The translations under genes were made by a program, and so were the position numbers. A stretch of 64,000 nt of DNA, taken from positions 3,348,001 through 3,412,000 of the forward strand of contig NZ_CP021323.1 of assembly GCF_002155145.1 (NCBI RefSeq), in the 5' to 3' direction. The stretch comes from Kushneria konosiri (lineage in GTDB: Bacteria; Pseudomonadota; Gammaproteobacteria; Pseudomonadales; Halomonadaceae). Shown here piece after piece: positions 1 to 64,000 of the stretch. The notes under the pieces were generated by a model that did no database searches, was not told where the DNA came from, and saw only the letters and a list, made by a program, of their open reading frames with translations. Numbering within the stretch: position 1 is the first letter of the stretch; the number at the start of each line of letters is the position of its first letter.

Positions 1-668
1 TTGATAATTTCCTCCTGACCATTTTTGTGCGTCAGGACAACATGCCGCCAGTCAGCGTTTTCGTTTAAGCCACCTGCGCTGGTGATGGCATCAAGCACCG
101 TCAATGGCGTATTGGTGATTGGCTGCTGACCAGGGTTGGAGACCTGTCCGCTAACATAGACTTTCTGGGACTGAAAGCTGGCAATGTTGACTTCGACCTG
201 GGGCTCGGCAATGTAATCGGCCAAGGACGAAGCGATCTGCGCACGCACATCGGCCACGTTCTTGCCGGCGACATGAATACGGCCTACGTAGGGATAGAAA
301 ATGGTGCCGTCGCTATGAACAACATTACCGGTTTCGACAGAACTACGCTCTCCTCCAGCCGGAATGGTAAGTTCAGGATGGTCGTAGACGACGATATTGA
401 GAATATCACCCTTACCGATCCGATAATTATAATCACTGGTATCGGAGGTCATCTCCTGAGTGGCCTCTTTGAGGCTTTGCTGCGATATGAACTCCTTGCG
501 AGCAGCGTTTTGAGCCTGCACAAGACCAAAGGTGATGGGCTGGACATCTACCAGATCATCGATAGGGGGCCCCGATTTTTCGTAGGGCATATCACTGCCG
601 GGAGAAAGAACACAACCTCCCAGAAAAAGGGAACTCCCTAACAAGGCACAACTCAGCAGCCGCTTCAT
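1..668 (-). CDS. wza: Polysaccharide export outer-membrane lipoprotein, Wza-like (3' part outside the window)
   Basis: This is the N-terminal 222 or so codons of a Wza-type polysaccharide export protein, which forms the outer-membrane channel for capsule or exopolysaccharide. The protein starts MKRLLSCALLGSSLFLGGC, a lipoprotein signal with lipobox LGGC. A polysaccharide-export (Poly_export) domain follows, with YRIGKGDILNIVVYDHPEL and then IFYPYVGRIHVAGKNV, and then the start of a SLBB-type segment (VYVSGQVSNPGQQPI). The ATG at 666-668 is the first after the ops element and starts the signal peptide. Wza normally runs to about 370 residues, so the rest and any export or polymerisation partners lie beyond base 1. 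Regulation by RfaH is suggested by the upstream ops element. The family call is firm; the exact polysaccharide is unknown. Confidence 0.85.
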   Translation of the reverse strand, partial: MKRLLSCALLGSSLFLGGCVLSPGSDMPYEKSGPPIDDLVDVQPITFGLVQAQNAARKEFISQQSLKEATQEMTSDTSDYNYRIGKGDILNIVVYDHPELTIPAGGERSSVETGNVVHSDGTIFYPYVGRIHVAGKNVADVRAQIASSLADYIAEPQVEVNIASFQSQKVYVSGQVSNPGQQPITNTPLTVLDAITSAGGLNENADWRHVVLTHKNGQEEII

Positions 669-707
669 TAACCGCTTACTCCTGTCAAAATTATTCCGGC
701 GTCTGGA

Positions 708-719
708 CACGCTACCGCC
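708..719 (-). promoter_or_regulatory. ops element (RfaH recruitment site) upstream of wza
   Basis: Read on the minus strand this is GGCGGTAGCGTG, matching the known ops core of JUMPstart leaders that pauses RNA polymerase and loads RfaH. It lies about 40 bp upstream of the wza start codon on the coding strand, where such elements occur before capsule and LPS operons. The rest of the longer JUMPstart consensus is not obvious. Confidence 0.75.
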
Positions 720-1253
720 ACGGAATGTCAATACTGGCGTGTTTCCGAGGCCATGAGATACCGCCGATGTTGCTTTTTACTCGTCGGCGTTGCCGAGCGG
801 TATCGGATGATGCAGCAGTCCATGACTGCAAGTCGAATCGACGCCTCAATAACATGACCTGACCTGACTAAAGGAATCGGCAAAATGCTGCGTACCTTTA
901 ATTAAAGATCAGACAAAATTATTCAGACTTCTGGATTGCTGTCGATGCTATCAGACCCCCATTGGCGAGGGTATGCTGCTTTGCGCATCATTATTTCGAG
1001 ATTCTACAGCACCAGCATCTCACCCGCCATTAACCACACTGGCCTTTTACAGGCCATCATGTCACGACGTGTTACAAAACACTCCAAAAATGAAGCATCA
1101 ACACATCGCGACTCAACAGATATTTTAAATAACTGGGCAAATAGAGACTTGTGCAGAAAGCGCCATATCATTGCAGCATGGCGCCGGAAGACGCTGTCAC
1201 GTTTTATTAAAACATGATTGTTTGGTCAGCCAGCGCACAAAAAGAGCGGACAT
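720..1253. other. Gene-free stretch between wza and the mvaT-type gene
   Basis: This stretch is relatively AT-rich and has no convincing gene. An open frame at 936-1217 on the plus strand has no recognisable domain and no good ribosome-binding site. The wza promoter should lie here, upstream of the ops element. Confidence 0.5.
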
Positions 1254-1278
1254 AAAAAAGGGCCGTCAAAGCGGCCCT
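1254..1278 (-). terminator. Intrinsic terminator of the mvaT-type gene
   Basis: The stem AGGGCCG/CGGCCCT with a short loop is followed on the minus strand by a T run. It lies 16 bp past the stop codon of the MvaT-like gene. Confidence 0.8.
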
Positions 1279-1293
1279 CTAGTAAGAAAGAAT

Positions 1294-1674
1294 CTATTCG
1301 GTACGTTCAAGCCATTGCTCAACGTTATCGTTTCCGTATTCTTCCTTCCACGCCTTGAGCGTTTTCTGGTTACCACCGCGGGTTTCCACAACTTCACCCG
1401 TGTGAGGATTGCGATATATCTTCAGCTTGCGCTTGCGCCTACCAGATCCCTGGCTTTCTACAGAGGATTGTTTGGAAGACGATACCCCCTCACCCGGATT
1501 CAGGATATCAATAACATCAGCAGCAGTTTTGTCATGAGCCTGCATCAGCTGCTCAAGTTTTTCCTTGAACTCAAGTTCGCCCTTGAGTCTCTGATCCTGT
1601 TCGAGCTGCTGCAACTCATCTCGCAGCTGCTTGAGCAGTTGCTCTTTTTTCATGTATTCATTTAGCAGCGACAT
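1294..1674 (-). CDS. mvaT: MvaT/MvaU-type H-NS family xenogeneic silencer
   Basis: This 126-residue nucleoid protein starts MSLLNEYMKKEQ and has an N-terminal coiled coil (residues 1-60, QLEQDQRLKGELEFKEKL). A basic linker (GRRKRKLKIYRNPHTGEVVETRGGN) follows, then KTLKAWKEEYGNDNVEQWL. This is the MvaT architecture of Pseudomonas, including the YxNPHTGE.xETxGGN DNA-binding segment. Such proteins bind AT-rich, often horizontally acquired DNA and silence it. I chose the ATG at 1674 over one eight codons upstream because GAGAGG lies at a proper distance and known MvaT proteins begin MSLI/LNEY. The gene is monocistronic and ends at a clear terminator. It could act on the island at 49-63 kb, which is inference. 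Confidence 0.9.
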   Translation of the reverse strand: MSLLNEYMKKEQLLKQLRDELQQLEQDQRLKGELEFKEKLEQLMQAHDKTAADVIDILNPGEGVSSSKQSSVESQGSGRRKRKLKIYRNPHTGEVVETRGGNQKTLKAWKEEYGNDNVEQWLERTE

Positions 1675-2079
1675 TACCAACCTCTCCAGCTTACACACAT
1701 CTCTCGACGAGATGCTGACCCTATGGCCTGTTAAAATAATTTAATTTCCCTGGTGCAGCGGATAATACGTTAAATTAAAAACGCTTTAAAGCGAAAAACA
1801 TCTCAAAAATTGGCATCAGCATCTTCAAACAATATATGACTGTGCTGCATCGCTCATCAGCAATATTAGCGCATGCTGCAAAAGACCTGCTAATGAAAGG
1901 CTCACTCCAACGCTTGAATAATATACCTGGACATAGAATTTTTTATCAGTGCAATCACCTTAACATTAACAATTGCCGATAATCTTTTTTAAGATGTATA
2001 TCCATGGCAGACCTAAACATTGCACTTTTGCACAACCATAAGGAATTTATGGGTTAGGTCTCTTATAGTATGTATATCC
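1675..2079. other. Intergenic control region between mvaT and dinB
   Basis: This is an AT-rich divergent intergenic region. A perfect 12-bp palindrome CGCTTTAAAGCG occupies 1782-1793, a plausible operator for the mvaT-type gene. The 13-mer ATGTATATCCATG occurs at 1994-2006 and again at 2070-2082, the second overlapping a possible dinB start. I could not find a LexA box of the CTG-N10-CAG type. Confidence 0.4.
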
Positions 2080-2103
2080 ATGCAAACACCCTTGAAACCT
2101 CTG

Positions 2104-3147
2104 ATGCGAAAGATCCTCCATGCTGATTGCGACTGCTTCTATGCCGCAGTTGAAATGCGCGATAACCCAGACCTTCGCCATGTTCCATTGGTCATCGGAG
2201 GACGAGCGGAAAGTAGAGGGGTCGTCGCTACTTGCAATTACCCGGCTCGGGAGTACGGAATACGCTCGGCAATGTCGATGGCACATGCGCAAAGACTCTG
2301 CCCGCAACTTCAACGTCTCAGCCCGGACTTTGATAAATATCGTCAGGCTTCCCGACAGATTCAAAATATCTTCAATGAACTGACGCCGATCATGGAACCG
2401 CTTTCTTTAGATGAGGCCTTTCTGGACGTTACCCATGTTGAGCGTATGAAAGGCAGTGCAACGTGGATGGCACAATGGCTTAAGCACGAGGTAGAGAAGC
2501 GTGTCGGAATTACAATCTCGGTAGGCGTTGCCCCCAACAAGTTTCTGGCCAAGATCGCCAGCGACTGGCGAAAACCTGATGGTCTTTACATTATCACTCC
2601 TGATCAGGTCATCGATTTCCTCGACCTGCTTCCCATCACAAGACTTCATGGTGTCGGCCCTGCCACAGCAAAAAAGCTGGAAGCCCAGGGAATTCATACA
2701 TGCAAGGAGCTTCGGGCGACCGAACTTCCCGTCCTGCTTGAAGAATTTGGAAAGTTTGGCGTCCGGCTGCACGAACTGGCGCGAGGCATAGATGAGCGCC
2801 CGGTCAAAACTGAAAGGGAGAGAAAATCCATCAGCGTGGAAAGCACGTTTGACAAGGATCTCCCCTCCATGACGGTCTGTCAGGAGAAAATAGCCGAACT
2901 GGTTATTCGTCTGGAGGAGCGGCTGGCCCGCGATCGACATCCCGCCATTAACAAGCTTTTCGTCAAGATTCGCTTTGATGACTTCTCGATCACCACCATG
3001 GAAACCGCCGGACAAACGCCGGCGCTTGAAAGCTTTATGCCGCTTTTTGACTCCGCATGGCATCGGGCAGAACGGCCGATCAGACTGCTTGGCGTTGGTG
3101 TACGTCTTGTCTCGGAGGATGCACAGCGACAGCTGGGGCTTTTCTAG
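2104..3147 (+). CDS. dinB: DNA polymerase IV (Y-family translesion polymerase)
   Basis: This Y-family polymerase of 347 residues copies across damaged bases. Visible signatures are the first metal-ligand aspartate in HADCDCFYAAVE near residue 8, the catalytic pair in SLDEAFLDVT near 103-104, the helix-hairpin-helix region LPITRLHGVGPATAKKLE, a little-finger domain, and a C-terminal beta-clamp motif QLGLF as the last five residues. The length fits the family (E. coli 351). By homology MRKILHADCDCFY is the start, at 2104. An in-frame ATG at 2080 is possible and has a repeat just in front of it. Neither start has a strong ribosome-binding site. Induction by DNA damage is usual for dinB, but no SOS box is visible. 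Confidence 0.92.
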   Translation: MRKILHADCDCFYAAVEMRDNPDLRHVPLVIGGRAESRGVVATCNYPAREYGIRSAMSMAHAQRLCPQLQRLSPDFDKYRQASRQIQNIFNELTPIMEPLSLDEAFLDVTHVERMKGSATWMAQWLKHEVEKRVGITISVGVAPNKFLAKIASDWRKPDGLYIITPDQVIDFLDLLPITRLHGVGPATAKKLEAQGIHTCKELRATELPVLLEEFGKFGVRLHELARGIDERPVKTERERKSISVESTFDKDLPSMTVCQEKIAELVIRLEERLARDRHPAINKLFVKIRFDDFSITTMETAGQTPALESFMPLFDSAWHRAERPIRLLGVGVRLVSEDAQRQLGLF

Positions 3148-3177
3148 CCCGGCCACCCGCTATCGCTGACACCGACT

Positions 3178-4032
3178 TCAGGCGAAGACTACCGTCTTGT
3201 TGCCATCGATCAGCACGCGGTCCTGAAGGTGCCATCGCACACCACGGGCCAGAACCGATTTTTCGATGTCCCTTCCCAGACGAACCAGATCTCCGGTCGT
3301 ATGACAATGAGTGACGCGCTGGATGTCCTGCTCGATGATCGGACCGGCATCAAGCTCCTGTGTCACATAATGACAGGTCGCGCCGATCAACTTGACCCCA
3401 CGGATGTGGGCCTGATGATAGGGTCTGGCACCTGCAAAGGAAGGCAGGAAACTGTGATGAATATTGATGATCTGACCGCAGTAGCGCTCACATAGTGACG
3501 GCGGGATAATCTGCATGTAACGAGCCAGCACGATCGTGTCGGCCTGACTGTCCTCGATTACCCTTTCAATATCTGAAAAAGCAGATGTCTTGTCATCGGC
3601 AGGGACAGGAACATGGTGATATTCGATTCCATGCCACTCGACTATGCTGCGCATGTCATCGTGGTTGGAAATGACGCCGGCGATATCACAGTCAAGTTCA
3701 CCAGCCGTCCAGCGATATAGAAGATCTACCAGACAGTGAGACTCTCGTGACACCATGATCATCAGGCGTCGGCGTTTTTGTGCGCTATCCCGCCACTGCC
3801 ACTGCATGTCAAACTCTTCGGCGATATCTGCAAAGGCGAGACGAAAGGCATCGCTGCCGGAACTCATGTTCCGGGTCTCGACTTCATAGCGCATGAAAAA
3901 GCGCCCGGTTTCCAGATCGGAGTGTTGATTGGCTTCAGTAATGGAGCCACCCTGCTCGGCGATAAACGACGAAACACGCGCGACAATACCTACACGATCA
4001 GGACAGGTTACCACTAGACGACAAAGAGACAT
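3178..4032 (-). CDS. purU: Formyltetrahydrofolate deformylase
   Basis: PurU hydrolyses 10-formyltetrahydrofolate to formate and tetrahydrofolate, balancing one-carbon pools and supplying formate for purine synthesis. An N-terminal ACT domain (LVVTCPDRVGIVARVSSFIAEQGG) precedes a formyltransferase domain. The latter has IINIHHSFLPSF and ELDAGPIIEQD, holding the catalytic Asn, His and Asp. From the ATG at 4032 the protein is 284 residues, close to E. coli (280). A GTG three codons upstream (4041) is an alternative. Transcription converges with dinB, whose stop is only 30 bp away, and is divergent from the RNase J-like gene. Confidence 0.92.
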   Translation of the reverse strand: MSLCRLVVTCPDRVGIVARVSSFIAEQGGSITEANQHSDLETGRFFMRYEVETRNMSSGSDAFRLAFADIAEEFDMQWQWRDSAQKRRRLMIMVSRESHCLVDLLYRWTAGELDCDIAGVISNHDDMRSIVEWHGIEYHHVPVPADDKTSAFSDIERVIEDSQADTIVLARYMQIIPPSLCERYCGQIINIHHSFLPSFAGARPYHQAHIRGVKLIGATCHYVTQELDAGPIIEQDIQRVTHCHTTGDLVRLGRDIEKSVLARGVRWHLQDRVLIDGNKTVVFA

Positions 4033-4154
4033 CGGGATCACGCTACTCGGTCAAAGACAGGAATTGTAGCGAATTCAGATGCTTTTGAGCAGTGTTCATT
4101 GTGAGCACCTGATGCGTTGCGTATAGTTGGAATCAAACTATCGCCGGACCCGCC

Positions 4155-5801
4155 ATGGATCAGACACGCGTACAAGTTCGCCCCCGTCGCCGCTCTGAGA
4201 TTGAAATATTACCGCTTGGCGGCTGCGGTGAAATCGGCATGAACCTGATGCTTTACGGCTTTCAGTCTCGATGGCTGATGGTCGATTGTGGGATGGCCCT
4301 GCGCCAGGATCTCCACGACACCCCCTTGCAGATTCCTGATATCTCGTCGCTGGCAACGCTTGGCATCCGCCCGGAAGCCATTGTCATCACTCATGGACAT
4401 GAGGATCATCTCGGGGCCCTGGGATGGCTATGGCCACGCCTGGGATGCCCTGTATATGCAACACCACTGGCGGCAGGTATTGCGCGTCAAAAGCTTGTAG
4501 AGCAGGGTCTGGCCACCGACGCCATACGCACCTTTGCACCAGGGGATCATTTCAATGCGGGGCCCTTCTCCGTACAAAGCATCAATGTCGCCCACTCCAT
4601 ACCGGAAAGCGTGTCGCTACTGCTCGAAGTAGATCGACACCGAATCCTGCATACCGGCGATTGGAAAATTGATCCTCACCCTGTATTGGGCGCTAAAACC
4701 CTCGAGCAGGACTTTGCCCGCCTTGCCCCTGTCGATCTTGTCGTGGGTGACTCTACCAACGCCATGGTGGAGAATCACTCACACAGCGAAAGCGAGGTAG
4801 CAGCAACCCTTGAGAAGCTCATGGAAGGCTGCAAGGGCCGAGTCGTTGTCAGCTGTTTTGCCAGTAACCTGGCGCGTATTCTGGCGACAGGGCGAGCGGC
4901 AAAACGTCATCATCGACGCATTGCCCTGCTCGGCAGAGCCATGGAAAAAATGGTGCGTCTGGGACGCGAACTGGGATACCTGAACGATTTTCCAGATATC
5001 GTGCCGCTGTCTGATATCGGTTATCTCCCGCCTGAGGAAATTCTGATACTGGCCACGGGCAGTCAGGGGGAACCTCGCGCCGCCCTCTCCCGCCTGGCAG
5101 TCAATCAACATCCAGCCCTCGAAATCGAAGCTGGGGACTCCATCATCTTTTCATCGCGCGCCATCCCGGGTAATGAAAGCGCCGTTATGCGTCTGCAACA
5201 GGCTTTTACGCAAAGAGGCGCTCACGTCTATAGCGATGAGGCGCACCCCGGACTGCATGCATCAGGTCACCCAGGCCGAGATGAATTGCTTAGCATGTAT
5301 CGGTGGATCAGACCTTCACATCTGTTGCCGGTTCATGGGGAGACTGATCATCAAAAGGCTCACTGTGAAATCGCAGGAACGCTTGGCATCGAAAGCTCAA
5401 TACTTCCCGTTAACGGACAGTGGCTACGCTGGAATGGCAAACGCATGACACTGGAAAGCACTTTAACGCTTTCTCCAGTCATTATTTCGCAGCGCAAAAG
5501 AGCCAGAAAGTCTTCAAATCGGCAAAACGATACCGTCATTGTACTTCCGGTCATTTATCAGGCAGACACTGCACAGTGGCAACGCGTAGGCAGAATGCTC
5601 ATTGACAGTCAGATCGAAACTTTCGTGGATGAAGACACCCTTGGGGATTGGGTAGACATTACGCTGGAAGGAATGACCGCTCGCTCTTCAAGGGAACTGG
5701 CACATTTGCTGGAGGTTCTCGCCAATCGATGGCTCAATGAGCAACTTAGGCAATCTTCAAGAGTCATGATCGATGTCGTCGACACAACACTGAACGAATA
5801 G
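4155..5801 (+). CDS. RNase J-like metallo-beta-lactamase/beta-CASP ribonuclease
   Basis: This 548-residue protein has the RNase J layout. An N-terminal metallo-beta-lactamase domain carries HGHEDH (residues 80-85), a second-shell histidine in NVAHSIPES, and GDW then VGDSTNA. A beta-CASP insert follows (SCFASNLARI, LATGSQGEPRAALSRL). After that come LHASGHPGRDEL and PVHGETDH, the typical RNase J closing motifs, and a C-terminal domain of about 120 residues. RNase J enzymes cut and 5'-trim RNA using two zinc ions. They are usual in Gram-positive bacteria and patchy in gammaproteobacteria, which mostly rely on RNase E. The true substrate here is not known. It is monocistronic, ending at a bidirectional terminator. 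Confidence 0.85.
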   Translation: MDQTRVQVRPRRRSEIEILPLGGCGEIGMNLMLYGFQSRWLMVDCGMALRQDLHDTPLQIPDISSLATLGIRPEAIVITHGHEDHLGALGWLWPRLGCPVYATPLAAGIARQKLVEQGLATDAIRTFAPGDHFNAGPFSVQSINVAHSIPESVSLLLEVDRHRILHTGDWKIDPHPVLGAKTLEQDFARLAPVDLVVGDSTNAMVENHSHSESEVAATLEKLMEGCKGRVVVSCFASNLARILATGRAAKRHHRRIALLGRAMEKMVRLGRELGYLNDFPDIVPLSDIGYLPPEEILILATGSQGEPRAALSRLAVNQHPALEIEAGDSIIFSSRAIPGNESAVMRLQQAFTQRGAHVYSDEAHPGLHASGHPGRDELLSMYRWIRPSHLLPVHGETDHQKAHCEIAGTLGIESSILPVNGQWLRWNGKRMTLESTLTLSPVIISQRKRARKSSNRQNDTVIVLPVIYQADTAQWQRVGRMLIDSQIETFVDEDTLGDWVDITLEGMTARSSRELAHLLEVLANRWLNEQLRQSSRVMIDVVDTTLNE

Positions 5802-5816
5802 CGGGCAAGTCATATT

Positions 5817-5847
5817 GTAAAAGCCGTGATGCCTACACGGCTTTTAC
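5817..5847. terminator. Bidirectional intrinsic terminator
   Basis: The symmetric hairpin GTAAAAGCCGTG/CACGGCTTTTAC lies between the convergent RNase J-like and H-NS-like genes. A and T runs on both sides fit termination in both directions. Confidence 0.75.
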
Positions 5848-5898
5848 AGGGTGACATGACGCGCGCCTGCAAACCCTGATCAAAAATTCCGAAAAGAC

Positions 5899-6189
5899 TC
5901 AGGCATTGGCATCCTTTGGGGGCCGGCCTCGACGCTTTCGCGGCTGTTCATTTCCAACCAGATCATTTACCGATAAACCGGCATCTGTCATCGCGGCGCG
6001 GATTTCGGCAAGCTTTTGCTCTTTGCTCGCCTCTTCCTGGCGCCGTTTCTGCTCTTCTTCCTGCTTCTGCGTCATGACCTCGTCAATGATTTCAGAAAGC
6101 TTGCTCAACTGCTCCATGCTCAATTGACGCGCCGCCGCCCTTGCCACATTCTTGTTGCGAGCAATCTTTTCCAATGTCTCTGTCGACAT
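5899..6189 (-). CDS. Short H-NS-like protein with an AT-hook-like tail
   Basis: This 96-residue protein begins MSTETLEKIARNKNVARAAARQ. Its first 75 residues align with the H-NS dimerisation/oligomerisation region, including a long charged coiled coil and a segment ending AGLSVNDLVG that matches the H-NS linker start. In place of the usual H-NS DNA-binding domain (W.G.GR.P fold) it ends in RKRRGRPPKDANA, which looks like a eukaryote-style AT-hook. The ATG at 6189 is preferred to a GTG at 6198 because GGAG is correctly spaced for the ATG. It may be a compact nucleoid protein that binds the AT minor groove through the RGRP tail, or a modulator that forms heteromers with other H-NS relatives. Confidence 0.75.
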   Translation of the reverse strand: MSTETLEKIARNKNVARAAARQLSMEQLSKLSEIIDEVMTQKQEEEQKRRQEEASKEQKLAEIRAAMTDAGLSVNDLVGNEQPRKRRGRPPKDANA

Positions 6190-6266
6190 ATCCAGCACTC
6201 CAAATAAAAGTCATATGCCTCGAGTAGTATATACCCTGAAAAAGGGTTCGCAATTGTAGCCCATAA

Positions 6267-6297
6267 AGAAAAGGGCCAACGCAAGTTGGCCCTTTTT
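6267..6297 (-). terminator. Terminator of the molybdenum-cofactor operon
   Basis: The hairpin AAAGGGCCAAC/GTTGGCCCTTT lies about 20 bp past the moaA stop. Flanking A and T runs could make it work both ways. Confidence 0.75.
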
Positions 6298-6315
6298 ACA
6301 CAAAAACAGAGGGCT

Positions 6316-7305
6316 TCACCCCCCCGTCATATTCATGAATCTGACGATTTGGACATCACCATCTGTCGTAAAATGGTGGCGGTGAGGCTTGAGAGACATC
6401 GAGTCACGGATCTTTTGTTTTAAAGGCTCTATTTCACCCGGATACTGACGAATGACCGCCCTTAGATCCGTGGAATGCTCATTGCCAAGACACAGCAACA
6501 GTCTGCCTTCGCAGGTCACTCGCACCCGGTTGCAGCTGTCACAGAAATTGTGACTATGAGGAGAAATGAAACCGATTCTGGAGACACTATCTGCCATGCG
6601 ATAGTAACGCGAAGGCCCGCCCGTGTTTTCCGCAGAACTCAGCAGCGGATAGCGGGCTTCAATGATTGAACGCACTTCGTCGCTGGAACAGAAGGTTTCC
6701 TGACGGGAATGCTCCGAGACATTTCCCAACGGCATTTCTTCAATAAAGCTGATATCAATCTCTTCGTTGCGAGCGAAGTCGACCAGATCCAGTATCTCGT
6801 CATCATTTCGCCCCTTGAGGATGACAGCATTGAGCTTAATGCGCTCAAACCCTGCTTCCTTTGCAGCACGAATACCGTCGATGACCTTTTCGAGACTGCC
6901 GGTGCGAGTGAGCTCTCTGAACCTTTCAGGATCAAGAGAATCCAGACTGATGTTGAGACGCTGCATGCCCGCCTGGCGTAGAGAGGAGGCATAGCGTCTT
7001 AGCTGAGCACCGTTGGTGGTCATGGTGAAATCGCGCAGTCCTTCCAGCGCACCGATATTACTGACCAGCTCATCGATATTGCGCCGAACCAGAGGCTCGC
7101 CTCCGGTGAGACGAATCTTTTCCACGCCCAGTTCGGTAAAGGCTCTCGCCACGAGCGAAAGCTCTTCGATGGAAAGCACCTGATCGCGAGGAAGAAAGGT
7201 CATTTCTTCACTCATGCAATAGACGCAGCGGAAATCGCAGCGATCCGTGACGGAAATGCGAACGTATTTAATGCGACGATCAAAATCGTCAATCAATTCA
7301 CTCAT
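6316..7305 (-). CDS. moaA: GTP 3',8-cyclase MoaA (radical SAM)
   Basis: MoaA converts GTP to 3',8-cyclo-7,8-dihydro-GTP, the first step of molybdenum cofactor synthesis. The radical-SAM cluster motif CDFRCVYC is near the N-terminus and the second cluster is in [18 protein letters not shown]. The SAM-binding [10 protein letters not shown] follows. The protein ends with a Gly-Gly dipeptide (NMTGG), known to be important in MoaA. The length of 329 residues is normal. Its ATG overlaps the moaE stop by four bases, so it is translationally coupled as the last gene of the cluster. Confidence 0.97.
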
Positions 7306-7754
7306 TGCTGCTCCCAGCGCTTCAACGACGCCAGATCGCTTTCACGCTCGCTGACCCAGTAATCCCCCTGGGTGGTATGTTCCTTTTTCCAGAAGGGCGC
7401 ACTGGTCTTTAAAAAATCCATGATAAATGCGCAGGCTTCAAACGCAGCATGACGATGTGCAGTACTCACCAGTACCGCTACAATATCGTCTCCCGGGGTC
7501 ATGTAACCGATTCGATGAACCACGATGGCGTCATTGATCTGCCAGCGCTGTCGTGCTCTTTCAACGACCTCTTCCAGCGCTCTTTCAGTCATCCCCGGAT
7601 AATGCTCGAGAGTAAGCGCTGTGACCTCGGGTGACTCATTAAAGTCCCTGACGCGACCCACAAAGCTGACCACTGCTCCGGTACTGTGACAGCTATTCGA
7701 GAGGCTTCTGTAAAGGACGCCGATATCGAAGGGTTCATACTGTATCGTAATCAT
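7302..7754 (-). CDS. moaE: Molybdopterin synthase catalytic subunit MoaE
   Basis: MoaE, with MoaD, inserts two sulfurs into precursor Z to make molybdopterin. The 150-residue protein starts [15 protein letters not shown]. It has the family features [51 protein letters not shown] and the active-site lysine region [12 protein letters not shown]. The open frame extends much further upstream, but that part overlaps the preceding gene and has no MoaE homology. The start lies 22 bp after the moaC-moaD stop. Confidence 0.96.
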
Positions 7755-7776
7755 TCGGGATATCTGACCGACATGC

Positions 7777-8577
7777 TCAGCCTCCGGTAACCGGCGGGAA
7801 AAACGCGACCTCATCGCCCGGGTTGAGCGCGACATCTCCCTGAACCATATCATGGTTAACCGCACACAGAAGGCGTGGCTGTTCAAGCGCCTCAGGCGTA
7901 TCAACCTGCGATTTCACCCACTCCTTTAATGCCCTTAGTGTAGGAGACGATAGATACCCTGGTAAAACACTCAATCTTTCTACGCCAAGCCGTTCTCGTA
8001 ATTCGGCAAAAAAGCGTATTTCGATCGGGCTTTGACCTGTAGCCTCCGATACTTCGTTTGTATCGGATTCGGATACCGATGTGTTGACGTCAGCATGAGA
8101 GGTTCCCTGTCTTTCCCAGACACCTGAACGCCCACCGCTTTTATGATCCAGACGAACGTCCATGATTTCCATGCCACGATCCACGGCCTTGCACATGTCA
8201 TAAAGCGTCAGACAGGCTACGGAAACCGCTGTGAGTGCCTCCATTTCCACACCGGTACGCCCTTCCAGGCGGCAGAAGGCCTTCACTCGAACACAGTGCT
8301 CCGTTGTGTCGAGCTCAAAATCCACCGCGACTTTTGACAGCATCAACGCATGACATAGCGGAATCAGCTCGTGGGTGCGCTTGGCGGCCTGAATGCCGGC
8401 AATCCTGGCGGTGGCCAGCACATCCCCCTTGGGCATATCGCCATCGGCAAGAAGCTTCAATGTCTCGGGCTGCATGATGATACGACCGGTGGCGACAGCT
8501 TCACGATGGCTGCTCTGCTTGTCCGACACATCGACCATGCTGGCCTCACCTCGTTCGTTAAGGTGAGTCAATGTCAT
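7777..8577 (-). CDS. Fused MoaC-MoaD protein
   Basis: One uninterrupted 266-residue frame carries two Moco enzymes. Residues 1-158 are a full MoaC (cyclic pyranopterin monophosphate synthase), with [16 protein letters not shown] at the start and [20 protein letters not shown] plus the [11 protein letters not shown] motif. Residues about 159-183 are a Ser/Thr/Asp/Glu-rich linker. Residues 184-266 are a full MoaD ([14 protein letters not shown] to FFPPVTGG), the small sulfur-carrier subunit whose free C-terminal Gly-Gly is thiocarboxylated. I see no ATG, GTG or TTG with a suitable ribosome-binding site at the MoaD boundary. MoaD is at the C-terminal end, so its tail is free to enter MoaE, encoded next. 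The start codon overlaps the moeA stop. Confidence 0.88.
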
Positions 8578-9809
8578 ATCAATTCTCCAAGCGGTTGTAT
8601 GGTCACGGATGTGCCAGCCTCACAGGCTGCAAGATCGTCAGGCAGTTCTATCAAGCAGTTGGCATCATAAAGCGAGCTCAACCGATGCGACCCCTGCTCT
8701 TTTATGACGTTGACCCTGATCACGCCACAGGCGTCGACATGATAGCGACCTCTCAACAGATCAAGCCGTCCGTGGCGCCCTTTCAGCGACTGTTCGCAAA
8801 GAGCCTGCCATTTAACGGGCGCCCATTGACGACACCCGCTCAACTGACGAAACAGGGGTTGCACAAACTGCATCAGGGTTACCAGTGCCGCCACCGGATT
8901 TCCGGGCAGTCCAAAAAAAGGAATCTTCTGGATATGGCCAAAGGCCATCGGCTTGCCCGGTCGCATGGCCACGCGCCATGACGTGACCTGACCCAGCTGC
9001 TGAATGGCAGCACGAATCAGGTCAGCCTGACCTGCCGATACGCCTCCTGACGTAATAATGAGATCAGCCTGTCTGCTGGCGCTTGAAAGCTGCACGACAC
9101 TTTCATCAAGACGGTCCGGCAGTATTTCCGTCATGACCACCTCTGCACCCCAGCGCTTCAGGCAGGCAGCAAGGCTAAAGGCATTGGCATCAAAAAGTGA
9201 GGGAGACTTGTCATCAACGGCGCCGGCACGACGAAGTTCGTCACCACTGGAAAAAATAGCCACTTTGGGACGACAGTGCACCTCGATATGCGAATGACCC
9301 AGTGAAGCCGCCATGCCGATCTGAGCCGGCCCCAGAAGCATGCCCGGCTCGAAGACACGATCCCCGATGGCAATTTCCTCACCAGCATGGCGAATGTTTT
9401 GCCCCTTTCTGACAGTCTCGGGCCGGGCAAGCTCAACCTGATCTTCGCTGATGACAATATCTTCGGCCATGACCACTGTATCGCACCCGGCTGGCAGCGG
9501 CGCGCCCGTGGTAATCGTGACAGCTTCACCCGGTGCCACTGGATCGTTGAAAGGATGCCCCGCCAAAGCCTCACCGATCAGCCTGAGACAGGCTTGTCCC
9601 TGATGAGCAAAGGCGACACCATCCATGGCAGAGGCGGTATAGCGCGGCAGTGCCAGCGCGGCCACGAGAGGTTCGGCAAGAACTCTATCCACGGCCTGCG
9701 TCAGCGGTACTCGTTCCATGCCAACGGGCGCCGGCGCCGCCGACCTGATATGCGCCAGCAAATCGCTGACCTCGACAAGCGCATCACTGGTCTCAAAACA
9801 ATCACTCAT
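8574..9809 (-). CDS. moeA: Molybdopterin molybdenumtransferase
   Basis: MoeA inserts molybdate into adenylylated molybdopterin. The 411-residue protein shows the [15 protein letters not shown] motif near residue 58, [28 protein letters not shown], the MoCF-binding [17 protein letters not shown], and [18 protein letters not shown]. The length matches the family (E. coli 411). It overlaps mobB by 8 bp upstream and the moaC-moaD start by 4 bp downstream, so it is embedded in the operon. Confidence 0.96.
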
Positions 9810-10368
9810 GACGTGGCCCCTTTGCCATGGCCTGCCAGCGCAAGGGCCATGCCATCAACCAATCAAGCAGAGCGCCGTGGTTATCAAGGTCCAGACGCTC
9901 CACGTCCGGAGGCAACGTTACCTCATCGGTTGTCGCCACGGCGCGCACCCACGGGTCCTCAAAGGCCCGCAGCGACTTGCCAACAGCATCACGGTACAAC
10001 TCAAGCTTGGGTATCGGCCACTGTTTGAACCCTTCGATCAGCACGAGATCGGGCGATAGTGTCAGTACCTGGTTCAGCAGTGTGGGCAGGCAGGGCTCTT
10101 CCTGCCCGGGGGTTTCCATCATCAGGGCAAAACGCCTGCCAGAGGCAACGAGCATGGGCGCCGCGCCCGCCTGGCGCAGGCGATGACTGTCCTTGCCAGG
10201 GATATCAACATCAAAATCGTGGTGAGCATGCTTGATAACGGCCACATCGAGGCCGCGCACGCGCAAGGCAGGGAGCAAAGCTTCCAGTAGCGTGGTCTTG
10301 CCTGTACCGCTCCAGGCGGCGATCCCCAGCAGCGGTGTTTCGATGTCGGAAAGGCGAAACGGCGTCAT
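9802..10368 (-). CDS. mobB: MobB GTP-binding Moco biosynthesis adaptor
   Basis: MobB is a GTPase thought to help MobA attach GMP to molybdenum cofactor. The 188-residue protein begins MTPFRLSDIETPLLGIAAWSGTGKTTLLEAL with a clear P-loop. It continues with VAVIKHAHHDFDVDIPGKDSHRLRQAGA, the typical MobB signature, and LVLIEGFKQWPIPKLELYR. It lies 72 bp after mobA and overlaps moeA. Confidence 0.94.
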   Translation of the reverse strand: MTPFRLSDIETPLLGIAAWSGTGKTTLLEALLPALRVRGLDVAVIKHAHHDFDVDIPGKDSHRLRQAGAAPMLVASGRRFALMMETPGQEEPCLPTLLNQVLTLSPDLVLIEGFKQWPIPKLELYRDAVGKSLRAFEDPWVRAVATTDEVTLPPDVERLDLDNHGALLDWLMAWPLRWQAMAKGPRHE

Positions 10369-10440
10369 GGTACCTGCCTGATTGGGACGACACGGTGACC
10401 GATCAGCGCTCGGATCAGGCCATGAAAGCCTGTGACATGA

Positions 10441-11022
10441 TCATCGGCCGAAGGCATCCCGGTCATTGAGTGTATTAATGTTGATAAAGGCGCGGGCGTT
10501 GTCGAATTGACAAAAGGTATGCGGGTGGCGTGCATACCATTGATCGATCTTGCGCCCCCCGCCGACCAGATACTCCTCCAGATCATCCACCAGATGGCGC
10601 TTCAACAGCACAATGGCAGGATGGGCGCGCGCCTGATCGCGGGCAAACACGATATCGACCTTATGGTTTTCAAGCGTCGCCAGAAGTGACGCCACCAGCG
10701 TGTCGGGCAGTGATGGTGTATCGCATGGCACCATGAGCAACAGCGGTGTGGAAGCTGCCTTCAAAGCGGCATGAAACCCTGCCAGCGGGCCGGCACTGCC
10801 CGTAATGACATCGGAAACGACCGGATATCCCAGCGCGGCATACACGTCATGATGGCGGTTGGCATTGATCATGACCTGTCCTACCTGAGGCGTGATGACA
10901 GAGAGCACATGACTGACCAGCGAGCGGCCAGCGAGTTCGACCAGCCCCTTGTCAACGCCACCCATGCGGCGGCCCTGCCCGCCGGCCAGCACCACACCGG
11001 TAATGCCTGCTCGGTTATCCAT
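10441..11022 (-). CDS. mobA: Molybdenum cofactor guanylyltransferase
   Basis: MobA joins GMP to molybdenum cofactor to form the bis-MGD used by DMSO reductase-family enzymes. The 193-residue protein has the nucleotidyltransferase start ITGVVLAGGQGRRMGGVDKGLVEL, then VMINANRH, GPLAGFHAALKAA and VPCDTPSLP. It is the first Moco gene of the cluster, 8 bp after the upp stop, so it may be cotranscribed with upp. Its presence with mobB implies at least one bis-MGD enzyme elsewhere in the genome. Confidence 0.94.
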   Translation of the reverse strand: MDNRAGITGVVLAGGQGRRMGGVDKGLVELAGRSLVSHVLSVITPQVGQVMINANRHHDVYAALGYPVVSDVITGSAGPLAGFHAALKAASTPLLLMVPCDTPSLPDTLVASLLATLENHKVDIVFARDQARAHPAIVLLKRHLVDDLEEYLVGGGRKIDQWYARHPHTFCQFDNARAFININTLNDRDAFGR

Positions 11023-11030
11023 GATCGCCT

Positions 11031-11660
11031 TTAGCGTGTTCCGAACAGCTTGTCACCGGCATCACCAAGCCCGGGGACGATATAGCCGTGACTATCGAGA
11101 CCTTCATCAACGGCTGCCGTATAAAGCTCTATCTCGGGATGTGAGCGGGATACGCGCGCAATGCCTTCAGGTGTGGCCACCAGCACAATCACCTTGATCT
11201 GGCGACAGCCCTTGGCCTTGAGCATGTCCAGCGTCGCTGCCATGGAACCGCCCGTGGCCAGCATGGGATCAATGACGATCGCCAGACGCTCATCCAGATC
11301 CTGAACAAACTTTTCGAAGTAAGGAACAGGCTCCAGGGTCTCTTCGTTTCGATAAAGCCCTACAACACTGATACGGGCACTCGGCAGCAGCGTCGTGACA
11401 CCGTCGAGCATGCCAAGACCGGCACGCAGGATCGGTACGACAGTGACCTTCTTGCCCTTGATCTGCTGAACCTTGAGCGGCTTGCCACTCCAGCCCTCGA
11501 TGGTTTCATCACTCAGCTCAAGCCCTTTGGTGGCCTCATAGGTCAGAAGGGTAGCAAGCTCGTTGGCCAGCTCGCGAAAGTGCTTGGTGCTGATGCCGGC
11601 GCCGCGCAACAGCCCGAGCTTGTGTTTGACGAGAGGGTGATCAATGGTATGAACATTCAT
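11031..11660 (-). CDS. upp: Uracil phosphoribosyltransferase
   Basis: Upp makes UMP from uracil and PRPP. The 209-residue protein starts [19 protein letters not shown]. It contains the PRPP-binding loop [17 protein letters not shown] and the uracil-binding [14 protein letters not shown] at the C-terminus. The open frame runs 29 codons further upstream without homology, so the ATG at 11660 is used. It is the first of a run of nucleobase-related genes on this strand. Confidence 0.96.
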
Positions 11661-11812
11661 GATGGGTATACGACCTGATAGAAAAATATCGCTGTCCCTT
11701 CCTATTGAATGGGCAGCGCAAGTGCCCTCCATTCTACTCCGGCGCACACAGACACGTTAAGCATCCATGTGCCGACAATAGAGGACATATTGACACATTG
11801 CCATGACGCCGA

Positions 11813-12514
11813 TTAAGCGTCGGGCAGTTGCTCGAGTGCGGGCAGACGCCAGTCGATGGGCGCTTCACCCTTTTGAGCCAGAAAGGCATTGGTCTGCGAA
11901 AAGTGACGGCAGCCAAAAAAGCCGCGATGCGCTGCCAGCGGCGATGGGTGCGGTGCATGCAATACCAGATGCCTTGTCCGGTCCACAAACGCCGCCTTTT
12001 TCTGGGCATAGCTGCCCCAAAGCAGGAACACGACATGCGAGCAGTGCTCGTTGATGACCTCAATGGCTCGATCCGTGAAGGTCTCCCAGCCCTGTCCGCG
12101 ATGTGATGCCGCCTGACCACGCTCAACGGTCAGGACACTGTTGAGCAGCAATACGCCCTGACGCGCCCAGCTTTCCAGAAACCCGTGGTTCACCGGTTCA
12201 AAGGCAACATCATCGCTTTTGAGCTCTTTATAGATATTGACAAGTGACGGAGGAATCGCCACCTGGGGGCGCACCGAGAAACACAGACCATGCGCCTGAC
12301 CGGGGCCGTGGTAGGGATCCTGTCCCAGAATCACGACCTTGACGCTCTCCAGCGGCGTCAGTTCAAAGGCACGAAACCAGTGCTCGGAGGCCGGATAGAT
12401 CACCTTGCGCTGATCCTTCTCATGACGCAGAAAGGCCTTCAGCGCCTGCATGTAGGGCGCATCCACCTCGTCACCAAGGTAGCGATTCCAGCTTTCGGGC
12501 AGCGGCAGGGCCAT
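11813..12514 (-). CDS. ung: Uracil-DNA glycosylase, family 1
   Basis: Ung removes uracil from DNA, starting base-excision repair. The 233-residue protein carries the catalytic-water motif [18 protein letters not shown], the uracil pocket [10 protein letters not shown], and the minor-groove loop [17 protein letters not shown]. It begins 2 bp after the stop of gpt, so the two are probably cotranscribed. Confidence 0.97.
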
Positions 12515-12516
12515 GA

Positions 12517-13005
12517 TTACTCCTTGCGGGTACGAAGCTGATCCACTAGCGGCTCGACAAAGGAGATCCCCATGTCCCAGGGAAACTGGATCCAGGTATC
12601 CTGCGCCACTTCTGTCAGATACTGATCCACCATCGGGCGCCCTTCCGGCTTGGCGTAGATGGTCACGAAGTGCGCACGCGGCAGCATTTCACGCACGGCC
12701 CCGGCAGTCTTGCCGGTATCGACCAGATCATCGACTAAAAGCCAGCCGTCACCATCATGATCGATGCCCTTGAGCACGTTGATGCTGCTTTGCTCCATAT
12801 GCTCATAGCTTTTGATGCAGACCGTATCGATCAGGCGAATATCGAGCTCGCGTGCGATCAGGGCAGCCGGGATCAACCCGCCGCGGGTGACCGCCACAAT
12901 GCCCTTGAAATCACGGTCGACCAGCTGATGACACAGCATGCGCACATCACGGTGAAGGCGATCCCAGGAAATCGTGAACTGGTTATGGTAGCGATCGGTA
13001 CTCAT
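12517..13005 (-). CDS. gpt: Xanthine-guanine phosphoribosyltransferase
   Basis: Gpt salvages guanine, xanthine and, more weakly, hypoxanthine to nucleotides. The 162-residue protein starts [22 protein letters not shown]. It aligns along its length with E. coli Gpt: [32 protein letters not shown], the PRPP loop [33 protein letters not shown] and [10 protein letters not shown]. The ATG at 13005 has AGGA upstream. It is closely linked to ung. Confidence 0.94.
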
Positions 13006-13045
13006 TGAAATATCCTGTGCATCAAGGGAGACACGTCTGCCCTGC

Positions 13046-13597
13046 TCATTCGTCTTCGGTAAAGGTACAGGCGGCAAAGACGCTGTACCCTTCGGCACGA
13101 ATCATGTCACCGCCACCGAGCTCGGGCAGGTCAATGATGGCGGCAGTTTCAACGATAATGCCGCCGCTGCGCTCGATCAGTCGGGCCGCCGCCAGCATGG
13201 TACCGCCCGTCGCGATCAGATCGTCCACCAGCAAAATCCTGTCGCCTGTCTGAAATGCATCGGAATGCAACTCCACGGTCGACTCTCCGTACTCAAGACT
13301 GTAGGTCTCGCTGATGGTTCGAAAAGGCAGCTTGCCCTTTTTGCGCACCGGTACAAAACTGCAGCCCAGTTCATAGGCCAGCGGTGCGCCGATAATGAAG
13401 CCGCGCGCATCGATGGCCGCGATCGCATCGATATCGAGCTCCTGATATCGGTGAACGAAGCTGTCGATCAGCTTTCGAAAAGCCGCACTGTTTTGCAGTA
13501 CCGGCGTAATGTCGCGAAAGTTGACACCGGGTTCCGGCCAATCCTTCACGGTACGAATCACCGACTTGATATAGTCGCCGTAAATACTTGTCGCCAC
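13046..13597 (-). CDS. apt: Adenine phosphoribosyltransferase
   Basis: Apt makes AMP from adenine and PRPP. The 183-residue protein has [18 protein letters not shown] near the N-terminus, [29 protein letters not shown], and the PRPP loop [22 protein letters not shown] prefer the GTG at 13597, seven bases after GAGAG, over a TTG at 13603 that is too close to that site. It lies 40 bp upstream of gpt in the same direction. Confidence 0.95.
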
Positions 13598-13723
13598 GTT
13601 CAATCTCTCGTCGACCCATATGCAAAACGACCGGACGGTGCCGGTCGCTTTATATAAACTGGGAGCATTTTACCCAATGGCGCCCGTGCAAGCGACCCAC
13701 ACAGGCCACATCGGCACGCAATT

Positions 13724-14332
13724 TCATCCTCTGGCCGCAAGAACACGCTCGACCGTCTCGACAATGGTCTGCGTCTGAGGATCGATTTCGATATTCACGC
13801 CGTCACCGATTTCCCGAGTACCGATCACGGTCCGCGCGAGCGTATCGGGAATCAGATTGACGCAGAATCGGTTGTCCCGCACTTCACCGATGGTCAGACT
13901 GATGCCATCGACGCCGATGTAGCCCTTGTCGAACAAAAACCTGGCCCACTGCTGCGGTAACTCGAACCAAAGACGACAGTTATTGGGAGCATCCTCGCGG
14001 GATATAAGCGTTGCCATGCACATGACATGCCCCGACATGGCGTGACCGCCGACCTCATCTCCCAGCCGCGCCGCACGTTCAACATTCACATAATCATTGA
14101 CCTCAAGCGCCCCAAGATTGGTCAGGGCCAGTGTCTCACGCATGAGATCAAAGCCCACCAGTGAGCCCTCGATGCTTGTCACGCTCAAACAGCAACCGTT
14201 GTGAGCCACGGATGCCCCATGCGCCAGCCCTTCCAGCATGGAAGGCGGCATGTCGATGACATGGCGATTAAGCCCCTCCAGACGCTCGATGGCGACTACG
14301 CGGGCCATGCCCTGTACGATACCGGTAAACAT
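13724..14332 (-). CDS. ribE: Riboflavin synthase, alpha subunit
   Basis: Riboflavin synthase dismutates two 6,7-dimethyl-8-ribityllumazine molecules to give riboflavin. The 202-residue protein begins MFTGIVQGMARV, the conserved N-terminus, and has the duplicated lumazine-binding barrel. The repeats show NGCCLSVTS in the first and GISLTIGEV in the second, with GGHAMSGHV between them. The gene stands alone, divergent from metN. Confidence 0.95.
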   Translation of the reverse strand: MFTGIVQGMARVVAIERLEGLNRHVIDMPPSMLEGLAHGASVAHNGCCLSVTSIEGSLVGFDLMRETLALTNLGALEVNDYVNVERAARLGDEVGGHAMSGHVMCMATLISREDAPNNCRLWFELPQQWARFLFDKGYIGVDGISLTIGEVRDNRFCVNLIPDTLARTVIGTREIGDGVNIEIDPQTQTIVETVERVLAARG

Positions 14333-14610
14333 GATGGCCTCTTTGATGGATGAAAATGACCATGTTCGCCTGTTCCGACGGCGCTGTCATCCACCGCCTT
14401 GTCGTATCATTTTGCGCCGCTGGAGACTCATGAAGATCGATCTGTCCTCCATATAGCCGCACTATCGGGTACTTATGACGCGTGAGCGCCACGGATCAAG
14501 TATACTGACGCGCCTTGTGCCCTGCGCACTTTTCACGACGATCATATTCACCACGTCAGGTACGCGCTCGGTGGTACACGACCCAACTGCATTTAAGACA
14601 TTCCAATCCG

Positions 14611-15654
14611 ATGATTCGACTTGAAAATGTGACCCGAGTGTATGGTCATGGCGCCAGGGCCGTGACTGCACTCAAGGACGTCAATCTGGAAGTGGCTGCC
14701 GGCAGCATCACCGGTGTCATCGGTGTCTCCGGCGCCGGTAAAAGCACACTGATCCGATGTGTCAATCTGCTCGAACGCCCGACCCGGGGCAGAGTGTTCG
14801 TGGCCGGCCAGGAGCTGACCGCCATGAACAAGACCGAACTGCGAAAGGCCCGCCATGGCATCGGCATGATCTTTCAGCACTTCAATCTGCTTGAATCGCG
14901 TACCGTGCGAAATAACATCGGCCTGCCACTCGAGCTGATCGGCACCCCGCGCCGTGAGATCGATCAACGCATCGACGAGCTTTTAGAGCTGACCGGCCTC
15001 AATGAGCGCGCCAACGCCTATCCTGCGGCCCTCTCCGGCGGCCAGAAACAGCGTGTGGCCATTGCCCGCGCACTGGCGAGCAATCCACAGGCCCTGCTGT
15101 GCGATGAAGCCACCTCGGCACTCGACCCGCAGACCACAAGCTCCATTCTGACGCTGTTAAGGGACATCAATCAGCGCTTGGGGCTTACCATCCTGCTGAT
15201 TACCCATGAGATGGAGGTGGTTAGAACCATCTGCGATCAGGTCGCTCTGATCAGTGGCGGCGCGCTGGTAGAAACAGCCCCGGTAGGCGATTTTTTCACC
15301 CGTCCCGCCACCGAGGAAGGTCGAGTATTTCTCAACGATTTCCTGCAACTGGCACCGTCCAATACGCTCTTGCAGCGCATGACAGAGCATCCCGACGAGA
15401 ACAGTCTGCCGGTCGTGCGACTGGTCTTTCGCGGTCAGTCCCTCTCCAGCGAGCTGATGACGCATCTCGAACAGGATTTCGGGATTCGACTGCGCATCCT
15501 GCAGGCGCGGGTTGAAAACATTCAGGGCCGCACACTGGGGCTGATGATTACTGAATTTGACGGTGCCCGGGATACGCTTGGCGCCGCCATGGACCATCTA
15601 CACACGCTTGATGTTCAAACGGAGGTACTCGGCCATGTCCAGCGCCATGATTGA
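14611..15654 (+). CDS. metN: Methionine ABC transporter ATPase MetN
   Basis: MetN powers uptake of D/L-methionine and related compounds with MetI and MetQ. The 347-residue protein has Walker A GVSGAGKST, signature LSGGQKQRVAIARAL, Walker B ALLCDEATSALDP and the switch histidine in ILLITHEMEVV. A C-terminal NIL domain (from about residue 265) senses methionine in this family. The frame is open far upstream, but MIRLENVTRVYG is the family start. The metI start lies inside its 3' end. Confidence 0.95.
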   Translation: MIRLENVTRVYGHGARAVTALKDVNLEVAAGSITGVIGVSGAGKSTLIRCVNLLERPTRGRVFVAGQELTAMNKTELRKARHGIGMIFQHFNLLESRTVRNNIGLPLELIGTPRREIDQRIDELLELTGLNERANAYPAALSGGQKQRVAIARALASNPQALLCDEATSALDPQTTSSILTLLRDINQRLGLTILLITHEMEVVRTICDQVALISGGALVETAPVGDFFTRPATEEGRVFLNDFLQLAPSNTLLQRMTEHPDENSLPVVRLVFRGQSLSSELMTHLEQDFGIRLRILQARVENIQGRTLGLMITEFDGARDTLGAAMDHLHTLDVQTEVLGHVQRHD

Positions 15655-16288
15655 TCGCATCCTCGAGGCCATCGGCGACACCTTTTATCTGGTGATCTGC
15701 AGCGGCCTGATCGGCATCGCGCTGGGCATCGTAATGGGCGTGGCCCTCTATGTGACCCGCGAAAACCGCATCATGGCCATGCCGGTACTCAACCGCGCCA
15801 TCAGCCTGGTGGTCAATGTAGGCCGCTCGGTGCCCTTTATCATCCTGATGCTGGCACTGGCGCCCTTCACCCGCTGGCTGGTCGGCTCCTACATCGGCAC
15901 GACGGCAGCCCTGGTGCCGCTGAGCATCGCTGCCATCCCCTTTGTCGCACGCCTGGTCGAAGGCGCCCTTAATGAAGTACCGCACGGGCTGATCGAGGCG
16001 GCGGAATCGATGGGCGCCACGCCCTGGCAGATCATTACCCGCGTATTGCTGCCGGAAGCCCGGGGCGGCCTGATCACGGCAGCCACCATCACCATCATCG
16101 CGCTGATCGGTTACAGCGCCATGGCAGGCGCCATCGGTGCCGGCGGTCTGGGGGCCGTGGCCTACAACTACGGCTACTCCCGCTATAACCCCATGGTCAT
16201 GCTGGTCACGGTATTGATCATGGTGGTCATGGTGCAGGGTGTTCAGATGCTGGGCGACTTTTTCGTGCATCGCAGCCGCCATCGCTAG
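15635..16288 (+). CDS. metI: Methionine ABC transporter permease MetI
   Basis: MetI is the inner-membrane permease, 217 residues, the same length as in E. coli. Several hydrophobic segments are visible (FYLVICSGLIGIALGIVMGV and so on). The ABC permease coupling region is EAAESMGATPWQIITRVLLPEA. The start at 15635 overlaps metN by 20 bp and follows GGAGG nine bases upstream. Translational coupling with metN is likely. Confidence 0.95.
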   Translation: MSSAMIDRILEAIGDTFYLVICSGLIGIALGIVMGVALYVTRENRIMAMPVLNRAISLVVNVGRSVPFIILMLALAPFTRWLVGSYIGTTAALVPLSIAAIPFVARLVEGALNEVPHGLIEAAESMGATPWQIITRVLLPEARGGLITAATITIIALIGYSAMAGAIGAGGLGAVAYNYGYSRYNPMVMLVTVLIMVVMVQGVQMLGDFFVHRSRHR

Positions 16289-16408
16289 ATGAAAGGGCCT
16301 GCAATGACGGCTTTCAAATAACAACAACGACCTTCACGGGCGTCGCACAAGGCGCATCAACCCCTTTCGACAGCATGCCCTGTCGAACCCATTGCAAGGA
16401 TATGGCAC

Positions 16409-17227
16409 ATGAAAATCTCACCGAAAGGACTGGGCGCTGCTCTGGTCATAAGCGCAAGCGTTGTAATGGCCGGCTGCGGCAGCCAGAACAATGATGACAG
16501 CACGATTCGCGTCGGCACCATGGCAGGGCCTGAAACGGCGCTGATGGAGACGGCTGCCACAGTGGCCAAGGAGAAATACGGGCTCGACGTCGAGATCACC
16601 GAATTCAACGATTATGTTTCGCCCAACGCCGCGCTTGATGACGGCAGTATCGATGCCAACGCCTATCAGCATCAGCCCTATCTGGACAGCATGATGGCGG
16701 ATCGCGGCTTCGATTTCGTCTCGGCAGGCAAGACCTTCGTCTACCCGATCGGTGCCTACTCCGACAAGTATCAGAGCATTGACGAGCTGCCGGAAGGTGC
16801 CACCATCGCGGTTCCCAACGACCCGTCCAACGAGGCACGCGCGTTGCTGCTGCTCGCTCGCGAGAATCTGATTGAGCTGCGCGACCCGAAAAGCCCGACG
16901 GCCACGCCGGATGACATCACCAGCAATCCGCACAACTATCAGCTGCGCGAGCTGGATGCTGCCCAGCTGACGCGCGCCCTGCCGGATGTCGACATGGCCT
17001 TCATCAACAGCACTTACTCGGTGGCCGCCGACATGACTCTGGATCAGGCGCTGATCGTCGAGGATGGTGACTCCCCGTACGTAAACCTGATCGTGGTACG
17101 CCAGGGTGACCAGAACAGCGAAAAGGTCAAGCACCTCGTGGAAGCCTTCCAGAGCCAGCAGGTCATCGACAAGGCCGATGAACTCTTCAAGGGCGGCGCC
17201 ATCGCGGGCTGGGAAAACAACCAGTAA
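16409..17227 (+). CDS. metQ: Methionine-binding lipoprotein MetQ
   Basis: MetQ is the substrate-binding protein, 272 residues, anchored outside the inner membrane. The signal peptide ends in the lipobox VMAGC near residue 22. The NlpA/MetQ fold follows, with IRVGTMAGPETALMETA, VEITEFNDYVSPNAALDDGSIDANAYQHQPYL and GAYSDKYQSIDELPEGATIAVPNDPSNEARAL. It lies 120 bp after metI and is followed by a terminator. Confidence 0.95.
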   Translation: MKISPKGLGAALVISASVVMAGCGSQNNDDSTIRVGTMAGPETALMETAATVAKEKYGLDVEITEFNDYVSPNAALDDGSIDANAYQHQPYLDSMMADRGFDFVSAGKTFVYPIGAYSDKYQSIDELPEGATIAVPNDPSNEARALLLLARENLIELRDPKSPTATPDDITSNPHNYQLRELDAAQLTRALPDVDMAFINSTYSVAADMTLDQALIVEDGDSPYVNLIVVRQGDQNSEKVKHLVEAFQSQQVIDKADELFKGGAIAGWENNQ

Positions 17228-17246
17228 GCCCCCATATCGCTGACCA

Positions 17247-17272
17247 GGGCCGGCCTTTGCCGGCCCTTTTGT
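17247..17272 (+). terminator. Terminator after metQ
   Basis: The stem GGGCCGGC/GCCGGCCC with a four-base loop and a T run lies 20 bp past the metQ stop. It separates metNIQ from the following msrC-type gene. Confidence 0.8.
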
Positions 17273-17293
17273 TATCCATGCAGTGAGACGATC

Positions 17294-17779
17294 ATGAACG
17301 ACACACGACCCACCACTGACTACGCCATGCTGAGGCGTCAACTGAGCGCCCTGCTCGATACGCGTGACTGGGTGACCAATACCTCTCAGATGGCGGCCTT
17401 TATCTTTCAGCAGGTTCCCGACCTGAACTGGGCCGGCTTTTATCTTCAGCGCGAAGCGCGCGTTCTGCGCCTTGGCCCTTTTCAGGGGCAGCCCGCCTGC
17501 AACCCCATTGGTTTTGATGAAGGCGTCTGTGGTGCAGCAGCACGTACGGGCGAGACTCAGCGAGTAGAAGACGTGCACGCCTTCCCCGGCCATATCGCCT
17601 GCGATGCGGCGTCACGCTCGGAGCTGGTGGTACCGCTGATCAGAGAAGGCCGGGTCTGGGGCGTACTGGATCTTGACAGCCCTCTGCCGGGACGCTTTGC
17701 GGTTGAAGATCAACAGGGGATTGAAGCGCTGTGTCAGGTATTGATCGAACAGAGCGATCTAACCGACCTGTCAGAGTGA
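17294..17779 (+). CDS. msrC: Free methionine-(R)-sulfoxide reductase (GAF-domain fRMsr)
   Basis: fRMsr reduces free L-methionine-(R)-sulfoxide using a GAF fold. The 161-residue protein carries the three cysteines of the family at residues 69 (QPACNPI), 79 (EGVCG) and 103 (HIACDAAS). Their 10- and 24-residue spacing equals that of the E. coli enzyme. It sits directly downstream of metNIQ. The cell would thus import methionine (and perhaps its oxide) and repair the oxidised form, which is an inference from position. A terminator lies between metQ and this gene, so it may depend partly on read-through or its own promoter. Confidence 0.9.
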   Translation: MNDTRPTTDYAMLRRQLSALLDTRDWVTNTSQMAAFIFQQVPDLNWAGFYLQREARVLRLGPFQGQPACNPIGFDEGVCGAAARTGETQRVEDVHAFPGHIACDAASRSELVVPLIREGRVWGVLDLDSPLPGRFAVEDQQGIEALCQVLIEQSDLTDLSE

Positions 17780-17803
17780 CCATCAATCATAAAAAACGGG
17801 CAA

Positions 17804-17832
17804 TAAAAAACCCCGCCGAAGCGGGGTTTTTA
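17804..17832. terminator. Bidirectional terminator between msrC and tRNA-Val
   Basis: The stem ACCCCGC/GCGGGGT with A and T runs on both sides can end msrC on the plus strand and the tRNA-Val transcript on the minus strand. Confidence 0.8.
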
Positions 17833-17838
17833 ATGTTC

Positions 17839-17915
17839 TGGTAGGACCGAGCGGATTTGAACCGCTGACCTCCACGATGTCAACGTGGCGCTCTAACCAA
17901 CTGAGCTACGGTCCT
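17839..17915 (-). tRNA. tRNA-Val (anticodon GAC), copy 1
   Basis: The minus strand folds as a full cloverleaf: acceptor AGGACCG/CGGTCCT, D-arm with AGCTCAGTTGGTTAGAGC, anticodon stem CCACG/CGTGG around loop TTGACAT (anticodon GAC, reading GUC), and a T-arm GGTTTGAATCC. The CCA end is encoded. Copy 2 is 123 bp away and identical. Confidence 0.95.
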
Positions 17916-17961
17916 TCAAATCGATTGTCGTTGAAACCATCTGTTTCGGCGTGCAGTGCAA

Positions 17962-18038
17962 TGGTAGGACCGAGCGGATTTGAACCGCTGACCTCCACGA
18001 TGTCAACGTGGCGCTCTAACCAACTGAGCTACGGTCCT
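17962..18038 (-). tRNA. tRNA-Val (anticodon GAC), copy 2
   Basis: Identical in sequence to copy 1, including the encoded CCA. The two genes form a short tandem array, this copy being promoter-proximal. Confidence 0.95.
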
Positions 18039-18225
18039 GCTTCAATGGCATGCACATGCCGTTTCAACGCTGCGCTATTGTACTTATTTTCCGATAAAGC
18101 GCAACCGTTTAACCATCGAATTGTTATAAAACATGCCTTTGCATGGTCGCGCGCGCCTGGAACGGGCGCTCGACAAACAAGGGTCCTCAACGCCGGAGCA
18201 TGAGCTTTCAACCCCCGTGAAACCC

Positions 18226-18264
18226 TAAAAACAGATCGGGCCTGCTGATGACTCAGCAGGCCCG
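18226..18264 (-). terminator. Terminator of glpK
   Basis: A long stem CGGGCCTGCTGA/TCAGCAGGCCCG is followed on the minus strand by a T run about 30 bp past the glpK stop. Confidence 0.8.
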
Positions 18265-18293
18265 GCTGTCAGCTCAACGCTGGCACGTCGTGA

Positions 18294-20583
<2,290 letters not shown>

Positions 20584-20631
20584 TTTTTTAACCCCGGAGT
20601 AACGTTGGTTTTTAAACACGCAAACGCAGCG

Positions 20632-20827
20632 ATGTTGTTTTTCGAGCATCCTATAGGAATCATTTAAAAAAACGATGTGCCGTTTACGACTTTCTGGATG
20701 AACCAGCTCAAGCCACTGATATTAATGAAATAAATACCCTTTAAACCTTAGTCTTACAGGCCTTGCCAAATGGGCTTCATGCTCGAAAAGGCGCAATATT
20801 CAAACAATTCTGTTGCCTGTCGAACAT
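20632..20827. promoter_or_regulatory. glpF-glpR divergent control region with GlpR-like half sites
   Basis: Elements resembling the GlpR operator (ATGTTCG...CGAACAT) recur: ATGTTG-N6-CGAGCAT at 20632-20649, ATGCTCGAAAA at 20779-20789, and TGTCGAACAT at 20818-20827. Their positions on both sides of the 350-bp divergent intergenic region suggest control of glpFK and of glpR itself. The assignment rests on similarity to the fuller operators before glpD. Confidence 0.5.
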
Positions 20828-20936
20828 GGATTGATTCAAGCGAAAACGACGTCAGAACCTCTATTGCCGAGCAGGTAGTAGAGGGATACCCTGGCGGCAG
20901 GCATCAGCCTTGGGAAATTTCCTTACAGGACACAAC

Positions 20937-21701
20937 ATGACCCAGCAGGAACGCCACGACATCATCATTGATATGGTCAAGCGACAGGGGTACGCGACCA
21001 TCGAGCAGCTGGCGCATCATTTCAATGTCACTCCCCAGACCATTCGACGTGATCTCAAGGTACTGGCCGATGAGCAGCTGATAAGACGGGTACATGGCGG
21101 TGCCGGCCTGCTGGAATCCAGCACGGTCAATACGGCCTATAGCGCTCGCAAGCTGATCAATCACGATGCCAAGGCACGTATTGCTCGAGCCCTGGCCCAA
21201 CAGATACCGGATCAGAGTTCGCTTTTTATCAATATCGGGACCAGCACCGAACTGATTGCCGAGGCACTGCTTAACCACCAGGGGCTGGAAATCATCACCA
21301 ACAACCTTAACGTGGCCGCCACGCTGCAACACCGGGAAGACTTCAACGTCATCGTGGCCGGCGGCAGCGTGCGCTCTCGGGATGGCGGCATCATTGGTGA
21401 GGCCACGGTGGACTTCATCAATCAATTCAAGGTCGATTTCGGCATCATCGGCATCAGCAGCATCGATGCCGATGGCGCGCTGCTTGATTTTGACTATCAG
21501 GAAGTCCGGGTCGCACAGGCCATCATCAGCAATTCACGTCAGGTCTACCTGGCCGCCGACCATTCAAAATTTGCCCGCAATGCTGTGGTTCGCCTGGGTC
21601 ATCTCAATCAGATCCACGCCCTTTTTACCGATCAGGAGCCGCCCGAAAGCATCTGTCGACTGCTGAAGGAGCAGAACATCGCCCTCAATATCTGCCCCTG
21701 A
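20937..21701 (+). CDS. glpR: Glycerol-3-phosphate regulon repressor (DeoR family)
   Basis: GlpR represses glycerol genes and is released by glycerol 3-phosphate. The 254-residue protein starts MTQQERHDIIIDMVKRQGYATIEQLAHHF and continues with the DeoR helix-turn-helix VTPQTIRRDLKVLADEQLIRRVHGGA. A phosphosugar-sensing domain (LFINIGTSTELIAEAL, IITNNLNVA, DFGIIGISSID) follows. It lies between divergent glpF and codirectional glpD, and candidate operators flank it. Confidence 0.93.
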   Translation: MTQQERHDIIIDMVKRQGYATIEQLAHHFNVTPQTIRRDLKVLADEQLIRRVHGGAGLLESSTVNTAYSARKLINHDAKARIARALAQQIPDQSSLFINIGTSTELIAEALLNHQGLEIITNNLNVAATLQHREDFNVIVAGGSVRSRDGGIIGEATVDFINQFKVDFGIIGISSIDADGALLDFDYQEVRVAQAIISNSRQVYLAADHSKFARNAVVRLGHLNQIHALFTDQEPPESICRLLKEQNIALNICP

Positions 21702-21768
21702 CCGGGAGTCATTGATCGAGCAAAAACGCTGATCATGCCGATTGCATCAGACCATCAACGATCACTTG

Positions 21769-21807
21769 ATGTTCTTTTGAACATGTCATATGTTCACATT
21801 CGAACAT
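21769..21807 (+). promoter_or_regulatory. Two GlpR-type operators upstream of glpD
   Basis: Two palindromes with identical arms lie side by side: ATGTTC-TTTT-GAACAT (21769-21784) and ATGTTC-ACATTC-GAACAT (21790-21807). They match the arms of the known GlpR operator. They end about 65 bp before the glpD start, so repression by the adjacent glpR product is expected. Confidence 0.7.
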
Positions 21808-21871
21808 CACTAATGGTATGGTTACCTCGATCCCAACTCCCTAATCCGGCGCAGACGCGCAAGGCAGGCGC

Positions 21872-23443
21872 ATGACTTCCAACAAGACTTCCGCAATGGA
21901 CACCCCGGTTCTGGACCTTTTCATCATCGGTGGGGGCATCAACGGCACCGGCATTGCCAATGATGCTGCCGGCCGTGGCCTCAGCATCGGGCTTTGTGAA
22001 CAGGCTGACCTTGCCAGTGCCACCTCTTCGGCTTCCAGCAAGCTGATTCACGGTGGGCTGCGCTATCTGGAGCACAAGGAGTTCCGTCTGGTGCGCGAGG
22101 CGCTTCACGAGCGTGAAGTCCTGCTTGGCAAGGCACCGCATATTATCTGGCCGCTGCGCTTTATCCTGCCGCACCGCCAGCATCTGCGCCCGGCCTGGAT
22201 GCTGCGCGCCGGTCTCTTCCTGTATGACCACCTGAGTCCGCGCGCGACCCTGCCCGGCTCAAAGAGCTTGAAGTTTGATGGCTCAAGCGCGCTCAAGCCC
22301 GACATCAAAAAGGGCTTTGAATACTCCGACTGCTGGGTCGACGACGCACGGCTGGTCGTCCTCAATGCCCTGCAGGCGCAGGAACAGGGTGGTGAAATCC
22401 TTGTACGTACACGCTGTGTCAGCGCGATCGAGAAGGACGGCATCTGGGAAATTACCCTGGAAAACACCCGTACCGGGGAACAGATGGTGCGTCGAGCCAA
22501 GGCGCTGATCAACGCCGCAGGCCCGTGGGTGGAATCCTTCATCAAGGGCAGCACCCAGCGTCAGTCGCGCTACGGCATCAACATGATCAAGGGCAGCCAT
22601 ATCATTACCCGCCGCATTAACGGTGATGACCGCGCCTTTATCCTGCAAAACGAGGACAAGCGCATCGTCTTTGTCCTGCCCTGGCAAAACGACTACAGCC
22701 TAATCGGTACAACCGACCAGAACTATGAAGGTGATCCGACCCATATCACCATCAGCGATGAAGAGACCGACTACATCCTCAATGTCGTCAACGCTCACTT
22801 CAAGGAGCAGCTGACCCGCGATGACGTGGTCACCAGCTACTCCGGCGTACGCCCACTGTGTGACGACGAGTCGGATGACCCCTCCGCGATGACGCGTGAT
22901 TACACGCTCTCGCTGGATGATAACGGTGCACCGATGCTGTCGGTTTTCGGCGGCAAGATCACTACCTTCCGCTGCCTGTCGGAATCGGCCATGGAAAAGA
23001 TCGAGCCCTGGTTCCCGAACATGGGCAAGCCCTGGACTGACAAGCGAGTCCTGCCAGGGGGTGACATCGACTCTCGCGAAGGCTATACCCGCAAGCTGCT
23101 GGCGCAGTATCCGTTTCTGGGCAAACAGCGCGCGACCCGCTTTGCCTCAAGCTATGGCACGCTGTGCGAGACATTCCTTGATGGCGTCACCAGTGAAGCC
23201 GAGCTGGGCGAAGACTTCGGCGCCGGTCTGACTCGCGCTGAGGTGGACTACCTGATCGATCACGAATGGGCCACCCAGGCAGACGACATTCTGTGGCGTC
23301 GCACCAAAATGGATGTGCGTCTTGATGAGACGCAGCGTAAGCACCTGCAGGAATACGTCACCAGGCGCATGGACAATGCCGGCGCCAACGACATGAGCGA
23401 GCCGGTCGGCACGCCGTCACCGGATCACGCCATGGCGCATTAA
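21872..23443 (+). CDS. glpD: Aerobic glycerol-3-phosphate dehydrogenase
   Basis: GlpD oxidises sn-glycerol 3-phosphate to dihydroxyacetone phosphate at the membrane, passing electrons to quinone through FAD. The 523-residue protein has the FAD loop LFIIGGGINGTGIANDAAGRGL, then SASSKLIHGGLRYLEHKEFRLV, TDQNYEGDP and VFGGKITTFRCLSE. A C-terminal DAO_C domain completes it. It ends the glp cluster at a strong terminator. Confidence 0.96.
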   Translation: MTSNKTSAMDTPVLDLFIIGGGINGTGIANDAAGRGLSIGLCEQADLASATSSASSKLIHGGLRYLEHKEFRLVREALHEREVLLGKAPHIIWPLRFILPHRQHLRPAWMLRAGLFLYDHLSPRATLPGSKSLKFDGSSALKPDIKKGFEYSDCWVDDARLVVLNALQAQEQGGEILVRTRCVSAIEKDGIWEITLENTRTGEQMVRRAKALINAAGPWVESFIKGSTQRQSRYGINMIKGSHIITRRINGDDRAFILQNEDKRIVFVLPWQNDYSLIGTTDQNYEGDPTHITISDEETDYILNVVNAHFKEQLTRDDVVTSYSGVRPLCDDESDDPSAMTRDYTLSLDDNGAPMLSVFGGKITTFRCLSESAMEKIEPWFPNMGKPWTDKRVLPGGDIDSREGYTRKLLAQYPFLGKQRATRFASSYGTLCETFLDGVTSEAELGEDFGAGLTRAEVDYLIDHEWATQADDILWRRTKMDVRLDETQRKHLQEYVTRRMDNAGANDMSEPVGTPSPDHAMAH

Positions 23444-23472
23444 GCATACGCATGGTGTGAAATATCGAACGT

Positions 23473-23502
23473 CAAAAGGGCCCCCTGGGGGCCCTTTTTT
23501 AA
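23473..23502. terminator. Terminator between glpD and fumC
   Basis: The hairpin AAAAGGGCCCC/GGGGCCCTTTT with a following T run lies between convergent glpD and fumC and can serve both. Confidence 0.8.
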
Positions 23503-23524
23503 TACCGGATCCTGACGTCGGCGG

Positions 23525-24904
23525 TTATTCCTGAATACCACCGCGGGTCAGCTGTGCCGGATCAAGATAGCGCTTGAGTTCCTCACGGGAGAGCTCGGTT
23601 TCTTCTTCTGCCACCTCAATGATCGGCCGCCCTTCCTGATAGGCTTTCTTGGCCACTCGCGCCGCTTCGTTATAACCGATCACCGGATTAAGTGCGGTCA
23701 CCAGCACCGGATTGCGCGCCAGCGGTGATTCAATGTTGTCGCGGCGTACGTTGAAGCTCTTGATTGCCTTGTCCGCCATCAGCTGTGAGACGTTGTTCAA
23801 GAGCGAGATCGAGCTCAACACGTTGTGCGCCATCAGCGGCAGCATGACATTGAGCTGAAAATTGCCTGACTGTCCGCCCACGGTCACGGCCGCATCGTTA
23901 CCGATGACCTGCGCGGCTACCTGTGCCGCCGCCTCGGGGATGACCGGATTGACCTTGCCCGGCATGATCGAGCTGCCCGGCTGCAGCGCTTCCAGCTCAA
24001 TCTCGCCAAGGCCGGCCAGCGGGCCTGAATTCATCCAGCGCAGATCGTTGCTGATCTTCATCAGCGCACAGGCGTAGGCCTTGAGATGGCCGGACATTTC
24101 CACGGTGGCATCCTGCGAGCCCAGTGCCGCAAAGAAACTGTCCGCAGGTGTAAAGGTCAGTCCGGTCTGCTCGGAGAGACGTTTGGCAAAGCGCCCGGCA
24201 AACTCCGGATGAGCATTGATGCCGCTGCCCACGGCCGTGCCACCCTGCGCCAGTCGCAGCATCCGTGTCAGCCCATTTTCAAGGCGCTCGATGGACTGCT
24301 CGACCTGATTGGCCCAGCCGCCGAGTTCCTGACTCATGCGTACCGGCATAGCATCCATCAGATGGGTGCGGCCTGTCTTGATCACGTCATCAAGCGTTGC
24401 CGCCTTGTTCTCGATGGTCTTTTGCAGATACCGCAGGGTGGGCAGCAGCTTCTCGCTAAGCTCCATCGCAATCGAGACATGCAGCGCCGTCGGGATGGTG
24501 TCGTTGCTGCTCTGCCCCATGTTCACGTGATCGTTGGGGCCGATCTCAAGATCATCGCGCGAGGCGAGATGCGAGATCACCTCGTTGACGTTCATGTTGG
24601 TCGAGGTGCCAGAGCCTGTCTGATAGATATCGATCGGGAACTGATCGACATGCTCACCGCGAATGATCGCATCGGCCGCCTTGACGATGGACAGCGCCCG
24701 GCCTTCATCCAGCAGGCCAAGATCCATGTTGACCTCGGCAGCAGCCCGCTTGACCCGAGCTACGGCCGCAATAAACGACGCCGGCATGGGATGCCCGCTG
24801 ACCGGAAAATTATTGATCGCCCGCTGGGTCTGCGCACCATAAAGAGCCTCGATCGGCACTTCCAGTTCGCCCATGCTGTCCTTTTCGATACGGGTCTGAC
24901 CCAT
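23525..24904 (-). CDS. fumC: Fumarate hydratase, class II
   Basis: FumC interconverts fumarate and malate without an iron-sulfur cluster. The 459-residue protein shows RIEKDSMGELEVP at the start, the substrate loop TGSGTSTNMNVNEV, GRTHLMDAMPV, and the superfamily signature GSSIMPGKVNP near residue 315. The length is standard. It is a single gene. Confidence 0.96.
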   Translation of the reverse strand: MGQTRIEKDSMGELEVPIEALYGAQTQRAINNFPVSGHPMPASFIAAVARVKRAAAEVNMDLGLLDEGRALSIVKAADAIIRGEHVDQFPIDIYQTGSGTSTNMNVNEVISHLASRDDLEIGPNDHVNMGQSSNDTIPTALHVSIAMELSEKLLPTLRYLQKTIENKAATLDDVIKTGRTHLMDAMPVRMSQELGGWANQVEQSIERLENGLTRMLRLAQGGTAVGSGINAHPEFAGRFAKRLSEQTGLTFTPADSFFAALGSQDATVEMSGHLKAYACALMKISNDLRWMNSGPLAGLGEIELEALQPGSSIMPGKVNPVIPEAAAQVAAQVIGNDAAVTVGGQSGNFQLNVMLPLMAHNVLSSISLLNNVSQLMADKAIKSFNVRRDNIESPLARNPVLVTALNPVIGYNEAARVAKKAYQEGRPIIEVAEEETELSREELKRYLDPAQLTRGGIQE

Positions 24905-25012
24905 GATCTTCTCCTGCTGATAAATAAACGAAAGTGCCGAAAGACGCCTTTCAGATTAGCAGCCCCGTGACATTCCCACCCATTCCGGCCCATTGAGCAG
25001 ACCCGCCGGTGA

Positions 25013-26137
25013 TTACAGATCAATGATCTGACGGATGGCCTGCCCGGCGGCCAGTCGCTCAAAGCCTTCATTGATCTCATCAAGCCCGATTCGATGCGTC
25101 AAAAGCCGATCCACCGGCAGGCGTCCGGCCTGGTAAAGCGCGATATAGCCTGGCACGTCCAGCGAGGGCACATGCCCACCCAGATAGGACCCCTTGAGCG
25201 TGCGCTGCTCGGCCACCAGACGTGTGGGACTGATCGCCAGTCGTACGTCGGGATGAGGCAGCCCGGAGGTCACCGTTGTGCCGCCACGGCGGGTACATTC
25301 AAAGGCAAATTCCAGCGCCGAAGCCACGCCGGCGAACTCGGTAGCCAGATCCACACCGCCGCCGCTGATGTCACGCACCTGCTCGATGGCATCATCATCG
25401 CCGCTGTTCACGACATGGGTGGCCCCCATCGCCCGCGCCGTTTCCAGTTTTTCATCATCAATATCCGCCGCGATGACCTGACGCGCGCCGCCGCCTAGCG
25501 CCCCCAGCACCGCCGCTAGCCCCACACCGCCCAGGCCAACCACCAGCACCGACTGTCCCAGCTTGAGCTCACCGGTATGAACCACGGCCCCCACCCCGGT
25601 CAGTACGGCGCAGCCAAACAGCGCTGCAATATGAAACGGCAGGGTTGGGTCTATCCGCGTCAGCGAACGACGAGAAGCCACGGCATGTTCGGCAAATCCG
25701 GATACGCCGATATGGTGATAGACCGTTTCTTCACCGCGATGAAGCCGCATGCCGCCGCCCAGCAAATGTCCGCCAGCATTGGCCGCCGCCCCCGGCTGAC
25801 ACAGTGCCGCCTCGCCTGAAAGACAAAAGGCGCAGGTGCCACAATTGGGAGCAAAGGAGAACACCACATGATCGCCTGCCTTGAGATCATCAACGCCCTC
25901 GCCGATATCGACCACCTCCCCTGCTGCTTCATGCCCCAGCACCATGGGCAACGGTCTTGGACGATTACCGTTAATGGTCGATAGATCAGAGTGGCAAAGC
26001 CCTGCCGCACGAATACGCACCAGCACCTCGCCTCGCCCCGGCGGGTCGAGATTGACCTCCTCGATCGAAAGCGGCTTTGACGTCCCATAGGGACGAGGTC
26101 TTTGCATCTCTCGCAGCACGGCAGCGCGTGTTTTCAT
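25013..26137 (-). CDS. Zinc-dependent alcohol dehydrogenase (MDR family)
   Basis: This 374-residue medium-chain dehydrogenase has the catalytic zinc ligands in GLCHSDLS and GHEAAG, and four structural-zinc cysteines in CGTCAFC...ALC. The Rossmann motif is VVGLGGVGLAAVLGAL, followed by ADIDDEKLETARAMGATHVVN. It starts MKTRAAVLREMQRPRPYGTSKPL. It most resembles class III-like or long-chain alcohol dehydrogenases; the true substrate cannot be read from the sequence. It is near, but 70 bp from, the permease gene and may form an operon with it. Confidence 0.85.
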   Translation of the reverse strand: MKTRAAVLREMQRPRPYGTSKPLSIEEVNLDPPGRGEVLVRIRAAGLCHSDLSTINGNRPRPLPMVLGHEAAGEVVDIGEGVDDLKAGDHVVFSFAPNCGTCAFCLSGEAALCQPGAAANAGGHLLGGGMRLHRGEETVYHHIGVSGFAEHAVASRRSLTRIDPTLPFHIAALFGCAVLTGVGAVVHTGELKLGQSVLVVGLGGVGLAAVLGALGGGARQVIAADIDDEKLETARAMGATHVVNSGDDDAIEQVRDISGGGVDLATEFAGVASALEFAFECTRRGGTTVTSGLPHPDVRLAISPTRLVAEQRTLKGSYLGGHVPSLDVPGYIALYQAGRLPVDRLLTHRIGLDEINEGFERLAAGQAIRQIIDL

Positions 26138-26207
26138 GGTGGTTCTCCCTGTATCGATGATGTGGTCTGTGACAAATGCGCCACTCACAGCGTAGCCTCA
26201 TCGCCAA

Positions 26208-27569
26208 CTAGTGGTCCCTGTTGAACGTATGATCGTCCTCACCACTGAAAAAGCGTCGACCATAAATGAGCAGACAAAGCGTCACGCCGACAGCGAAGGC
26301 CCATGCAGCACCTCTCGTCGCCAGCACGGCAGCCACGATACCTGCAATACCAAGATCTCTCTGACTGCGGGCCGCCATGATCCCTACACGCACGCTGACA
26401 TACCCCTGAATCAATAAGGTCAGTGCCAGCGCAACGCCCAGAATAGGCTGTACCAGACTGACAATGGGCATCAGCAGCAACCCCGTATTGGTGCCCCACC
26501 GAAACGAGCCGGCACCACCGAAAATGGAGCCCATCGCCTTTCGGCCCTCCTTGAAACGCTCAACAATGACCACGTGCATGGCCGCCCAGAGCGGGCCACA
26601 CATGGCAACATCCGGACCGATTACACTCATGACCGCATTGCGCCCACCAAAAATCATGTGCGCTCGATTGGGCGCATACTCGACCTTCTCATCCGGACGG
26701 GTCGCATCAGCCTCATCCAGTAACGCCTTGCCCTGCAATACATCACCGAACACCACGATATACGTGGCCAGTACTACCGGCAGGGATTGAACAAAAACCA
26801 TCAGCGGCGGCCAGCCAAGACCAAACAACGTGTAGTTTTGCCAAAGGCCTGCAAAGTCAGGCGATGTGATACCCCACTCGATCTCCGGCCATGACGCCTC
26901 GCCAAACAAAGGAGCAATCACGACCGCCAGAGCAATGATCGGAAAAATCCCCAGTTTGCCGAACGTGGCCCAAAAGCCATTGCTGGTTTTAAGTCGGCTA
27001 AAATGACGTGAGAACAGTAGATAAAAGGCTGCCCCGATCGCGATCGAAATGGTCCAGGGAAAGCTGTCAAATCGGCCACCGACCTGAAACACCGTGATGA
27101 CGGCTGCAATACCGGCGCCGATGATGACACCCGCCTTGAGCGCCGAGGGCACCAGCTGCACGACCCGATGAGATAATCCGGAAACGCCCAGCGCGATCGA
27201 GAACAGCCCCAGTGTCATCTGAAAGGCAATCAGGGCATGAATACGCTCGGTGCCCTCCGGAAAGGTCTGACACCACGCCATCACCAGAGGAATCGCCGGT
27301 GTAATCCAGCCAGGCACCACCGGATCGCCCAGCAAATGGTGGGTCAGATAAAGAAAACCATTGAGGAGAACGACCGCCAGCGCGACTTCAAAGGGCATGC
27401 CCAAAAGCTCGGTCATCAATGGAATCGCCGCCAGATCGACGGCGCACATCAAAAGCCCCTGACAGTAATCGGGCCATTCAAAGCGGTAATGTATGAAAGG
27501 CAGGCGTACCTTGAAAGGCCCCATGGGCCAATAGACGGTCTCGTGGTCTTCTCGACGTTCATCAGCCAT
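26208..27569 (-). CDS. Multi-pass membrane permease, NCS2/SulP-like fold suspected
   Basis: This 453-residue protein has about eleven hydrophobic segments and a short charged N-terminus (MADERREDHETVYWP). Features such as GDPVVPGWITPAIPLV and IGPDVAMCGPLWAAMHVV in broken helices, and the length, resemble elevator-type transporters of the xanthine/uracil (NCS2) and sulfate-permease group. I do not recognise a specific subfamily or substrate. The neighbouring alcohol dehydrogenase on the same strand gives only a weak hint. YjbQ is divergently transcribed. Confidence 0.55.
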   Translation of the reverse strand: MADERREDHETVYWPMGPFKVRLPFIHYRFEWPDYCQGLLMCAVDLAAIPLMTELLGMPFEVALAVVLLNGFLYLTHHLLGDPVVPGWITPAIPLVMAWCQTFPEGTERIHALIAFQMTLGLFSIALGVSGLSHRVVQLVPSALKAGVIIGAGIAAVITVFQVGGRFDSFPWTISIAIGAAFYLLFSRHFSRLKTSNGFWATFGKLGIFPIIALAVVIAPLFGEASWPEIEWGITSPDFAGLWQNYTLFGLGWPPLMVFVQSLPVVLATYIVVFGDVLQGKALLDEADATRPDEKVEYAPNRAHMIFGGRNAVMSVIGPDVAMCGPLWAAMHVVIVERFKEGRKAMGSIFGGAGSFRWGTNTGLLLMPIVSLVQPILGVALALTLLIQGYVSVRVGIMAARSQRDLGIAGIVAAVLATRGAAWAFAVGVTLCLLIYGRRFFSGEDDHTFNRDH

Positions 27570-27752
27570 GACACATTCCCTCGCAACAGTTAGTCAGGTC
27601 CGGGGGAAAGTGCTGGCGGCCTCACAATCTCCTGGACCTTCTTTTTTTGATATTCGTTTCCCTTCGTACATGGGCCGGCTCCCTTTACGAGACGCCGACG
27701 ACACGCTCATCTACCCTTTATCATCACATCCACTCATCAGGGAGCAATGCTC

Positions 27753-28172
27753 ATGTGGTATCGCCAGCAGATTACCCTCAAGCCGTATACGCGAGGCTTT
27801 CATCTGATCACCAGCGACATTACGGGCGCTTTGAGCCGGATGAAGGAGATTTCCACCGGGCTTTTGCATCTACAGATGCTGCACACCTCGGCATCGTTAA
27901 CGCTTAATGAAAACGCAGACCCGGACGTGCGCCATGACATGGAAGCCTTTTTCCGCGACCGCGTACCGGGCGATCTCCCCTATTTTCGCCATACCCTAGA
28001 GGGCCCGGACGACATGCCTGCTCATATCAAGGCCAGTCTGATGGGCACCGAACTGACGCTGGCCATCGACAATGGCCGACTGGCCACCGGTACCTGGCAG
28101 GGCATCTGGCTGGGCGAACATCGCGAAAACGGCGGCAGCCGACGCATTCTGGCCACCCTGTTCGGTGAATAA
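27753..28172 (+). CDS. yjbQ: YjbQ family protein (UPF0047)
   Basis: This 139-residue protein begins [23 protein letters not shown]. It has [24 protein letters not shown] and [20 protein letters not shown], the family's conserved His/Glu motifs. YjbQ relatives have weak thiamine-phosphate synthase activity in vitro; the real role is unclear. The second of two near ATGs (27753) fits both the ribosome-binding site GGGAG and the family start MWY. Confidence 0.9.
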
Positions 28173-28175
28173 TGA

Positions 28176-28207
28176 GTCATCTGCCGGGCCTTGCCCCGGC
28201 AGATGAC
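28176..28207. terminator. Hairpin between convergent yjbQ and dctP
   Basis: The inverted repeat GTCATCTGCCGGG...CCCGGCAGATGAC lies between two convergent genes. It lacks a good T run, so it may be a weak terminator or a 3'-end stabiliser. Confidence 0.5.
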
Positions 28208-28217
28208 CCTTCAGGGA

Positions 28218-29243
28218 TCAGGACTGGCCGCTGCCTTCAGTGGCTGCCTGAATCGCCTTGATCATCTCGTCACCATTGTTATCGATAAAGGTCTTCCAGA
28301 CGGGCTGAATGGCTTTCTGGAAGGCGGCGGTGTCGACGTCACGATTGACCTTCATGCCTTCGTCTTCAAGCGTTGTGATCATCGATTCAGTCTGCTCGGT
28401 ATTCATTTCTCGCTGCATGGCAGTGGCATCCGCCGCGGCCTTCTCAACGATCTGCTGCTGCTCCGGCGTCAGACTGTCAAAGCGCTTCTGGTTCATGACC
28501 ATCAACAGCGCCGAATAGGCGTGATTGGTGATCGAGAGATACTTTTGAACCTCGTTGAAATTGAACGACACCACAATACCCAGCGGATGGTCCTGAGCAT
28601 CCACGACACCGGTTTCCAGCGCCGTATAAAGCTCGGCCACCGGCAGCTGCTGCGGGTTGGCGCCTAAAAGCTCGAACATGTTGTTGAGCGTAATGGAATT
28701 GTTGACCCGCATGCGCAGGCCTTCCAGATCCTTCGGTTCGCGGATGGGTCCACGGTTATTGGTGATTTCGCGGAAACCGTTTTCCGGGAAGGCCAGCCCC
28801 TTGAGGCCCAGCGCCGGCAGCTTGCTCATCACCTCATCACCCGGAGCACCGTCCAGGGCCTTATAGGCAGCGGCGCTGTCGGCAAACATGAACGGCAGCT
28901 CAAAGGCGCCGGCCTGTGGCACCATGCCGGTAAAGTTGTTCAACCCGGAAAGCGTAATATCGATGATGCCGGAACGAGCCCCGTCAATCATCTGGGCATC
29001 GTTGCCCAGCTGACCGTTGGGAAAGATCTGCACCTTGAGATCGCCATTGCTCTGGGCCTCGACCTCCTCCTTGAACTTCTCGGCCAGCTTGTGCTGCAGG
29101 TCGCTCTCGGGTGTGGGGTGGGCAAAGCGCAGCGTTGTGGCTGCCAGAGCACTGCTCGACACCGACATGGCCAGCAGCAGCGCCGCAGCAGTCGTTGCAA
29201 GTGTTGTGGAACCAGGCGTCATACCAGACAGGAATCTTTTCAT
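28218..29243 (-). CDS. dctP: TRAP transporter substrate-binding protein (DctP family)
   Basis: This periplasmic binding protein of 341 residues delivers a carboxylate to the TRAP membrane subunits. The signal peptide has a hydrophobic core LATTAAALLLAMSVSSSALA and is followed by TTLRFAHPTPESDLQHKLAEKFKEEVE. The central LRMRVNNSITLNNMFELLGANPQQLPVAELYTALETGVVDAQDHP carries the conserved arginine and the family's substrate-binding layout. It lies 18 bp past dctM, so the order on the transcript is dctQ, dctM, dctP. The neighbouring dehydrogenases suggest a hydroxy or keto acid as substrate. Confidence 0.92.
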   Translation of the reverse strand: MKRFLSGMTPGSTTLATTAAALLLAMSVSSSALAATTLRFAHPTPESDLQHKLAEKFKEEVEAQSNGDLKVQIFPNGQLGNDAQMIDGARSGIIDITLSGLNNFTGMVPQAGAFELPFMFADSAAAYKALDGAPGDEVMSKLPALGLKGLAFPENGFREITNNRGPIREPKDLEGLRMRVNNSITLNNMFELLGANPQQLPVAELYTALETGVVDAQDHPLGIVVSFNFNEVQKYLSITNHAYSALLMVMNQKRFDSLTPEQQQIVEKAAADATAMQREMNTEQTESMITTLEDEGMKVNRDVDTAAFQKAIQPVWKTFIDNNGDEMIKAIQAATEGSGQS

Positions 29244-29261
29244 GTTGTTGCTCCTTGAAGA

Positions 29262-30542
29262 TCAGCCGATCAGCCAGTGCATCGGCACGGTAATGATCTG
29301 GGGTATGAGCACAAACAGTGCCAGCAGTGCGATATACACCAGAACAAAGGGATAGACGCCGCGTACGGCCTCACTCATTGTCGTTTTACTGATGCCACAG
29401 ACCACGTTGAGCACGGTGCCCACCGGCGGCGTGATCAAGCCGATACAGCAGTTGATGACAAACATCAGACCGAAGTAGATCGGATCGATCCCCGCTTCAC
29501 GTACCAGCGGCATGAACAGCGGCACCAGAATCAGAATCGCAGGTGCCAGATCCATCACCATGCCCACCAGCAGCACCACCACCATGATGGCCGCCATCAA
29601 AAGCCTTGGATTGTCGACCAGCGGCCCCAGCAGTTCGGCCAGCTGCTGCGGCAGTTGCGCGATGGTAATGACCCAGGAGGCCACCATCGCCGCGCCGACC
29701 AGAAACATCACCAGCGCCGTTGAGCGGCCGGCACTTTTCAATACCTGTGCCAGCTTGGCGAGGCTCATTTCACGATAGATCACGGTCGAGACGACAATGG
29801 CGTAGACCGCAGCCACCACGGCGGCTTCCGTCGGGGTAAAGACCCCAAAGCGGATGCCCACAATGATGATGACCGGCAAAAGCAGCGCCCAGAAGCTCTC
29901 CTTGAGCGCCTTGAGGCGTTCTGCCCGGCTCGCCCTTGGCTGCGTTTCAAGATCGGATTTACGCATCATGAACCGCCAGGTCACCATCAGCGCCAGCCCC
30001 ATCAGAAGGCCGGGTACGATGCCGCCGATAAAGAGCTTGGCAATCGAGATATTGCCGGCCACCCCCAGAATGATCAGCGGCAGCGAGGGCGGAATGACCG
30101 GCGCGATAATGCCACCGGCCGCCAAAAGCCCTACCGAGCGAAACGCCGGATAGCCACTCTTGCGCATCATGGGATAGAGAATGCTGACCAGTGCCGCCGC
30201 ATCTGCCACGGCCGAGCCCGAAAGCCCCGCCAGCAGCAGTGAGGTGATGATCGCCACATAGCCCAGCCCGCCCCGCCAGTGTCCGACCAGCGTCATGGCA
30301 AGCTTTACAATGCGATCGGACAACCCGCCAACCGCCATTACCTCGCCTGCGATCATGAAAAAGGGAATCGCCAGCAGCGCGAAATTATCCACGCCGTTGA
30401 TCATCGACTGCGACAGGATGTCAGCGCTGAACATGCCCAGATTGAGCATCAATGCTCCGGCTGCCAGCAGCAGCGCAAAGGCCACCGGCAAGCGCAGCAG
30501 AATCGCGCCAATCAGCACGCCAAGAAACAGTGCCAGCGTCAT
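29262..30542 (-). CDS. dctM: TRAP transporter large permease (DctM family)
   Basis: DctM is the ion-coupled transport subunit, 426 residues with about 12 hydrophobic segments. It starts MTLALFLGVLIGAILLRLPVAFALLL and has the conserved SGSAVADAAALVSILYPMM and the second-half GLITPPVGTVLNVVCGIS. The ATG overlaps the dctQ stop by four bases, so the two subunits are translationally coupled. Confidence 0.94.
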   Translation of the reverse strand: MTLALFLGVLIGAILLRLPVAFALLLAAGALMLNLGMFSADILSQSMINGVDNFALLAIPFFMIAGEVMAVGGLSDRIVKLAMTLVGHWRGGLGYVAIITSLLLAGLSGSAVADAAALVSILYPMMRKSGYPAFRSVGLLAAGGIIAPVIPPSLPLIILGVAGNISIAKLFIGGIVPGLLMGLALMVTWRFMMRKSDLETQPRASRAERLKALKESFWALLLPVIIIVGIRFGVFTPTEAAVVAAVYAIVVSTVIYREMSLAKLAQVLKSAGRSTALVMFLVGAAMVASWVITIAQLPQQLAELLGPLVDNPRLLMAAIMVVVLLVGMVMDLAPAILILVPLFMPLVREAGIDPIYFGLMFVINCCIGLITPPVGTVLNVVCGISKTTMSEAVRGVYPFVLVYIALLALFVLIPQIITVPMHWLIG

Positions 30543-31081
30543 GAGCGGTGCTCCCCGTTGGAAGAAGACGTGGCCTCATCGACCGCCAGCGAATGCCCCT
30601 CGCCCCCCTGCTCTCCAGGCGCTCGCCCGGGGCCGGGACGCAGCAGTCCGATCAGCGAGGTGATACTCATCAATCCCCCGGCCACAACGCCTGCCAGATA
30701 GAACAGTCCGGTCGGAAGCCCGGTCAGGGGGGAAATGTTGTGCCAGTTGGCCAGTGTCTGCTTCCAGCAGCCCATCAGCAGCATGATCGAGGCGCCCAGA
30801 ATCACGATCCAGAGCACGCGCGCGATAACGGAACGCACGGCCCCCGGCAAACGATCAAAGAACTCTGCCACCGCCAGATGCTCGCCATCCTTCAAACACA
30901 GGGAAGCGCCCAGCATGACCACCCAGACAAAACCAAGCCTTGAAAGCTCAACACCGGAGCGCAGCCCGGAGGAGAAGCCGTAGCGCAGCACCACGTTGAA
31001 AAACACCAGCACCATCATGGCGGTCATCAGGGCCACAATCAGCCACTCAATGCTGCGCCACACCCCGCGAAGTATCGTCAT
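30539..31081 (-). CDS. dctQ: TRAP transporter small permease (DctQ family)
   Basis: DctQ is the small four-helix TRAP subunit, 180 residues. Hydrophobic segments (LIVALMTAMMVLVFFNVVLRY, GFVWVVMLGASLCL and others) and the family motif GVELSRLGFVWVVMLGAS near residues 40-60 are visible. The C-terminal 35 residues are polar and Ser/Glu-rich. It is the first of the three TRAP genes. Confidence 0.9.
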   Translation of the reverse strand: MTILRGVWRSIEWLIVALMTAMMVLVFFNVVLRYGFSSGLRSGVELSRLGFVWVVMLGASLCLKDGEHLAVAEFFDRLPGAVRSVIARVLWIVILGASIMLLMGCWKQTLANWHNISPLTGLPTGLFYLAGVVAGGLMSITSLIGLLRPGPGRAPGEQGGEGHSLAVDEATSSSNGEHRS

Positions 31082-31161
31082 CGCTCCCTCCCACCACCCT
31101 GTTCGGACCGCCTGCCCGGTTATCCGCTGTTGTTGAGTCCTGCATCACATCTCGGCGTGAC

Positions 31162-32109
31162 TCACTTGCTCTCTGATGAGGCCGGGGCGCTACCGGGCAA
31201 TCGGTCCAGTTCGGCGATGTACCGCTGGGTCACGGTCAGATCAAGCTCGCCCAGCCCGCGCTCGCCGAGGTCGTGATACAGCGCCAGAAGCGTTGACAGC
31301 TGAGGCGTGGTCACCTGCTGCTGCGCGGCCTCATCACGCGCAAACCCCAGATCCTTGATCATGTAGCGGGCGATGCCGGAAGGGGTGTAATCCTTGTCGA
31401 TCAGACGCTGCTTGCGTGACTCCAGAAAGCGCCCGCCCGCGTAGCCGCCGCCCAGACAGCCCAACAGCCTTTCAACATCCAGGCCCGCGCGCTCGGCGAT
31501 CACCGTGGCCTCGGACAGCGCCACCATGGTGGCGGCCACCACCATCTGATTGCAGGCCTTGGCGACCTCCCCCGCCCCCAGCGGCCCCAGCAGCACCGGT
31601 GTCCCCATGGTTTCCAGCACGGGGCGCACCCGCTCGAGATCTTCCTGCTCACCGCCCACCATGATGGACAGCCGGCCGGCCTCGGCGCCGTCCGTTCCGC
31701 CTGAAAGCGGGGCATCCAGCACTCGAATCTGCCCATCGCTTTGCTCATCAAGACGCCTGGCCAGCGCGCGCACGCCTTCAGGCGATGAGGTCGAACAGAT
31801 TACCAGGACCAGCGGGCCGGCAAGCCCTGCCAGAAGGCCATCCTCACCGTCGATCAGCGCCTCGAGCTGGGGCAGGTCCGGCAGCACCGTGATGAGCACA
31901 TCGCTTTGCGAAGCGACCGCGCCCGGGGTGTCACAGCGCTCGGCGCCGGCCTCAAGTGCGGGCGCCAGCTTCTCCGGCGAGCGGCCAAACACACTGACCC
32001 GGCTGGCCACGCCGGCCGCCAGCAGATTGCGCGCCATCGGCATGCCCATGCTGCCAAGCCCGATCATGCCCACCCGCATATGTGATCCCGTCTCGTCACC
32101 CTTTCGCAT
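31162..32109 (-). CDS. 3-hydroxyisobutyrate dehydrogenase-family NAD(P) oxidoreductase
   Basis: This 315-residue beta-hydroxyacid dehydrogenase has the dinucleotide loop GMIGLGSMGMPMARNLLAAG. The substrate-binding DAPLSGGTDGAEAGRLSIMVGG and the catalytic-lysine region GEVAKACNQMVVAATMVALSEA follow. The family includes 3-hydroxyisobutyrate dehydrogenase and tartronate semialdehyde reductase, which cannot be separated here. The ATG at 32109 follows AAGGGGGAAG; MRVGMIG at 32079 is another possible start. It lies between the TRAP genes and the iclR gene. Confidence 0.85.
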   Translation of the reverse strand: MRKGDETGSHMRVGMIGLGSMGMPMARNLLAAGVASRVSVFGRSPEKLAPALEAGAERCDTPGAVASQSDVLITVLPDLPQLEALIDGEDGLLAGLAGPLVLVICSTSSPEGVRALARRLDEQSDGQIRVLDAPLSGGTDGAEAGRLSIMVGGEQEDLERVRPVLETMGTPVLLGPLGAGEVAKACNQMVVAATMVALSEATVIAERAGLDVERLLGCLGGGYAGGRFLESRKQRLIDKDYTPSGIARYMIKDLGFARDEAAQQQVTTPQLSTLLALYHDLGERGLGELDLTVTQRYIAELDRLPGSAPASSESK

Positions 32110-32148
32110 GTGTCTTCCCCCTTTCAAAGTGGCTACTGGAGCCTGCCG

Positions 32149-32928
32149 TCAGGCACCAACGACGGCGCCGCCCCTGCCCAGATTCATTGGATTGGCGATA
32201 TGGGCCGCCATGGCAGACAGCGCCTTGACGGCCTGTTGTTCGATGTCGATATTGCAATACACCTCCAAAAGCGAGGCGCCCACCGCATAGGCCTGCTCAC
32301 CGCTGTATTGAGGCGCCACGGCGACGGCCAGCCCTCGAATACCCGGAAACACCTCACCCTTGTCCAGTGCAAAACCGCGCCCCCGCGCGACCCGAATCTT
32401 GTCAATCAACGCCTCAAGATCGGTCGTTGAATCGGCCGTCCAGGCCGGACGGGTGGCCGGGTCTTCAAAGCGCGCCCGAAGCTCGTCATCGTCAAGCTGA
32501 GCCAGCAGCGCGTTGCCCACGGCAGTGATCGAGGCCGGGAAGCGACTGCCGATGCTGGCCGTCATTCGCAGCGGCAGACGCCCGGCGTGCGCAGCAAGGT
32601 AGAGCACCTCCGTGCCGTCGAGCACCGCCAGCTGACAGATTTCATCGTGAAGAAGAGAGGTATCGCTGCAGGCCTGATAGAACGCCTGAACCGGATCTAC
32701 CGTGCGCAGATAGGCACCGCCCAGCTCGACCAGCCGTCGCCCGAGCCGGTAGCCGCCGTCACTGCGCTGGACCACGCCCTCGGCCTCCAGTGCCAGACAG
32801 ACGTTGAACAGCGACGAGCGCGCCACCCCCAGCTGGCGCGCCATTTCGCTTACGCCGAGCGTCTCGCCGCCGGCGGCTTCCAGCAGCGCCAGCACGCGCA
32901 GCGCACGAGTGACGGCCGGCGCACTCAT
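32149..32928 (-). CDS. IclR-family transcription regulator
   Basis: The 259-residue protein has an N-terminal winged helix (TRALRVLALLEAAGGETLGVSEMARQLGVARSSLFNVCLALEAEGVVQR). A C-terminal IclR effector domain follows (SDTSLLHDEICQLAVLDGTEVLYLAAHAG, RGFALDKGEVFPGIRGLAVAV). It starts on the last base of the preceding dehydrogenase stop (TGATG), so it is within the operon and probably controls it in answer to the carboxylate substrate. Confidence 0.9.
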   Translation of the reverse strand: MSAPAVTRALRVLALLEAAGGETLGVSEMARQLGVARSSLFNVCLALEAEGVVQRSDGGYRLGRRLVELGGAYLRTVDPVQAFYQACSDTSLLHDEICQLAVLDGTEVLYLAAHAGRLPLRMTASIGSRFPASITAVGNALLAQLDDDELRARFEDPATRPAWTADSTTDLEALIDKIRVARGRGFALDKGEVFPGIRGLAVAVAPQYSGEQAYAVGASLLEVYCNIDIEQQAVKALSAMAAHIANPMNLGRGGAVVGA

Positions 32929-33980
32929 CAGTAAAACTCGACCGTGTCGACACGGTTTCTAAGCGCCTCACCATTGAGGTAACGGCGAGCGTTATCGGCG
33001 AAGAATTCAGCAATCAGCCGATCTTCCGACTCGCTGAGCGCCGCGGTGTGCGGGGTCAGCAGTACATTGGGCAGGTCCCATAGCGGTGACGCCTGATCCA
33101 GCGGCTCCGAGGCCGTGACATCCAGTACCGCCAGGCCGATGTGCTGACGCTTGAGGGCCTCGATCAGGGCGGGCTCATCAATCACCGTGCCCCGGCCTAC
33201 GTTGACGATGGTGACGCCGGGCTTCATTTCGGCCAGCAGCTCGGCATCGATCAGTCCTTCGGTGGCCTCCGTACCCGGCAGTGCAATGACGATGGCATCG
33301 GCACGACGCACGCCCTCGCGCAGCTGGGACGGCGGGATGATTTCATCGACATGAGGCACCATGCGCTGCTGGCGAGAGACGCCCAGCACATGCATGTCCA
33401 GCAGTGACAGACGACGCGCCACCTCACGCCCGATGCCCCCCAGCCCCAGAACCAGCACCTGCTGTTCGCTGATCTGTCCCATCATCCAGCGCCCACCCCA
33501 GTGGTGATCGCGCTGTTCGGCCACGATGCGTGGCAACTGCTTGGCGCCGGCCAGTACGCCAAATACCGCATACTCCGCCAGCGGCCCGCCATGCACTCCG
33601 GCGGAGGTGGTAAACATCACCCGCTCCAGTGCATCAGCCGAGAGCCCCGCCGCCTTGACCTGACCGCCACCGCCGGCGGCCATCACGTGTACCCAGCGCA
33701 GCCTGGGGTTGGCCTCAACAATTTTTGCCAGACGCTGCGGATCGACATCCGGGATGCCGTAGAGCACGTCCGCCTCGCACAGCATCGCATCAAAGCGCGC
33801 CTCCTCCTCCGGCGTGCGCCTGAATGCCGGATCACCGGCAAAGTCCGCCGGATGACGCATGGGCGGCAACAGCGACTGATCTCGCATCAGCTCGATCTCG
33901 GGCAACCTTGACTCGATCAGTGCGCACAGCGCCTCGCTCAACGGTGTCGCCACCGCCACTTTCAGCTTTTCAGGGGTCAT
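32928..33980 (-). CDS. D-isomer-specific 2-hydroxyacid dehydrogenase
   Basis: This 350-residue dehydrogenase carries the NAD loop VLGLGGIGREVARRLSLL, the substrate-binding/catalytic arginine in IVNVGRGTVIDEPAL, and the catalytic histidine in VLLTPHTAALSESE. The N-terminal catalytic part is somewhat longer than average. It likely interconverts a 2-keto acid and a 2-hydroxy acid. It precedes and overlaps the iclR gene and belongs to the TRAP-linked cluster. Confidence 0.88.
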   Translation of the reverse strand: MTPEKLKVAVATPLSEALCALIESRLPEIELMRDQSLLPPMRHPADFAGDPAFRRTPEEEARFDAMLCEADVLYGIPDVDPQRLAKIVEANPRLRWVHVMAAGGGGQVKAAGLSADALERVMFTTSAGVHGGPLAEYAVFGVLAGAKQLPRIVAEQRDHHWGGRWMMGQISEQQVLVLGLGGIGREVARRLSLLDMHVLGVSRQQRMVPHVDEIIPPSQLREGVRRADAIVIALPGTEATEGLIDAELLAEMKPGVTIVNVGRGTVIDEPALIEALKRQHIGLAVLDVTASEPLDQASPLWDLPNVLLTPHTAALSESEDRLIAEFFADNARRYLNGEALRNRVDTVEFY

Positions 33981-34142
33981 GCTGCGCTCCGAAACTCAGC
34001 GGTCGTCCAGTGGATTGAACATCGTTCAGTGGACTGTACAGTGCACCACATCAACAGAGAGCGCGGCTTTGGTCGATATCGTGACCAAAGTACAATGCCC
34101 CACGGGCCAGAGATCAGCCGTTGATATCAGAAAATCCTCATG

Positions 34143-35057
34143 TCATCGGCAAGCGATATCAACATTGCGGTGGCCCTGCTCAAGGGCACGGACCAGCACC
34201 AGCAGGCTGTGATTGACGGGCACATCAATGTCGTGGACTTTTGCCTTTCGCACGATGAAACCGTTGAGATGCTCGATCTCGCCCTGTCGTTTGCGGGCAA
34301 GATCCTGCGCCATCGAGGAGCGCTGACCTGCCATGGTTTCAGCAATCATGAGCGTTGAATGCTCCAGATCCTCCGGCAGAACGACCCCACAGGCCTGCGC
34401 CACGGCCCGACACTCGCCAGTCACCGTCATGACCATTTCCCGTAGACCATCAATGGCCATCAATGCCCCGTAGGGCTGCCGGGTAATGGCCGATACCGCA
34501 TTCCAGGCGCAGTTGATCACAAGCTTTGTCCACAGCATGCCGGTCACGTCATCGGCCGTTGTTGCTGCCATGCCGGCGTCCTGAAACAGCCTCACCAGTG
34601 AGGCGCTTACCGTCGATGCCCCCAGCGCGAGCTCCCCGCCGCCGTGATGGCGCACATGACCCGGCCCTGGCATGGCCACCGCGGCATACACCACCACCGG
34701 AACCACCTCCCGGTCCAATACTTCAGCGAGCCGGTCGGCGTTATCCACGCCGTTTTGCAGGCTCAGCACCACGGCAGTGTCCGACAGTACCGATGCCATC
34801 AAGGCGCCGGCCGTTTCGGTATCCGTGGATTTGACGCAAAAAAGCACCAGCTCGGCATCCTTCAGGGCGTCTATCTCCTGGCTGGCCGTCACCCTGAGCG
34901 TCTCGCGGCCCGACGACGTTTCCAGGGTCAGTCCGTTGGACTGTATCGCCTCAACGTGCGCCGCACGGCCAATCAGCGTGACCGCATGGCCGGCACGCGC
35001 CAGCAGCGCCCCGTAGTAGCTGCCAACGGCACCGGCGCCCATGATCGCAATCTGCAT
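34143..35057 (-). CDS. 2-dehydropantoate 2-reductase-like oxidoreductase (ApbA/PanE family)
   Basis: This 304-residue protein starts MQIAIMGAGAVGSYYGALLARAGHAVTLIGR, the ApbA/PanE NADP loop. It has VVLSLQNGVDNADRL and a central lysine in WTKLVINCAWNAVSAITRQPYG. The ATG at 35057 has GGGAG six bases upstream. Its place beside a TRAP and hydroxyacid cluster suggests use on a related 2-keto acid and not necessarily in pantothenate synthesis. Confidence 0.82.
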   Translation of the reverse strand: MQIAIMGAGAVGSYYGALLARAGHAVTLIGRAAHVEAIQSNGLTLETSSGRETLRVTASQEIDALKDAELVLFCVKSTDTETAGALMASVLSDTAVVLSLQNGVDNADRLAEVLDREVVPVVVYAAVAMPGPGHVRHHGGGELALGASTVSASLVRLFQDAGMAATTADDVTGMLWTKLVINCAWNAVSAITRQPYGALMAIDGLREMVMTVTGECRAVAQACGVVLPEDLEHSTLMIAETMAGQRSSMAQDLARKRQGEIEHLNGFIVRKAKVHDIDVPVNHSLLVLVRALEQGHRNVDIACR

Positions 35058-35220
35058 GGTGTCTCCCATGAGTGAATTCATTCATGAGACATCCTGCCCC
35101 ACTGTCACACCCCGTCGCGAGCGCTATTGTGTAGGATATAAGCCCCTGCCCCGTCGCGGCCTCCTCGCTGGAACCACAAGGGCAGACGTTTAAAATGGAC
35201 CTTCAAGGAAGAGAGATGGC

Positions 35221-35718
35221 ATGGAGTCACTGACCCAACGTCAACAGTACATGGGACTTGCCGGCTGGCTATTGCTGGCCTTTATCGCTGCCGCCATTGG
35301 GGCCGTAGCCTCCGTTGACGCCGCCTCGTTCTATCAGCAGCTGCAGCAGCCCTCCTGGGCGCCACCGGCCGGCGCCTTCGGCCCGGTATGGACTACGCTC
35401 TATGCCCTGATGGGGATCTCGGCCTGGTGTGTCTGGCGGGAAAAACTCGTGCAGAACGTGCGCCCGGCGCTGACGCTTTTTGTCGTGCAGCTGGCGCTTA
35501 ACGCCCTCTGGAGCTGGATATATTTTGTCTGGCACCTGGGCGCCGTCGCCTTTGCCGGTACGGTCGCCTTGTGGCTATTGATTCTTGCCACGCTGATCGC
35601 CTTCTGGCGCGTCAAACCGCTCGCCGGCGCTCTGCTGGTGCCCTATCTCGCCTGGGTGACGCTGGCCACCGCACTCACCTGGAGCACCTGGCATCTCAAC
35701 CCGCAGCTGCTGGGCTAG
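35221..35718 (+). CDS. tspO: TspO/MBR family membrane protein
   Basis: This 165-residue protein has five hydrophobic helices and the family's tryptophan-rich motif QPSWAPPAGAFGPVWTTLYALMGISAW. LALNALWSWIYFVWH and the closing YLAWVTLATALTWSTWHLN also match. TspO proteins bind porphyrins and cholesterol-like molecules and affect oxidative or osmotic stress responses in bacteria. It is preceded by a GGAAGAGAG ribosome-binding site and is monocistronic. Confidence 0.92.
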   Translation: MESLTQRQQYMGLAGWLLLAFIAAAIGAVASVDAASFYQQLQQPSWAPPAGAFGPVWTTLYALMGISAWCVWREKLVQNVRPALTLFVVQLALNALWSWIYFVWHLGAVAFAGTVALWLLILATLIAFWRVKPLAGALLVPYLAWVTLATALTWSTWHLNPQLLG

Positions 35719-35814
35719 CGTCATACCGTGACAGACCGGCCCCTTCGCGCCCGGGGACGAGCCCGGCTCACTCCGGGCGTCTGCCCTGAAAAGCGCCACA
35801 ACAAGAGCCCCCGG

Positions 35815-37190
35815 ATGTCAGAGACCCCGGCAGACCCACCCCGTTTCAGTGCCCCCGCCGGCGAGATCATCGGCTGGCGCGATGGCGACGTGCTTCGCGC
35901 CACCGGCATTGCCTACGCCCATACCCGACGCTTTCACCCCCCGGAGCAGGTGGCACCGGCGCGACAGCCGATCCACGCCACACAGTGGGCACCGGCCAGT
36001 CCACAGCGCCCGATGCAGGCCTTTACCCGCCTGCTGGGCGTGTCACCCGGCGTCCTGCCCCAGCTGGAAGACTGTGCGCGGCTGTCCATCTGCCTGCCCT
36101 CCAGGCCGGCCACGACACCACGACCGGTTATGGTCTGGATTCACGGTGGCTCCTACATTTTCGGCGCGGGCGACCTGCCCATCCACGACACGAAACCGCT
36201 GGCATCGGAGCAGGAGGTGGTCGTGGTCAGCATCACCTACCGGCTGGGCATCTTCGGCTTCGTGGGCGGCGACTTTTATAAGGAAACAGCAAACAAAAAG
36301 ACACAACACCGGCCCGCCAATCTGGGCCTTCTGGACATGATTGCCGCGCTGCGCTGGATCAGGGACAACATTTCAGCCTTTGGCGGCGACCCCGACAGTG
36401 TCACCCTGTTCGGTGAGTCGGCCGGGGGGACGCCATCGCTCACTTGATGGCCGCCGAGGACACCCGCGGGCTTTTCCATCGCGCCATTATTCAGAGCGCA
36501 CCGCTGGGCATTATTACTCCCGGCCGTCGCGGCATGCATATCGCCATGGCCAGAGCCGCCGAGCGCGTCGACGAGCAGAGTTCGATGGAGGCTTGTCTGG
36601 ACGCCCAGCGACAGGTCGAGAAGATTGGTCAGCGCTACCTGCCGGGCGGCCTGATGCCCTTTGGCGTACAGTTTGGCCAGACCCCACTGCCCTCGCTCAG
36701 GCAGCGCCGCACCGCGCTTGAACAGCGCGCACCGCATTGCGATCTGCTGATTGGTTACAACGTCGATGAAGCCGAGCTTTTCATTCCCGAGGCCGAGCCG
36801 CTGCAGGGAATCTTTCGTCTGCCCATCATTGGCCCACGGCTGCGACAGGTTCTGAGCCGGTTCATTACCACCCGTCTGTATGCCTACCCCGCCGAGCGTT
36901 TTGCTCAACAACATGCCGACGCCGAAGGCCGCGCCTGGCAATACCGGCTGGACTGGGGCAGCGGGCGTGCCGCGCGTGGCGCCTGCCACAGCATCGATCT
37001 GCCCCTTTTGTTCGCTGGCTGGGAGCAGTGGCGACCTGCCGGCATTGTCGAGGGCATGACCGAGCAGGATATGGCAACCAGCGGCCGCCAGCTGCGAGCA
37101 CTTTGGGCAAGGTTTGCCCGGGAGGGCACGCTGGAAGATGAGGGTGCCATCGAAGGCGTGCTGAAATGGGAAAGGGCCAGAACACAATAG
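35815..37190 (+). pseudogene. Carboxylesterase type B, frameshifted at a G run
   Basis: Two adjacent frames make one type-B carboxylesterase. The first (from MSETPADPP at 35815) includes the oxyanion region VMVWIHGGSYIFGAG and the nucleophile elbow FGESAGG, then runs out after GTPSLT. The second resumes at LMAAEDTRGLFHRAIIQSAPLG and contains the histidine region GACHSIDLPLLFAGW. The break is in a run of six G at 36424-36429, directly after the nucleophile codons. One more G would restore a 458-residue protein reading GESAGGDAIAHLMAAED. It may be a real inactivation, a phase-variable tract or a sequencing error; sequence elsewhere in the gene looks intact. Confidence 0.88.
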
Positions 37191-37244
37191 AATCATGGTC
37201 AATGCGGCGTTCAGCCTCTTGTTGACCAGCCTTTTGCTGTATCA

Positions 37245-37274
37245 AAAAAGCCCGCCACTCATCGAGTGGCGGGC
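37245..37274 (-). terminator. Terminator of the PRISE-type reductase gene
   Basis: The stem GCCCGCCACT/AGTGGCGGGC with an A run on its plus-strand left (T run on the minus strand) lies 25 bp past the reductase stop. It is between convergent genes. Confidence 0.75.
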
Positions 37275-37298
37275 GCTTGATCGCAGGGCGCTATCCGC

Positions 37299-38357
37299 TT
37301 ACGGGATGACCTTCTCCGCCCGCAGGCGGGTAAAGAGATCGAAAAAGGCCGCGCGCGTTTCACGGAACTCGTCAAAGCCGAAGTCGCGGCACTTGACGAT
37401 ATCGTTGACACACTCCTGCTCGCGGCCAAGATCGGCATCGGTGTGCCACCAGGAAGCGAGCTTTGTCACGTCCGGCTCGACCAGACCATGCTGCTCGGCA
37501 ATGCTTTGCCACTCGGGCTCGAGACCGGCCATCTGCGCTTCCAGCGGCTGCGGCGTTTCGGGGCAGTCCGCCACTTCAAGGCCGAAGAACTCGCCGATTT
37601 CCTGCCACATGCGGCGCCAGCGGAAGGTGTCACCGTTGACCGTATTGAACGCCTGGTTGTGCGCGCCGGCCGTCAGTGACGCCCATTCCATCTGACGGGC
37701 CAGCAGCAGCGCATCGGTCATGTCGGTCAGCGCATTCCACTGAAGCTGTGAGCCCGGGAACACAAATGGCCGGCCGGTGGCCTTGCAGATCGAGGCATAA
37801 ACACCCAGCGTGGTGCCGATATTCATGGCGTTGCCGCGGGCATGACCGATGACGGTATGCGGGCGGTGCACATTCCAGGCAAAGCCGTATTTGCCAGCGG
37901 CTTCGATCAGGATATCTTCCAGCGTGTAGTAGAAGTTTTCCCCCGCCACGCGCGGGGCCGACTCGCGAAACGGCGTTTCGACCCGGCCGCTGCCATAGCT
38001 TTCAAACGAACCCAGATACTGCTTGGTGCCGGTGACCAGTGCCGCATGCACCAGCCTTTCCGGGTCCAGCGCGGCGAAGAGGTTATTCATCATCGCGCCG
38101 TTGGCCTCAACGTTTTCCTGCTCGCTGTCACGTTTGGTCCACGTGCAGTAAAAGACATGACTGATCGGCAGGCCTTCGAGTGCCTGTGCGGTCGCCTCGG
38201 CATCCAGCAGGTTGGCAGATATCGGAATCACGCCATCCTTGCCGGTGGGCTGACGCGACAGCCCATAAACGGTCCAGCCGCTGGCCACCAGATAAGTGGC
38301 CAGATTTCCGCCGGTAATGCCCGTGGCACCCACCACCAGTGCAACACCTTTTTGCAT
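37299..38357 (-). CDS. PRISE-like short-chain reductase (progesterone 5-beta-reductase/iridoid synthase type)
   Basis: This 352-residue extended SDR has the NADP loop LVVGATGITGGNLATYL. It also has HVFYCTWTKRDSEQENVEANGAMMNNLF, NFYYTLEDILIE and WNVHRPHTVIGHARGNAMN, which are hallmarks of the plant PRISE enoate reductases and their bacterial relatives. Such enzymes reduce activated C=C bonds of enones using NADPH. The substrate here is not known. It is divergent from a LysR gene, a common arrangement for an enzyme and its regulator. Confidence 0.82.
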   Translation of the reverse strand: MQKGVALVVGATGITGGNLATYLVASGWTVYGLSRQPTGKDGVIPISANLLDAEATAQALEGLPISHVFYCTWTKRDSEQENVEANGAMMNNLFAALDPERLVHAALVTGTKQYLGSFESYGSGRVETPFRESAPRVAGENFYYTLEDILIEAAGKYGFAWNVHRPHTVIGHARGNAMNIGTTLGVYASICKATGRPFVFPGSQLQWNALTDMTDALLLARQMEWASLTAGAHNQAFNTVNGDTFRWRRMWQEIGEFFGLEVADCPETPQPLEAQMAGLEPEWQSIAEQHGLVEPDVTKLASWWHTDADLGREQECVNDIVKCRDFGFDEFRETRAAFFDLFTRLRAEKVIP

Positions 38358-38458
38358 GACAAGACTCCCTGTTCGTTCAGTGATGGCAGGGAGTATGGTG
38401 CTTGCGTAGCGTTGCTAAAATCGAACATCATGCAAATGATTATTGCATCCGGTGCAAC

Positions 38459-39409
38459 ATGATGGATCTCAATGCGTTACGTACGTTCGAGCGGGTCGCA
38501 GCGACCGGCAGCTTTACCAGTGCCGCACGGCACTTCCATATGGCGGTGTCTTCCGTGTCACGCCAGGTGGGCGCGCTGGAGAAAAGCCTGGGGGTTAGGC
38601 TGCTCTACCGCCACACCCGAGCGGTCACGCTGACCGAGGCCGGCCGGCAGTACTACGAACAGATTCGCGGCACGCTTGAGCAGATTGATCAGGCGACTGA
38701 AGCACTCAAAAGCCCCGCGCAGGCGCCGTCGGGCACCCTGCACATCAATAGTCCGGTGGCCTTTGGCCGCCATCAGGTCGTGCCGCTGTTGCGCGGCTTT
38801 CAACAGCGCTATCCGAACGTACGCGCAGAGCTTTTGCTCACCGATGCGCTGACCGATCCGGTGCGCGAAGGCAGCGACATTACCTTTCGTGTCGGGCGAC
38901 TGGCCGACTCCTCCCTGATTGCCCGGCCACTGGCGCCGATGCACTATGTGGCCGTCGCGGCGCCCGACTATCTCGCCCGTCACGGCACGCCGGCAACACC
39001 TGAAGCGCTCAGGGATCACGACTGTCTGCTCTATCAGGGAGAGCTGGGCCGGCAGCGCTGGTATTTTCAGGCGCCAAAGGACGAGGCCCCGACGGCGTTC
39101 GAGCTGACCGGCAGCCTCTATAGCAACGATGCCGACAGCCTGCTGCAGGCCGCCATCCTTGGTCAGGGCATCGTGCTGTTTCCGACCTGGCTGATCGATG
39201 AGGCGTTGCGATTGCGCCAGCTGATTCCGCTTTTAAGGGAGTGGCGCTGCGAAGTGGTGCCCGAGCAGCGCATGATCCACGTGCTGACCACCGATGGCCG
39301 ACTGCGCACGCCCAAGGTGGCCGCCTTCATGGACTATCTACAGGAAACGATCGGCGAGACGCCGCCCTGGGATGACGGGCAGCGACCTGACACCACGCCC
39401 CGGCCATAG
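38459..39409 (+). CDS. LysR-family transcription regulator
   Basis: This 316-residue regulator starts MMDLNALRTFERVAATGSFTSAARHFHMAVSSVSRQVGALE, the LysR helix-turn-helix. A CrgA-like effector domain (GTLHINSPVAFGRHQVVPLLRGF) follows. Either of two adjacent ATGs at 38459 or 38462 may be used. It lies about 100 bp from the start of the divergent reductase gene, which it likely controls. Confidence 0.9.
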   Translation: MMDLNALRTFERVAATGSFTSAARHFHMAVSSVSRQVGALEKSLGVRLLYRHTRAVTLTEAGRQYYEQIRGTLEQIDQATEALKSPAQAPSGTLHINSPVAFGRHQVVPLLRGFQQRYPNVRAELLLTDALTDPVREGSDITFRVGRLADSSLIARPLAPMHYVAVAAPDYLARHGTPATPEALRDHDCLLYQGELGRQRWYFQAPKDEAPTAFELTGSLYSNDADSLLQAAILGQGIVLFPTWLIDEALRLRQLIPLLREWRCEVVPEQRMIHVLTTDGRLRTPKVAAFMDYLQETIGETPPWDDGQRPDTTPRP

Positions 39410-39412
39410 GCA

Positions 39413-40351
39413 TCAGGATGTGCCTGACACCGCCGCAGCTCCAGAGCGCGACCAGCGCACCGGCGCCGTAAGACAGACCAGGCAGGCCACCACCAGAACA
39501 ATGCCGGCCCAGCCCAGCAGCGGCAGACGTTCGCCAACGATCACCACAGCCAGAAGGGCCGCCACCACCGGTTCAAACAGCGTGATGGTCGTGGCCGTAC
39601 TGGCCGGCACTCTTGCAAGACCAAATCCGAAACCGAGATAGCCCAGAAACATCGGCACCAGCGCCATGTAGAGCCCGACCGCGGCATTGCCGCTCGAGGC
39701 CAGAAGGGGCGCACCGGTCAACAGCAGTACCGGCATCAGCATCAGTCCGCCCAGCCCAAAGGTCGCCCCCATGGCTGCACGTGTCGAAATCCCGCCCTGC
39801 ATCAGACGCCGCGCCGACCAGGAATAAAACGCATAGGTCAGACCTGCCACCAGCCCCATGGCCACCCCTTGCAGCACCTGCGAGGTACTCCCCACGCCCG
39901 CAGTGGGTCCGGTTTCTGCCAGACACAGCAGCACCATGCCAACAAGCCCCAGCGTCGCACCGATCTTCCAGCGCCTCCCCAGCACCAGGCCATCAAGACG
40001 CGATTCGATCAACGCCGAGAGCAGCGGTGCCGAGCCGATCGACACCACTGTGCCAATGGTGACCCCGGCCAGACGCATCGAGCCATAAAACGCCAGCGGA
40101 TAGATCGCCACCGCCACGGCGCCCGACAACAGCCAGAGTCTGCGGGCACGCAGCAACGGCCAGGCCTTTCGAATGCGCGGCGCAGCCACCAGTGCCTGCA
40201 AAAGCCCGCCGATTCCCATCGCCACCGCCCCGATGGCAATGGCGCTGACCTGCGGTGCGAAAGTCGCCGCCGTGCCGGTCGTGCCCCACAACACAGCCGC
40301 CAGAAGCACGCCGGCCACACCGAGAAAACGCTCACGAGCCGCGGTATTCAT
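39413..40351 (-). CDS. EamA/DMT-superfamily transporter
   Basis: This 312-residue membrane protein has ten hydrophobic segments in two EamA repeats (residues about 15-150 and 160-300), with VLLAAVLWGTTGTAA at the start. DMT/EamA proteins export amino acids, metabolites or drugs. The TetR gene upstream overlaps it by four bases, suggesting an inducible efflux unit. It is convergent with the LysR gene, only 3 bp from its stop. Confidence 0.88.
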   Translation of the reverse strand: MNTAARERFLGVAGVLLAAVLWGTTGTAATFAPQVSAIAIGAVAMGIGGLLQALVAAPRIRKAWPLLRARRLWLLSGAVAVAIYPLAFYGSMRLAGVTIGTVVSIGSAPLLSALIESRLDGLVLGRRWKIGATLGLVGMVLLCLAETGPTAGVGSTSQVLQGVAMGLVAGLTYAFYSWSARRLMQGGISTRAAMGATFGLGGLMLMPVLLLTGAPLLASSGNAAVGLYMALVPMFLGYLGFGFGLARVPASTATTITLFEPVVAALLAVVIVGERLPLLGWAGIVLVVACLVCLTAPVRWSRSGAAAVSGTS

Positions 40352-40935
40352 AAGGCATTCACCATCACCCGGGCCATGTCATGGGCCTCGCGCACGCAGC
40401 GGCTGTGGCCTTCAAGACCCGCGCGTACCATCGCGCCTTCAAGAAGAAAGGCAAGCTGATGCGCCAACCGTGACGCCGCAGCCTCATCATCGCTCATCTC
40501 CTTGAGCGGCGCCGCCAGCAGTGATTCCACCTGGCGCTTGTGAAGAAGGACCACAGCGCGACCGTCATGACCTGCCGGCAGCTCGGCGGCGGCATTGAGC
40601 AGTCCACAGCCCCGAAAACCGCGCTCATAGGCCCACTCGGCGTGGTCCTGATAGGCCAGAAAGACCGCCAGTACCCGATCAACAGGGGTGAATGCCTTTC
40701 TCATCCGGGATTCATAAAGGGCCAGCCATTCACCGTGGCGGGCTTCCAGATAGGCGGCCACCAACGCTGCCTTGGAATCGAAGTTGTTATAAAGACTTTT
40801 TTTGGCCACGCCTGCTCGACGGACGATGGCATCAATGCCGGTGGCGACAATACCATCGCTGTAGAACAGGATGGCCGCGGCATCGAGCAGTCGCTCACGC
40901 GCACTGGCCGCTCGCAGGGGTTCAGGGGACGTCAT
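40348..40935 (-). CDS. TetR-family repressor
   Basis: The protein, 195 residues from the ATG at 40935, has a TetR helix-turn-helix (ARERLLDAAAILFYSDGIVATGIDAIVRRAGVAKKSLYNNFDSKAALVAAYLE). A C-terminal ligand domain without a family label follows. Its stop overlaps the start of the DMT transporter. A 24-bp palindrome lies just upstream, the likely site of self-repression. Confidence 0.9.
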   Translation of the reverse strand: MTSPEPLRAASARERLLDAAAILFYSDGIVATGIDAIVRRAGVAKKSLYNNFDSKAALVAAYLEARHGEWLALYESRMRKAFTPVDRVLAVFLAYQDHAEWAYERGFRGCGLLNAAAELPAGHDGRAVVLLHKRQVESLLAAPLKEMSDDEAAASRLAHQLAFLLEGAMVRAGLEGHSRCVREAHDMARVMVNAL

Positions 40936-40956
40936 GATCATGATCCGTCATTTACA

Positions 40957-40980
40957 GGTAGGTAGACCAGTCTACCTACC
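40957..40980. promoter_or_regulatory. Palindromic operator for the TetR-DMT operon
   Basis: GGTAGGTAGAC-CA-GTCTACCTACC is a perfect inverted repeat with 11-bp arms and a 2-bp centre. It lies about 20 bp upstream of the tetR start, the usual place for an autorepressor site. The inner repeat of GTAG on each arm gives it extra symmetry. Confidence 0.8.
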
Positions 40981-41124
40981 CACGAATCTCTATCAAGGGA
41001 TAATGTCAGTGAGCCCCTGCCACCGGTTCAATCCGTATATTCGTATTTTTTTATTCTCATGATCGAGGCATGATAAGACAGGCCCCTGGATGACGGCCTT
41101 TCATCACTCGAAGGACACCATCAC

Positions 41125-41196
41125 ATGAATCCGCGGTTAATCTTTATCCTGCTGGCGTTTCTGGGATTTACCATCTGGATACTGCTCGACAAATAA
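41125..41196 (+). CDS. Predicted 23-residue single-helix membrane protein
   Basis: A short frame encodes MNPRLIFILLAFLGFTIWILLDK: a positively charged N-terminus, one hydrophobic helix of about 17 residues, and a charged end. A GAAGGA ribosome-binding site lies ten bases upstream and a terminator follows 45 bp after the stop. The length is below usual annotation cut-offs. I know of no homologue. The good ribosome-binding site, sensible membrane topology and terminator make translation plausible. Confidence 0.5.
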   Translation: MNPRLIFILLAFLGFTIWILLDK

Positions 41197-41238
41197 TCTC
41201 CCCCCTGGAGACGACAAACCCTCTGAGGTAGTTGAAAC

Positions 41239-41275
41239 AAAAAAAAGCCCCAACGCCAATGCATTGGGGCTTTTT
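41239..41275. terminator. Bidirectional terminator
   Basis: The stem AAGCCCCAA/TTGGGGCTT with A and T runs lies between the small membrane-protein frame and the convergent DJ-1/PfpI gene. Confidence 0.8.
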
Positions 41276-41289
41276 GATCATTCAAGCCT

Positions 41290-41979
41290 TCAGCGCTTGA
41301 GGGACTGAAGCAGCTTTTCGGCCACGGCTTCCGAACTTGCCGGATTCTGGCCGGTAATGACCAGGCCATCGACGACAGCGAACGGGGCAAAGGCCTCAAC
41401 CTTTTGATACTCCGCCCCGCGGTGCTTGAGCTCATCCTCCAGCAGATGCGGCACCACATCTGTCAGGCCCACGGCGGCCTCTTCCTCATTGGTAAAGCCG
41501 GCCACTTTCTTGCCCTTGATGACAAACTCGCCCTGCTCGTCCTTGAGATTCAAAAACGCCGTAGGCGCGTGACAGACCGAGGCAATCGGCTTTTGCTGGC
41601 GCAGGAAATCTTCCAGCAGCGCAATGGAGTCCTGGTTGTCGGTCAGATCCCACAGCGGGCCGTGGCCGCCGGGATAAAACACGGTGTCGAAATCCTCGGC
41701 ACGCATGTCAGCAAGCCGTGCCGTATTGGCGATGCGTGCTTTTGCCTCATCATCGGCGTAGAAGCGACGCGTGGCCTCGGTCTGGGCGTCTTCGCCTTCG
41801 CTATTGGGATCGATCGGAGCAGCACCGCCCTTTGGCGTGGCCAGCACGATCTCGCAGCCGGCATCAAGAAAGGTGTAATAGGGTGCGGCAAACTCTTCTG
41901 CCCAGAAGCCGGTCTTGTGGCCGGTGTTGCCCATCTCGTCGTGAGAGGTCAGAACCATCAAAATACGTGCAGCGCTCAT
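41290..41979 (-). CDS. DJ-1/PfpI family protein (Hsp31-like glyoxalase III type)
   Basis: This 229-residue protein has the DJ-1 nucleophile elbow PIASVCHAPTAF with Cys136, an N-terminal FWAEEFAAPYYTFLDAGCEIVLATPKGG with the partner glutamate, and the Hsp31-like VFYPGGHGPLWDL. Members act as methylglyoxal glyoxalases, protein deglycases or chaperones under stress. Domain and length fit the Hsp31-like subgroup. It is monocistronic. Confidence 0.88.
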   Translation of the reverse strand: MSAARILMVLTSHDEMGNTGHKTGFWAEEFAAPYYTFLDAGCEIVLATPKGGAAPIDPNSEGEDAQTEATRRFYADDEAKARIANTARLADMRAEDFDTVFYPGGHGPLWDLTDNQDSIALLEDFLRQQKPIASVCHAPTAFLNLKDEQGEFVIKGKKVAGFTNEEEAAVGLTDVVPHLLEDELKHRGAEYQKVEAFAPFAVVDGLVITGQNPASSEAVAEKLLQSLKR

Positions 41980-42089
41980 GCAGAACTCCTGTCAGCGTGG
42001 ATTACCTCATGAGATGGTTGCGAGCAGCTGACTTATCAAGACCAGGTCCTCGGGCCATTTGTCGCAGGCCACACCTTGCAGTGGCCCAT

Positions 42090-42124
42090 AAAAATGACCC
42101 CGCGGCGTATGGCCGAAGGGTCAT
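42090..42124 (-). terminator. Terminator of the metallothionein gene
   Basis: ATGACCC and GGGTCAT pair across a G+C-rich loop, with a T run on the minus strand. It lies about 40 bp past the metallothionein stop. Confidence 0.6.
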
Positions 42125-42165
42125 GTCATGACAGGCCCGGTAAAAGGCGCCCTTTCAGGCGGTGA

Positions 42166-42324
42166 TTACTCGCCGCAGCTGCAGTTGTGACCGCAATCCT
42201 TCGAGCCGTCGGCATGGCCGGTGGCACAGGCCTGGCAGCAGTAAAGCTCGCCGTCACGCTCAACGGCATTGTCTTTAACGTCACAGGTGCATTTCGGGCA
42301 GGCGCAGGTGGTTTGATCAGACAT
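42166..42324 (-). CDS. Bacterial metallothionein (SmtA/BmtA family)
   Basis: This 52-residue metal-binding protein starts MSDQTTCACPKCTCDV and ends GHNCSCGE. Ten cysteines (7, 9, 12, 14, 29, 30, 33, 44, 48, 50) and two histidines (37, 46) are placed as in SmtA, where they hold a Zn4 cluster in a treble-clef-like fold. It should buffer zinc or cadmium in the cytoplasm. The start is marked by an AGGAG-like site in the reversed leader. No SmtB-type repressor gene is adjacent. Confidence 0.92.
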   Translation of the reverse strand: MSDQTTCACPKCTCDVKDNAVERDGELYCCQACATGHADGSKDCGHNCSCGE

Positions 42325-42482
42325 GACAAGACTCCTTTGAAGATGAACATGATCTTTTTAAACCTTGTACCTCCTATAAGGTCAAGGCGTATTTAACACA
42401 TCTCAGCCCTCGCACGGAGTCGACCATGCTGCGGTGGTCAGGGGACTCTGCCTTCAGGCCATTGCTCATGCGCCACGGGGAT

Positions 42483-42515
42483 CAAAAAGGCCCACCGGTC
42501 GGTAACCGGTGGGCC
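42483..42515 (-). terminator. Terminator of the small acidic protein gene
   Basis: The stem AGGCCCACCGGT/ACCGGTGGGCCT has a T run on the minus strand, about 25 bp past the stop of the 67-residue gene. Confidence 0.75.
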
Positions 42516-42538
42516 TGATGTCTGATGGCTGAAGGAGG

Positions 42539-42742
42539 TCAGCCCTCTTCGTTCAACCGCTGACAGTCTTCTTCGGCTTCCTCGCGAACTTCATACTCTT
42601 CGCTGACGTAGCGCTGTTGCTGATTGTCCCAGATGCGAAAGCACTCCAAAGGCATATCGTCGATTTCCTTTTGCTGCTCCCGGTTGGGGGCACCCTGTAC
42701 GTGCGCGGTGGCGTGTTCGTGCACTTCATAGCGAGTCGCCAT
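42539..42742 (-). CDS. Small acidic protein of unknown function
   Basis: This 67-residue protein starts MATRYEVHEHATAHVQGAPNREQQKEIDD and ends EEDCQRLNEEG. It is rich in Glu and Gln, with no membrane segment or recognised domain. A good terminator follows. The central CFRIWDNQQQRYVSEEYEV may form a small beta sheet. The function is unknown. Confidence 0.6.
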   Translation of the reverse strand: MATRYEVHEHATAHVQGAPNREQQKEIDDMPLECFRIWDNQQQRYVSEEYEVREEAEEDCQRLNEEG

Positions 42743-42846
42743 GCCTTCCTCCCTGATGGATCAATGACCTCAAAAGTGTGGTCATGAACATCATGGAACG
42801 CCACCGAACAGCACATTAAATCAGGCCACCGTCATCAACACGGGCA

Positions 42847-43683
42847 TTACGCCTGCGCCGTGCTCCAGTCAACAATTCCGAAATACCAGGTCGCCAGGAT
42901 CAACAGGCCAAAGGCAATGCGATACCAGGCAAATACCGCGTAGCTGTGGCTGGCAATGAACTTCAATAGCGCTCGCACCGTCAGCATGGCCACAATGAAG
43001 GTGGTGACAAAACCGATGGCAAAGATCGGCAGATCCGACAGGTGCAGAATGTCGCGATATTTCCACAGTGAATAGACCGTGGCGGCGATCATGGTCGGCA
43101 TGGCCAGAAAAAACGAGAAGTCGGTCGCCGCCTTGCGTGAAAGGCCAAACAGCAACCCGCCGATGATGGTAGAGCCCGAGCGCGAAGTACCGGGAATCAG
43201 CGCCAGACACTGTGCCAGCCCGACCTTGAGCGCAAGCGGCCAGGTCATGTCATCGACCGTTTCGGCCTTGACGGGGTGTTCGCGCTTTTCTGCCCAGAGC
43301 ATGACAAAGCCGCCGATCACAAGCGCCGTCGCGACCGTCACCGGATTAAAGAGCCAGTGCTCGATCAGATCCGCCAGCAAAAGTCCCAGAATGACGGCAG
43401 GAATAAAGGCCACCAGCACATTCAGCGCAAAGCGCTGCGCCTGTGGCTCGCGTGGCAGACCTCGAACCACCCCGATCACGCGCTCACGAAACTCCCACAT
43501 GACCGCTAAAATGGCCCCCAGCTGAATCACGATCTTGAAGGCCGTAGCCGTGTCACCGTTAAAGTTGAGCAGATCCCCTGCAACGATCAGGTGCCCGGTA
43601 CTGGAGACAGGAAGAAACTCGGTCAGTCCTTCCAGTATCCCCAGAACAAAAGCTTGCAGTGCGGCCAGAGTCAGCATGGTCAT
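42847..43683 (-). CDS. uppP: Undecaprenyl-diphosphatase (BacA family)
   Basis: UppP dephosphorylates undecaprenyl diphosphate to recycle the lipid carrier for peptidoglycan and surface polysaccharides. The 278-residue integral membrane protein has both family motifs: [17 protein letters not shown] near the N-terminus and [14 protein letters not shown] near residue 165. ATGs at 43683 or 43677 are both possible. It is monocistronic. Confidence 0.95.
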
Positions 43684-43961
43684 TCCATTAAACAGGATTA
43701 AAGGGACACACGGTTGCCGTAGCAGCCGCGAAAGCCGGTGTCCGGGAAAGCAGGGGGCCAGGCCGAAGTATTCAATATCTGAAGGCTTTGGTCTGGCCTA
43801 CCCTCTCAAGCCCCGTCACATCAACGCCCTATGACTACGCCATGCGAAAAACATTCCCCCTGTCTGACACTAAAGTCGAAACGATCACAACGCTTTCTTA
43901 AGAGAGGTTATATTTCAACACCATAGCGGCCGAAATATCGGACCTGAACACCGCTCTGGTT
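43684..43961. other. Gene-free stretch between uppP and the chemoreceptor gene
   Basis: No gene, tRNA or clear hairpin is visible in this region of about 280 bp. It holds the uppP promoter. Confidence 0.4.
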
Positions 43962-45512
43962 TTACCGTACCAGCCTGAACTGACCAACGGCTGCCACCAG
44001 TTCATGTGCCTGGGTTTTCAGGCTGGCTGCGGCCGCAGCCGACTCCTCGACCAGTGCCGCATTCTGCTGAGTGGTTTCATCAATCTGGTTGACGGCCTGG
44101 CTGACCTGCCCCACCGTCAGGCTCTGCTCGCTGCTGGCTCCGCTGATGTCACCGACGATCTCGCTGACATGTTTGATGGACGCGACAATGTCGCTCATGG
44201 TTCGGCCCGCCTGATCCACCAGCACCGAGCCGCGCTCAACCCGCTGAACGCTTTCCTCGATCAGTGAACGGATATCCTTCGCCGCCTCGGCACTGCGCTG
44301 GGCCAGACTGCGGACCTCACTGGCCACCACCGCAAATCCGCGTCCCTGCTCGCCGGCACGCGCGGCCTCCACCGAGGCGTTAAGTGCCAGCAGATTGGTC
44401 TGGAAGGCGATGCCATCGATCACACCCACGATGCTGTTGATCCGACCGCTGCTGTCATTGATCTCACGCATTGTCTGCACGACCTGACCGACCACCTCTC
44501 CTCCCTCGGACGCCACGACACTGGCACTGGACGTCAGCTGACTGGCCTTGCGGGCATTCTCGGCATTTTGTGTCGCACTCGACCCCATCTCCTCCATGGA
44601 GGCGGAAGTCTGCTCGATGGCGGAAGACTGCACCATGGTGCGCTGGCTCAGATCATCATTGCCCTGAGAAATCTGTGCACTGGCCGAGGCCACGCTTTCG
44701 GCGTTGCGGCGCACGCTAACCACTACCTGCGAAAGCCCCTGCACCATCTGATTTTGCGCCATCAGAAGCTGGCCGATTTCATTACGCGAGCGCGCCTCAA
44801 CGCTGACCGACAGATCCCTGGCGGCCACCGCTCTGGCCTGTTCAACTGCCTGTTTCAGTGGCCCGGTGATACCACGGGTAATCACCACCGCCACGACAAT
44901 CGAGATCGCCACGGCCATTAGTGCCAGTATCAACGTGTTCAGCATCGCCTGATGATAATGGGACTCGCCGAGCGCCACACCGTCCTGGGCGGCGCTCAAC
45001 TGAAGCGTGATCAACTCACCAATGGCATCACTGATCGGGTCAATGGCGGCATAAAGCGGTCCATCAATCGCCGCCAGCTGACCTTCGACCTGGCCGCTGA
45101 CGCCCTGCAACACCTGCTCCACCTGATTGAGCGCCGTATCGGCGGCCGCAAACAGGGACTGGGCACGCGCTGCGGCTTCCGCCTCTTCAGGCGTCAGCGT
45201 CGTGTTCATATAGTCGGCCCAGTGATCATTGATGACCTCATGGGCGCTGCGCACGTTCTGCAACGCCTGCTCGGCTGTCATCAGACCGGCATTGGCCTTG
45301 TTGACGGCATCGATCACGTCCACCGCGTAGGCATCCGAAATCACCTTGAGGTCCTTCAGAGGAACGACCCGGTCGTTATACAGCGACAGCATGGCGTCGT
45401 TGACGCTACGAAGGCTCAGCGAGTTCAAGACTCCGCTGAGCACAAGAAACAGGACAGCGACAAAAAAGCCCAGCCCGATCTGCTTGCTGATAGAGAGATC
45501 TCTTATGGTCAT
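43962..45512 (-). CDS. Methyl-accepting chemotaxis protein
   Basis: This 516-residue chemoreceptor begins [30 protein letters not shown] with the first membrane helix. A four-helix-bundle periplasmic sensor (residues about 35-185, [17 protein letters not shown]...) comes next, then a second membrane helix near 190-215. A HAMP domain and the signalling hairpin with [25 protein letters not shown] complete it. The ligand is unknown. The start at 45512 (M12 of the longer frame) is preferred for its topology. No CheR-binding pentapeptide is seen at the end. Confidence 0.92.
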
Positions 45513-45664
45513 TGCACCAATTCCGAGGGAGTTTTGAACAGCCATAGACTATGGACGGGCCCTCTTGATATCGGCACGACACCTCGATGCTTGACGTCGG
45601 AACAAGACTTTCGTTGCAGGGCTTTAAAAGGAGATCACCGGGCAGGAAACAGGCACACGACACA

Positions 45665-46168
45665 TCATGACCACTCCTCCACCGTGATGGCGTATCGGTC
45701 ATGGTCCCGCCACTGCCCGGCAATGTTGAGAAAGCGCGGCGAATGCCCCTCAAACCTGAACCCCAGCGATCTGATCAGCGCGATGGAGGCCGGATTATCG
45801 GGTTGAATGTTGGCTTCCAGCCGGTGCAGCTGGTGGTGGCCAAAGGCCTCGGAGATGACCAGTGACATCGCCTGTTTCATCAGGCCCCGACCGTTATATG
45901 GCGAGAACGCGTAATAACCGAGTGCCCCTGACTGAAAAGCGCCGCGCACGATGTTGTTGATGTTGATACAGCCGATGAGTTCGCCTTCGCTGGTACGAGC
46001 CAGATAGCTGACATTATGCTCCGACGAGTACCTCGCAACGTGCTGGGCAAAGCGATCTGAATCAGAAGGCGGATTGACCCACTCGCCCAGTAGCTCGCGG
46101 CTTCGCGCCACTGCCTCAAGAAACCGTGCCTCATCCTCGGGCTGAATTGGTGAAATGATCACACTCAT
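45665..46168 (-). CDS. GNAT-family acetyltransferase (RimJ/RimL type)
   Basis: This 167-residue protein starts MSVIISPIQPEDEARFLEAV, with AGGAGGG nine bases upstream. GNAT motifs are visible as GCININNIVRGAFQSGALGYYAF, then GRGLMKQAMSLVISEAFGHHQLHRLEANIQPDNPASIALIRSLGFRFEG. The family includes ribosomal-protein N-acetyltransferases. The substrate is unknown. Confidence 0.85.
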   Translation of the reverse strand: MSVIISPIQPEDEARFLEAVARSRELLGEWVNPPSDSDRFAQHVARYSSEHNVSYLARTSEGELIGCININNIVRGAFQSGALGYYAFSPYNGRGLMKQAMSLVISEAFGHHQLHRLEANIQPDNPASIALIRSLGFRFEGHSPRFLNIAGQWRDHDRYAITVEEWS

Positions 46169-46348
46169 GCTGTTGCACCCTCCTGTATCGATCATCAGGA
46201 CATGACTTGATAGCCAGGACGAGCCTGTCGATCCATTAAAACGCTTTAATGTATAGCGCAGTCCCCATATCAGCCATCACAAAGCCCCTCACCTGTTTTC
46301 CATCGCCGCTTCGGGCTATGTTGGCTGCTTTATCCGAGGAGCATCTGC

Positions 46349-47242
46349 ATGCCGCTGATCCATCGTCGACACCTGCTACGTATGGCCTCCCTGCTGCCGC
46401 TGGCAGCATTGCCCCTGCCCGCCCTTGCCAAAACGGCGGCGGCCGCGAGCGATCAGAAGATTCAGGACAGAATTCAAGCGCTGGAGGCCCAGCACGGCGG
46501 GCGGCTGGGTGTGGCGCTGATGAATGTGGGCACAGGCGCGGTGGTCAGCCATCGCGGCGACGAGCGGTTTTTATTCAACAGTACCTGCAAGGTCGTCATT
46601 GCCGCCGCCCTGCTGGCGCAGGTAGATAATGACAAGGCCTCGCTGGATCAGCGCATCGAGGTCAAGGCATCCGACCTGACCGGCTGGACACCCATCACCG
46701 AGCAGAAGCTCGGCAGCCCCGGCATGACCATTGCCGAACTGTGTCAGGCGGCCGTGGCTTGGAGCGATAATGCCGCCGCCAACCTTCTGATCGAACGCCT
46801 TGGCGGGCCGGAAAGCGTGACGGCCTTTCTGCGCAATATTGGAGATGCCACCACCCGGCTGGATCGAACCGAGCCTGCGCTGAACGAGCACGATCATCAG
46901 GGTGATGAGCGCGATACCACCACGCCGCTGGCGATGATGCAGACGCTTCAAACCCTTCTGCTGGGGGACGCTCTATCGCCGTCATCACGCCATCAGCTCG
47001 CCGCCTGGATGATCGAGGGCAAGACAGGAAATGCCCGCCTGCGCGCCGGAATGCCCGCCAACTGGCTGATCGCCGAGAAAACCGGCACCAACAGCGTTGG
47101 CAATGCCGCCGACATCGGACTTGCCTGGACGCCCGATCGCGGCGCGGTGATCGCTATCGCCTATGTCTATCTGCCAGAGGCCGACAAGGCGCAGCGTGAT
47201 CAGGTCATTGCCGACATCGGCCGGCTGGCAGCAAGCGTCTGA
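46349..47242 (+). CDS. Class A (serine) beta-lactamase
   Basis: This 297-residue serine beta-lactamase carries all class A motifs: STCK (S78/K81, the S70-x-x-K73 motif), SDN (139-141), E175 in TEPALNE (Ambler E166), and KTG (244-246). The N-terminus IHRRHLLRMASLLPLAALPLPALA has a twin-arginine and a hydrophobic core, suggesting Tat export. The cysteine at position 132 matches the conserved class A cysteine, but its usual disulfide partner is absent. It hydrolyses beta-lactams in the periplasm; the spectrum cannot be read from sequence. No ampR-type neighbour or mobile element is present, so it looks like a resident chromosomal gene. Confidence 0.9.
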   Translation: MPLIHRRHLLRMASLLPLAALPLPALAKTAAAASDQKIQDRIQALEAQHGGRLGVALMNVGTGAVVSHRGDERFLFNSTCKVVIAAALLAQVDNDKASLDQRIEVKASDLTGWTPITEQKLGSPGMTIAELCQAAVAWSDNAAANLLIERLGGPESVTAFLRNIGDATTRLDRTEPALNEHDHQGDERDTTTPLAMMQTLQTLLLGDALSPSSRHQLAAWMIEGKTGNARLRAGMPANWLIAEKTGTNSVGNAADIGLAWTPDRGAVIAIAYVYLPEADKAQRDQVIADIGRLAASV

Positions 47243-47469
47243 TCAGCGAGTAACGACAGGCTCAGCCGCGCCCGAAACCCGGCCACCTTCATATGATTGC
47301 CGCAGGTGGCCATGCGGCGTTAGCAGCGCGGCCCCGGTTTTAAAATTTGCCCCACCGCCCGCACAGGTCGCGCCGCTCGACTAGAGTATTCCCACATACA
47401 GCCGATTTTTGCGGCCCCGTCCCTTGGTACGCCCACGACAAGCCGCACCCAGCTCGACACAGGATCACT

Positions 47470-49005
47470 ATGGCCGCCTCGCTTTCTCTCGCTTTTCATA
47501 CCCGCCCCTGGCGCCATATCGCGATTATCGTGACGCTGCTGCTGGGTGCGCTCATCGCAGCCCCGAGTCATGCCGGCGATGAACTCTCCAGTGCCGCTCA
47601 GGTCCTGTCGGGTAGCGCAAGCGAGGCCGAGAGCAGCGCCAATACAGAGGCCCATGGCGGCATCGAGACCACCCCGAGTCCGCGCAAGGATCGTGACATT
47701 CAGGCCCGCATCGCCGGGATTTTCTCCGAGATTGACGGCCTTGATGCCGTCAACATCAGCGTGGTGCAGGGCGTGGTCACGCTGTCAGGAGAAACCGCCA
47801 ACGAGAAAAAGGCCCAGCAGGCCATCAGCCTGGCCAGCCGCCTGACCGACGTGGTCACCGTCAATGACGCCATCAACCGCACGCTGAATGTGCAGGACAA
47901 CGTCTCGACCGTCTTTCAGGAACTGACCGCGCAGGCAAAAGGGCTGATCAAGGCCCTGCCCCTGCTACTGGTCGGCATCGTGCTGTTCGCGCTCGTGACC
48001 TGGTTCGGGGTCTGGCTCTCACGGCGCCAGCGCCTGTGGCAGCGCCTGACGCCCAACCCCTTCGTGGCCGAACTGCTGTCCCAGACCATCCGGGTCATTT
48101 TCGTCATCTTCGGGCTGATTCTCGCGCTCAGCCTGATGGACGCCGAGACCATTCTGGGCACGCTGCTGGGCGGGGCCGGCGTGATCGGTCTCGCGGTCGG
48201 CTTTGCGGTCAAGGACACCATCGAAAACTACATCGCCTCATTGATGCTGAGCATTCGCCAGCCCTTTCGCGCGCGGGATCAGGTCGTGATCAACGGGCAG
48301 GAAGGCATCGTCGTGCGGCTGACTTCGCGCGCGACCATTCTGATGACGCTGGATGGCAACCAGCTGCGCATTCCCAACGCCGACGTGTTCAAGGGCACCA
48401 TCCTCAACTACACCAGCAACCCGGAGCGCCGCTTCACCTTTGAACTGGGGGTGGATGCCGATGACGACCCGCTCGCCGCCATCAAGGTCGGGCTGGACGC
48501 CGTGCATCAACTGCCCTTCGTGCTGGAAGAGCCCAGAGCGATCGGCATTATCACGCAGGTAGGCGACTCCAACATCGTGCTCGAATTTCAGGTCTGGGTG
48601 GATCAATCCAACACCGACTTTTCCAGAGCGCGCAGCATCGCCATTCGCGAAACCAAGCACGCGCTGGAAGCCGCCGGCTTCAGCCTGCCCGAACCGATCT
48701 ACCGCCTGCGCTTTAATGCCTCTCTTGAACAGGCGCTGGAGCGCTTTCAGGGTCAAAGCCCCGAGCGCTTGGGCAGTGACGCCCCCATGGCCACGGCTGA
48801 TACCACCCCTGAAGCAAGGGGCGCACGCCAGAGTGATGACGCCCACCCTGCGCGTGCGCGAGCCAAACGAATTCTTCAGGACCCCGGCGCCGAGACGCTG
48901 TTCGACGCCCGGCCGGATGACAAGCTCAAGGAAAAGGTCGAGCAGGAAATTGCCCAGAATGCTGACGAGACGGATCTGTTGAATTCGCGGGCGCCGAAGG
49001 AGTAG
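47470..49005 (+). CDS. MscS-family mechanosensitive channel with N-terminal BON domain
   Basis: This 511-residue channel has a signal peptide (LLLGALIAAPSHAGD) and a periplasmic BON domain (about residues 75-140: IQARIAGIFSEIDGLDAVNISVVQGVVTLSGETANEKKA). Three membrane helices and an MscS beta domain follow. The pore helix region AGVIGLAVGFAVKDTIENYIASLMLSI is typical of MscS. A long C-terminal tail after residue 430 is rich in charged residues. It should release solutes on hypo-osmotic shock, fitting a halophile. The ATG at 47470 was chosen for the signal peptide. It is the last host gene before the island. Confidence 0.9.
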   Translation: MAASLSLAFHTRPWRHIAIIVTLLLGALIAAPSHAGDELSSAAQVLSGSASEAESSANTEAHGGIETTPSPRKDRDIQARIAGIFSEIDGLDAVNISVVQGVVTLSGETANEKKAQQAISLASRLTDVVTVNDAINRTLNVQDNVSTVFQELTAQAKGLIKALPLLLVGIVLFALVTWFGVWLSRRQRLWQRLTPNPFVAELLSQTIRVIFVIFGLILALSLMDAETILGTLLGGAGVIGLAVGFAVKDTIENYIASLMLSIRQPFRARDQVVINGQEGIVVRLTSRATILMTLDGNQLRIPNADVFKGTILNYTSNPERRFTFELGVDADDDPLAAIKVGLDAVHQLPFVLEEPRAIGIITQVGDSNIVLEFQVWVDQSNTDFSRARSIAIRETKHALEAAGFSLPEPIYRLRFNASLEQALERFQGQSPERLGSDAPMATADTTPEARGARQSDDAHPARARAKRILQDPGAETLFDARPDDKLKEKVEQEIAQNADETDLLNSRAPKE

Positions 49006-49064
49006 TGCCAGGTGGGGTGGACTAATGGCAGCGTTGTGAGGTGGTAAGCAAAGGCTTATTAGCT

Positions 49065-49076
49065 CGAGGCAGGACT
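49065..49076. repeat. Left attachment half-site of the island
   Basis: CGAGGCAGGACT matches exactly the 3' part of tRNA-Arg at 63441-63452. It sits 60 bp after the mscS stop, where the island begins, and marks the expected far end of an integration at the tRNA. Confidence 0.7.
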
Positions 49077-49134
49077 ATAAAAACTATTTAATCGATTGAT
49101 TTTTATGGGTTAAATAGATAAAGAAACAGATTTA

Positions 49135-49182
49135 TATACCAGCGGGTATACCATGGAATGCGTTTGAAGAACCATACCTTTC
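49135..49182. repeat. TATACC/GGTATACC repeats at the left island end
   Basis: TATACC (49135-49140), the palindrome GGTATACC (49145-49152) and ATACCTTTC (49174-49182) lie inside the left end. The same motifs occur at the other end next to the integrase. They are candidate arm-type integrase sites. Confidence 0.5.
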
Positions 49183-49300
49183 CCTATGCGAAAGTTGGCC
49201 TCAAGGCGGCTTACGGGCAAAAGCAGGCTTTCGGTAAAGAGCCTCAATAAACAAACTTTTTGGCATTGCACCTTTTTTAGCAGCAGAATTTTTGTGTAAA

Positions 49301-50215
49301 TCATTCGTGGTACAGCTTTAAATCGCGAATAGCAACAAACGCACGATTGGTCTCCGCAGCGCAACGTGTCTTCTCCTCTAGGACGTCGATCAACGAAACT
49401 TGACGTGAGAGGACTTCGAACAGGTCAAGCCCGTCGACGCAAATCAGATTAGTTTGCCGCCCGCGTGAAAACGCTTCCAGTCCACCGGCGGTGAATCCGG
49501 AATTGCTGACGAACAGACCCCGCGACCAAGACGCTTTACCAGCGACCTTTCCCGAGAACGTCATCAAGTCGGCGAAGCCAATCTGCGGCCCATGCCATTT
49601 GGCTTCAACCAAGTAGGTCTGCCCGTGCAGTTTGAAGCTGCCATCGATTTGCTCCCCAACGAGCCGAAACGCACCACGAGGCGCTAATCCGGAGCCAGCG
49701 AAAAGCTCATTCAGAAACCCCTCGAAACGAAGGCCACGCGCTTGTGGGTTCAGCTTCGTGATTTCGATGAGTTGCGTCGCCAGTTCCTGTGCTTTGGCCT
49801 TACTCAGCGACTCAGCCATCTGAGGTGGAGGTTCTTCGGCCTTTGGCTGGACGAAGCTGTTGAGGAAGCCCGGATCAAGCAACTCCGGTATCTTGAATTC
49901 CACGCTTGGGAGAAGACCGTTCAGACGATCGATTTCCGTCCGAGTCAGAGGGTTCCCTTTGCCGCGCCGGTAAGTCATCGCTTGCCGGACGATCGTGATT
50001 ATCAACTTCGTGAAATGGGACCGCCGATACTCAAGCGTGGACGTCAGAAGCTGGACGATCGCCGGCCTCTTGCTTCCCGGAATCCACAGCTCACCGATGC
50101 CGGCCTGTGCCGCCGCCAGCGGAAAGGCCGTCTTGTTGTTTCCACTTCCCGGGAGGAAGTCGTAGAAAAGATCGGCCAAGTCTTCGACCGTCTGTGCTTC
50201 GCGGAATGAAAGCAT
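49301..50215 (-). CDS. Mrr-like restriction endonuclease, third gene of a defence operon
   Basis: This 304-residue protein joins an N-terminal helical module (residues 1-110, [16 protein letters not shown]... and [20 protein letters not shown]) to a C-terminal Mrr-type nuclease. The nuclease has the PD-(D/E)XK pattern ([20 protein letters not shown], with Asp then Glu-x-Lys) and [13 protein letters not shown]. Such enzymes cut foreign or modified DNA. The start is 1 bp after the stop of the helicase gene, so the three genes form one operon. I do not recall it as a standard part of Gabija. It could equally be a linked second system. Confidence 0.8.
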
Positions 50216-50216
50216 G

Positions 50217-52034
50217 TTAGTCGTCCTCGGCCTCCTCTATGCGCGCTTCAAGCTCGTTCAGGAAGGGTGAGCGCCCCCAGTGCATTCTCCCGCGGCCCGT
50301 ATCGACATAACCGGAATACAGCATGTGAATTTCATCGCGGGCGCGCGTCAGGCCCACGTAGAATAGGCGGCGGCTTTCCCGCCGTGCCGCAGGAAGTTCG
50401 TCGCGCCAAGGCAAGCTGCCGAAATCTAGCCCCACCATTATGACCACGTCGTACTCGCAGCCCTTGGCGGAATGCAGGGTCAGAAGGTTGAGGTGAAGCG
50501 GCGAGCCATCGCGACTGCCAAGGTTTGCGAGGTCGAGATCGGCTAGCGCGCCACCAACTGCGAGCGCAGTCGACATGCGTTCGACCTGGTCGGCCTGATC
50601 CGCGAGACTTGGCTCGGTTTCGATCAGCGCATCGAGCATTTCGTTGCGCAAGGGCGCGACAAAGTCGCGGGCAAGCCCATCATCTACTCTAAGCGACCAC
50701 AGAAGGCGGGTAAGGCTTTGCAGCTCCGCGCGAGCCTTCTCCTCCGATATTCGGGCCTTATGAAAGCCAATCCAGCGATCCAGCAGGCCACGCAGTTGGG
50801 GGCGCGCCTCCCGCCACCCGCCCGCGCACCAAGCCGCACAGTCCTCGATCCAGCTCGTGAGCGCGACCTTGCGATAGGGCGCCGCCGTGTCAACCCGCAC
50901 AAAGTCGAGGCCTGCCTTCGTAATGGCATCCGCAACTACGTTGCCGGCGCGATAGTCTCGATAGAGGATCGCGATGTCGCCGAGCGCCCGGCCGTGCTTG
51001 GCCGCAAGCGCCGTGGGAATGATCTCGGCGATCGCATGCGCTGCCTGCCCCTTCAGGCCGTCGTCGCATTCAACCATCGCGATAACAGCCTCGCGGTCCG
51101 GATCGTTCGACTGATAGCCGCGTGCCTCGCCCAGAGCCATTTCCGAGGCGCTGACAATGCTTGCAGCTGAACGGTAGTTCAGTTGAAGCTGTACCCGCTC
51201 GACATCGTCGCGTTCAGCCAGCTCCTGCAAAAGAGCTCCATCCGCGCCAGTGAAGCCGTAAATCGATTGGTCTGGGTCGCCAACGGCAAACAGGCGGACA
51301 CCTCCGTCGAACGCCATCCGCTTGACGATGCGGTGCAGCGCCACGCCCAAGTCCTGATATTCGTCGACCGCTAGGACAGGAAACTTCGCCTGCATAAGCG
51401 GCAGCACCCAATTATGCTCCGATACCAGCCGCTCGCCGAAGATTACAATGTCATCGAAATCGATGAGACCTGTTCGCCGCAGTTCAGCTTCGTAGCTCTC
51501 CGCCCAAGCCGCAAGCTCCTCCTCAGCCGTCCAGTCTTCCGACGTTCGATCAAGGATCGACCGTCGATGGCGACCGAGCTCCATCGGCTTATAGGGATGA
51601 CCTGCGCCGAAGAGCCTGTCGCCGATTCGACGCATTGCTTGATCGCTCTGCCGCTGCGTGGCAACGGCAAGGGGAAACGGCACCGGAAGATCGGCAAGAC
51701 GACCATAAGGCATCAGCAGATGTCTCAGGCAGAAGCCATGGACAGTGCCGATGAAGAGGTTCGGCGCCTCCCGCAGGCCCAGCCGTTCTAGGCGGCGCGT
51801 CAGCTCACGCGCGCACTCTTGGCTATAGGTGATGCATGCCGCACCTCGCGGCGCGCGCACGTCCTCAGCCATGACCCTGGCAAGCTTGAGCACCAGCGTC
51901 TTGGTCTTGCCGCTGCCAGGGCCTGCGAGCATCACGCAGTTTCCCGTCGAGTCATAGGCAGCTTGCTGTCCAGGATTTCTGGCCAAATCAGCTGCTTGGG
52001 TAAGATATGCAGCGCTAACACTACGCAAGGGCAT
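50217..52034 (-). CDS. UvrD/Rep-family DNA helicase, GajB-like
   Basis: From the ATG at 52034 (605 residues) this superfamily 1A helicase has all motifs: Walker [12 protein letters not shown], motif [15 protein letters not shown], motif [16 protein letters not shown], motif [17 protein letters not shown] and motif [20 protein letters not shown]. GajB of the Gabija defence system is a UvrD-like helicase partner of an OLD nuclease. The start overlaps the end of the preceding OLD gene by 14 bp, consistent with translational coupling. At about 600 residues it is longer than typical GajB. Confidence in helicase is high, in GajB moderate. Confidence 0.85.
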
Positions 52035-53802
52035 CGCGAATGTGCTCCAGCGCCTGCCGGATGTAGTCCGGGCACATATCTTCATCGACGTGTGGCGCTA
52101 AGGCCTGAGCGAAGCGCCCTTTACCGATCCGTTCGATGAGCTTGATCAAGTGCTTCTCATCAAGGGTGTTGGTATCGTCAACCCAGCCCTGGATCACCTC
52201 CCGGGTTTTATTGATCGATAGCTCCTCCTCGATGACATGCTGCATCGCTTCGGCAAGACCGCTGGTGAAGAGCTCCGGCTCGAGCGTATTGCTGTTAACG
52301 AAGTAGCCGAACGGTTCGGCGTGCGCGATCACGGCATCGGCGTCCAATGGATCGTAGTTTACGCCATCCTCGACCAGCCGCAGCACATTGACCAACCGTC
52401 GGCGAACTAGCGGTGGGCGTGCACCATTTGGATCCCGGTCCGTCAGAATAACGTGCGGTATATTTAGTCCCCTCGGCCCCAACAACTTCACGTAGGGCGT
52501 GAAGTTTGTGCCACTTACGGAGCAGACGGTGATGCCCAGCATATCGAGCGGGATGTCTAAGGCCTCGGCAAATGCAGGGATGAGAAACTTCTCGGCATCG
52601 CCTTCAACGAGGATCACGCCTCGCGCGAAGAAAATCTCACCACGGCTGACATCGATGTAACGTTGCAGATCAGCCTCATCGCGTGTCGTCAGGGGCGCTG
52701 TGGCCGTGGACACTACAGTTGTCGCCTCCTCGCCTGCGTTATGCCGGAGCAGGACGATCGAGCGGATCGGGGTCACGCTCGCGATATGCGGCGAATGCGT
52801 CGTAAGGATGTTTGTGAGCGGCGGCGTGTCTTCCTCCCCGTCCCCAGCCCCGCCGAGGAAGTATCTGTAGACGAGCCGCTGTACATGCGGGTGAAGGTGC
52901 GCTTCGGGCTCTTCGACCACGAAGAACGTATGGTCGCGCTCGCCATCCGTGACCAGGCGATCAAGCTCAAGGCTTTTCAGCGCTAGGAAAATCAGATTAG
53001 CGGTGCCGAGGCTGGCGTCGCCAATGCCGCGCGCACCATTGTCGATCAGAAGCCGGAGGCTTCGCAGCAAAGCATCGACGCGGGTTGGCGCAAGACCAAG
53101 CGTGAGTGGAACGGCATGCTGCTCACCTGCAACAGCGATCAGACGTTCGCTGATGCGCCGCGCGGTGGCAACCACTTCGGCATGACCAGCAAGCTCGGCT
53201 TGCGCCTCGCTGACCTGCTGCTGGATTTCGTCGCGCGCGTCTTCGTCCAGCGAGGTCGCCAGCTCCTCGATGAGAGGCCTCAATGGCGAGTTCCGCCAAC
53301 TCGACAGGTCCTTCTCTGCGTCGCGCAGCGCAACCTGTACGTCGAGCGGCAGCATCCGGCGAAAGGCCGAGCCGATCGACATATCGGGGTCGTCGCCGCC
53401 GAAAATGATGTACTCGTAGTCGGCCAGGCTCTCAGGCTCGCGGGCGAGATTTGCCTTTGGCTGAAAGCGGTATGTCAGACGAGCGACCATGGGTGGGCCC
53501 GGATCGACCACGCAGTCATTGAGATGCGCCATCAATCGCGGATTGTCTGTAAAATCAGTCAGATCAACTGAGATTTCGATGGTCTCGCCAAGTTTTTCCT
53601 CGCCCAGCCCATCCCAGAAATGTTCGAGTCCGAGCAGGCGGTCGCGTTCCGAAAGTCCCGGATCCAAGACCAACTGCAGGGCGCGAATGAAATTGCTCTT
53701 GCCGACCTTGTTCTCACCGACAATAACAATGCTCTCGCCGGTCTCGACGTCAATGTCCGAGAAATTTGCGAAATTGCTTATTTTTATTCGTGAGATGCGC
53801 AA
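52021..53802 (-). CDS. OLD-family ATPase-Toprim nuclease, GajA-like
   Basis: This 593-residue protein has an N-terminal ABC-type ATPase, with Walker A VGENKVGKSNF, Walker B TFFVVEEPEAHLHPHVQRL and the switch histidine in NILTTHSPHIASV. A C-terminal Toprim nuclease domain has ILVEGDAEKFLIPAFAEAL and ILTDRDPNG. Class 2 OLD proteins beside UvrD helicases are GajA of Gabija, an antiphage system that senses nucleotide depletion and cuts DNA. It is the first gene of the operon. The 640 bp upstream hold no clear gene and should contain the promoter. Confidence 0.85.
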   Translation of the reverse strand: MRISRIKISNFANFSDIDVETGESIVIVGENKVGKSNFIRALQLVLDPGLSERDRLLGLEHFWDGLGEEKLGETIEISVDLTDFTDNPRLMAHLNDCVVDPGPPMVARLTYRFQPKANLAREPESLADYEYIIFGGDDPDMSIGSAFRRMLPLDVQVALRDAEKDLSSWRNSPLRPLIEELATSLDEDARDEIQQQVSEAQAELAGHAEVVATARRISERLIAVAGEQHAVPLTLGLAPTRVDALLRSLRLLIDNGARGIGDASLGTANLIFLALKSLELDRLVTDGERDHTFFVVEEPEAHLHPHVQRLVYRYFLGGAGDGEEDTPPLTNILTTHSPHIASVTPIRSIVLLRHNAGEEATTVVSTATAPLTTRDEADLQRYIDVSRGEIFFARGVILVEGDAEKFLIPAFAEALDIPLDMLGITVCSVSGTNFTPYVKLLGPRGLNIPHVILTDRDPNGARPPLVRRRLVNVLRLVEDGVNYDPLDADAVIAHAEPFGYFVNSNTLEPELFTSGLAEAMQHVIEEELSINKTREVIQGWVDDTNTLDEKHLIKLIERIGKGRFAQALAPHVDEDMCPDYIRQALEHIRDALA

Positions 53803-54440
53803 ATGTCTCTCCTCTGATTACATATTTTACTGTTTTGCACACTGTTATAGCCATTATCTAGACTGCATGCGCAGTTATATCTATCGATCTCGCCAGTAGC
53901 GTCCCTGTGTGCCTTTAAGGACGCTTGTATTAACAGCAAGTGTCCGCTTTGGGTCGTAACCGGTCAGCTTGCATGCCTTCTCATGACCCTACTGATGGCT
54001 TAACCCCTCAGTTACGATGAGCCCTAGACTTCTATGCTCATTTATAGGGTTGATCCACTTAGCACCCCGACCATCAATCTCTCTTCCAATTCTCTTCCCA
54101 CAGCGCGCTGTCGACTCCCCGCCCCGCCTGCGCGCTAAATGGGTCGGTTTTATTGCACCCTTGCAGTGCCTGCTGGGCCGCCCCAGTGCTGGGCCGCGCA
54201 GTGGTTTTGGGGCCCGAAAAAATTACGCGTTTTCTTGCATTTCACACCGCCGTTGGAAGGTGGTGTGGGGTAAAAAAGCGGCTTTCTGGCCACCATGCCG
54301 GCCCCTGCCTCAAAAAGGGTGTCTCCTGTGGTGCCCTGCAAGCTCTTGTGGTCTTTTCAGCACAATATTCGAGCGCGCTGATTAAGTAAAGTTGTGTAAC
54401 GATGAAGTGAGACAAAAGCAGCATTCATCACGACCCTTTT
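53803..54440. other. Gene-free stretch upstream of the defence operon
   Basis: No convincing gene; an open frame at 54017-54385 has odd composition and no domain. The short GC-rich block at 54115-54131 reads AGGCGGGG on the minus strand, resembling the core of P2/P4 cos ends, next to a self-complementary CAGCGCGCTG (54101-54110). A poly-A/T boundary near 54216 may include promoter elements. Confidence 0.35.
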
Positions 54441-54893
54441 TCGCTCGCCAGAATGACATGATTACGCCCCGATCCAGCCCTTTCTGGCCTCGCTCTTGTT
54501 AAGACTGATTCCCATTCCCCTGATACGTTTTCACACTTGTGATTTTTGAGTGGGAACACCGGGAACAGTGGGAACAAGGCTCAACCATGCGGGTTCCAGC
54601 GTGGGAACATTGTTCCCACTGAAAAATCGAGTGGGAACAGAAACGGGCAAAAAACCCCCTATATGGGTAGGTGTTCCCGTTTGTTCCCACTTTTTAGTGT
54701 CTTACCGGGAACAAGCGAGCCCGCCTGTGGCGCGGCTTCCAGCGAGGTGTTCCCACTGTTCCCGCTGTTCCCGGTCGTTTTCAGGTTCCTGTGAAAACCT
54801 TCCTCACCGTTCCAGCGCTCGATGAGGGTCGTCTGGCTATCATCACCGCCGTTTTGGCGATCCTTTCCTCTGGCAAGCGAAAGGGGTTTGGGT
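54441..54893. repeat. Long direct repeat copy A with twelve GGGAACA iterons
   Basis: This is the first of two diverged copies of about 450 bp, the second starting exactly 800 bp later. Within 54552-54772 are twelve heptamers GGGAACA, six in this orientation and six reverse (TGTTCCC), at 54552, 54561, 54570, 54603, 54611, 54633, 54672, 54682, 54707, 54748, 54757 and 54766. Those at 54603/54611 form a perfect palindrome with one central base. The layout fits an iteron-type origin or a copy-control locus such as P4 ori/crr. Copy B has GGCAACA at the matching places. Confidence 0.85.
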
Positions 54894-54906
54894 CGTGGCC
54901 ACCATA

Positions 54907-54937
54907 CAAAAAGCCCCGCACATGGCGGGGCTTTTTT
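54907..54937. terminator. Terminator downstream of the small membrane gene
   Basis: The stem AGCCCCGC/GCGGGGCT has A and T runs on both sides. On the minus strand it ends the 54954-55151 gene. Confidence 0.75.
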
Positions 54938-54953
54938 GTATCAATGATCATTA

Positions 54954-55151
54954 TCAGACGGCTTTATCGTCGCTGTCTTCATCCTCACGGCGGGTCAACT
55001 GCCCTTCCCGGTTGCGAAGGTTTGCTTGAGGGGTATTTGTCTGCGTGTACTCAACCTGTGTGCGGCTGTTGGTCTGGCGATGATCTACATAGTGAAGCAG
55101 TGCAAGCTGTGCGATCAGAAAGCCACAGCAGATCAGAATACCTTTCAGCAT
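54954..55151 (-). CDS. Small membrane-anchored protein between the iteron arrays
   Basis: This 65-residue protein starts MLKGILICCGFLIAQLALLHYVDH, one hydrophobic helix, then a polar tail ending REGQLTRREDEDSDDKAV. It resembles small inner-membrane spanins or single-pass accessory proteins in general shape only. It sits exactly between the two iteron repeats. The ribosome-binding site is weak. Function unknown. Confidence 0.5.
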   Translation of the reverse strand: MLKGILICCGFLIAQLALLHYVDHRQTNSRTQVEYTQTNTPQANLRNREGQLTRREDEDSDDKAV

Positions 55152-55240
55152 GTCTTTTCTCTTGGTTCAGGAAAGGGGTGACAAGGCTCATAACGTTAAC
55201 CCATCCATATCAATGTTCTCCAGTCAGACCGTGATAAACC

Positions 55241-55693
55241 TCGCTCGCCAGAATGAAATGATCACGCCCCTATCCAGTCGATTCTGGCCCCTCTTTTGTT
55301 GAGACTGATTCCCATTCCCCTGATACGTTTTCACACCTGTGATTTTTGGGTGGCAACACTGGCAACAGTGGCAACAAGGCTCAACCATGCGGGTTCCAGA
55401 GCGGCAACACTGTTGCCAGTCAAAAAGTCACTGGCAACAGAATGAGGATGAAACGCCCCTATATGGTGTGGTGTTGCCAGTTGTTGCCACTCTTTAGTGA
55501 TTTACTGGCAACACGTCAGCCCGCCTGTGGCGCGGCTTCCAGCGATGTGTTGCCTTGTTGCCACTGTTGCCACTCGATTCAGGTTCCTGTAGCAATCCTT
55601 CCTCACGGTTCCGACCGCCAATGAGGATCGTCTGGCCATCCTTACCGCTGGTTTTGCCGATCCTTTCCTCTGGCGAGCGAATGGGTTTGGGTG
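55241..55693. repeat. Long direct repeat copy B with twelve GGCAACA iterons
   Basis: This is the second copy of the 450-bp repeat. The flanking segments (for example TCGCTCGCCAGAATGA, GACTGATTCCCATTCCCCTG, GCTCAACCATGCGGGTTCCA, CCGCCTGTGGCGCGGCTTCC) match copy A at a constant distance of 800 bp, with a 2-bp shift near 55555. Twelve heptamers GGCAACA/TGTTGCC lie at 55352, 55361, 55370, 55403, 55411, 55433, 55472, 55482, 55507, 55548, 55556 and 55565. Every one differs from copy A at the third base only, G to C. Confidence 0.85.
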
Positions 55694-55708
55694 TCCCCTG
55701 CCAAAACG

Positions 55709-55733
55709 CAAAAGGGCCGCCCGAAGGCAGCCC
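55709..55733 (-). terminator. Terminator of the replication operon
   Basis: GGGCTGCC-TTCG-GGCGGCCC on the minus strand is a stable UUCG-type hairpin followed by TTTT. It lies 20 bp past the stop of the coiled-coil gene. Confidence 0.7.
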
Positions 55734-55752
55734 CTGTTGGCATGACTCGTTT

Positions 55753-56550
55753 TCAGTGGGTCTGCTGACGCTGCGATTCCAGCTCCCGCGCCCGCTGCTG
55801 AATGCTGTTTTTTGGGCCGTTGTATTGCTGCTCGCAGGCCAGTAGTGGCACGACACGCAGCACGGTCAGGCTTTCCGGTGCTGCTGGCGTCTCCTGCTCC
55901 GGATCGATCCGGCGGGTCAGCCCCATCAGACGTTCGGCCAGCTTCTGCTGGAAGCGCTTTGCCAGCTCCTGCTCAACCCGGGCGCGGTGATCAGCGGGAC
56001 CATGCTCCTGATTGTTCGGCTCACTCATCACATCATGATCGGTCTTGCGCTTGACCTCCGGCAGCAGCGACAGCAGATGCCGCCCTTCGGGCAGATCCAG
56101 CAGCGCGGCGGTGGCCTTCTCGAAGGCCTGCTCGACCTCTAGCCCCCAAGCTTGCTGCTGCGCACCCTCATACTGACGGCGGGCGTCGATCACGGCGATG
56201 TGCTGCTCGATCAGCGGCGCCTGCAATTCGCCGGCCATGGATTCCAGCTCTTCGGCGGTCTCGCGGCTTTCACTGACCGAGCGTTTGATTTGCCGAATCT
56301 CCTTGATCAGCTCACCGTTGCTCTCGCGCAGCAGATCGCGCCAGCGGCGATCGTTGCTATCGGCTTCTTCCCAGGCCGCTGCTGCGCCCTTGCTGAAGCG
56401 CTCGACGCGCTGTTGCAGGTCGGTCAGCATCTCGCGTTGGCTCAGGTACTCATTTCGGGTCTGTTCATGTCGGGTCATATGGCTGGTCATGGGGGCAGCT
56501 CCTTCCTGTGTGGTGGCTTTGGTCGTGGTCTGGGCGTTGGCAGCAGTCAT
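55753..56550 (-). CDS. Coiled-coil satellite protein, possibly Psu-like
   Basis: From the ATG at 56550 (GGAG seven bases upstream) the protein has 265 residues and is almost wholly helical and charged. The segment of about residues 40-150 (EYLSQREMLTDLQQRVERFSKG, RQIKRSVSESRETAEELESMAG, EQHIAVIDARRQYEGAQQQAW) has the look of phage polarity-suppression (Psu) relatives, which block Rho and decorate P4 capsids. The match is by general pattern only. It is the last gene of the replication operon. Confidence 0.45.
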   Translation of the reverse strand: MTAANAQTTTKATTQEGAAPMTSHMTRHEQTRNEYLSQREMLTDLQQRVERFSKGAAAAWEEADSNDRRWRDLLRESNGELIKEIRQIKRSVSESRETAEELESMAGELQAPLIEQHIAVIDARRQYEGAQQQAWGLEVEQAFEKATAALLDLPEGRHLLSLLPEVKRKTDHDVMSEPNNQEHGPADHRARVEQELAKRFQQKLAERLMGLTRRIDPEQETPAAPESLTVLRVVPLLACEQQYNGPKNSIQQRARELESQRQQTH

Positions 56551-56624
56551 GGGGTGTCTCCATGTGGTGGATGAGGGGACGACCCAAGGGCCGCCCCGGT
56601 TTGCGGGGGTAAAGGTGAGCCGGT

Positions 56625-58400
56625 TCACTGGGCGCCGCCCATGGGCTCCAGTTTGTCGGGGTCGATGACAAAGAAGCGGGCACTGCCGCCGCCGGGCAGG
56701 CGGTAGTTCTTCTGTTTACGCCCTTCATCCATCCGGGCCAGCACGTCATGCGTGCCCAGGGTGCGAAGGATGCGGTCGCGGCTGTAGCCCTCGACGGCCT
56801 CGACCAGTGCGGCGCGGTTGAACAGATAGAGCCTTCGCCCGTTGTCGATCTCATAGAAACCGGCCCGGTGCGAGACATGGGCGGCCATCTGGGCATTCAC
56901 ATCGGAGAAGCGGCTATCGCCGTGCAGGGCGATGAAGTCGGCCAGCGCGGTCAGTATCTGCCGGTCTTCGGCGTTCCCGTCGCCGATGGTGGCCAGCCAC
57001 TCCATGAACAACAGCCGGCAGGCATGGATGGCCGTTTCCGGTGGCCACGGCAGGATCTCCCATTCACTGGCCAGTTCCCCGGCCAGCGCCATGACCGCAA
57101 AGCGATCCGCCACACGTCCGGCCTGCGAGCTGGTGACGTTGAAGCGCTTTCTGATCTCGCCAAAGCGCCACGGCAGGCCGTTGGCCACGTCTTCCTCGAT
57201 CAGGTGTTCCACCAGTGCCGGGCCGGCGTGGCCGTAGTGGCGAGAGACCGCCCCGGTCAGGATGCGGTGGAAGGTTTCGCCGTCCATGCCGTGCACGTCG
57301 TCAAAGGCGCGGTATTTTCTTGTGCCGGCGTTGATGTCCACCATGCGCAGTTCGGCGCCGGCGTGGGCCGTGCTACCCCCCATTGCCGCGTGATCGGAGA
57401 GCGAGCGCTCGCCGCTGGAAAGGGCCAGCAGACGCCAGTAGTTTTTGGGCCGGCCTTCACGCTCGCGTGTCATGGTGCCCTTGCCGGTGCCGTTGGCAAT
57501 CGCGTAGGCGTGGCCTTGTATCTGTTTGGGGCTGGCCCGGCTCATCTCGTCGTTGATCATCACGGTGTCATTGCGCGATGACGCCTCGATCTCGACCCCG
57601 CCGCCGGACATGTCCCACGACACCTTGAAGCGATCCGGTGGTCCCCAGATCGTCGCGGCCACGTCCTGCGCCAGTGATTTGCCGCTCGATGAATCTCCCA
57701 CCAGATGAATGCCGCCGCCGTTGACGCCCACCTTTTTCAACAGTGGGCCAGCGAGTGCGCAGCAGACCGACAGGATCAGCACCGGGTTGCCCAGGCATGG
57801 CGTGGCCACCTCTTGCTGCCATGCTGCCAGACTGCCCCGGGTATCGAAGATTTTCGCCTCGCGCCCCGAACTCTGGAAGCGTACCCGGGTGCTGCCGATG
57901 ATCCGCTCGGGCAGCACGAAGGCGCCGCTGCGCTCATGCCAGCCGGGCCGGGTGGTGGTCTCCAGCACCACATCTGGGGTGTGGTGGCTGGCCACGAACG
58001 CCGGAATGTACTTGCGGTGGTGATAATCGACGATCAGCCCCTGACGCATCAGCGGCTTCAAGACGTCATCGCCCTTGCCGGCCAGCGCCTCCATGGGAAT
58101 GACATATTCCAGTTCCCGGCCCCGGTGATAGAAGCGCACCAGCCGCCCGATGCTGCCGTCGTCGCTGTCGATGGTCTCGGCCTCGATATACAGCGGCGAG
58201 CAGATCCACAGATCGAACGGCTGCCCGGGTTCATCGGGGGACGTCTGCTTGATGCCGTGATACCAGGTGCCGGCACGATAGAGCCGACCGTCGATATTCA
58301 CCGGGCCGTCATAGGTGGCAAAGCCGGGGCGCTGGATGCCTTCACGCTCGGGCACATTGGGGTTGCCCACCAGTGAGAGGTGCGGTTCGTGGTTGCTCAT
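56625..58400 (-). CDS. DUF927-domain replication helicase/ATPase
   Basis: This 591-residue protein has a DUF927-type region (about residues 145-450), found in replication helicases of satellites and plasmids. Its P-loop is IHLVGDSSSGKSLAQDVAATIWG. A Walker B-like IND in TVMINDEMSRA and further PKNYWRLLALSSGERSLS follow. The C-terminal part has a winged-helix-like GRLYLFNRAALVEAVEGYS. It starts in a four-base overlap with the primase gene and likely unwinds the satellite origin. Confidence 0.82.
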   Translation of the reverse strand: MSNHEPHLSLVGNPNVPEREGIQRPGFATYDGPVNIDGRLYRAGTWYHGIKQTSPDEPGQPFDLWICSPLYIEAETIDSDDGSIGRLVRFYHRGRELEYVIPMEALAGKGDDVLKPLMRQGLIVDYHHRKYIPAFVASHHTPDVVLETTTRPGWHERSGAFVLPERIIGSTRVRFQSSGREAKIFDTRGSLAAWQQEVATPCLGNPVLILSVCCALAGPLLKKVGVNGGGIHLVGDSSSGKSLAQDVAATIWGPPDRFKVSWDMSGGGVEIEASSRNDTVMINDEMSRASPKQIQGHAYAIANGTGKGTMTREREGRPKNYWRLLALSSGERSLSDHAAMGGSTAHAGAELRMVDINAGTRKYRAFDDVHGMDGETFHRILTGAVSRHYGHAGPALVEHLIEEDVANGLPWRFGEIRKRFNVTSSQAGRVADRFAVMALAGELASEWEILPWPPETAIHACRLLFMEWLATIGDGNAEDRQILTALADFIALHGDSRFSDVNAQMAAHVSHRAGFYEIDNGRRLYLFNRAALVEAVEGYSRDRILRTLGTHDVLARMDEGRKQKNYRLPGGGSARFFVIDPDKLEPMGGAQ

Positions 58401-59524
58401 TGGGCACCCCCTGTCTGGCCAGTGCCTCCGGCCTTGCCGGTGCCTTTCTTCTGGCGAGCGTGGGGTTTGCGGTGCTCCTCTGGTGACTGGCCGGCCTGCT
58501 GTCGGTCGCGGCGGCGTTCACCGTCGATGCGCTGCCGGTGCCAGCAATACAGGTCGTTGAAGTCGGTAGCGTTCTCGGGGGCGCCCTCCGGCCACTTGGG
58601 GTAGAGCACCAGTGCGCCGGCGGCGACCGCGGCGTCGTTGGCCATCTTCCTGCCGGGGTTGCCCTCTGTCTGACGGTCGTCGTCACCGGCGATCACCAGT
58701 TCCAGCGAACCGTTGAGCGCCCTTTTCATATAGAGCGCCACGGCTTCCAGATTGCCGGCGTTCATGGCGCAGGCCACGGGATCGCCGGTCAGCCGGTGCA
58801 GGGTGGCGCCGGTGGCCCAGCCCTCGCAGACGAACAGACGCCCGCCGGGGATCAGATCCCCGATCAGCGAGTAGGCGCCGGTCACGCGACCGCCTTTCAG
58901 AAAGCGCTTGCGCCCGTTGGGCATGATCCATTGCAGATTGACCAGCTCGCCCTCGGCGTACAGCGGCACCATCAGCCAGCCACGACCGGACTGGCGCAGG
59001 TTATAGACCGACAGCTTTTTGGCGATCAGGTACGGGTGGTGCTTATTGGCCGGTCGGGCGCTGTCCCAGTAGCGCCGGGCACGTTCTGCGGCGGCCTCAC
59101 GGTTGCGGGCCTGCTCCTGCTCCATGGCCTTCTGGCGGGTGTCGAACGCCTCAATGGCAGCGGCGTCCAGCACCGGCGAGGAATGCACAGGCATACCGCT
59201 GCGGGCAGGCCGGAACACACCGAGCCCCAGCCGGGCATCGATCTCCATGGCGGCATCGACCTGTCGGCAGCCGCGCAGGTAACTGAGAAGGGACACCAGA
59301 TCACTGCCCCGGGCGTCACTGTCGGCAAAGTCGTTCCACTTGCCGCTAGACAGCGACACGCCAAAGGAACCGGCGTGACGATCCCCCCGAACGGTATTGC
59401 GGGCCTGCCATTCGCTGCCCTGTCGCTTGCCTTCGGGCAACCATTCGGAGAGCAGCAGCTCGGCGTATTCAAGGGCCACCGCGCTGACGCGGCGGATCTT
59501 GGCAAAGGTCTCATGCTCAGCCAT
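58397..59524 (-). CDS. Toprim-domain primase of the satellite
   Basis: This 375-residue protein starts MAEHETFAKIRRVSAVALEYAELLLSEW. An N-terminal DNA-binding/primase-like part has WQARNTVRGDRHAGSFGVSLSSGKWNDFADSDARG. A Toprim core follows, with RLFVCEGWATGATLHRL (acidic residue) and LELVIAGDDDRQTEGN (acidic triad). With the DUF927 helicase this takes the place of the single P4 alpha protein. A Gln/Arg-rich tail ends the protein. It overlaps genes on both sides by 4-8 bp. Confidence 0.85.
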   Translation of the reverse strand: MAEHETFAKIRRVSAVALEYAELLLSEWLPEGKRQGSEWQARNTVRGDRHAGSFGVSLSSGKWNDFADSDARGSDLVSLLSYLRGCRQVDAAMEIDARLGLGVFRPARSGMPVHSSPVLDAAAIEAFDTRQKAMEQEQARNREAAAERARRYWDSARPANKHHPYLIAKKLSVYNLRQSGRGWLMVPLYAEGELVNLQWIMPNGRKRFLKGGRVTGAYSLIGDLIPGGRLFVCEGWATGATLHRLTGDPVACAMNAGNLEAVALYMKRALNGSLELVIAGDDDRQTEGNPGRKMANDAAVAAGALVLYPKWPEGAPENATDFNDLYCWHRQRIDGERRRDRQQAGQSPEEHRKPHARQKKGTGKAGGTGQTGGAQ

Positions 59525-59810
59525 GGGACACCTCCCGGCTGTGCGCACGGCCCGCGATATTCATCAGGTCGTCAGCGTCGTTGAGCAGCAGATAGGCGGC
59601 GTGGGCGATGCTGGACAGGTCGCGGCCATCGATGGCACCGCCCTTGCTCTCACCGCCCAGGGTGGTGACGGTAAACAGCATGTCGCGGGCTGCCGACAGG
59701 CGCAGACCGGCGCAGTCGTGCAGCTCTTCAAAGCTGGCGTGGCGATCGATCAACAGCGCCGGGCGCTTTTGGGTCGGATGAGCGGTCAGCGGGACGTATT
59801 GCTCAGCCAC
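59517..59810 (-). CDS. Small helical protein of the satellite replication operon
   Basis: From the GTG at 59810 this protein has 97 residues (VAEQYVPLTAHPTQKRPALLIDRHASFEELHDCAG...). The second half, SKGGAIDGRDLSSIAHAAYLLLNDADDLMNIAGRA, is helical. It overlaps the primase start by 8 bp and the preceding gene by 8 bp. No domain known to me; operon position suggests a role in replication or its control. Confidence 0.6.
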   Translation of the reverse strand: MAEQYVPLTAHPTQKRPALLIDRHASFEELHDCAGLRLSAARDMLFTVTTLGGESKGGAIDGRDLSSIAHAAYLLLNDADDLMNIAGRAHSREVSHG

Positions 59811-60060
59811 GGGCCACCCCCTCACCGATCAGGTCATTCAGATCAGAGAGCAGGTCGGTGTAATCGGTAGCAGAAATGGCGCCCAGCGTGTGGGCCATGC
59901 GGGCCATGCCGACCAGTTCGGCAAACTGCTCGGAACGGCGGTTAACGCGCAGCTCGATCAGGCGTGAGCCGATCAGGGCGATGGCTTTCTGGGAAGCGGG
60001 GATTTCAGATTGAGCGGGATTTTCAAGACGTGCGGACGCACTGAGGGCGTGATGTGCCAT
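59803..60060 (-). CDS. Small helical protein, first gene after the leader
   Basis: This 85-residue protein starts MAHHALSASARLENPAQSEIPAS, with AGGAG eight bases upstream. Residues IALIGSRLIELRVNRRSEQFAELVGMARMAHTLGAISATDYTDLLSDLNDLIGEG are helical. The frame is also open upstream through the leader to 60435, giving an Icd/Ash-like 210-residue reading, but the ribosome-binding site favours this shorter one. Function unknown. Confidence 0.6.
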   Translation of the reverse strand: MAHHALSASARLENPAQSEIPASQKAIALIGSRLIELRVNRRSEQFAELVGMARMAHTLGAISATDYTDLLSDLNDLIGEGVARG

Positions 60061-60435
60061 GGGACTGGCTCCTGTTTCATTCGAGGAACCGTCACCACTG
60101 TCGCCAAACAGTTGGGTGACGGACTGCACAGGGTTGGCGAACCGGAGAAACAGGAATCCGGCAGACCCAAAGGTCTCCCCGCGCAGCCCGCCATAACGAC
60201 GCATTACGGGCACAAAAAAAGCGCCTGCAATGAGTTTATGGGCGCTACTGCGCCTGCTTCTAAACGGGTCGCCAAACCCGGTCGCAGATTTTGCTGCGAC
60301 CCTTTCATCATAATCAGACCGGCCAGGACGTGGCAAGCCATGCCGGGACAATTTTGTAGCGGTGGCCGGTGCCGGATCTCGAAAAAAGTGCCCGGCAGCC
60401 CGTCGTGTCTCGGTTTTTTCGCGTGTCATGGGCAC
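60061..60435 (-). ncRNA. Leader with CI-RNA-like hairpins and internal terminator
   Basis: On the minus strand, after the AlpA-type genes and before the replication genes, GGGTCGCAG (60294-60302) can pair with CTGCGACC (60280-60287) or with GCGACCC (60266-60272), giving mutually exclusive hairpins. An intrinsic terminator AGCGCC...GGCGCT plus T7 (60213-60246) follows. The conceptual frame reads AAKSATGFGDPF, like the 'ash/Icd-like' readings found over P4-type immunity regions. I infer a termination-based immunity leader, as in P4, where CI RNA binds such sequences. Confidence 0.45.
60213..60246 (-). terminator. Intrinsic terminator inside the satellite leader
   Basis: AGCGCC and GGCGCT pair across a 14-base loop and are followed by seven T on the minus strand. 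It lies 150 bp before the first replication gene, so it would limit replication-gene expression unless bypassed. Confidence 0.7.
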
Positions 60436-60515
60436 AAAATCTCCCCAACCCCACCCGGTGACTACCGGGCAGCGGTGAATATTGATCAGTTCAGAGGGTC
60501 AGGCGGTGGCGCGGC

Positions 60516-60770
60516 CTAGCAATCGGTCTCGATGCTGGGGCCCCGGTGCAGATCGGTCAGCAGATGACGGTTCGCGGGGTGTTCGGCGTGATGGCCGGGG
60601 GCGTTGCCTTCCTTGTGCTGCATGACGGACACAAAGCGCTCACTGCCGCCGCGCACGATCTCGCGGCCCGGCAGGTTGACGGCGCCGGTGAGGGCCGAAT
60701 CCATCGACTCCATATCCGCTTCGGTAAAGTCGATGCTCTGATTGCCGATTTTCATGGTGAAGCGTTTCAT
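60516..60770 (-). CDS. Small protein of unknown function after the AlpA-type gene
   Basis: This 84-residue protein begins MKRFTMKIGNQSIDFTEADMESMDS and ends GPSIETDC. Its ATG overlaps the AlpA stop by four bases. The first 35 residues look like a small alpha/beta fold; the end is His-rich (HKEGNAPGHHAEHPANRH). No family is recognised. Operon position ties it to early satellite functions. Confidence 0.6.
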   Translation of the reverse strand: MKRFTMKIGNQSIDFTEADMESMDSALTGAVNLPGREIVRGGSERFVSVMQHKEGNAPGHHAEHPANRHLLTDLHRGPSIETDC

Positions 60771-61048
60771 GCGCGGGCCTCCGGTCGGGCAGTAGTGTTC
60801 AGGGCATTGTTGCGCTGGGCCAGTCGTTCGGCGATCCAGCCGTCGATCTCTTCTTCCAGCCAGGCGACGCTGTTGTCGCCAATCGGCACGGGCGCCGGGA
60901 AGGTGCCGTCGCTAACACCCTTGTAGATCGATGAACGGCTCTTGCCGGTCTTGAGCTCCACCTCACGACGGCGCAGCAGGCGGTTGCCCAACTGGATGCG
61001 CTCGACGTGCCGGCAGGCGCTGGTGGTGGATGGTGTTGATGCCGTCAT
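60767..61048 (-). CDS. alpA: AlpA-family regulator/excisionase
   Basis: This 93-residue protein has the AlpA-type winged helix-turn-helix LLRRREVELKTGKSRSSIYKGVSDGTFPAPVPIGDNSVAWLEEEIDGWIAERLAQRN. AlpA proteins of CP4-57 and P4 relatives activate integrase genes or act in excision. The AGGAAA site before the ATG fits. It is followed by a coupled small gene and the leader of the replication operon. Confidence 0.88.
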   Translation of the reverse strand: MTASTPSTTSACRHVERIQLGNRLLRRREVELKTGKSRSSIYKGVSDGTFPAPVPIGDNSVAWLEEEIDGWIAERLAQRNNALNTTARPEARA

Positions 61049-61198
61049 GGGCGTTTCCTGTCGTAGTTGATTCGAGCGGCGCAGGTGCCGCCGGGGACAG
61101 GATCAGCTTGCCAAGGGATGGTGGGGACTTCGAGCAGCGCGTGTTGTAAAACCGGCCTTTACAGTAGAAACGGCAGAACGAGGCATGCACATGGCCAC

Positions 61199-61231
61199 AA
61201 AAAAACCGCGACGGCGGCAGCAGTCGCGGTT
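61199..61231 (-). terminator. Terminator of the Ogr-like gene
   Basis: AACCGCGAC/GTCGCGGTT with T7 on the minus strand, 20 bp past the Ogr-like stop. Confidence 0.75.
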
Positions 61232-61253
61232 AAATCGTTTGTCAGTGCCAATT

Positions 61254-61448
61254 TTAGCCGGTCGTCCGGTTTTCACTGTTGGCACTGTCGTTCACGGTTT
61301 GGACAGTAAAATCGCCTCTACAGCGGTAATCACACGCAGAGTGCGAGCATTCCAGGTAAAAGCGTGAATAGTGCGGGTGAAGCCGCCGGCTGGTGCGAAT
61401 ACGCATACGGCTGCCGCAGCGTTCACAGTGCAATCCCAGTCCTTGCAT
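61254..61448 (-). CDS. Ogr/Delta-type zinc-finger transcription activator
   Basis: This 64-residue protein starts MQGLGLHCERCGSRMRIRTSRRL and has CERC...CSHSACDYRC, the four-cysteine metal site of P2 Ogr and P4 Delta activators. Those proteins switch on late phage genes of a P2-type helper. Its presence strongly supports a P4-like satellite that answers to a P2-like phage. The frame is open 29 codons further upstream but without homology. Confidence 0.85.
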   Translation of the reverse strand: MQGLGLHCERCGSRMRIRTSRRLHPHYSRFYLECSHSACDYRCRGDFTVQTVNDSANSENRTTG

Positions 61449-61537
61449 GGTGTTTATCCAGTAGTTCGCCTGTGTGTTGCCGGAACGCAAAGCAGTGCTT
61501 CTGCCTTCCTGAGCGGGCCTGTCCCGCCTCACCAACT

Positions 61538-61557
61538 ACTGTATAGAATACTGTATA
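61538..61557. promoter_or_regulatory. Tandem ACTGTATA repeats upstream of the Ogr-like gene
   Basis: ACTGTATA occurs at 61538-61545 and 61550-61557, a 12-bp period, about one helical turn. They lie about 90 bp before the Ogr-like start in an AT-rich stretch between it and the GNAT gene. They could be an activator or repressor site, or promoter elements. Confidence 0.4.
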
Positions 61558-61607
61558 AATAACCAATATGGAAAATTAACAAATGTTGTATAAATCAGGG
61601 CGCATGC

Positions 61608-62045
61608 TTATAGCGATAGCTGCATATGAAGGAGCGGATAGGGCTTGCCTTGACCATCAAGCGGTGAACGACCGATCACCGTAAAGCCCAGGTGCTTATA
61701 GAAACCCAGTGCCTGCTCGTTCTGCTCGTTGACGTCTACCTTGGTGACACCTTGGGTGCTTATTACATGCCGGGCAAGTGACGCTCCGACACCTTGGCCG
61801 CGTGCTTCCGGTGCGATGAAAAGCATCTCGATATTGCCATCGCTTACACCGCAGAATCCCAGAATTTTATCGTCATCGCTCTTGGCCACGCTCAGGCTGA
61901 CGGCCTTGAAATACTCATTCAGGATAAGCGGCTTCAGTTCAATGAGGTCACTCTCAGCCAGAAAATCGTGCGTCGCCCGAACTGAGGCCTCCCATATCTC
62001 TATGAGCTGCTGATGCTCTACATTTGCTGCGCTCTCGACCTTCAT
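61608..62045 (-). CDS. GNAT-family acetyltransferase (island cargo)
   Basis: This 145-residue GNAT protein starts MKVESAANVEHQQLIEIWEASVRATHDFL. It has the acetyl-CoA loop FIAPEARGQGVGASLARHV and FYKHLGFTVIGRS. Its AGGAG site is eight bases before the ATG at 62045. It begins 16 bp after the integrase stop, so it may be cotranscribed with the integrase. The substrate is unknown; in satellites such cargo sometimes acts in defence or toxin modules. Confidence 0.82.
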   Translation of the reverse strand: MKVESAANVEHQQLIEIWEASVRATHDFLAESDLIELKPLILNEYFKAVSLSVAKSDDDKILGFCGVSDGNIEMLFIAPEARGQGVGASLARHVISTQGVTKVDVNEQNEQALGFYKHLGFTVIGRSPLDGQGKPYPLLHMQLSL

Positions 62046-62061
62046 CAATCGCTCTCCTGCT

Positions 62062-63267
62062 TCACCCGATTTTTCGAATCACAAAGCTTTCGAGCCTGTC
62101 TGCCCAAGCTTGCATCATGGCCGGCCTTTGCTCCGGTGCCATATGCTCGGCATGGGTATAAACGCCCTGAATGCCCGGCAGCTTGTGCGAGAGCTGCATC
62201 TCGATCCACTCCCCCGGATATCCCATTTCCTTAAGGCCGGTAGCGATGGTGTGGCGTGTGCCATGGGGAACGTGAACACCTTCAAATCCCATGCGCTTCA
62301 ATGCCATCCCAAAAGCCATATTGGACATGGGCCGGGTAATGTCGTTGCGACCGGGAAACAGCAGCGTATGGTGCCCAGTGATGCGGTGCAGGTCGTTAAG
62401 CACTTCCAGCGCCTGTGTGGGCAAAGGCACGTTGTGATCCTTGCCCATCTTCATGCGCTCGCCCGGTACGCGCCATATGGCCTTCTCAAGATCGAACTCT
62501 CGCCAACAGGCCTGCCTCAACTCACCGGGCCTGACAGCGGTCAGTAGAAGCAGTTTCAGACCATATTTCACCAGCACGTTGCCCTGGTATCGCTCGATGG
62601 CTTCTACCAGTTCGGGCAGCTCCTGCTGTGATACGTGGGTCATGTTGCGCTTTTTACCGCGCTGGAGCGCCACGCCCAGATCATTGAGCGGATTATTTGC
62701 CGCCCTGCCCGTCACGACAGCCAGCCGGTAAATATCCCGGCAGAAGAAATGCACGCGGCGTTTTTGTTCGTGCTTGCCCTGCCCTTCCAGCTTTCGAAGG
62801 ATCTCCAACCACTCCATGGGGGTAATGTCGTTGATCGGACGATCTCCCACATACGGGAAAACGTGATTTTCCATTACCGACCAGCTCACCTTGGCCCGAT
62901 TGGAGGATGCTTTCCACTGCTGCACCTTGCCGCTGTGCCACTCTCTGGCCAGCGTACGGAAGTGATCGGCATCCGGGTTTTCCCGCTCTTCTTTTTCGGT
63001 CTGACGCTGTTTGGCAGGGTCAATACCCTGGGCGATCAGTCGGCGGGCATCTATGGCTTTCTCACGGGCCTCTGCAAGCGTCACGGTGGGATAGTTGCCA
63101 AAGCTCATCATATTGCGCTTTTTGGTGTCGTCGGGCCGGGTATAGCGAAAACGCCAGGCCTTGCGACCATTGGGCTTTACGATGAGCTGCAAACCGTCGC
63201 CATCGGATAGCGTCACGGTTTTCTCGGATGGCTTGGAGGCCTCTATTTTCCTGATGGTAAGCGGCAC
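62062..63267 (-). CDS. int: P4-type tyrosine integrase
   Basis: This tyrosine recombinase inserts the island at tRNA-Arg. The N-terminal arm-binding domain (LTIRKIEASKPSEKTVTLSDGDGLQLIVKPNGRKAWRFRYT) is the DUF4102 type. A core-binding domain and a catalytic domain follow, with Arg in AVRPGELRQACW, His in HGTRHTIATGLKEMG, and Tyr in GVYTHAEHMAPEQRPAMM. From the likely GTG at 63267 it has 401 residues, typical for P4 integrases; the frame continues 40 codons upstream without homology. It reads away from the tRNA, its promoter lying between GGTATACC repeats. Confidence 0.9.
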   Translation of the reverse strand: MPLTIRKIEASKPSEKTVTLSDGDGLQLIVKPNGRKAWRFRYTRPDDTKKRNMMSFGNYPTVTLAEAREKAIDARRLIAQGIDPAKQRQTEKEERENPDADHFRTLAREWHSGKVQQWKASSNRAKVSWSVMENHVFPYVGDRPINDITPMEWLEILRKLEGQGKHEQKRRVHFFCRDIYRLAVVTGRAANNPLNDLGVALQRGKKRNMTHVSQQELPELVEAIERYQGNVLVKYGLKLLLLTAVRPGELRQACWREFDLEKAIWRVPGERMKMGKDHNVPLPTQALEVLNDLHRITGHHTLLFPGRNDITRPMSNMAFGMALKRMGFEGVHVPHGTRHTIATGLKEMGYPGEWIEMQLSHKLPGIQGVYTHAEHMAPEQRPAMMQAWADRLESFVIRKIG

Positions 63268-63270
63268 AGT

Positions 63271-63322
63271 GGTATACCAAGAAGATTCTAACAAGGGGGT
63301 TATACCAAACAATATACCTTTC
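63271..63322. repeat. GGTATACC/TATACC repeats at the right island end
   Basis: GGTATACC (63271-63278), TATACC (63301-63306), TATACC (63313-63318) and ATACCTTTC (63314-63322) lie just upstream of the integrase coding region. Identical motifs occur at the left end (49135-49182). They are candidate arm-type sites that may also control int. Confidence 0.5.
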
Positions 63323-63433
63323 GGGCGCTGGATTGGGTAGGAACAGACAGGAACGGGGAGGCCTTGAAAGCGCTGTTTTTGCAGCATTTTCAGGGGTTTA
63401 AAGGACTGGGGAGGAATGCTTGGGAAGGGTCAG

Positions 63434-63510
63434 TGGCGCCCGAGGCAGGACTCGAACCTGCAACCCACGGCTTCGAAGGCCGTTGCTCTATCCAATTGAG
63501 CCACTCGGGC
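63434..63510 (-). tRNA. tRNA-Arg (anticodon TCG)
   Basis: The minus strand folds as a full cloverleaf: acceptor GCCCGAG/CTCGGGC, D-arm GGCTCAATTGGATAGAGC, anticodon stem ACGGC/GCCGT around CTTCGAA (anticodon TCG, reading CGA), and T-arm GGTTCGAGTCC. The CCA is encoded. Its 3' part is repeated at 49065-49076, so it is the attachment gene of the island. Confidence 0.95.
63441..63452. repeat. Right attachment half-site inside tRNA-Arg
   Basis: CGAGGCAGGACT is the T-arm/acceptor part of tRNA-Arg, and the identical 12-mer at 49065 lies at the far island end. The pair bounds about 14.4 kb. Confidence 0.7.
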
Positions 63511-63588
63511 AGTGATGCATTGCGCATCAACGGTGCCCATTCTAACGGCACAGGGCCGGCCTGAACAGGGGGAATTTTCATTGTCTTT

Positions 63589-64000
63589 TCAAGGTGCTGG
63601 GTCACCCTCTACCATCAGGCGGTAGCCGATGCCTGCTTCGGTCTGAATCAGTGAGGGCGTGCGCGGGTCGTCGCCTAGCTTCTGACGCAGTCGGCTGACC
63701 AGAATGCGCAGGTAGTGGGTGTTGTGTTCAAACACCGGCCCCCACAGTTCGATCAGAAGCTGCCGGCCGGTGACAATCTGCCCCGGGCTCTGTGCCAGAC
63801 GCGCCAGAAAAGCGTACTCGCGTGGGGTCAGGTGTAGCACTTCACCACCCCGGCTGACCCGGCGTTGCACCAGATCGATCTCGATGTCTCCGGCCTGAAG
63901 CTGAGTCGGCAGCGGCTGCGCCCCGCCACGCGCACGCAGCGCGACCCGAATGCGCGCCAGCAGCTCACGAATGCCAAACGGCTTGGTGACGTAGTCGATG
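63589..64000 (-). CDS. kdpE: OmpR-family response regulator, KdpE-like (5' part outside the window)
   Basis: The C-terminal 136 or so residues of an OmpR/PhoB-type regulator are present. They include the end of the receiver domain (DYVTKPFGIRELLARIRVALRAR) and a winged helix (HLTPREYAFLARLAQSPGQIVTGRQLLIELWGPVFEHNTHYLRILVSRLRQKLGDDP, then GIGYRL). The pattern WGPxxEHNTHYLR.xVxRLRQKLGDDP is typical of KdpE, the activator of the Kdp potassium pump. The rest, and probably kdpD and kdpFABC, lie beyond base 64000. Confidence 0.85.
   Translation of the reverse strand, partial: IDYVTKPFGIRELLARIRVALRARGGAQPLPTQLQAGDIEIDLVQRRVSRGGEVLHLTPREYAFLARLAQSPGQIVTGRQLLIELWGPVFEHNTHYLRILVSRLRQKLGDDPRTPSLIQTEAGIGYRLMVEGDPAP

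What the first reader, a model, noticed from the sequence alone, without database searches (positions are those of the whole stretch)
54441..55693. Twin iteron arrays with all twelve heptamers switched in concert
Two direct repeats of about 450 bp lie at a distance of exactly 800 bp. Each holds twelve heptamers at matching positions. In copy A all read GGGAACA, in copy B all read GGCAACA (or their complements), while much of the sequence between them is conserved. A single-base change at the same site of every one of twelve iterons cannot come from random drift. It suggests selection or conversion to give two origin- or control-like arrays different protein specificity. P4 ori and crr, which carry repeated iterons for the alpha protein, are the closest known parallel. 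Only one primase-helicase set is present, so a second initiator, a helper-phage protein or an immunity device may read the other array.
Basis: partly seen in the sequence, partly recalled or inferred. Interest (0 to 1): 0.88.

Follow-up and report, generated by a model that had tools for sequence, protein, structure and literature searches.

The report
Phage satellite with stacked replication origins
A small virus-parasite DNA island carries its own replication origin next to an intact origin with a different one-letter code that its own starter protein does not seem to read, which suggests that such islands keep origins belonging to other islands.

Summary
Two 440-bp units (A 54441-54880, B 55241-55680) each hold twelve iterons at matching places: all GGGAACA in A, all GGCAACA in B. 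They lie in a ~14.4-kb P4-like satellite at a tRNA-Arg gene in a Kushneria genome, beside a SaPI-Rep-like DUF927 initiator. Among initiators at least 52% identical to the window's, those with Asn at the place of residue 565 have nearest arrays with C at iteron position 3 (178 C, 0 G of 196 iterons; 22 arrays); those with Lys have G (83 G, 0 C of 87; 8 arrays). Four of these 30 were examined after the rule was seen. In more distant initiators the rule fails or cannot be judged. The window's initiator has Asn, so B should be its origin and A an orphan. Arrays of different type are stacked in 5 of 31 elements examined. The orphan GGGAACA iterons do not vary among three elements (0/84 columns; rest of the unit 49/357). 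Likely history: initiator-tail and origin switching that left old or foreign origins in place, probably kept because initiators of co-resident satellites can read them. That last step is inferred.

The parts
54441..54880 (.). Origin-like unit A (orphan by the residue rule), 440 bp bounded by inverted repeats
   Evidence: Right flank shared with L049 and L050.
54552..54772 (.). Array A: twelve GGGAACA iterons (6 on +, 6 on -)
   Evidence: exact copies also in L049 (12), L050 (12), L058 (11).
54441..54451 (.). Unit A left inverted-repeat arm TCGCTCGCCAG
54870..54880 (.). Unit A right inverted-repeat arm CTGGCAAGCGA
55241..55680 (.). Origin-like unit B, predicted cognate origin of the resident initiator
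   Evidence: array nearest the initiator gene; Asn565 rule.
55352..55571 (.). Array B: twelve GGCAACA iterons
55241..55251 (.). Unit B left inverted-repeat arm TCGCTCGCCAG
55670..55680 (.). Unit B right inverted-repeat arm CTGGCGAGCGA
54954..55151 (-). 65-aa ORF between the two units
   Evidence: no PHROGs match.
55753..56628 (-). 291-aa Psu-like protein
   Evidence: PHROG 6165, E 1.4e-8; no Pfam match.
56625..58400 (-). DUF927 initiator helicase (591 aa) with predicted C-terminal winged-helix-like tail
   Evidence: Pfam DUF927 E 3.7e-61; PDB 8tch E 6e-14; tail model and weak fold matches.
56706..56708 (-). Codon of Asn565, the residue whose Asn/Lys state follows iteron position 3 in close relatives
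   Evidence: codon place worked out by hand from the residue number.
58397..59548 (-). Toprim_3 primase
60767..61048 (-). AlpA-type regulator / excisionase
61254..61535 (-). Ogr/Delta-type zinc-finger protein
62062..63387 (-). Tyrosine integrase
63434..63510 (-). tRNA-Arg (tcg), likely integration target
63441..63452 (.). Right attachment core CGAGGCAGGACT (in the tRNA gene)
49065..49076 (.). Left attachment core CGAGGCAGGACT
54110..54128 (-). P2/P4-type cos-like box (14 of 19 bases as in the P4 left end, counted by eye)
49301..53802 (-). Cargo: Mrr_cat nuclease plus Gabija GajB and GajA

Best explanation
The element is a P4-like satellite. Its DUF927 helicase is a self-loading initiator whose C-terminal tail reads 7-bp iterons in a downstream 440-bp origin unit. 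In this group of initiators one tail residue (Asn or Lys at 565) goes with C or G at iteron position 3. Array B (C type) is the origin the resident protein uses. Array A (G type) is an intact orphan origin. It was left behind when the tail and its origin were exchanged, or captured from another satellite. It is probably kept because G-type initiators of co-infecting satellites can act on it in trans, either replicating the resident element or being drawn off by it. Shown by sequence comparison: the covariation, the exchange of tails, the stacking, and the low variation of the orphan iterons. Inferred: DNA binding, origin firing, and the benefit in trans.
For: Covariation: Asn initiators 178 C / 0 G of 196 iterons in 22 nearest arrays; Lys initiators 83 G / 0 C of 87 in 8 arrays. 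The rule was seen on 26 of these and held for four viral-contig initiators at 52-61% identity, which are two pairs of near-identical tails (L149, L204 Asn/C; L199, L231 Lys/G). On a tree of 28 initiator bodies the residue changes at least three times, one of them being L058, whose array is a hybrid. Tail exchange: window vs L049 is 87-98% identical per 100 nt from -2500 to -301 and 80, 77, 64% in the last 300 nt; window vs L050 is 71-88% from -1300 to -501 and 90-96% in the last 500 nt. Stacking of different iterons in 5 of 31 elements: window, L049 (GGGTACA, GGCAACA, GGGAACA), L050, L058, L061. Mosaic L061: 402-1951 nt after its initiator it is 96% identical to L053, a stretch that holds the GGGAACA unit, while the stretch with the initiator is 83% identical. 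Orphan GGGAACA arrays (window, L049, L050): 0/84 iteron columns vary against 49/357 in the rest of the unit, Fisher 2.5e-5. K. avicenniae (G002) holds both L049, with an orphan GGCAACA array, and L050, with a predicted C-type initiator.
Against: No binding or replication data. In more distant initiators (35-39% identity) the rule fails on the naive alignment: L081, L082, L084 and L087 have Asn there but GGGAACA arrays, while L083 has Lys with GGGAACA; three viral relatives at 22-30% with GGGAACA have Lys (L189, L257) and Arg (L190). No G-type initiator is found in the window's genome. Against inner spacers alone the orphan constraint is borderline or absent pair by pair (p 0.053, 0.091, 0.54), and exchange between elements may have homogenised the arrays. 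The orphan GGCAACA arrays of L049 and L058 keep 10 of 12 exact iterons and lack one or both outer ends, which looks like decay. L048 has lost unit A and keeps its right end, so A is dispensable there. L058 has a Lys initiator but a mostly GGCAACA nearest array. The tail fold matches solved structures weakly (best E 0.026, none at 0.001 or below).
Confidence: 0.5

Rival explanations
1. Array A is a fossil: the former origin, left after a specificity switch, with no present function.
For: Orphan GGCAACA arrays in L049 and L058 are truncated and keep 10 of 12 exact iterons. L048 lost A. Two genomes with no initiator match (G007, G001) keep broken unit fragments (L135, L136, L138).
Against: 0 of 84 iteron columns vary in the GGGAACA orphans of three elements while 49 of 357 other unit columns do; 11 of 12 iterons are exact even in L058, whose inner spacers differ from the others at 27-30 of 151 columns.
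Confidence: 0.27
2. Both arrays are read by the resident initiator with different strength, as parts of one composite origin, like P4 ori plus crr.
For: P4 has ori and crr with the same main iteron (X51522; that both are needed is recalled). GGGAACA is one base away from both GGCAACA and GGGTACA, and an A-type array is present in 4 of 6 Kushneria elements. L199 and L084 have several arrays of mainly one iteron. Outside the close group four Asn initiators go with GGGAACA.
Against: Within the close group the nearest arrays of Asn initiators contain no G at position 3 (0 of 196) and those of Lys initiators no C (0 of 87), so the base is discriminated. L048 and the five Salinicola elements L051-L055 have a single array.
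Confidence: 0.2
3. Array A is read by a helper phage's replication protein or by another DNA-binding protein, as a parasitic origin or a regulatory site.
For: Array A looks constrained and no second resident reader is found.
Against: No similar DNA in 50,697 phage records. The orphan arrays have the same geometry as the initiator-linked ones.
Confidence: 0.08

Closest known systems
Satellite phage P4 alpha / crr / ori
   Same: Iterons directly downstream of the primase-helicase gene, in two tandem repeats (crr); main iteron TGTTCACC, which reads GGTGAACA and resembles GGGAACA; Psu, delta and cos.
   Different: P4 type-1 iterons are of one kind (11 of 16 are TGTTCACC, the other five differ from it at one base); here two to three arrays differ. 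Primase and helicase are split. No iteron cluster is seen upstream of the window's initiator, unlike the P4 ori.
SaPIbov1-type Rep and PICI origins
   Same: DUF927 Rep with C-terminal iteron-binding domain and iterons just 3' of rep (PMC7581432 and PMC6092414, passages seen); sequence match to 8tch.
   Different: PICI origins are described as two iteron sets flanking an AT-rich region; extra origins of another specificity are not mentioned in the passages seen.
PLE RepA/ori module exchange and ICP1 Odn
   Different: In the passages seen PLEs replace the origin; here the old or foreign origin stays beside the new one. That RepA_N is an unrelated initiator type is recalled.
SGI1 Rep/oriV incompatibility with IncC helper
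   Same: Iteron origin downstream of rep affects coexistence with another element (PMC7433901, passages seen).
   Different: No orphan array described in those passages.

Membership tests
P4-like satellite | Tyrosine integrase and attachment repeats at a tRNA gene | tested here: met
   Int; 12-nt core repeated at 49065 and at 63441 in tRNA-Arg.
P4-like satellite | Alpha-type primase-helicase with downstream iterons | tested here: met
   Split Toprim_3 and DUF927 genes, iterons downstream.
P4-like satellite | Psu-like protein, Ogr/Delta activator, AlpA | tested here: met
   (Psu-like match is moderate, E 1.4e-8).
P4-like satellite | Helper-type cos site | tested here: inconclusive
   19-nt box 14/19 like the P4 end (by eye); core in 21 of 31 elements; cutting not tested.
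P4-like satellite | Sid capsid-size protein | tested here: not met
   Of 13 element proteins scanned against PHROGs none matched Sid; five matched nothing, so a diverged form is possible. I call the element P4-like, not a member of P4.
SaPI/PICI Rep-type replicon | Rep helicase with C-terminal DNA-binding domain | tested here: inconclusive
   8tch E 6e-14 over the helicase part; tail model resembles a winged helix, 8tch prob 0.92 but E 0.15.
SaPI/PICI Rep-type replicon | Two iteron sets flanking an AT-rich region 3' of rep | tested here: inconclusive
   Two half-arrays around a 32-bp centre that is 50% AT against 42% in the window.
SaPI/PICI Rep-type replicon | Autonomous replication of rep plus origin | not testable with these tools
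   Needs a plasmid test.

The most novel reading that the evidence does not exclude
Satellites hoard origins. Each keeps intact origins of specificities its own initiator no longer reads, so that any co-infecting satellite's initiator replicates the resident or is drawn off by it. Origin stacks thus record, and take part in, a satellite-against-satellite contest over initiator specificity that turns on one amino acid and one base.
Probability: 0.35. Interest if true: 0.86.

Novelty: new variant of a known kind. Interest (0 to 1): 0.72.

Why it matters
Initiator-origin covariation and module exchange are known. Satellites that carry two or three iteron arrays of different specificity did not turn up in the listings of the paper searches made, several of which were mostly off the subject. 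The case gives a one-residue, one-base recognition rule, within one group of initiators, that can be tested directly with natural variants, and a possible record of the order in which origin specificities replaced one another. It also makes a general question testable: how a replicon with a dozen matched binding sites can change specificity, perhaps by adding a new origin while the old one stays.

Tried and rejected
Recent concerted change or recent duplication within this element: rejected, since the same types recur in related elements with less difference. Meaning of the 800-bp spacing: rejected, spacing varies. Similar array DNA in phage and plasmid records: none. Initiator relatives in viral contigs by protein patterns: none; by iteron pattern, some. 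A second protein with the initiator's tail: one hit in the own genome; of the hits in 61 of 275 genomes, those in G064 and G090 are not in the list and were not looked at. Fold search of the tail: weak. Inverted repeats as ends of a transposable unit: not settled; identity between L061 and L053 stops about at the right repeat, but other relatives share flanks beyond it.

Rows left out of the residue count: L057 (no array), L075 and L076 (other heptamer, Asn), L077 (broken gene, tail not read), L058 (hybrid array). The ten relatives under 40% that I fetched (10 of 37 such places listed) were not counted; those with a GGGAACA array are told under evidence against. Of ten viral-contig DUF927 relatives, four were counted; L210 and L235 have no array within 3 kb downstream, L248 has mixed GGGTACA/GGTTACA arrays and a tail that does not align, and L189, L190 and L257 are too distant. 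Asn/Lys labels were set by hand, and only the first cluster of five or more iterons within 2,600 bases after the gene was counted.

Full report
WHAT IS THERE. The window holds two units of 440 bp, A (54441-54880) and B (55241-55680), each bounded by inverted repeats TCGCTCGCCAG / CTGGC(G/A)AGCGA. Inside, twelve iterons stand at matching places and in matching orientation: twelve GGGAACA in A, twelve GGCAACA in B, none mixed. Outside these arrays the 64 kb hold 2 and 9 copies, so the clusters are far beyond chance.

SETTING. The units lie in an integrated element of about 14.4 kb between two copies of CGAGGCAGGACT, at 49065 and inside tRNA-Arg at 63441. It encodes a tyrosine integrase, an Ogr/Delta-type protein, AlpA, a Toprim_3 primase, a DUF927 helicase and a 291-aa Psu-like protein, and has a box resembling the left end of P4. 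Its cargo is Gabija (GajA and GajB) and an Mrr-type nuclease. I call the element P4-like; Sid was not found among 13 proteins scanned.

WHO READS WHICH ARRAY. The DUF927 protein matches the SaPIbov1 Rep structure 8tch (E 6e-14). SaPI Reps recognise iterons just downstream of their gene with the C-terminal domain (PMC7581432, passages seen; Ubeda 2007 is cited there, not read). A model of the window's tail (mean pLDDT 75) looks like a winged helix and matches TcpK and 8tch, weakly. I compared 31 elements: the window and the 30 relatives at 60% identity or more found in 275 genomes of the family. The array nearest the initiator gene follows the tail. Window, L048 and L050 have nearly identical tails and GGCAACA; L049 has a body like the window's, a different tail, and GGGTACA. 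At residue 565 (QK[N/K]YRL), which lies in a predicted strand after the last helix, Asn goes with C and Lys with G at iteron position 3. Over the nearest arrays, Asn initiators (22) have 178 C, 11 T, 7 A and no G; Lys initiators (8) have 83 G, 4 T and no C. Four of these 30 are viral-contig initiators looked at after the rule was seen; all four fit, though they are two pairs of near-identical tails. On the body tree of 28 rows the state changes at least three times, L058 included.

LIMITS OF THE RULE. L058 (Lys) is odd: its nearest array holds 3 GGGTACA and 5 GGCAACA. Its right flank matches the GGGTACA unit of L049 and its middle matches its own second array, so it looks like a gene-conversion hybrid. 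Among relatives at 35-39% identity, L081, L082, L084 and L087 have Asn at the aligned place but GGGAACA arrays; L083 has Lys with GGGAACA. Three viral relatives at 22-30% with GGGAACA just downstream have Lys (L189, L257) and Arg (L190). So the rule is shown for initiators down to about 52% identity and does not extend simply beyond. By the rule the window's initiator (Asn565) reads B, and A is an orphan.

HOW THE STACK AROSE. Arrays of different type are stacked in 5 of 31 elements: window (C, G), L050 (C, G), L049 (GGGTACA, C, G), L058 (hybrid, C, G) and L061 (C-type with variants, G). Outward from the initiator the order is the same where types are shared. Arrays of one type differ little between window and L050 (A 6/151, B 7/150 inner columns), A and B in the window more (37/150); but L058's second array differs from the window's B at 45/149 and Salinicola L051's GGGAACA array from A at 73/151, so iteron type and ancestry part at greater distance. 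The tail end of the initiator gene is exchanged on its own: window vs L049, L058 vs L057 and window vs L050 all change identity sharply there. L061 shows the process most plainly: a stretch with a 335-aa ORF and a GGGAACA unit is 96% identical to L053, while its initiator, with a GGCAACA-type array beside it, belongs to another clade. L048 once had unit A: the right end is still there.

IS THE ORPHAN KEPT? Among window, L049 and L050, whose A units share their right flank, no iteron column of 84 varies, against 8/151 inner-spacer and 41/206 outer-unit columns (Fisher 2.5e-5 for all the rest). With L058 it is 1/84 against 127/356. Cognate arrays of window, L048 and L050 behave alike (1/84 against 84/348). 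Against this: pairwise tests with inner spacers alone give p 0.053, 0.091 and 0.54, homogenisation between elements is possible, and the orphan GGCAACA arrays in L049 and L058 keep 10 of 12 exact iterons. Two Kushneria genomes with no initiator match (G007, G001) keep only broken pieces of units (L135, L136, L138).

WHAT THE ORPHAN DOES. The tail profile has one hit in the own genome, the resident initiator, so a different reader of A would come from outside. One case of a possible reader in the same cell exists: in K. avicenniae (G002) L049 carries an orphan GGCAACA array while L050 encodes a predicted C-type initiator. My preferred reading is action in trans by other satellites' initiators. 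A fossil and a weak second site of the resident protein remain open.

KNOWN PARALLELS. P4's crr (4291-4590) is two 120-bp repeats with five annotated type-1 iterons each, directly downstream of alpha, with the same main iteron TGTTCACC as its ori. PLE satellites exchange the RepA DNA-binding domain together with the origin (PMC8263062, passages seen). PICI origins lie 3' of rep (PMC6092414, passages seen). I saw no mention of stacked origins of different specificity in these passages or in the search listings; the library lacks most subscription papers.

Noticed in passing
window 49301-53802: Gabija (GajA, GajB; PADLOC E below 1e-230) plus an Mrr_cat nuclease form the cargo of the satellite; the relatives listed carry other ORFs at this place.
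   Followed up: partly
window 54110-54128: P2/P4-type cos-like box; its core is found in 21 of 31 elements, in one orientation in the window, L048, L049, L050 and L056 and in the other in the rest.
   Followed up: partly
L058, nearest array (about 1.87-2.09 kb after the DUF927 gene): Hybrid array with 3 GGGTACA and 5 GGCAACA iterons that looks like gene conversion caught part-way.
   Followed up: partly
L135, L136 (G007), L138 (G001), L137 (G186): Broken remains of the origin units; G007 and G001 have no initiator match. In L136 and L138 they seem to lie beside a phosphoheptose-isomerase-like gene (judged by eye from the DNA, no search).
   Followed up: partly
L049 and L058, between the first and second arrays: A shared small ORF of about 103-118 aa; other small ORFs sit between arrays in other elements, as if origin units separate cargo cassettes.
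   Followed up: no
L084 and L087: Distant DUF927 elements (about 35% identity) with two GGGAACA arrays about 8.9 and 4.8 kb apart, same iteron in both, more like P4 ori plus crr.
   Followed up: no
L248 (viral contig): Two arrays downstream of a DUF927 relative, each mixing GGGTACA and GGTTACA.
   Followed up: no
window 61608-62048: Acetyltransferase-like gene beside the integrase, inside the element.
   Followed up: no
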